From positions 1 through 23,088 of the IMG/VR virus record IMGVR_UViG_3300031565_000396: a stretch of DNA of 23,088 bases; one strand, written 5' to 3'. The stretch is from a virus. A program made the translations under genes and the position numbers. The notes beneath the pieces were generated by a model. It ran no database searches. It saw only the letters and a list, made by a program, of their open reading frames with translations, and was not told where the DNA came from. Below are positions 1 to 23,088 of the stretch, piece by piece; the stretch's first letter is position 1; each line of letters begins with the position of its first letter.

Positions 1-123
1 TATTTTAAACAGGTTTATTTGAGTTTCATAGATAGTTTTATACCGACTATTTGTAATAATGCTTTCAAGTTTATAGTAATTCAATTCCAAGTCGCGATAT
101 CTATATAAAATTTTTACTTTCAT
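1..123 (-). CDS. Partial small ORF, N-terminal end only
   Basis: I do not recognise this protein. An ATG at 121-123 opens a frame that runs off the left edge of the window without a stop, giving 41 visible residues beginning MKVKILYRYRDLELNYYKLE, rich in tyrosine, lysine and isoleucine. A GGGAG Shine-Dalgarno lies about ten bases upstream (132-138). The leader around it, TGTCTCCCTTTTT on the plus strand, also precedes the neighbouring gene at 151-408. The gene follows that neighbour by 27 bases and is probably the second cistron of the unit driven by the tandem promoters at 457-598. No function can be assigned. Confidence 0.6.
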   Translation of the reverse strand, partial: MKVKILYRYRDLELNYYKLESIITNSRYKTIYETQINLFKI

Positions 124-150
124 TTTTTCTGTCTCCCTTTTTTGGTTTAT

Positions 151-408
151 TTAATTTTCAATTCTGTTTAAGTCTCTTAAACAATCAATACGAGCTGATT
201 GTGTTTCAATTGTTTCAACCATAGAATTCGAGTTCAAATAAAGAGCCTTTATCTCATCGCGAATGTCGTCTGCATTGTTTTTTGTTATGGAGTGAGTTAT
301 CATTTCTAATCTAGCTTTTACAAAGCTCTTCAACCTAACTAACTTTTCTTTTCTGTCTTCTTCTAGTCTTCTTAATTCCGTTCCAATTTCTTTCTTTAGT
401 TCTGTCAT
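151..408 (-). CDS. Small charged coiled-coil protein, unknown function
   Basis: An 85-residue, highly charged protein. The first 40 residues (MTELKKEIGTELRRLEEDRK onward) are rich in Glu, Lys, Arg and Leu with heptad-like spacing, as expected for a coiled coil. There is no signal peptide or membrane segment. The ATG at 408 is preceded by GGGAGAC with good spacing. It is the first gene downstream of two identical sigma-70 promoters at 459-487 and 560-588. It lies beyond the late-operon terminator, so it belongs to a separate transcription unit, perhaps early or accessory; that placement is inference. I recognise no family. Confidence 0.75.
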   Translation of the reverse strand: MTELKKEIGTELRRLEEDRKEKLVRLKSFVKARLEMITHSITKNNADDIRDEIKALYLNSNSMVETIETQSARIDCLRDLNRIEN

Positions 409-456
409 TTTGTGTCTCCCTTTTTCGTTTTTATTTTCCTTCTTTACCCTACACTA

Positions 457-497
457 TTATTATCGCTCTTTTTTGCTTAAATGTCAAGAGTTATTTT
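457..497 (-). repeat. 41-bp direct repeat, copy 1 (promoter-bearing)
   Basis: The block is identical over 41 bases to 558-598, with repeat starts 101 bases apart. It spans the whole promoter and about ten bases upstream of the -35. Because the spacer is conserved as exactly as the promoter boxes, either the duplication is recent or both copies carry the same regulator site. Confidence 0.9.
459..487 (-). promoter_or_regulatory. Sigma-70 promoter, proximal copy (P1)
   Basis: On the minus strand, -35 TTGACA (482-487, a perfect consensus) is followed by a 17-base spacer (465-481) and -10 GATAAT (459-464, five of six consensus bases). Transcription would start near 452 and run left into the gene at 151-408, with an untranslated leader of about 45 bases. 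The promoter lies inside a 41-bp block (457-497) that is repeated exactly at 558-598. Confidence 0.78.
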
Positions 498-557
498 GGT
501 CACCCCTTTAGGAGGGGGATTTGAACTTCTTGACTGTTTTTAAAAGAACTTACTATC

Positions 558-598
558 TTATTATCGCTCTTTTTTGCTTAAATGTCAAGAGTTATTTT
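558..598 (-). repeat. 41-bp direct repeat, copy 2 (promoter-bearing)
   Basis: This is the partner of 457-497, identical across all 41 bases. The flanking sequence differs on both sides, so the duplicated unit is well delimited. Confidence 0.9.
560..588 (-). promoter_or_regulatory. Sigma-70 promoter, distal copy (P2)
   Basis: This is the second copy of the minus-strand promoter: -35 TTGACA at 583-588, a 17-base spacer, and -10 GATAAT at 560-565. It is identical to P1, spacer included. Transcripts from here would pass through P1 and a short C/G-rich hairpin around 502-516 (CCCCT/AGGGG arms) before reaching the gene at 151-408. Confidence 0.75.
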
Positions 599-672
599 AG
601 TCTTTTTTCTTCTCAAATTTTCAAAGATTTTGAACCTTTTATTTCCCTAAAAATAGTATGCCTTATATTTCT

Positions 673-693
673 GAAAAAAGCAAGAGCTTTTTC
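673..693. other. Small hairpin competing with the long inverted repeat
   Basis: GAAAAAAGC (673-681) and GCTTTTTC (686-693) form a hairpin of about 8 bp with the four-base loop AAGA. The 686-693 arm is the same segment that pairs with 805-813 in the long inverted repeat, so the two folds exclude each other. On the minus strand it reads GAAAAAGC-TCTT-GCTTTTTTC, which resembles a weak terminator with a short G+C core. Confidence 0.5.
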
Positions 694-813
694 GCAGATC
701 AAACAAAGCCCCCCCTCCCTACTATATAAGGTAAGTAAGTATATAAAAATTAATTATGCCTCTTGATAAGGATAGGGGGAGGGGGGACGTTCTTTGATCT
801 GCAGGAAAAAAGC
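686..813. repeat. Long imperfect inverted repeat with C-rich and G-rich arms
   Basis: The left arm (686-721) and right arm (773-813) are complementary over most of their length around a loop of about 51 bases. GCAGATCAAA (694-703) pairs perfectly with TTTGATCTGC (793-802). The C-tract CCCCCCCTCCCTA (709-721) pairs with TAGGGGGAGGGGGG (773-786), with a two-G bulge. GCTTTTTC (686-693) pairs with the GAAAAAAGC segment at 805-813, with an extra A. The main mismatch is an internal loop at 704-708/787-792. The right arm overlaps the T-tract of the late terminator. Confidence 0.8.
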
Positions 814-846
814 CCGCTTGAGACGGAAATCAGGATCTCAAGCGGG
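806..846 (-). terminator. Intrinsic terminator of the late operon
   Basis: CCCGCTTGAGA (813-823) and TCTCAAGCGGG (836-846) form a perfect 11-bp stem with a 12-base loop. Read on the minus strand, the stem is followed at once by C and then six T (806-811), which is the classic rho-independent form. It lies about 40 bases downstream of the endolysin stop and closes the head-tail-lysis operon. Confidence 0.92.
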
Positions 847-887
847 GTACTTCTGCCTTGTTTCTCGGCTGCCTGCTTTCGGCAGGA

Positions 888-1373
888 CTAAATAACTATT
901 TCAAAATGCATTAGGTCGTGAAAACTCTGGTCTGTAAATTTCCAATTCTTATTCCAGTCTCCTCCCCAACGCAATGCGTGAGTTATTTTTCCTTGAGTAC
1001 GCAACAACTCTGCTGTTGCTATTATAAATCCTCCAAACGCATACCACTCAGATCTAGAAAGCCAAGCACTATTTACTTTATCGGGATCTGTAGTTTCTTT
1101 GGGGATATCTCCCCAATTTTCTGGGATAGGATATGGTGAAGCATCGGTCGCCCAGCTACAATACCTGCCTGCATTAGGGTTTATATTGTGCCTAGAAAAA
1201 GGATACGTAGTATTACTATTACCCTCCTCCACTGCTTTTTCTTGTTCCGTATAGTCTCTAACACCCCAGTGAATAGTAATGTCTCTGTATAGAATTGCAG
1301 TTTTGAATACATGTTGCAAGTCCGTATGACAAGTACTTAACTTACTGCTAGAACTGCTGCTGTATTTATACAT
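888..1373 (-). CDS. Endolysin, M15-family zinc peptidase
   Basis: This peptidoglycan peptidase resembles the M15 group (D-alanyl-D-alanine carboxypeptidase / L-alanyl-D-glutamate endopeptidase) and probably cuts the stem peptide at host lysis. Counted from a GTG at 1385, the likely zinc ligands are His66 (SRHN), Asp81 (ATDASPYP) and His160 in the C-terminal HFEI, with Asp157 as catalytic acid (DLMHFE). A WGG-D motif lies near 140. I place the start at the ATG at 1373 (161 residues) because AGGTGG precedes it by about eight bases, whereas the GTG has no Shine-Dalgarno and sits inside that site. A serine run follows the start. There is no signal peptide, so export depends on a holin. The gap between the His and Asp ligands (15 residues) is longer than usual. 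It is the last gene before the terminator. Confidence 0.85.
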   Translation of the reverse strand: MYKYSSSSSSKLSTCHTDLQHVFKTAILYRDITIHWGVRDYTEQEKAVEEGNSNTTYPFSRHNINPNAGRYCSWATDASPYPIPENWGDIPKETTDPDKVNSAWLSRSEWYAFGGFIIATAELLRTQGKITHALRWGGDWNKNWKFTDQSFHDLMHFEIVI

Positions 1374-1374
1374 A

Positions 1375-1806
1375 TTAATTTCCACCTAATGATTTAATTG
1401 CTAGGTTTAAAATCAGTCCAACCACAATTACACCTACACCTATGCAGATACCTACCCATATCCTAGTAAATATCTTTAGTATTGTATCTGCAGGTTTTCT
1501 CGCCTCTGCAATTTTAGTTGTTAAATCTTTACCTAAATTTATTATATCTTCTTTCATAGCTTGAGCTAAACGGTTAACGTCCCTTTCTACAGATTCTACT
1601 CGATGATGCAGTCCGTTTTCTTTTCCAGGAGATCCAAACAAAGTAGATTGTACTGAATCTTTTAAGTCATAAACTACTTTGGAATTTTTATCAGACTTTT
1701 CAATTTGTTGTTTTAGTAGTTCTTCCAAGTATCCAACTCTCTTTATTGTTGCACAGTTTTCACAACCACCGTTATTTTTTGAGTTATTTTGATTTCCGTT
1801 AACCAT
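1375..1806 (-). CDS. Coiled-coil protein with one C-terminal membrane segment, probable lysis protein
   Basis: A 143-residue protein with three parts: a polar N-terminus with a CxxC pair (Cys15, Cys18); a heptad-rich coiled coil over about 25-105; and one transmembrane segment at about 114-137 (WVGICIGVGVIVVG core), ending in a short basic tail. The layout, soluble helical domain then C-terminal anchor, recalls XhlA-type lysis accessory proteins and some antiholins, but I see no diagnostic motif. It lies between a holin-like gene and the endolysin, whose ATG is one base beyond its stop, so a role in timing or assembling lysis is likely. A structural or baseplate role remains possible. The start has GGGA about eight bases upstream. 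Confidence 0.6.
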   Translation of the reverse strand: MVNGNQNNSKNNGGCENCATIKRVGYLEELLKQQIEKSDKNSKVVYDLKDSVQSTLFGSPGKENGLHHRVESVERDVNRLAQAMKEDIINLGKDLTTKIAEARKPADTILKIFTRIWVGICIGVGVIVVGLILNLAIKSLGGN

Positions 1807-1824
1807 TTAGCTGTCCCTACGTTA

Positions 1825-2124
1825 CTATTTATCTTTGAAAAATATTTTAGCTAATCCAGAGACTAAGCCTAAAACATTTTTATCAAAGTTTCTGACATAA
1901 GTAGCACCTGCTCCTCCTGCTAACCCAGCCATTATTGCCTGTGTCCAGTCACCACCTACTGTATAATTATTTATACAACTAGCTGCTACACCAACTACCA
2001 AAGGTAGTATTTGATGTACTGGTTTTGAGTTATCTAGTGAATCAGTTTTAAAAATCTTTTTAACAAGATTTGTAATAACTGGAGCACCTACTGATATTAG
2101 TCCTATTATTTCTGCTATACCCAT
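1825..2124 (-). CDS. Small hydrophobic protein, probable holin
   Basis: A 99-residue protein with hydrophobic stretches at about 4-20, 38-50 and 60-77, Gly/Ala-rich in the last (AIMAGLAGGAGATYV), and a lysine-ended C-terminus (FFKDK). This fits a small multi-pass holin, although the segments are short and charged residues separate them. It follows the tail genes and precedes the coiled-coil membrane protein and the endolysin, the usual place for a holin. AAGGAG lies upstream of the ATG. The family is not certain. If it is the holin it would make the inner-membrane lesions that let the signal-less peptidase out. Confidence 0.55.
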   Translation of the reverse strand: MGIAEIIGLISVGAPVITNLVKKIFKTDSLDNSKPVHQILPLVVGVAASCINNYTVGGDWTQAIMAGLAGGAGATYVRNFDKNVLGLVSGLAKIFFKDK

Positions 2125-2144
2125 TTTATTTTTTCTCCTTTTTT

Positions 2145-2960
2145 TTATCTTGAATAAAATACTATTACAATTCCACCGCCACCATTTCCACCTTTTATTC
2201 CCACACCAGATGAATATCCACCACTACCTCCTCCACCTGCACCATAAGCAGTTGCGTCTTGTCCTGGTAAATTTCCATCACCCGCATCACCTGCTTTTAA
2301 AACGCTATCCCATAAACCACCACCTCCTCCTCCTCCACCACCACGACTAGTTGCCACAGAACCACCATCGCCACCTTTGCCATAAAATTTATAGTACGGA
2401 TTTATTGCAGCTCCTATCCCTCCAATTCCACCTGAACCATTTTTAGCTTGTAAAATAGTTGAATTAGAAAATATAGAAAAATTATATAGACCTAAACCAT
2501 TACTGTTACTTCTGTTTTGTCCCAACCCTCCGTTATTACCACTACCACCGCCACCGCCACCGTCACCATTTGCATCACCGCTACCTCCACCACCAGAATC
2601 ACCATCTCCCCCTTTTGTTTCAGTACCACCTTTACCCCCAGATGCTAATAAAATACCAAAACTAGTATCCCCACCATCTGTACCGTCACCAATACTTGAA
2701 GGAGCAATTCCACCTGCTCCCACAATAACACTTGTAGGAGATATTATTTCTAATCTAGGTATATATAAAATTCTACCACCACCGCCACCACCACCACCAT
2801 CACCTACTGCCCACGCAGAACGTCCAGCTCCTCCTCCCCCAACTAATAATAAATCATAAATTGTAACTCCAGGTTTTGGAGTAAACGTTCCGTTGCTTGT
2901 AAAAATTTCTGTAGAAATTCTACCACCACCTAACATATTTACTATTTCTTGACCCGCCAT
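2145..2960 (-). CDS. Glycine-rich tail fibre or tip protein
   Basis: A 271-residue protein dominated by polyglycine clusters, with runs of six to eight Gly at several points from about 38 to 255. The opening pattern (TSNGTFTPKPGVTIYDLLLVGGGGAG) is typical of the glycine-rich domain found in many phage tail fibre and tail-tip proteins, where polyglycine-II helices or a Gly-rich beta sandwich contact the host surface. It lies directly after the other tail-tip genes and before lysis, the usual place for receptor-binding proteins. AGGAG stands six bases before the ATG. The glycine codons make the plus strand a run of CCA/CCT triplets here. The exact receptor role is inferred. Confidence 0.75.
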   Translation of the reverse strand: MAGQEIVNMLGGGRISTEIFTSNGTFTPKPGVTIYDLLLVGGGGAGRSAWAVGDGGGGGGGGRILYIPRLEIISPTSVIVGAGGIAPSSIGDGTDGGDTSFGILLASGGKGGTETKGGDGDSGGGGSGDANGDGGGGGGSGNNGGLGQNRSNSNGLGLYNFSIFSNSTILQAKNGSGGIGGIGAAINPYYKFYGKGGDGGSVATSRGGGGGGGGGLWDSVLKAGDAGDGNLPGQDATAYGAGGGGSGGYSSGVGIKGGNGGGGIVIVFYSR

Positions 2961-2971
2961 ATTACTCCTCC

Positions 2972-3625
2972 TTAACTAAGCGTACTAAAGAATATTTGTA
3001 CGTCTACACTCCCTTGAGTTGCTGCGTTTAGATTAGCTCCTGTAGATTTACTTGTTATCTGAATATCCGTTGTACTACCGAAATTCTCTACTGCACCGTA
3101 AACGTACTGACCAAAAATCTGATCACCAACACTTTGAAACACATCAAAATCATATGCAAATCTGTTTAAATTTCCAACAATACCCACACCTAAAGTATAC
3201 GAAGTAATGCCTCCTCCTACGAAATTACTTGTGGGTTTTATATTAGTATTATGCAGTACTCCTTTTATAGGGAGAGTATATAAAGAAATACTTTTAGAAG
3301 TAGCTGCTGCTGAAAAATCTATGTAAGTTTTAGTTATTTTTACCCAAGAGATACCACCACCTAAATCTACTTCTCCAACTACTACGTGAGGGAAAACACT
3401 AACGTCAACTAATTTTATAACTGCGTTTTGCTCTATATAAATATCACCTACTGGAGCATCCAAATGACCTACGTCTCCAGAACCGTCCAGTATCATCTGA
3501 CCAGTTATAGAGTCATAAAAAACTCCGTAATCAACCCAACCTAAATTTTTAAGTACGTTGTTCAAGGCAGTGTGTTCTAATACTTCTTCTAATGTGAATA
3601 TTTTATACGTAGAATCTTTAGCCAT
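2972..3625 (-). CDS. Tail-tip structural protein, unknown family
   Basis: I do not recognise the family. The 217-residue product is rich in beta-forming residues (Val, Ile, Thr, Gly) with no signal or membrane segment. A short helical N-terminus (TLEEVLEHTALNNVLKNLGW) is followed by a probable beta domain. Its gene overlaps the end of the hub/receptor-binding gene by eight bases, has GGGAG upstream, and is followed 11 bases later by the glycine-rich fibre gene. The context points to a tail-tip or fibre component, perhaps trimeric. Confidence 0.6.
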   Translation of the reverse strand: MAKDSTYKIFTLEEVLEHTALNNVLKNLGWVDYGVFYDSITGQMILDGSGDVGHLDAPVGDIYIEQNAVIKLVDVSVFPHVVVGEVDLGGGISWVKITKTYIDFSAAATSKSISLYTLPIKGVLHNTNIKPTSNFVGGGITSYTLGVGIVGNLNRFAYDFDVFQSVGDQIFGQYVYGAVENFGSTTDIQITSKSTGANLNAATQGSVDVQIFFSTLS

Positions 3626-6041
3626 TTGTTTGCTCCCTAAATAGTTTTAAAGTATTTATTTCGTCTATAGTTATAGCTCTTCCAAAAACTATAATTGTTT
3701 CTATTTTTCCGTTAAAAGAATTTTGTATAACAGTAGATACAGATTGTGCACCTAAAAATAATCCTGCGTCATTACTTTCTAACCCACCGCTGCCTGCAGT
3801 TATTTCTTCTAGTTCATTTACATATAATTTTATAGTACTTCCATCCCAAATTATTAGTATCCCATACCTACCTGTTTCAGAAATTGTAGCTTGTTTCCTA
3901 TGGTACGTTGCATCTTTTACAAAAGCAGAAAGTACCCCAACACTAATAGATATACCAATAGTATCCACAGAAGAAACGTACTGTTGTAACAATGCTTGTG
4001 TAGTATTGTAATCAGTAATATCTAATATCATATATACTGAAAAAGCATTAGCTACTTGTATTTCTGATAAAGAAGTTCTATCTATGTATTTTGAGGCACC
4101 GCTATAATCAAAAGTCTTACTTGTTTTATCGTATTTCGGTTGATTTACTGAAGTTGACATAGCTATATCGTAAGTATTTCCAGACTGATCGTACCAAGTT
4201 TTAAGGTAGCCTGTATCACTAGATATATTATTTACGTATCCCCGTATAAAGTCTCTATAATTTAAAAACTTCGTAAGCATATAAGTATCTATTAACTTTC
4301 TACGAAAAATAAAATCTCTCTCCTCATCGGATCCTGCATCTACTGCGGTATCTGCTGAATTATTCCTGCGTATTTCACAACAATAATCTGTGTAGTTTGA
4401 ATTTAATAACCTATTACTTATACCTAATACCATATCTGAAATATCGTTAGCTATAGCGGGTATATCTTCGTACTCAACTTTTTGTACTGTAATAGAAGTT
4501 AGTTCATTTGTTTTACTATGCTGAATACCTATAACCTGAAAATACTGATTTATAAATACCTTTATTGCACCCAAAGCCCTACCTAGAATATCAATATCTA
4601 ATTTACTTTCATCCAGAATAAACCCACCTCTTTGATCTAGTATTTGTTTCTTACCTATTTGAATTAAATCTAACATCTGTATATCAGGGTAAAAAGGTAA
4701 TTCAAGTTTAAAAGTCAATTTAGGACTATCCGTTAATTCACCTATATAATTTAATAAATTTTGACGCTGGGTTGCGTTATCAATGAAATCTACTTTAAAT
4801 GTTTTTGATGTCTTAAATCTTGTATTTAAACTTTGATACTTTTCAGTGGAATCTTCCCAAAACCAATTTTCAATTACACTTACACTTCCCTGATTAAAAT
4901 CATATACCTGTATTTTTTTTTCTGGACTCGTAGGGAAATAGTGCTTAACTACTGAAGTAGGTAGAGCGGGTTGAAAATAAAATTTACCACTTCTAACGTA
5001 AAATACAGAATGACCTTTTGCTAAATCACTTAAAAGATCTATAACTTTTACATCTTCGGATATTAAAGATAAATTTAAATTTGTAGTATTGTATCCTGAC
5101 TTAATTAGGTCAGTATTTATTTCAAAAAAAGCTGCAAACTGACCTCGGTTCATAACTTCATAAACTAACTCATTAACATTTGTCTTTGTAAGTGTACCTA
5201 AATCTGCAACGGTAACTCCGCTCAAAATACTAACTAAACTTTTTGCTGTAAAAGTTTCTTCATATGTGTCACCAGTTTTGCCTGTACGGTCGTCTATAAA
5301 TCCTTGAAAAATTTCAGTCTCAACTTGTACTGGTGTATCTGGATCGGTGTAGTAATCTACGTACCCGGATATTATTCTTATCCAAGTATCGTGTCTTATG
5401 TAATTATTAAAGATAGAATTTAAATTTGATTCATCAGACATTTCTCCGTGTTTATTTCTAAATTTTAATCTAGCACTTCCAACATCTATTAATCCGAATT
5501 CCCAAAGATTATCAGGTATTCTCTGAGTTATAGATGGTACAGTACCTTTCAATATATATTCTGAAATATCGTACCAGTTTTGTTCGTACTCATACACCTC
5601 TTTTACAGATACGTTGTCAATTGACCCTGTGAAAGAACTTACTCCTTCAAAATACAAAGTAGAATTACCTAAAGCCCTTAAAACTATTTCGTGATAACCA
5701 CTTGAATTAACTATCTGACCTGCAGAAATATCCCCAGCTTTAATTTTCAAAGATCCAGATGCGTAATTCTTTACTTGGATTATTATTTTATATTTAAACC
5801 CCGCTTTCAAACCTGCGTCTTGTGATAACGAACTTCCTGTTGATGAGGATGCGTTTGCACTGCCTCCTGAAATACCCCAACCCGCTCCTTTTGTCCAGTC
5901 AGTATCTGTAGCGAAGTCACCGTTAGTTATAAGTTCTGTTACAAAAGTTTCAATCATAGAAAGTCGTCTTTTTATTTCTACTTTTGTAAAAGTTTTTTTA
6001 GTATTATATCTATTCCAAATTTCTTGGTTAGTTAAGGTCAT
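3618..6041 (-). CDS. Tail hub / receptor-binding protein with two carbohydrate-binding-like domains
   Basis: An 807-residue tail protein. Residues about 36-150 form a carbohydrate-binding (CBM/galactose-binding-like) beta sandwich, seen in the ELITNGDFATDTDWTKGAGW start and SIDNVSVKEV end. It appears inserted near the N-terminus, with tail-type sequence resuming at EYEQNWYDISEYILKGTVPS. The middle, to about 540, looks like a siphovirus tail-hub protein and contains FQGFIDDRTGKTGDTYEETF. Residues about 555-805 form a concanavalin-like LamG domain with the signature LKTWYDQSGNTYDI followed by NQPKY. It would sit at the tail tip and bind host surface glycans. The gene overlaps the preceding one by ATGA. 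Domain calls rest on recognised patterns; the hub role is inferred from gene order. Confidence 0.75.
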   Translation of the reverse strand: MTLTNQEIWNRYNTKKTFTKVEIKRRLSMIETFVTELITNGDFATDTDWTKGAGWGISGGSANASSSTGSSLSQDAGLKAGFKYKIIIQVKNYASGSLKIKAGDISAGQIVNSSGYHEIVLRALGNSTLYFEGVSSFTGSIDNVSVKEVYEYEQNWYDISEYILKGTVPSITQRIPDNLWEFGLIDVGSARLKFRNKHGEMSDESNLNSIFNNYIRHDTWIRIISGYVDYYTDPDTPVQVETEIFQGFIDDRTGKTGDTYEETFTAKSLVSILSGVTVADLGTLTKTNVNELVYEVMNRGQFAAFFEINTDLIKSGYNTTNLNLSLISEDVKVIDLLSDLAKGHSVFYVRSGKFYFQPALPTSVVKHYFPTSPEKKIQVYDFNQGSVSVIENWFWEDSTEKYQSLNTRFKTSKTFKVDFIDNATQRQNLLNYIGELTDSPKLTFKLELPFYPDIQMLDLIQIGKKQILDQRGGFILDESKLDIDILGRALGAIKVFINQYFQVIGIQHSKTNELTSITVQKVEYEDIPAIANDISDMVLGISNRLLNSNYTDYCCEIRRNNSADTAVDAGSDEERDFIFRRKLIDTYMLTKFLNYRDFIRGYVNNISSDTGYLKTWYDQSGNTYDIAMSTSVNQPKYDKTSKTFDYSGASKYIDRTSLSEIQVANAFSVYMILDITDYNTTQALLQQYVSSVDTIGISISVGVLSAFVKDATYHRKQATISETGRYGILIIWDGSTIKLYVNELEEITAGSGGLESNDAGLFLGAQSVSTVIQNSFNGKIETIIVFGRAITIDEINTLKLFREQTNG

Positions 6042-6847
6042 CCACCCTCCACTAATCTTATACTATCATTCAAACCAGTCCAGTAAAAGTTATTTGTTAA
6101 TTGTGGACTTCCCGCACCGTCTTTTTGTACTAAATAAATATCTTGAAAACGATACGGTTCAAATTTAAATTCAAATTGTGCTTCGTTTCCACCGTTAATC
6201 CAAAGATAAAACTCTTTATTTCTATTTTTTAGAGTAGTATATAGGTCTATATCTGCTTGTAGTACGTGAGAACTGAATTTTAAATTAAATTTCCACGTAA
6301 CTCCTTTCACAATAACTTCTTTTTTAGCGTTATCTTTTTCGTGAACTTTTTGACTGGGTTCATCTATAGGATTTGGATCAATAGGGTACGTGAATTTACC
6401 TATTTTTTCAAACATATAGACTAAATAAATATACTTCTCTTGATCTGCAACTATAGTATTTGAACCTGAAATTCTAATTTTTGAGGCTGTAGTATTGGAG
6501 TTCATTAGTATATATATATGTTTATTATCAATTGATTTTGTTATAACTGCGTTAACTCCATCAGTAATATTATGCCAAGTGCCGTCATAATACTCAAAAG
6601 TTATATTTAAGATGTTTGTATTATACGTTATTATTGAGTCAAACGACCTAGAAACCGATAGATCACGCTCGATCGACACTGAGTCTCCATCTGTGTTTTC
6701 ACCGCTTGATATCCAACGGTTTTCCTTGTCACCAGTAAACGGTAACCAAGATTTTTCAGTATTACTAGACACACTTACACTGCCTCCAAAACTTTTTAAA
6801 GCCCAGTTAAAATCAAAACAAGTTATTCCTGTAAAAGTTGTACTCAT
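6038..6847 (-). CDS. Distal tail (Dit-like) protein
   Basis: A 269-residue protein directly after the tape measure and before the large tip protein, the usual place of the distal tail protein that caps the tube and joins the tip. The C-terminal half (VTWKFNLKFSSHVLQADIDLY then FKFEPYRFQDIY) reads like the beta-sandwich portion of Dit-like proteins. The N-terminal half is beta-rich and less diagnostic. It overlaps both neighbours by ATGA, with GGAGG before its start, so the three genes are translationally coupled. The family call leans on position. Confidence 0.6.
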   Translation of the reverse strand: MSTTFTGITCFDFNWALKSFGGSVSVSSNTEKSWLPFTGDKENRWISSGENTDGDSVSIERDLSVSRSFDSIITYNTNILNITFEYYDGTWHNITDGVNAVITKSIDNKHIYILMNSNTTASKIRISGSNTIVADQEKYIYLVYMFEKIGKFTYPIDPNPIDEPSQKVHEKDNAKKEVIVKGVTWKFNLKFSSHVLQADIDLYTTLKNRNKEFYLWINGGNEAQFEFKFEPYRFQDIYLVQKDGAGSPQLTNNFYWTGLNDSIRLVEGG

Positions 6848-9600
6848 TGAGCCTCCGTTGGAAACGGATTAGTTACGTTATACGCTATATTTTCCGATTG
6901 CATCGCTTGTAATTTTTCCGCTAATTCTTCTAAATTACCTATCAAAATTCCTTCTGTATGAAAATGACTTTCATTTATTATTGTACCTGTTTTATTATTT
7001 GTAGTATTCTGGGGAGAAGTAAGTGCTAATTTACCGCTCTTTAAAAAAGCTGATTCTTTTCTGGGTACAACTATCTCTCCAGCGTGCAACATAGCTGTAT
7101 GATCTGATTGTATTTGATCCGTACCCATTGCGTAACTAATAGAACGTACTAATCCCGTTTGAATTATACCTTTAGCAGCTATTGCTGCAGCTATTCCTAT
7201 ATTTAATGGAAATGGAAAGTCACCTAAAGCTCTGGCAGCTCCTTTTGCAGTTGATACTATAGTAGATTTTTCAGCTATTCCTTTTTGAGCTAATGCTGCA
7301 ACTTTGGTAATGCCTTCTCCTGCTTTAAAGTTACCTGCTAAACTTGTTAAATCTGCTTTCCTTAGACCATCTAACCCTTTATTTAATAAACCTTTCAGTT
7401 GTAATTTTCTAGTATCTCTAGCTTTTTCTCTCTCATCAAATTCTTTATTTATACTATCAGTTTCTTCTTTTGTCATTCTCAAAATTTCATTTTTACTAAG
7501 TCCTTCTTGTATCCAAAATTCTTTTTTAAATTCAAGTTCTTCAAGTTTTCGTTCCTTTTCTTTTTCCCATCCTTCAGTTACACGTTCTAATTCTTCTTCA
7601 TCTTTTGCTTTCCTTATAGCTTTCAGATCTTCAGATGCTTTTATTTCTGCTTGACGAAGTTCTTCTTTTTGTTTTACAAACTTATCTAATTTCTTTTTAA
7701 ATTCTTTATCTTCTTCTTCATCTTTTTTCTTTTTTTCTTCAGGAGTTGCAGGCTTAGCTGCGATACCTAGTTTTGCAGTTTCTGTAGCTATTTTCTTTTG
7801 TTTCTCTTGTTCTTCTTTCATTTTAGCAGTAGCCTCTGCAAATTGCTCTGCCAATGATTTAGGTAATCCTATTTCTTGTTTACCCATAGATTTCAAAACA
7901 AGATTAATAATCCGTACCCAACCCTCAACTGCTTTAGTTATTATAAAATCTATAACCTTAAAAACTCCTTTGAAAATCATCATCCAGCCTTCTGTAATAA
8001 GTCCTATTAGTTTTGCAATACCTTGAAGTGTAAGCTTTATTATAAGAAACCAACCCTCAAGTGATGACTTAACTATCCAACCTATTGCTTTGAATACAAT
8101 AAAAAACAAAGACTTCCAACCATCTATTGCTGCCTTAATAACGAACCACGCACCTTTTAAAAAATCTAAAAATCCTTGAAAAGAACTTTTTAAAGTATCA
8201 ACGACTTTTTGAGTTTTACCTTGAATATCAAACCAATTTTTATTCCAAGCAATAGCTAATAAAGCTGCAGCAGCAGCTATAGCTACGAACCAAACTACTA
8301 TAGGAGATAGTAAAAAATTTGTTATTGCTAGTTTTGCGTTTACAAAATTTACAGATACACCTAAAGTTTGTAAAGCTTTAACGGCACTAATAGCTTGACC
8401 CGCTAGTATTAAAATTCCAGTACCAACAAGACCTACTGTGGCAACCACACCAGTAAGTCCTCCAACTAATAATGTAAGTCCTGCTACTATTCTTTTTATA
8501 GGTTCTGGAATTTGTTTTAGTACTTGAAGAAAGTCAGTTAGTAAAAGTAATGCTGGAGTAAGGAATTCTGCGAATATCCCACCGAAATCTATAGCTATTA
8601 CTTTAATTTGACCTATAGCTACTTTAACTTGTCGGCTAAATGTTTCCATTTGTTTTGCATAAGCTTCGTTCAAACCAGTTCCATTTTTTATATCTTCATT
8701 AATAGAGTTTATAGTTTTATTTAAATTCTCTATTTCCTTACTACCTAATGCACCTACCGCAGTCAACGCTCTTATATTTGGTATCATCTCAGCTAAAGCA
8801 TCAGGGTTCTCTTTTGCAGCTATTGCTAATTTCTTTAATACTTCTGTAAAATTAGCAGATTGTAAAGCGGATGCTCCAATAGGTATGTTGTACTTCTCCA
8901 TAACTTTTCTAGCAGCCTCTGAAGGTTTTAAAAGCCCAGCTATTGCTCCCCGCAAAGCAGTAGTAGCCTCTTCCGTATTCAAACCTCCTAATGTTAGTTG
9001 CGACATTGTAGCAAGTAATGTTTTGAAACCTATCCCTGCTTGTTTCGCTATAGGAGCTACTTTACCTACATTTACCGCCAGTTCTGCCACTGTAGTTTTA
9101 CCTGCTTTCTGAGCAGTAAAAAATGCATTAGCAACTTCAGTAGCCTCGGTAGTACCTTTTCCATAAGCATTTATAACAGAAGTTAATCCATCAACAGAAA
9201 TACTTAAACTTGCAACTCCACCAATAGCTAATTTTTGTGCTATTTTGAAAGTCTCAATTGACTTTTCACTGGCACCTAAAGCAGATACGTTATCGAATAA
9301 CGCTTTAGTAGTATCTTCAGTTGCGAAACCTAAAGCTATTGCATCTTTAGCTACACTCTCTAAGCCTTTACCGTACTTATTAACTTCTTCATTTGATAAT
9401 AAAGTAAATACGTTTGTAAGTCCTTTTTCAAATTCTGCGAAGGCTCTAGTAGTACCAAATACTACTGCAGTTATAGCTGCGAACGCAATCGTGCCTGTGC
9501 GTGCGAGCCCTTCAAATCCTTTTTTTACAATATCTATTTTCTTTTCTAAAGCGTCTGTATCACCTAAAAATGTCAGTACTACTTTATTTTCGTTAGCCAT
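6844..9600 (-). CDS. Tail tape measure protein, TP901 type
   Basis: This 918-residue protein sets tail length and is ejected at infection. Residues about 60-300 match the TP901-type core (FEKGLTNVFTLL, GTTEATEVANAFFTAQKAGK, TTVAELA and GGLNTEEATTALRGAI). A hydrophobic region (about 365-450) follows, then imperfect repeats each carrying a Gly-Trp pair (about 470-575), and a long Lys/Glu-rich coiled coil (about 595-730). The C-terminus has the characteristic AMLHAGEIVVPRKESAF (about 836-852). At roughly 0.15 nm per residue the tail would be near 140 nm. The tape measure starts just after the GT-like chaperone ORF and overlaps the distal tail gene. Confidence 0.93.
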   Translation of the reverse strand: MANENKVVLTFLGDTDALEKKIDIVKKGFEGLARTGTIAFAAITAVVFGTTRAFAEFEKGLTNVFTLLSNEEVNKYGKGLESVAKDAIALGFATEDTTKALFDNVSALGASEKSIETFKIAQKLAIGGVASLSISVDGLTSVINAYGKGTTEATEVANAFFTAQKAGKTTVAELAVNVGKVAPIAKQAGIGFKTLLATMSQLTLGGLNTEEATTALRGAIAGLLKPSEAARKVMEKYNIPIGASALQSANFTEVLKKLAIAAKENPDALAEMIPNIRALTAVGALGSKEIENLNKTINSINEDIKNGTGLNEAYAKQMETFSRQVKVAIGQIKVIAIDFGGIFAEFLTPALLLLTDFLQVLKQIPEPIKRIVAGLTLLVGGLTGVVATVGLVGTGILILAGQAISAVKALQTLGVSVNFVNAKLAITNFLLSPIVVWFVAIAAAAALLAIAWNKNWFDIQGKTQKVVDTLKSSFQGFLDFLKGAWFVIKAAIDGWKSLFFIVFKAIGWIVKSSLEGWFLIIKLTLQGIAKLIGLITEGWMMIFKGVFKVIDFIITKAVEGWVRIINLVLKSMGKQEIGLPKSLAEQFAEATAKMKEEQEKQKKIATETAKLGIAAKPATPEEKKKKDEEEDKEFKKKLDKFVKQKEELRQAEIKASEDLKAIRKAKDEEELERVTEGWEKEKERKLEELEFKKEFWIQEGLSKNEILRMTKEETDSINKEFDEREKARDTRKLQLKGLLNKGLDGLRKADLTSLAGNFKAGEGITKVAALAQKGIAEKSTIVSTAKGAARALGDFPFPLNIGIAAAIAAKGIIQTGLVRSISYAMGTDQIQSDHTAMLHAGEIVVPRKESAFLKSGKLALTSPQNTTNNKTGTIINESHFHTEGILIGNLEELAEKLQAMQSENIAYNVTNPFPTEAQ

Positions 9601-9601
9601 A

Positions 9602-9925
9602 TTATCTTATCCCGAACATATGATCTATATTTTTATGCACTTGCTTTTTTAAATTTTCCGTGTAAGTATATCCTACTAAATTATTATATACTTTCATATA
9701 ATTTTGAAACCTCAAGTTGAACGTCTTCTTATCAGCGTGAACTAAATCATTTGCTACTTTTATATTTATAAGGTTACCTAAATGAGTGATTCTTAATTGC
9801 TCGGCAGCGTATTTGTTTCTATGGTAACCTAAAAAATAAATCTCTCTCAAACTATGACTCAAAATTCCCTTTATATCCCAGTTACACGCTGCTGAAACTT
9901 GACCTATGAATTCAATAAGTGTCAA
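9602..9925 (-). CDS. Tail assembly chaperone C-terminal extension (T part of a G/GT pair), reached by frameshift
   Basis: A 107-residue ORF, mostly helical and basic, between the G-like chaperone and the tape measure, exactly where lambda T stands. The frame has no ATG near its beginning. The only candidate is a TTG directly after a run of ten A, with no well-placed Shine-Dalgarno, and a TGA lies four codons upstream in frame. It is therefore probably made only as a -1 frameshift extension of the gene at 9922-10344, giving a fusion of about 247 residues with junction EKKKLTLIEF. A GT-like protein would bind the tape measure and recruit tube subunits. Recognition rests on position and on the slippery site; the sequence itself is divergent. 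Confidence 0.72.
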   Translation of the reverse strand: MTLIEFIGQVSAACNWDIKGILSHSLREIYFLGYHRNKYAAEQLRITHLGNLINIKVANDLVHADKKTFNLRFQNYMKVYNNLVGYTYTENLKKQVHKNIDHMFGIR

Positions 9926-10344
9926 TTTTTTTTTTCATTATTACTTTTATCCTCCTGTTCTTTTGCTATAATTTCTGGAGGAGTTATGTCGTGACCTAAT
10001 GCTTTAAGTCCTTTAGTTAAGTAGTCAGACATCTTAACTACTTCGTCAGTAGTTAGTTCATCAGAAAATGCATAAAAAGATTTTCGTTCTTTAACCTCCA
10101 AAGGAAGTCCTGCGTACAAGAGATGAGCTAAAACATATACTGCTTTTTCGGTATACATTTTTTGAATTTTAATTGGATCAATAGGTATTCCTTTTTCTTC
10201 TAAATACAATAAACTACCTACTGTGTACTTTAGTGTGTAGCTTTGACCTCCAAAATCTATAGGTAAATTTTTAAATAGTTGAGACAGTTTTTCACTTATA
10301 GATTCTTTGTTAATTACATTTACTTCTTCGTTTTTATTTTCCAT
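9922..10344 (-). CDS. Tail assembly chaperone, G-like
   Basis: A 140-residue acidic, helical protein between the tube protein and the tape measure. It resembles small tail chaperones (LKYTVGSLLYLEEKGIPIDP then YVLAHLLYAGLP, like the core of gpG/gp41-type proteins). It would coat the tape measure before the tube forms. The C-terminus is a Lys/Asn/Glu-rich tail whose last codons (GAA AAA AAA AAT TGA) lie in a ten-A slippery run, so a fraction of ribosomes can shift -1 into the ORF at 9602-9925. The ATG has AAGGA upstream. It follows the tube gene after a 51-base gap with a G/C-rich hairpin. Confidence 0.7.
   Translation of the reverse strand: MENKNEEVNVINKESISEKLSQLFKNLPIDFGGQSYTLKYTVGSLLYLEEKGIPIDPIKIQKMYTEKAVYVLAHLLYAGLPLEVKERKSFYAFSDELTTDEVVKMSDYLTKGLKALGHDITPPEIIAKEQEDKSNNEKKN
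9926..9936 (-). promoter_or_regulatory. Programmed -1 ribosomal frameshift site
   Basis: The minus strand reads G followed by ten A and then TTGAC. In the upstream frame the codons are GAA AAA AAA AAT TGA, which contain the heptamers A AAA AAA and A AAA AAT, both classic -1 sites. A slip of one base back enters the open frame of 9602-9925. An AGGAGG lies in the coding sequence upstream (9951-9956), 15 bases before the A-run, and could act as an internal Shine-Dalgarno stimulator, though the spacing is longer than in dnaX. Polymerase slippage on the same run would give the same fusion if it changed length suitably. Confidence 0.75.
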
Positions 10345-10361
10345 TTTGATTTCCTTTTGGA

Positions 10362-10388
10362 AGGGAGAGTATAAAACCCTCCCTCCCT
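10362..10388 (-). other. G/C-rich intercistronic hairpin after the tube gene
   Basis: AGGGAG (10362-10367) can pair with either of two CTCCCT copies (10379-10384 or 10383-10388). The stem is only about 6 bp and has no T-tract on the minus strand, so it is not a terminator. It lies in the 51-base gap between the tube and chaperone genes and could protect or process the message. Confidence 0.35.
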
Positions 10389-10395
10389 ATTTTAA

Positions 10396-11280
10396 TTAGC
10401 AACTTATGTCAGGATGCATTCTATAATAAGTATACAGACGATTATTGTTGCAGAAATCAACTAAAATTTCTCCAATCAAATTCCAATCCGCCCACTCATA
10501 AGAAACACCCTTTATAGGCATTGGTGAAGATATGAACAATCGATGAAAGTCTACATATACCAACGACCCATCGGATCGTTTAGGGTAAACACCCATCATA
10601 CCTACTTCACGTATTTCTGAACCAGCACCTACTACAGTAATTGAATTTCCTGCGTTCGGTCCCCGAACATCCAAATACGCTACATCTCCTTCTGTCATAC
10701 CTATTGTACCACTACCACCAGTGAATTCCAAACCTATATCAGCAACCACAGTAGGTGTAGACGCTACGATAGTGACTGCTTCGGCTATTTTACCTCCATC
10801 GGCAACGAATCCTTTTTCAGGACGTCCTGCGACGTAAATATCCACCACTGCAGGAGTAGATGTACCAACTATTGCTACTCTTCCAAATGGTGCATTAGCT
10901 TGGTTCGTTGAATCGATAGCTACGCTAGCTATTCCAGTAACTGCATCAAAGATACTAGTACCTTTTGAATTTGTAAGTGTACCTACATTACCTGACGCCT
11001 CTGCTGCATTATCAGTTTTTGATGCACCTTCAAATTCAGTAAGAGCGAATTCTGGAAACTCACGAAGTAACATATTCAACGGATTTTCTCTAGCCCCACT
11101 TTCGGCTCCAAAACTACCAGGAGCATTCCCGCCTTCCAATTTTTTAATTTCCCTTACAGGTTCATAATTAAATTCTTGGATAACCTGAAAAACTCCTAGA
11201 GGTTGGAACGTTACTCGGTCGTAAGGAATTGCGTAGTCAATTCCAAACAAACCGTTAACAGTTATTTGATTACTTGACAT
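10396..11280 (-). CDS. Putative major tail tube protein
   Basis: A 294-residue soluble protein placed two genes before the chaperone pair, where the major tail protein belongs. It starts with a conserved-looking segment (NGLFGIDYAIPYDRVTF) and has a Gly/Ala/Val/Thr-rich middle (about 95-215) that could be an added surface domain of immunoglobulin-like type. It ends with SYEWADWNLIGEILVDFCNN. No sheath gene accompanies it, which supports a non-contractile tail. AAGGAG lies upstream of the ATG. The assignment rests on order, size and composition more than on a motif. Confidence 0.6.
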   Translation of the reverse strand: MSSNQITVNGLFGIDYAIPYDRVTFQPLGVFQVIQEFNYEPVREIKKLEGGNAPGSFGAESGARENPLNMLLREFPEFALTEFEGASKTDNAAEASGNVGTLTNSKGTSIFDAVTGIASVAIDSTNQANAPFGRVAIVGTSTPAVVDIYVAGRPEKGFVADGGKIAEAVTIVASTPTVVADIGLEFTGGSGTIGMTEGDVAYLDVRGPNAGNSITVVGAGSEIREVGMMGVYPKRSDGSLVYVDFHRLFISSPMPIKGVSYEWADWNLIGEILVDFCNNNRLYTYYRMHPDISC

Positions 11281-11292
11281 AACTTATCTCCT

Positions 11293-11631
11293 TTATTCAA
11301 ACATAGAGGCTGTAAAATCACGCCCTTGTTTGATGATTGTTGGAATCTTCTCCCAAGGAGTTCCAGGTTTTAGGATAATTTCTTTAATATCCTTTCTGTG
11401 AAAAACTAAACCTTTTTTTAGAACTTTTCCAGAGAAGTCCTTTAGCGTTCGTACTCCATACACTTTGTTAACGGGACGCTGCAACTCCTGTTCACCCAAT
11501 TCTGTTACTTTTGGTGTAGGTGATTTACCAAATCTGCTATACTGTTTAGCGTCTACTGCTTTTTTACTATTTAAAATAGACGCAGTAGATTCTTGTACTT
11601 CTTCTACACTAATTCCCTTCTTTTTGCTCAT
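11293..11631 (-). CDS. Small basic phage protein, unknown function
   Basis: A 112-residue, Lys-rich protein that I do not recognise. It starts with a polar segment (MSKKKGISVEEVQESTAS) and ends with a short globular-looking part (GLVFHRKDIKEIILKPGTPW). There are no membrane or signal sequences. It lies 12 bases before the tube gene and 13 bases after the putative tail completion gene, with AAGGAGA upstream of the start. Position suggests a minor head-tail joining or tail protein. Confidence 0.6.
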   Translation of the reverse strand: MSKKKGISVEEVQESTASILNSKKAVDAKQYSRFGKSPTPKVTELGEQELQRPVNKVYGVRTLKDFSGKVLKKGLVFHRKDIKEIILKPGTPWEKIPTIIKQGRDFTASMFE

Positions 11632-11644
11632 TTTATTTTTCTCC

Positions 11645-12130
11645 TTATGCGTAATTAAACGTTAGTTCTACTCCAGCTTGTACTCTTTGTATATCTTTTC
11701 TAGTAGAGACCAGAGGAGTTAAACTTTTCATTTCTATACCTAAATCCCTAGCCTCTTTTATATATACCTTTTCTAGCACAGTCATATACCTTAATCCCTT
11801 TATATACTCGGGTGAGTTATTACCGTAGTTATTTATCGTAAAAAATATTTCTGAAGAAAGTGTAACTTTTTTAGCTACTAATCCTTTTACAGATACTGAT
11901 TCTATAGTAGGAAATAGTGTTATAAGTATAAAAATATTTGACTCTGGTACTTCATCCATATCAAAATATATATGGGTATTTATCTCTTCATCAGTAGCTA
12001 AGGGTATCTGTTCCAAAACTATAGAGTCGTTTTTTTGATTGTTCATCCAAATTATACATTTATTGAAATTATCAACTACTGACTCTTTTGAGTAAATTAA
12101 ACAATCTTCTACGTCTCGTATTTGTTTCAT
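11645..12130 (-). CDS. Putative tail completion / terminator protein (Mu gp37-like position)
   Basis: I take the ATG at 12130 as the start. It overlaps the upstream stop as ATGA and has GGAG nine bases before it, giving 161 residues. An upstream in-frame ATG at 12202 would overlap the previous gene by 76 bases and lacks a Shine-Dalgarno. The protein (MKQIRDVEDCLIYSKESVVD onward) has an alternating alpha/beta appearance with no membrane segment. Gene order after the gpG-like gene matches the place of Mu gp37 or other tail terminator proteins that cap the tube and join it to the head. The sequence match is not diagnostic. Confidence 0.55.
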   Translation of the reverse strand: MKQIRDVEDCLIYSKESVVDNFNKCIIWMNNQKNDSIVLEQIPLATDEEINTHIYFDMDEVPESNIFILITLFPTIESVSVKGLVAKKVTLSSEIFFTINNYGNNSPEYIKGLRYMTVLEKVYIKEARDLGIEMKSLTPLVSTRKDIQRVQAGVELTFNYA

Positions 12131-12624
12131 AAAGTTCTCCGTACGTGGATGCCTGCTTGTGTCCAAAGTTTTACAAGTTCTTTTTCTATTCTTTGAATCC
12201 AACGTTTTTTATTTTTATCTACCCATCCTTTATTTATTATTTCACGTTTCGGTAAATTACCACGTCCTTCCTGATGATATGTAGCAATATCGCTTGCACT
12301 TCCAAAAGTAGCTATTTTATCTTTTATAACCTCTACATTTTCTGAGTCAGAAATTTCTGAAAAAGTATCACGAAGTACTCCAGTATTAAATAATGTAGGA
12401 TATACAAATCCAAATTTTTCTAACTTTCTTTTTTTTGTGTTTGGTTTTAAGTCCTTCCAAAATCGCAGATTACCTGCTGTGTTTTCAAATATTGCTCCTG
12501 CTGTTTTACGAAAATCATCACCTACGTCTTTAAATGCTTTATTTAATCGCAAAAGTTTTTTATCTCCAAGTTTTTTAAAAAGCTCGGTTGATTTTCTATC
12601 AAATTTTAAAGCGAATCCAGCCAT
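12127..12624 (-). CDS. Mu gpG-like virion morphogenesis protein
   Basis: A 165-residue basic protein of the phage virion morphogenesis / tail completion type (Mu gpG, P2 gpS). Visible signs are the central segment LFNTGVLRDTFSEI, in which a residue stretch gained or lost on processing joins a strand, and YHQEGRGNLPKREIINKGW, which matches the conserved HxxG...PxR pattern near the C-terminus of the family. These proteins act at head-tail joining. The start overlaps the stop of the DUF1320-like gene by one base (TAATG), with GGGAG upstream; its stop overlaps the next gene by ATGA. Confidence 0.8.
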   Translation of the reverse strand: MAGFALKFDRKSTELFKKLGDKKLLRLNKAFKDVGDDFRKTAGAIFENTAGNLRFWKDLKPNTKKRKLEKFGFVYPTLFNTGVLRDTFSEISDSENVEVIKDKIATFGSASDIATYHQEGRGNLPKREIINKGWVDKNKKRWIQRIEKELVKLWTQAGIHVRRTL

Positions 12625-13067
12625 TAGTCGTTCACTCTCCCTGCGTGACCTAGATCTTCTTCCGAGAGATCCCTTAAGTCAAGATCAGCATCTCCAGATG
12701 CCACGTTTGTTTTTGATATACTATTAAATGCAGTTTCTCCATTCACTATTGATTCTAGTTCATCTTTTGCGTCTTTTATTAAATTTCTAGGTTTAGTAAG
12801 TCTATCTTCTGACTTTACTGTCCGTTCATTCCATCGCATATTATCTACTATTCCTGCTACCCACTTTGCGTGAATATCTACTACTCTTTTTAAATCATCC
12901 GCATCAGTAATAGGTACTTCACAAGCCAAACTTAATTTATCATTTATTCTTGGTTCTATTGCATTCAAATGAAATTGAACTTTTACAGATGTTACTCCAG
13001 CACCTGTAGCTGGAAAACTTAAATTTAAAAAATAATTTTTTACATCGTTAACCGTTGCGTACGCCAT
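12624..13067 (-). CDS. Mu gp36-like head-tail connector (DUF1320 family)
   Basis: A 147-residue protein starting MAYATVNDVKNYF, typical of the DUF1320/Mu gp36 family of small helical head-tail adaptors. The HLNAIEPRINDKL segment, the later DIHAKWVAGIVDNMRWN and the DAKDELESI helix also match. The C-terminus is acidic (DADLDLRDLSEEDL). It would form part of the connector ring below the portal. The next gene overlaps by one base. GAGG precedes the ATG. Confidence 0.8.
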   Translation of the reverse strand: MAYATVNDVKNYFLNLSFPATGAGVTSVKVQFHLNAIEPRINDKLSLACEVPITDADDLKRVVDIHAKWVAGIVDNMRWNERTVKSEDRLTKPRNLIKDAKDELESIVNGETAFNSISKTNVASGDADLDLRDLSEEDLGHAGRVND

Positions 13068-13074
13068 ATTTACC

Positions 13075-13857
13075 TCAATCTTTTATTAAAATTAACTCAA
13101 AAAATGTAGAAATTTGAATAGCTGGTGTAGAATCAACCTGACCTGTTATAACTATATCAGTTCTGGGAGCTATTCTTTGTTTTGTCATAATAGGAGCACT
13201 AAATGCATTTTGATACAAATCCAATATTATTTTAGTTCTAAAAACGCAAGGCTCAGTAAATGGACTATTGTCTCTTGTTTTTAATTTAAATACTGCCTGT
13301 TTCCCTTGTCCAGTACTAGCCATTATACTTATTAAGTACGCACTTTTATCAGCAGGTACTGTGTACACTGCCATAAGTGTTTGACCAACTCCCGTTAATA
13401 TTTTAGCCAGGACTACTTCATCTTCTACTGCAGTTATAGTTATGTCTCCAGCATTTGCAGGATCAGTAACGGGAGAAAGTTGCTCCCCACAAAAAGCAAA
13501 AGCACGATGAACTCTTAAAAACTTTTTAGTACTTAGAACTGGAGTTAAGCCATCCATCGGTATTTTTTCTTCAATTTCAAAATAGTCTTTATCCAGTCCT
13601 TGAATGGTGACTACTTGAACTCCTCCACCAGCTACAGCATCAGACGCATCAGTAGATACTACACTCAATAGTTTTTCACTAGTCAAAAAAGGATAGTCAC
13701 CGCCTTGGTCCCAAATTACTTCTTCATCTATTCCAATACTTGGATTCCTACCGTACTTAAGTAGGTTACTGTAGTCGGTATTGATTTCTCTTGCGATATC
13801 CATAAAGAAATCATTTTGCACTATCCTAGGCTCTGCGTATTTTTCTGGTTTAACCAT
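13075..13857 (-). CDS. Conserved virion structural protein, unknown function
   Basis: A 260-residue protein that I recognise only as a type of phage structural protein found near capsid genes in environmental phages. Marks are KYGRNPSIGIDEEVIWDQGG near residue 35, a strand-rich middle with VQVVTIQGLDKDYFEIEE, the KKFLRVHRAFAF segment, and a C-terminal IVITGQVDSTPAIQISTFFEL. The composition suggests two beta sandwiches. It lies between the capsid genes and the connector genes and may be a head decoration or head-fibre protein; that role is inference. A strong intercistronic hairpin (13868-13903) lies just before its Shine-Dalgarno (AAGGA). Confidence 0.65.
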   Translation of the reverse strand: MVKPEKYAEPRIVQNDFFMDIAREINTDYSNLLKYGRNPSIGIDEEVIWDQGGDYPFLTSEKLLSVVSTDASDAVAGGGVQVVTIQGLDKDYFEIEEKIPMDGLTPVLSTKKFLRVHRAFAFCGEQLSPVTDPANAGDITITAVEDEVVLAKILTGVGQTLMAVYTVPADKSAYLISIMASTGQGKQAVFKLKTRDNSPFTEPCVFRTKIILDLYQNAFSAPIMTKQRIAPRTDIVITGQVDSTPAIQISTFFELILIKD

Positions 13858-13867
13858 TTTAATATCC

Positions 13868-13903
13868 TTTTAGGGATGGAGAATTAGTACCCCACCCCTA
13901 AAA
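13868..13903 (-). other. Intercistronic RNA hairpin
   Basis: In the minus-strand RNA, UUUUAGGGGUGGGG pairs over 14 positions with CUCCAUCCCUAAAA, two of them G-U, around an eight-base loop (13882-13889). No T-tract follows, so it is not a plain terminator. The stem ends next to the Shine-Dalgarno of the gene at 13075-13857 (AAGGATATTAAAATG), whose AAGGA begins at its foot. It may set transcript stability or the yield of the downstream gene. Confidence 0.75.
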
Positions 13904-13905
13904 AA

Positions 13906-14151
13906 TTACTTCCTTCCTTCCTTTGATTTGTGCTGATTTACCTTGTCCACCTTAGCTACATTATCTGACTTATCTACTTTATCTACTTCTTCCATAAAAG
14001 CTTTAGTCTTTTTAGCACTTAAAGTTTCTTGATAATTTCTAGAAGTAAATAAATAGAATTTCTTTTCACTACCTTTGACTTCTTCTATGTCACCACTTTT
14101 AATGCCTGACTTATTCAGTGTTTTAAAACCAGCCTTGCATAGTACTTTCAT
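13906..14151 (-). CDS. Small lysine-rich protein between capsid genes
   Basis: An 81-residue basic protein. The N-terminal half (MKVLCKAGFKTLNKSGIKSG) looks like a small beta fold with KFYLFTSRNYQ. The C-terminal third is low complexity with repeated K-V-D-K units (VDKVDK, VAKVDKVNQHK). It fits the position of Mu gp35-like small proteins after the major capsid gene, but no family match is clear. It is bracketed by two strong intercistronic hairpins (14172-14198 and 13868-13903), and its own start has AAAAGGAG. A DNA-contacting or capsid-accessory role is possible, unproven. Confidence 0.6.
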   Translation of the reverse strand: MKVLCKAGFKTLNKSGIKSGDIEEVKGSEKKFYLFTSRNYQETLSAKKTKAFMEEVDKVDKSDNVAKVDKVNQHKSKEGRK

Positions 14152-14171
14152 ATGTATCTCCTTTTACTTTA

Positions 14172-14198
14172 GGGGAGATGTTTTTAAAGCATCTCCCC
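14172..14198 (-). other. Intercistronic RNA hairpin after the major capsid gene
   Basis: GGGGAGATG (14172-14180) and CATCTCCCC (14190-14198) form a perfect 9-bp stem with a nine-base loop, immediately after the capsid stop. On the minus strand the 3' side is followed by TAAAGTAAAAGGAG, the Shine-Dalgarno of the next gene, with no T-tract. It is likely a stability or attenuation element behind the most highly expressed gene. Confidence 0.78.
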
Positions 14199-14207
14199 AC
14201 TATTAAC

Positions 14208-15194
14208 TTATGCGTTAACTATTTTTGCAGTCTTCCACCAAGCACCGTAACCTAATCCGTGACGATCGTAAAGACCCCAATTGAGCCTTTTTTTCTTCTT
14301 CCAATCGTCATCGGTTGGAGCAGGGTTGTCCAACTTCAGCATTTCTTCCATAGAAATTAGTACTGGTCTCATACCAGCACCGTCGTCGTTGGTATCAAAA
14401 ATATACCAATCATTAGCGTCAGTAAACGGTCTTGTAACATACTTTAATCCTTTAAATATGTTATCTATATTTCCAACCGCAGTGGTGACCATAGTTTGTG
14501 TTTGTATCTGCAAGAAGATACCAGCAAGTTGAGATGGAACTACGCACATCAAACTACCCATACTTAAGTTTTTATTTAGTTTCTTTTTCTTTTCATTAGC
14601 AGTGTCTCCGCTAGGTACAAAATAGAAACCCTCAAGTGCACTGTACGCAGTTAACAAGTCGTCGTATACTTTTGCAAAAGTAACTCCTGTACCTGCTAAC
14701 AGGTTGTCTTGAGATCCAGCAGCATCACTCCAATCGTGAGTATTGCTGTATAGCGTTTGACCATCAAAAGTTGTACCGTAAGTAGATGCGGCACCTGCTT
14801 CGATCCAAGCCAATGCTTCTTCAAACGGAAACTCTTTAGCCTCGTTCACCATAGATTTAATCTGCAACTCATATGGATTCAAAGCCATTAAGTTTTCAGA
14901 TGCACCTGCTCTTTGAAAATCAGCTAAAGGTATTGATACACCATTCCCATACTCATAATTCTTCACAGAAAACTGAAAAGTATCTGCTGGGTTCTGGTAC
15001 TCAATACCGTCAGTGATACGTTTCATTCCTTTCAAGAATTGAGATATCGGAAACGAAGTCTCTTTAGTATAACCACTAGGAAATGAAAAAGCTAGCATTT
15101 TTAATTCAGTTTCTAACTGTTGCCACTCCTTCATAAACTTAGTGGAGACTTTTATATTGAATTGGTCAATTAATTGATTTACTGATTTACCCAT
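14208..15194 (-). CDS. Major capsid protein, Mu gpT family
   Basis: A 328-residue head subunit. The pattern matches the Mu-like major head subunit gpT family: N-terminal helix, ITDGIEYQNP region, FSVKNYEYGNGVSIPLADF, and the diagnostic FDGQTLYSNTHDW segment (about 142-154, FDGQxLFSxxH in the family). The C-terminus has KRLNWGLYDRHGLGYGAWW. The length agrees with the family (about 300-330). The gene follows the decoration-like gene by 12 bases and has AGGAG upstream. A perfect hairpin lies beyond its stop. Confidence 0.92.
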   Translation of the reverse strand: MGKSVNQLIDQFNIKVSTKFMKEWQQLETELKMLAFSFPSGYTKETSFPISQFLKGMKRITDGIEYQNPADTFQFSVKNYEYGNGVSIPLADFQRAGASENLMALNPYELQIKSMVNEAKEFPFEEALAWIEAGAASTYGTTFDGQTLYSNTHDWSDAAGSQDNLLAGTGVTFAKVYDDLLTAYSALEGFYFVPSGDTANEKKKKLNKNLSMGSLMCVVPSQLAGIFLQIQTQTMVTTAVGNIDNIFKGLKYVTRPFTDANDWYIFDTNDDGAGMRPVLISMEEMLKLDNPAPTDDDWKKKKRLNWGLYDRHGLGYGAWWKTAKIVNA

Positions 15195-15206
15195 TTTAAG
15201 TTTCTC

Positions 15207-15647
15207 CTATATTTTCACAAAGATATCTGTACCAGCAACCCATTCAAATATCGTTCCAACCAGAATATCATTTGTAGTAGCTGCTGCGAGGTCGACCGCC
15301 CCGTTATCCGCAACGTAAACTTGTGTTAATCCATTTACGCCTGTTATTCTGGATAAAGAAGTTGCAGCGATCATTTGAAGTATCGCACCACTTCCTTTAG
15401 GTATAATACGTATTGTATTATCTCCATCAGCACCACCTGCTGCTTGCGTGAAGTCATCCCACGCAATACCTCCGAATCCTAAATCAGATGCAGAGTCAGT
15501 ACCGACAGTATAGTAACCATCAGATGCGATGTTGATGTTCATACCTTGATAAATAGTCAATGCTCCAGCTGTCAACGGAACTTCTAACCAAGCAACTGGT
15601 GCACTGCCTTTTATTCTAAACTTTCTGTTAGCAGTTAATGCAGCCAT
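15207..15647 (-). CDS. Probable capsid decoration protein
   Basis: A 146-residue Ala/Gly/Thr-rich protein with small beta-type segments (NRKFRIKGSAPVAWLEVPL, ILVGTIFEWVAGTDIFVKI). It stands between the protease/scaffold and the major capsid gene, where DUF2190-like or head decoration proteins are usual, and it has the low complexity and lack of Cys of such capsid-stabilising proteins. The start shares its first base with the last base of the protease gene, with AGGAGG upstream. The family call is tentative. Confidence 0.6.
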   Translation of the reverse strand: MAALTANRKFRIKGSAPVAWLEVPLTAGALTIYQGMNINIASDGYYTVGTDSASDLGFGGIAWDDFTQAAGGADGDNTIRIIPKGSGAILQMIAATSLSRITGVNGLTQVYVADNGAVDLAAATTNDILVGTIFEWVAGTDIFVKI

Positions 15648-16150
15648 TATTCACCCTCCTTTTTATTGTAAATCTTGCGAGCAGCGATTATGTCTTCTTT
15701 TTTCAAAGAAGAATCTGACTTCAGAACAGATTGTTCATTTTCTGTCAGTACATTATCGTCGCTTGAAGATTCACCAACTGCTTTGGTATGAAGAATTGCA
15801 GGTCTATCTTTAAAATAGTTTTCCAATTCTTCTGCAGTTTTGTGAGTAGCAAAGTCTTGTTTTTTAGTGCCATCACTTACTTTTCCGAGTTTAACTAAAC
15901 GACTCCAAACCACTTCTTTTTCTGCTACAGACGTTTTTTCTTCAGAAGTAGCTATGCGTTTAGTCAAATCTTCAACCTGGACTTTGAGATTCACATTCTC
16001 ATCTTTTGTCACGTTGACGCCTTCGATTTTTTCTTTTAAATTCTTTAGTTCCTCGGAGAGTTTTTTAGCGTTTTCAGCCTCAGTTTGTAAAGCTTTGACG
16101 TCAATATTATACTCTTCGGAGAGTTTAAGAATCATTGCATCTTTGTCCAT
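15647..16150 (-). CDS. Internal in-frame scaffold protein (Mu Z-like)
   Basis: Met362 of the protease gene (ATG at 16150) is preceded by AAAAAAGGAGAACAAA, a strong Shine-Dalgarno with good spacing inside coding sequence. Initiation there would yield a 167-residue protein, MDKDAMILKLSEEYNIDVKA onward, almost entirely charged coiled coil. In Mu, scaffold gpZ is made from an internal in-frame start of the protease gene I, and lambda C/Nu3 works likewise. It would core the prohead and be degraded by the larger product. Confidence 0.72.
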   Translation of the reverse strand: MDKDAMILKLSEEYNIDVKALQTEAENAKKLSEELKNLKEKIEGVNVTKDENVNLKVQVEDLTKRIATSEEKTSVAEKEVVWSRLVKLGKVSDGTKKQDFATHKTAEELENYFKDRPAILHTKAVGESSSDDNVLTENEQSVLKSDSSLKKEDIIAARKIYNKKEGE

Positions 16151-17233
16151 TTTGTTCTCCTTTTTTATTTTTGAATTAGGTGGTTCGGATAACTTAACCG
16201 CACCTCCCCATTTTTGAAAAGGTCGGTTCGTCAAAGCTCCTCCAAGGAGGACGTTCTTAACCTTTTCACCTTTCTCAGTACTGTAACTATCTGGTGTGAA
16301 CTCTGGAGAATAGTATTTAAACTCCTTTTCAGCAATTGCTTTTTTTGCTTTCGGAGTCCATTCTACTTTACCCCATAGTTGCGTGTCGTTCTCTTTAGTG
16401 TATAGAGATTTAAACCAGCCCGCTGCAGCTTTTGTACCATCGTCGTTGTCGTGCGTGTAGTCAATAGAAATATCTATGCCACGGACTTTGTTTTTAAAGT
16501 TTTTTATGTACTGCTGTAAATCTTCTTTTTCTAATTTAAAAGTTGGATGCAGAGCGTGATCGTAAGTTCCTACAGAAAGTATAGGTACATCAGATAGCTT
16601 TGAATTCACATTCCACTCATCAAATTTTATAGCGTAACTATGTTTCATAGGTTCTGAAAACTTTAAAGCTTTTTTATTAGCTTTTGTTAGGATGTCATCA
16701 GCTATTCCAAATGTTATAGCTTGTTGCGGAGTCATCCACACATCGCTTTTAAACATCACCTCTTTTAATTCTTCTTTAGAACGTCCTGTGTTTTTTGCAA
16801 GTACTTCTAGCATCCTTTCGTTAACTTTTCTTATCTGATCCATTTGATTTTCCATATCTCGGAAACCACCCCACGCCTCGGCAGATACTTCGTGAATCAT
16901 TATCCTAGAATGCTCTCCTACATATCTACGATCTCCTGCTGAAAATAAAAGAGCACCCGCACTATCCGCATCACCCATAACTACCGTATTTATCTGACTC
17001 TGCACAATATTGAAACCATCAAGTATTGAATTAAGTGCTACAACACTACCTCCGTATGAGTTTATAATTACGTTTATAGGTTCTTGAGAAATCATATCTA
17101 GTCGTATCAATTCCTGCACTATACTTTTAGCCATATGTATTGTGAAATTTTCAAATAAAAATATATTTCTTCCTATGGATTTATCTTCTTCAGATATTAA
17201 AAACATAAATTCTTCGTCTATATTGTTTTTCAT
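15647..17233 (-). CDS. Prohead maturation protein: ClpP-like serine protease fused to Mu gpI-like protease and scaffold
   Basis: A 528-residue polypeptide in three parts. Residues about 1-190 are a ClpP/S14-type peptidase: VIINSYGGSV (55-64), catalytic Ser91 in GDADSAGALL, His114 in IMIHE, and Asp179 in FGIADD. Residues about 200-345 match the Mu gpI prohead protease family: IDYTHDNDDGTKAAAGW (257-273), WGKVEWTPKAKKAI, KYYSPEF and LGGALTNRPF. The rest (362-528) is a charged coiled coil typical of scaffolds. An internal start at Met362 could produce the scaffold alone. It overlaps the portal stop by ATGA. It would mature the prohead by cutting scaffold and itself. Two protease-type domains in one chain are unusual. 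Confidence 0.88.
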   Translation of the reverse strand: MKNNIDEEFMFLISEEDKSIGRNIFLFENFTIHMAKSIVQELIRLDMISQEPINVIINSYGGSVVALNSILDGFNIVQSQINTVVMGDADSAGALLFSAGDRRYVGEHSRIMIHEVSAEAWGGFRDMENQMDQIRKVNERMLEVLAKNTGRSKEELKEVMFKSDVWMTPQQAITFGIADDILTKANKKALKFSEPMKHSYAIKFDEWNVNSKLSDVPILSVGTYDHALHPTFKLEKEDLQQYIKNFKNKVRGIDISIDYTHDNDDGTKAAAGWFKSLYTKENDTQLWGKVEWTPKAKKAIAEKEFKYYSPEFTPDSYSTEKGEKVKNVLLGGALTNRPFQKWGGAVKLSEPPNSKIKKENKMDKDAMILKLSEEYNIDVKALQTEAENAKKLSEELKNLKEKIEGVNVTKDENVNLKVQVEDLTKRIATSEEKTSVAEKEVVWSRLVKLGKVSDGTKKQDFATHKTAEELENYFKDRPAILHTKAVGESSSDDNVLTENEQSVLKSDSSLKKEDIIAARKIYNKKEGE

Positions 17234-19509
17234 AAAGTTTTCTCCTTTTGAATTGATGGTGAAGGTATGTAATTATCGATTTTTACTTTAGCCTCATCGG
17301 AATATCTAGGCATTAAAAAGCTATTGCATCCGAAGTGTAGTGGAGTACGTACCCACGAATATGCAGCACCTCCAGGTGTGTAGTAATGCCCTTTACTTAG
17401 AACCTTGCATATATTTGTTTTTGGATTTAAATTAATAAATTCATACGCTACTATCACTGAACTTACTTCAGGTACTTTTCCAAAATCTAATTGTCCCACG
17501 TTCCATCCATCATTTACTACATTATCAGCTGCTGCACGTACTGTGTTTCCCGTTATGTACTTGTCAGACTTTGAACTAGCGGATGCGATCGCTTGAGCTG
17601 TAGATAACCCATCATCTATTTCATTTTGAACAGTAAATACTACTCTAGCTCTTAATTCAACTGTTTGTGATTCAATTATTGCATCTGTTTTGTTGATCAC
17701 ATACACCTGAAGTTCTGGAGTAAGTTTTTTAGGATCAAAATCTGGCATCTCTGCAAACTTCTTCGCACCCATATGTGGCTTTGCATCTTGCTTGGATGCT
17801 TGCCAACCGTTGTTAACTAAATACGCTAACTTTCTTTGCAAACCTATTATGTACTTATTTATTCCAGAAACCTGAACGTTTTTAAGTCCTCGCGTAGCTA
17901 TTGTTCCTTTACTTAGTACATTTGCTACATCAGCTAATAACTTATCCTTCATCAGCACTAAATTAGCTTGCATATAAGAACGTAGGTTAGGTATTTCTTT
18001 TTTAATAAACTCCTGCCTGTTTTTCCAATACAATCTCTTCCTTTCTAAAACGGCAGCTTGTGTAGGTTCTGCAAACTTTATATTCCTACGAAATTGTTTA
18101 TCTATTTCTTCACCACAACCACACTCAATATGGTTACGGCATCCCTGTCGGTATTCCCACGCAGCGTTGGTCATACTATTTTCCATATCTTCTTCCATAC
18201 CTAGATCTTCGTCTTCTTGGAAAGGTATTTGTTTAGCAGTAGAGTTAGTGAATTCTTTATCTTGTTTATCTTTTTTCTCTGAACGTTCTTTTTTCTCTTC
18301 CAAGGTTAGTTCTGGTAAATCTGCTTTTGTACGTAAGAAGTCTTCATCTCTTTGTGTAAACTCAACCGCTCCTGCAGCTTTAAGTGCAATAGCATTATCT
18401 ATAAGTTTTTGTACTGCCTCTCTATTTATATTCATACCAAATACCCTAGGGTACGATTCTTGCTTTCCAAAGTTATGAATAATAATAGTTTCTATTAACC
18501 TATTGAGAGGTTCCTGAATAAGTTCTACTATGTACTTCAAAGAATTAAGTAAAAGTTGTGATTGTGTATCACCTAATGAATAAGATCCACTTTTTCCTTG
18601 CATACCTAATTCTAAAAACTGAGCCAATACAGATTTAGACATTTGTACATTGTGTCTTTGTATTTTTATGTTTACTGAGGCAGCATTATATTTTCCTTCC
18701 ACAATATCAAATTCATATATGTTTGGGAGCATAAAATAAGGACTCGCCATAGTACCCAAAGCCATAAGTGCTTCTTCTAGCGATTTGAAATCGGGATGTG
18801 CTTTGGATAATGATTTGGGGTACTTTACTATAGGAGTACCTAATGCCATTTTTCGTACCCCTACCGTATCTAGTAGTTCAGCCTCTTCTCTATTTATCCA
18901 ATCTTTGTACGCACCACGTATCAAAGAAGTACCCCGCATATCGTTACCTTCTTGATCTAGAATAAAGAAAGTTAAAAACTCAAACGGTATATTAGTAGTA
19001 TCGCCTTTTGATTTCTGTTGTTCCACGTACTGCTCATCTTGATTAATAGATACAACAGAAGATTGAGCTCGGAATTGTAAATCAGGAACCATATATATAT
19101 TGTTACGCCACTCCCACTCACGCCACACTACTTCAAAAACTGAAAAACCGTACTGCAAAAAAGAAAGTATGGAGTTAAGCGTCTTTGTCCACGTAGGTTT
19201 CAAACCATCAATATTAAAAAAATAATCTTTTATAAATTCTTGATGAGTTGAGTGCTCAGGTTTATCTGAAGAAGATATTATCTCCCAGTCAGCAGAGCTT
19301 ATAGGTGTTTTTATAGTACGAAGTAACATAGTTATTTGAGAATCACCAAGTGCCATTTTCTTATAGGTTCTTGTACCTTCTATACCTATTAACTTTGATT
19401 CTATTTCAGAAGTAATATCAAAACCTATTTCAGGTACTCCACTATCACCTACGGATACTGCGTGTGCTGCTTGTTTTTTTACTGTTTGTTCTTTTTTTAT
19501 CATAACCAT
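17230..19509 (-). CDS. Portal protein (Mu gp29/DUF935 type) fused to Mu gpF-like minor head domain
   Basis: A 759-residue protein. Residues about 30-440 are a DUF935-type portal: YKKMALGDSQITMLLRTIKTPI, STHQEFIKDYFF, LSFLQYGFSVFEVVW (116-129), the GTPIVKYP segment, GSYSLGDTQSQLLLN (308-322), and NFGKQESYPRVFG. After a polar linker (about 405-450) comes a short cysteine cluster (Cys457, Cys463, Cys465). The rest (480-740) resembles the Mu gpF/SPP1 gp7-like minor head protein, ending with a variant of its signature, TNICKVLSKGHYY then TPLHFGCNS. In Mu these are separate genes (29 and 30). It forms the 12-fold DNA entry vertex. It lies two bases downstream of the terminase gene and overlaps the protease gene by ATGA. 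Confidence 0.87.
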   Translation of the reverse strand: MVMIKKEQTVKKQAAHAVSVGDSGVPEIGFDITSEIESKLIGIEGTRTYKKMALGDSQITMLLRTIKTPISSADWEIISSSDKPEHSTHQEFIKDYFFNIDGLKPTWTKTLNSILSFLQYGFSVFEVVWREWEWRNNIYMVPDLQFRAQSSVVSINQDEQYVEQQKSKGDTTNIPFEFLTFFILDQEGNDMRGTSLIRGAYKDWINREEAELLDTVGVRKMALGTPIVKYPKSLSKAHPDFKSLEEALMALGTMASPYFMLPNIYEFDIVEGKYNAASVNIKIQRHNVQMSKSVLAQFLELGMQGKSGSYSLGDTQSQLLLNSLKYIVELIQEPLNRLIETIIIHNFGKQESYPRVFGMNINREAVQKLIDNAIALKAAGAVEFTQRDEDFLRTKADLPELTLEEKKERSEKKDKQDKEFTNSTAKQIPFQEDEDLGMEEDMENSMTNAAWEYRQGCRNHIECGCGEEIDKQFRRNIKFAEPTQAAVLERKRLYWKNRQEFIKKEIPNLRSYMQANLVLMKDKLLADVANVLSKGTIATRGLKNVQVSGINKYIIGLQRKLAYLVNNGWQASKQDAKPHMGAKKFAEMPDFDPKKLTPELQVYVINKTDAIIESQTVELRARVVFTVQNEIDDGLSTAQAIASASSKSDKYITGNTVRAAADNVVNDGWNVGQLDFGKVPEVSSVIVAYEFINLNPKTNICKVLSKGHYYTPGGAAYSWVRTPLHFGCNSFLMPRYSDEAKVKIDNYIPSPSIQKEKTL

Positions 19510-19511
19510 AT

Positions 19512-20729
19512 TTATGTCCTTATACTATCAAATGCTCCAGTAGCTCCATCAAAAATACCTGCTTTTAGATGAGTACGTATCGCATAACGCATAGCATCCA
19601 TAGCGTGATCATCTATTTTAATTGGTTCATCCATAGGTAAATTGTCTTTGTCTTTTTTCCATCTGTACCCTGTAATTTCAGAAACAATATTATCAGAGGA
19701 TTTAAGTATGTGAAGTCTATAACTCTTTACCGTATCTATCCCTTTATTTACATCTTTATCAGATGCCATAGCATTAAATCCTGCATCACTTATCTCTTGA
19801 ATACGATCAGGCTCTGCTGAATCACAATATATTTCTCTTGTGCGTTCGTTTGCAGGTATTAGTTCTTTTAGTTTTTCTATTATATCAGGAGTAGTTAAAT
19901 GCCTTTCGTAAATCAGTTCTTGAATATAAACTAAATCATCGTGCACTGTAACTTTCACTAAAGAACTCGGTGCATTGAAACCAAAGTCCATACCATAAAA
20001 AACTTCTCCAGCAATAGGTATCTCATCAACAAATTCATAATTAGTATATACAACTGTCTTAGCAGTACCCCACTCACCTTTAGCAAATACTGCGTGTTGT
20101 TCTGGATCTGAATTCAAAAGTCCTTCCAAGGTATCTATATATTCTTGTGTTAAATGCGGGTTATCTTTGTAGGTAGAATGTATCACCTCTGATTCTGGTA
20201 GTAGAATAGCTCGCTTTGCAACCCAACTTGTGGACTCATCTGGATTTAAAGATAAAAATATTTGGTTCGGTCTATCCATTCCTACATTCCTTGCTGACTT
20301 TCTTGTTTTTAATAATATAAAATCAACCCAGCTAAATTCATTAGCCTCTTCCATCCATACAAAATTAAACTCGGTTGATTTCATCTTACTCGGATCGTCA
20401 ATGGAGAAAAACTGAATACGACTTCTATTGAAAGGGTTTTCAATGTAGTTTAAAGACCTGTTGTGATCGCAAAATGAGTACAAACCATAATCCATTAGTA
20501 AGTCTATAACTAAACGCATTGCAGTCATACGTAATGCAGGCATTGTCTTACGACAGATACCTATTTCAATTTTTACTTTTGGTACACTAAAAAGAGCTAT
20601 CATAAGTTGAGCTATAGAGTGCGATTTACTTGATCGTGCTCCTCCTACATTAATGATTACTTCTTTCTTACTAAGGTAGTTTCTTCTTAATACGTTTGTA
20701 CCGTTTGCTTGTACAGTTGGTTGATTCAT
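19512..20729 (-). CDS. Terminase large subunit
   Basis: A 405-residue packaging motor of PBSX-like type (Terminase_3). ATPase: a Walker A variant GGARSSKSH (29-37), Walker B VWMEEAN (124-130) with catalytic Glu128, and the coupling motif LSLNP (159-163). Nuclease: RNase H-like acidic residues Asp248 in GMDFGFN, Asp303 in YCDSAEP, and Asp378 in DDHAMDAMRY. The length is usual for the family. AGGTG lies before the ATG. The start overlaps the stop of the 54-residue ORF by ATGA. It pumps DNA through the portal and cuts concatemers. The small subunit does not adjoin it. Confidence 0.93.
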   Translation of the reverse strand: MNQPTVQANGTNVLRRNYLSKKEVIINVGGARSSKSHSIAQLMIALFSVPKVKIEIGICRKTMPALRMTAMRLVIDLLMDYGLYSFCDHNRSLNYIENPFNRSRIQFFSIDDPSKMKSTEFNFVWMEEANEFSWVDFILLKTRKSARNVGMDRPNQIFLSLNPDESTSWVAKRAILLPESEVIHSTYKDNPHLTQEYIDTLEGLLNSDPEQHAVFAKGEWGTAKTVVYTNYEFVDEIPIAGEVFYGMDFGFNAPSSLVKVTVHDDLVYIQELIYERHLTTPDIIEKLKELIPANERTREIYCDSAEPDRIQEISDAGFNAMASDKDVNKGIDTVKSYRLHILKSSDNIVSEITGYRWKKDKDNLPMDEPIKIDDHAMDAMRYAIRTHLKAGIFDGATGAFDSIRT

Positions 20730-20890
20730 TTTTCTACACCTATATTAATATTAAATAACTTTCCAAAAAATTGTTTAAACCTATTTTTATGACGAACTTT
20801 TATCACTTTTTTAGGGTCTCTTAATGATTGATATTCCCCTGACATTTTAGTTAATTTACTGTTTAGATTTTTTCTTATTTTTCCGAGCAT
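20726..20890 (-). CDS. 54-residue basic protein upstream of terminase
   Basis: An ATG at 20890 opens 54 codons ending in a TGA that overlaps the terminase ATG as ATGA. The product (MLGKIRKNLNSKLTKMSGEY ... IKVRHKNRFKQFFGKLFN) is strongly basic with aromatic residues near the end and no membrane segment. AGAGG lies about ten bases upstream, and the ATG falls inside the end of the preceding gene. It fills the otherwise empty gap before the terminase. The packing suggests a real gene, perhaps a packaging accessory; no family is recognised. Confidence 0.6.
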   Translation of the reverse strand: MLGKIRKNLNSKLTKMSGEYQSLRDPKKVIKVRHKNRFKQFFGKLFNINIGVEK

Positions 20891-21111
20891 AATTTAACTG
20901 CCTCTAACTCGTTTGAAATATCCTTAATCCTAAATATTATATTTTGGTTTCCTGCTTGAACAGTAAATTTTTCACCTATTGTTCTTGTGGATAAAAACAT
21001 AAGTATTTTTGCCCGCAGTTCTGCAGATATTTTATAAAATACTTGCTTTTTTTTAGTTTCATTTTCTTTAACTTCTTTTTTATTTATATTTTTTGTTTTT
21101 GTATTTGTCAT
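20875..21111 (-). CDS. Small Lys/Thr-rich protein, unknown function
   Basis: I place the start at the second ATG (21111; MTNTKTKNINKKEVKENETK onward, 78 residues), because GGAG lies nine bases upstream of it. The first ATG at 21126 has no Shine-Dalgarno. The N-terminal 25 residues are a charged low-complexity tail; the remainder (VFYKISAELRAKILMFLSTR onward) looks like a small alpha/beta domain. The end overlaps the 54-residue gene. It is not recognisably a small terminase subunit, though its basic tail and its position near the terminase allow DNA binding. Confidence 0.6.
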   Translation of the reverse strand: MTNTKTKNINKKEVKENETKKKQVFYKISAELRAKILMFLSTRTIGEKFTVQAGNQNIIFRIKDISNELEAVKLCSEK

Positions 21112-21131
21112 TGTTTTCGTCTCCATTTTAT

Positions 21132-21437
21132 TTATACATCTATTGCGTTTGTAAAATCAGCGTGAGTTTTTAGTAAGGTGTATGAACTCGCTAAACTAGA
21201 TATTGCTTTATTTTCAAAAATAAAACTCTTTTGTTCTATAGGTTTTTTGTCTGCTATTCTATCAGTTTCTGAATTATAAAAACTAACTCTCATATATGTC
21301 TTTAAAGTCTCTACGAATTCTCCAGTATCTTCGTCTATAATTTCTTTTTTTACAATAGTATTAGCCTGCTCTATTTTTGCATAAACCGTCTTTGGTTCGC
21401 TTGAAATATTTAAAACATAATCCAATTGTAATGCCAT
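21132..21437 (-). CDS. Small protein of unknown function
   Basis: A 101-residue protein with a beta-rich N-terminus (MALQLDYVLNISSEPKTVYA) and a helical C-terminus (NKAISSLASSYTLLKTHADF). It has no signal peptide, membrane segment or recognised motif. AAGGAGAG lies upstream of the ATG. It follows the fibre-like gene by 11 bases. Position among structural and packaging genes suggests a virion or assembly protein. Confidence 0.6.
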   Translation of the reverse strand: MALQLDYVLNISSEPKTVYAKIEQANTIVKKEIIDEDTGEFVETLKTYMRVSFYNSETDRIADKKPIEQKSFIFENKAISSLASSYTLLKTHADFTNAIDV

Positions 21438-21448
21438 ATTTACTCTCC

Positions 21449-22534
21449 TTAAACTATTGCGGTGATTATACCGCCTGTTACTGTTACTGTCTTTCCGTCT
21501 ACTGTTGTGAATGAACCGCTTACCCCATCTGTGCCGTTTACATTAAAAACACTATTGGCTCGTATTTTTCCGCCAACCTCAAGTTTCTCATTTGCAAAAG
21601 CAACATTTATGCCAACATTTTGATTTAGAAGTAAAAGTTTTGTTGGGCTTAAAACTATTTCACCTCCCACGCCAGCAGCCCCGCTTCGAATTGTTAAACT
21701 AGAAGTAGTATTTATCATTTCGGCTTCATTTGGTCTACTTGAGTGCGTTGAACCAAATCTTTGAAAATAAAAATTAGTTGCAGTGGAACCTGGATTTTCA
21801 TTAAATGCGATTATTGCTCTTGAGGCAGAGCTTGCTGTTGAAAAAAGAAAGGCAGACAAACTGGATGCTGATGTTACTTCAAGGGGAACTACGGAATTAG
21901 GGGTAACACCGCCAATTCCGACATTACCTCTTCCAGTAATTCTTAAAGCTTCAGTATCCGCACCTAATTGGTTTACATAAAATATTGTATCTTTATCCTG
22001 TAATAAATTTCTAAAAATAGTGTCATTCGTATCGTGGTAAATTTCAAAGTCTAAACCAGTTCCAAAAATTGCCTTGTCATTATCTAAAAATTTAATGTCA
22101 TTTGAATTTGTATCAAGGTCGCCACCGAGTTGAGGAGTAGTGTCTTCTACTATGTTTTTTAAATAACCCTCACTTGCGTGGTCTCCCCACCCATAAGCAG
22201 TATCCCAGTTTGTTATATCCCCGCTTGCAATTCCAAATGCAGGCGATGCAGTAAATACTGGATCAGTCTCAACGTAATTATCTATAAGTCCTTTCAAAAC
22301 TCTACCTTGATTTGCAGATAATGCAGAAGTGATACTAGTACTTGTTAAGTTATCTATAACAGGTGTGATACTAGATACCTCTATATATGATGTAGTAGTA
22401 TTGTCCCATACATATGTTCTATCGGTATCCAAAACTATATAAAGAACTCCTTCCTTACCGACTACTGGGAAATAAGAAATTGAATCATAAACATCTATAT
22501 CTGATTTGATATTTATAGGTATCTTTATAGCCAT
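21449..22534 (-). CDS. Fibre-like protein (tail or head fibre)
   Basis: A 361-residue protein with hallmarks of phage fibres. A short N-terminal anchor (MAIKIPINIKSDIDVYDSIS) leads to the segment LTSTSITSALSANQGRVLKGLI, common at fibre shaft starts. The motif YVETDPVFTASPAFGIASGD then NWDTAYGWGDH (about 88-120) follows, and then beta-rich triple-helix-type repeats (ALRITGRGNVGIGG, KLEVGGKIRANSVF). The C-terminus is Gly/Thr-rich. Its place upstream of the terminase, away from the tail-tip genes, would suit a head fibre or an extra tail fibre. Several bases separate the start from the gene before it; the Shine-Dalgarno is weak (GGTAG). Confidence 0.72.
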   Translation of the reverse strand: MAIKIPINIKSDIDVYDSISYFPVVGKEGVLYIVLDTDRTYVWDNTTTSYIEVSSITPVIDNLTSTSITSALSANQGRVLKGLIDNYVETDPVFTASPAFGIASGDITNWDTAYGWGDHASEGYLKNIVEDTTPQLGGDLDTNSNDIKFLDNDKAIFGTGLDFEIYHDTNDTIFRNLLQDKDTIFYVNQLGADTEALRITGRGNVGIGGVTPNSVVPLEVTSASSLSAFLFSTASSASRAIIAFNENPGSTATNFYFQRFGSTHSSRPNEAEMINTTSSLTIRSGAAGVGGEIVLSPTKLLLLNQNVGINVAFANEKLEVGGKIRANSVFNVNGTDGVSGSFTTVDGKTVTVTGGIITAIV

Positions 22535-22538
22535 AATA

Positions 22539-22922
22539 CTACCATATTAAAATCCTTAAAGTACTAGTTTTTCCTGTTGCACATTTGTAAGCTAATTTAA
22601 ATACAACCCCATCCAATATAATTCTATCTGTTATACCACTATTGTTTTCATCCAAAAGTACATTATACGTATCATTATCAGCTATATCTATTAATGCTGC
22701 GTCAGTATCAAATGCTATATATACTTGTTCACTACCTGTATTTACAAGTAAACAATGTTCAGCATATCTTTTATCAGCCTCAAAGTACAAAGCATTTATA
22801 TCTATCTGACCTCCTATAGCACTGACCGCTACTGAAGGATAAGTCTTCATATACTTTAAACGACCTCCTGTGTCTGAAGTATAGAAAGCTGTATTCAAAT
22901 TACTACTGTCTTCTGCACTCAC
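22539..22922 (-). CDS. Small virion-type beta protein
   Basis: A 127-residue protein starting with GTG at 22922, with AAGGA about eight bases upstream and an overlap with the stop of the preceding gene (GTGA). Its middle, YAEHCLLVNTGSEQVYIAFDTDAA, resembles the small beta proteins of unknown function found in phage structural regions that often accompany fibres, and it ends TSTLRILIW. It precedes the fibre-like gene by four bases, so it may be the adaptor to which that fibre attaches; this is inference. Confidence 0.6.
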   Translation of the reverse strand: MSAEDSSNLNTAFYTSDTGGRLKYMKTYPSVAVSAIGGQIDINALYFEADKRYAEHCLLVNTGSEQVYIAFDTDAALIDIADNDTYNVLLDENNSGITDRIILDGVVFKLAYKCATGKTSTLRILIW

Positions 22923-23088
22923 TTATTTTTCCTTTTTATTTTATTTTTTACTTCTTCTTTAAAGTTAAATTGAACCACTGGTGCTTTATTCTCATTTAGT
23001 TTCATTTGATCAGGTACTTTACCTACAGTTCTTTGCAGTATAAACTCCAACTTGTTTTCCGCTCCCTGGAGTACACCAGTTCTAATTA
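22919..23088 (-). CDS. C-terminal end of a gene cut by the window, possible small terminase subunit
   Basis: The frame enters at the right edge and runs to a TGA at 22919-22921, giving 55 visible residues from IRTGVLQGAENKLEFILQRT to a very basic end (EEVKNKIKRKNK). LEFILQRTVGKVPDQ recalls the C-terminal region of phage small terminase subunits, which bear a similar RTxGKP-type segment before a polar tail. That reading is tentative, since the DNA-binding N-terminus lies outside the window. The stop overlaps the GTG of the next gene. Confidence 0.55.
   Translation of the reverse strand, partial: IRTGVLQGAENKLEFILQRTVGKVPDQMKLNENKAPVVQFNFKEEVKNKIKRKNK

Follow-up and report, generated by a model that had tools for sequence, protein, structure and literature searches.

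The window analysed here is a stretch of 23,088 nucleotides (positions 1 to 23,088 of the IMG/VR virus record IMGVR_UViG_3300031565_000396). Its head gene cluster comprises a terminase (19512-20729), a portal/MuF-like protein (17230-19509), a polyprotein of 528 amino acids (15647-17233), a virion protein of 146 amino acids and a major capsid protein similar to Mu gpT (14208-15194; Pfam PF10124, E = 4e-7). The polyprotein, the portal/MuF-like protein, the capsid protein and the features of the window described below as parts of them lie on the minus strand. Its ORF begins with ATG, is preceded by a good ribosome-binding site (aaaaggagaaaactttATG) and has exactly the limits given in an earlier note on this DNA. 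The ORF, its matches to the Pfam families CLP_protease and Mu-like_Pro and an AF2 model define a ClpP/gpI-type protease/scaffold polyprotein.

The ClpP (S14-type) domain covers amino acids 22-188 (16670-17170), as supported by Pfam, by the closest solved structures and by conservation. Pfam CLP_protease (PF00574) matched amino acids 22-184 with 128.6 bits against a cut-off of 20.2 (E = 3.3e-37), and ClpP proteins were the closest solved structures to the polyprotein (E = 2e-21). The earlier note had described an intact ClpP triad, and its residues were indeed found in place: Ser91 (SAGALL; codon 16961-16963), His114 (MIHE; codon 16892-16894) and Asp179 (IADD; codon 16697-16699). Among the 18 distinct members of the family described below, 17 of the 167 columns of this domain are invariant, including Ser91 and His114 (each 18/18), while Asp179 is conserved in 17 of 18. 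The exception, L149 (5206-6744), carries Gln in place of the catalytic Asp (GLVQEI) and retains Ser, His and both gpI residues.

The second domain, of the Mu gpI type, spans amino acids 211-345 (16199-16603). Pfam Mu-like_Pro (PF10123) matched amino acids 230-433 with 87.7 bits against a cut-off of 25.2 (E = 1e-24), and a profile of the domain matched Mu gpI itself (E = 7e-7). Thus, the region 200-345 does match the gpI family, both families score far above the Pfam cut-offs, and PHROGs profiles agree, matching the polyprotein separately as a ClpP-type and as a Mu-type head maturation protease. The gpI motifs previously pointed out were recovered as well (IDYTH at 257-261, YYSPEF at 307 and LTNRP at 334). 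An AF2 model of this domain alone reached a pLDDT of 79. Searched with Foldseek against BFVD, it gave 42 matches at E <= 1e-3. Where these carried a name, many were prohead or capsid maturation proteases, and one was a Mu-like I protein. The same model matched no solved structure in the PDB, where only noise was returned. His261 (IDYTH; codon 16451-16453) and Ser309 (KYYSPEF; codon 16307-16309), assigned as catalytic by their position in the family motifs, are conserved in 18 of 18 distinct members, and 26 of 135 columns of the domain are invariant. With so few invariant columns in both the ClpP and the gpI domain, the catalytic residues rank among the most strongly constrained positions. One fused relative, L157, has an in-frame TAG within its gpI domain (6458-6460) with the frame open on either side, which could reflect readthrough, recoding or a sequence error.

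In the AF2 model of the full chain, two ordered domains (about 22-188 and 213-340) are followed by helices at 364-474, in line with the coiled coil that had been noted after the gpI motifs. The linkers 191-197 and 350-361 have low pLDDT, and the arrangement of the domains is unsettled (pTM 0.39). Two apparent indications of an already known fusion were rejected. The long match of PHROG 2976 (24-458) was driven by ClpP, since the gpI piece alone did not match this PHROG. Foldseek with the full chain returned mostly ClpP matches, and its few long alignments, all of very high rmsd, were not accepted as fusions.

The C-terminal part, amino acids 362-528 (15650-16150), is a coiled-coil scaffold by its AF2 helices and is more variable, with 3 of 167 columns invariant among the 18 distinct members. 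An internal ribosome-binding site, AAGGAG, lies six bases ahead of the ATG of Met362 (16148-16162), a putative start for a separate scaffold protein. Counting the 18 fused proteins and two ClpP-scaffold proteins (L164 and L166, see below), a Shine-Dalgarno sequence precedes the scaffold Met in 16 of 20 proteins vs. 23 of 237 other in-frame ATGs (Fisher P = 1e-11). The scaffold is probably also made alone from the internal start. A subgroup of four relatives (L158, L161, L162 and L167) has no Shine-Dalgarno sequence before the scaffold Met; perhaps their host relies on other start signals, or the nested start has disappeared.

The usual view is that a tailed-phage head matures with a single type of protease, as the earlier note had also stated, and the collections searched are consistent with this. 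Three queries against 50,697 phage records and one against 72,556 plasmid records gave no match to most of the chain, so that no annotated phage with it was found; in those records that were examined, ClpP and gpI domains were on separate proteins. When viral contigs were searched with the whole chain as a single sequence, one ClpP relative was the sole result. A degenerate pattern spanning the ClpP-His and gpI-His motifs yielded the first three fused relatives, and alignment queries the remainder. Altogether, 17 further distinct fused members were obtained, 16 in IMG/VR virus contigs and one in a short contig from a bin classed as an Omnitrophota MAG, giving 18 distinct proteins including the window; L160, a truncated copy of L147, was left out. 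The fused members are 30-40% identical to the window protein. Both Pfam families were matched in 16 of the 16 members scanned together and also in L214. The ClpP, gpI and scaffold parts give correlated distances (r = 0.82-0.88), which is what a single fusion of long standing would produce, and the retention of both active sites across 18 members argues for a conserved architecture rather than an accident. We found no paper describing a ClpP-gpI fusion in the open-access literature searched, although absence there is no proof. By sequence, the chain belongs to both protease families, and the combination is a novel form of phage head-maturation protease.

A short motif is present on both sides of the gpI domain. 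Between ClpP and gpI it reads KFSE (amino acids 191-194; 16652-16663); K191 and S193 are invariant, position 192 is Leu or Phe, position 194 is Glu or Asp, and no other column of the linker 189-210 is invariant. Between gpI and the scaffold it reads KLSE (amino acids 347-350; 16184-16195), with all four residues invariant and no other invariant column in 346-361. K[LF]S[E/D] thereby flanks the gpI domain in 18 of 18 members within otherwise variable linkers, and its conservation and the low pLDDT of these linkers mark both copies as putative cleavage sites. Two more KLSE copies lie in the scaffold of the window (amino acids 370 and 391). Across 16 relatives, the motif occurs 4.65 times per 1000 amino acids in the protease and 2.79 times in the portal protein vs. 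0.16 times in other ORFs of the same loci, a 17-29-fold difference, and in the window itself 7 of 7 copies fall in the polyprotein and the portal/MuF-like protein. We also weighed the major capsid protein as a substrate and rejected it; KFSE or KFAE occurs occasionally near residue 29 but lacks conservation, and in the window the capsid protein contains no K[LF][SA][ED].

The portal protein (759 amino acids; 17230-19509; Pfam Portal_Mu, E = 5e-37) with its C-terminal MuF-like region, assigned as such from a weak PF04233 match in the relative L154 and from motif resemblance, is the other putative substrate. Portal/MuF-like proteins of the family carry two copies of K[LF][SA][ED] about 92-106 residues apart, the first in a linker of varying length. 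In the window, the motif in aligned relatives points to KFAE at amino acids 478-481 (18067-18078), in the variable linker that follows the portal domain, and to a second KFAE at amino acids 584-587 (17749-17760) as putative cleavage sites. Variants of the first site are QFAE in L147 and KMSE in L214, and variants of the second KFAD in L155 and KLAD in L147. The portal linker of the window also contains a Cys/His-rich stretch (CRNHIECGCGEE) that is absent from the aligned relatives. In L154, the portal/MuF-like protein (3609-6791; 1061 amino acids) contains an intein with a LAGLIDADG domain in its MuF-like part (Pfam PF14890 and PF14528), and the portal of L152 terminates in intein-like sequence at the same place.

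Relatives with only one of the two protease domains bear on the function of the motif. L164 and L166 encode ClpP joined to a related scaffold without a gpI domain, and their capsid protein has no match to gpT. ClpP, with Ser, His and Asp retained, is the sole protease domain found in that protein, and no copy of the motif was present in about 6,400 amino acids of these loci. In a tree of the ClpP domain rooted by midpoint, both are placed beside the window and inside the fused clade (91/83 for the clade, 99/78 for the window plus these two), a position which, under this rooting, suggests that the gpI domain and the motif were lost together. Conversely, L231, a gpI-type relative without ClpP, retains FSE and LSE, the last three letters of the motif, at its two gpI borders. 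Two loci lacking gpI and one relative lacking ClpP thus underlie the association of motif and gpI domain.

Known prohead proteases have comparable specificities: T4 gp21 cleaves after L/I-X-E and the phiKZ protease after S/A-X-E (PMC9026906), while SPN3US gp245 cleaves after A-X-E (PMC10052503). The motif conforms to the L-X-E rule known from T4-type prohead proteases. Taking together its placement, its density, its absence in L164 and L166, the FSE and LSE of L231 and the L-X-E-type specificities, we read K-[LF]-[SA]-E as the probable, putative cut site of the gpI domain. We consider it fairly likely that the window encodes a head-maturation polyprotein composed of an active ClpP-type protease, an active gpI-type protease with the prohead-protease fold and a scaffold, in which gpI cuts at K-[LF]-[SA]-E. 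The scaffold tail would bring the long form into the procapsid, where the gpI domain would cut after K-[LF]-[SA]-E and release itself from ClpP and the scaffold. It would then cut the scaffold further (at 370 and 391 in the window) and the portal/MuF-like protein twice, yielding the portal, a spacer of roughly 100 residues and the MuF-like part. ClpP itself is probably active as a second protease and, once released, would most likely clear the scaffold and its fragments. Scaffold clearance appears to be its most natural task because the gpT-like capsid protein, in which the Pfam match to gpT begins at residue 12, has no obvious removable N-terminal domain. More tentatively, and with slightly less than even confidence, we propose that two unrelated active proteases are made as one self-processing polyprotein and that the released ClpP acts as a second-stage chamber protease and digests the scaffold set free in the procapsid.

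The same motif could instead serve as a docking or packaging signal on the protease and the portal, bound by gpI or by the shell and never cut, and a short invariant motif that sits in low-confidence linkers and recurs in several head proteins would suit such a role. Its location on both borders of the protease domain, its repetition inside the scaffold of the window and its agreement with known protease specificity argue for cleavage, and we regard a docking signal as rather improbable. That ClpP rather than gpI cuts K[LF][SA]E, leaving the gpI domain as a secondary or regulatory protease, seems even less probable, indeed very much so. The first site does follow directly after the ClpP domain, but the motif is missing where ClpP occurs without gpI, its FSE and LSE borders persist where gpI occurs without ClpP, and the L-X-E-like pattern is that of T4-type prohead proteases (PMC9026906).

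The ClpP domain could also be a structural ring only, which oligomerises and thereby concentrates or orders gpI in the procapsid while gpI does all the cutting. The earlier note had left open whether the chain has two cutting activities or uses ClpP for oligomerisation. AF2 predicts two independent domains on a loose linker, and L149 lacks Asp179, both of which would be compatible with a ring. However, all 18 distinct members keep Ser91 and His114 at an identity to the window of only 30-40%, cleavage at the conserved K[LF]S[E/D] in the first linker would split ClpP from gpI, and L164 and L166 keep ClpP with its Ser, His and Asp next to a scaffold in the absence of gpI. Hence, we disfavour an oligomerisation-only ClpP as unlikely and favour two activities, both sites being conserved across the 18 members. 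Further, three features that the earlier note does not mention, the nested start, the K[LF]SE borders and the motif in the portal protein, suggest that self-cleavage separates the domains, as opposed to one fused enzyme. The window is a single metagenomic contig, so that a chance join or an assembly artefact of two adjacent genes had to be considered; this is already refuted by 17 more distinct fused proteins on other contigs and by the correlated domain distances, and its probability is negligible.

The proposed polyprotein shares features with several known systems. As in Mu gpI/gpZ, a gpI protease domain is combined with a scaffold from an internal in-frame start, and portal, MuF and gpT-type capsid genes are located nearby; a nested scaffold start is similarly arranged in phage KS10 (PMC2628397). 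Mu gpI, in contrast, lacks both a ClpP domain and K[LF][SA]E, and the Mu MuF protein gp30 is separate from the portal, unlike the portal-MuF-like fusion found here. The ClpP-type (S14) phage head maturation proteases (e.g., PHROG 94, 133, 1684 and 2976) likewise have a ClpP domain in a head gene cluster. In L164 and L166, ClpP is fused to a scaffold that has a nested start, but both lack a second protease domain and K[LF][SA]E. With T4 gp21, phiKZ gp175 and SPN3US gp245, the polyprotein as read here would share a short specificity ending in Glu, several head substrates and self-processing; no ClpP partner is described for these proteases in the respective papers (PMC9026906, PMC10052503), and the motif reported here differs by an almost invariant Lys before L/F.

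A conserved lineage with two unrelated protease folds in one chain, together with probable cut sites, makes the division of labour between them directly testable. The motif predicts processing of the portal-MuF-like fusion and, for a gpI-family protease, offers a means of locating cut sites by sequence alone. In ordinary gpI phages the motif was not found, except for one KLAE in Mushu. By eye, ordinary gpI phages (L213, L235, L237 and L239, i.e., Mu, CAM-P21, B23 and a Helicobacter prophage) seem to have repeated short motifs of their own near protease borders or in the scaffold, with ALSA in Mu, ALN in B23 and ANS/ANK in Helicobacter and Campylobacter phages. If these are real, they may reveal cut sites across the gpI family.
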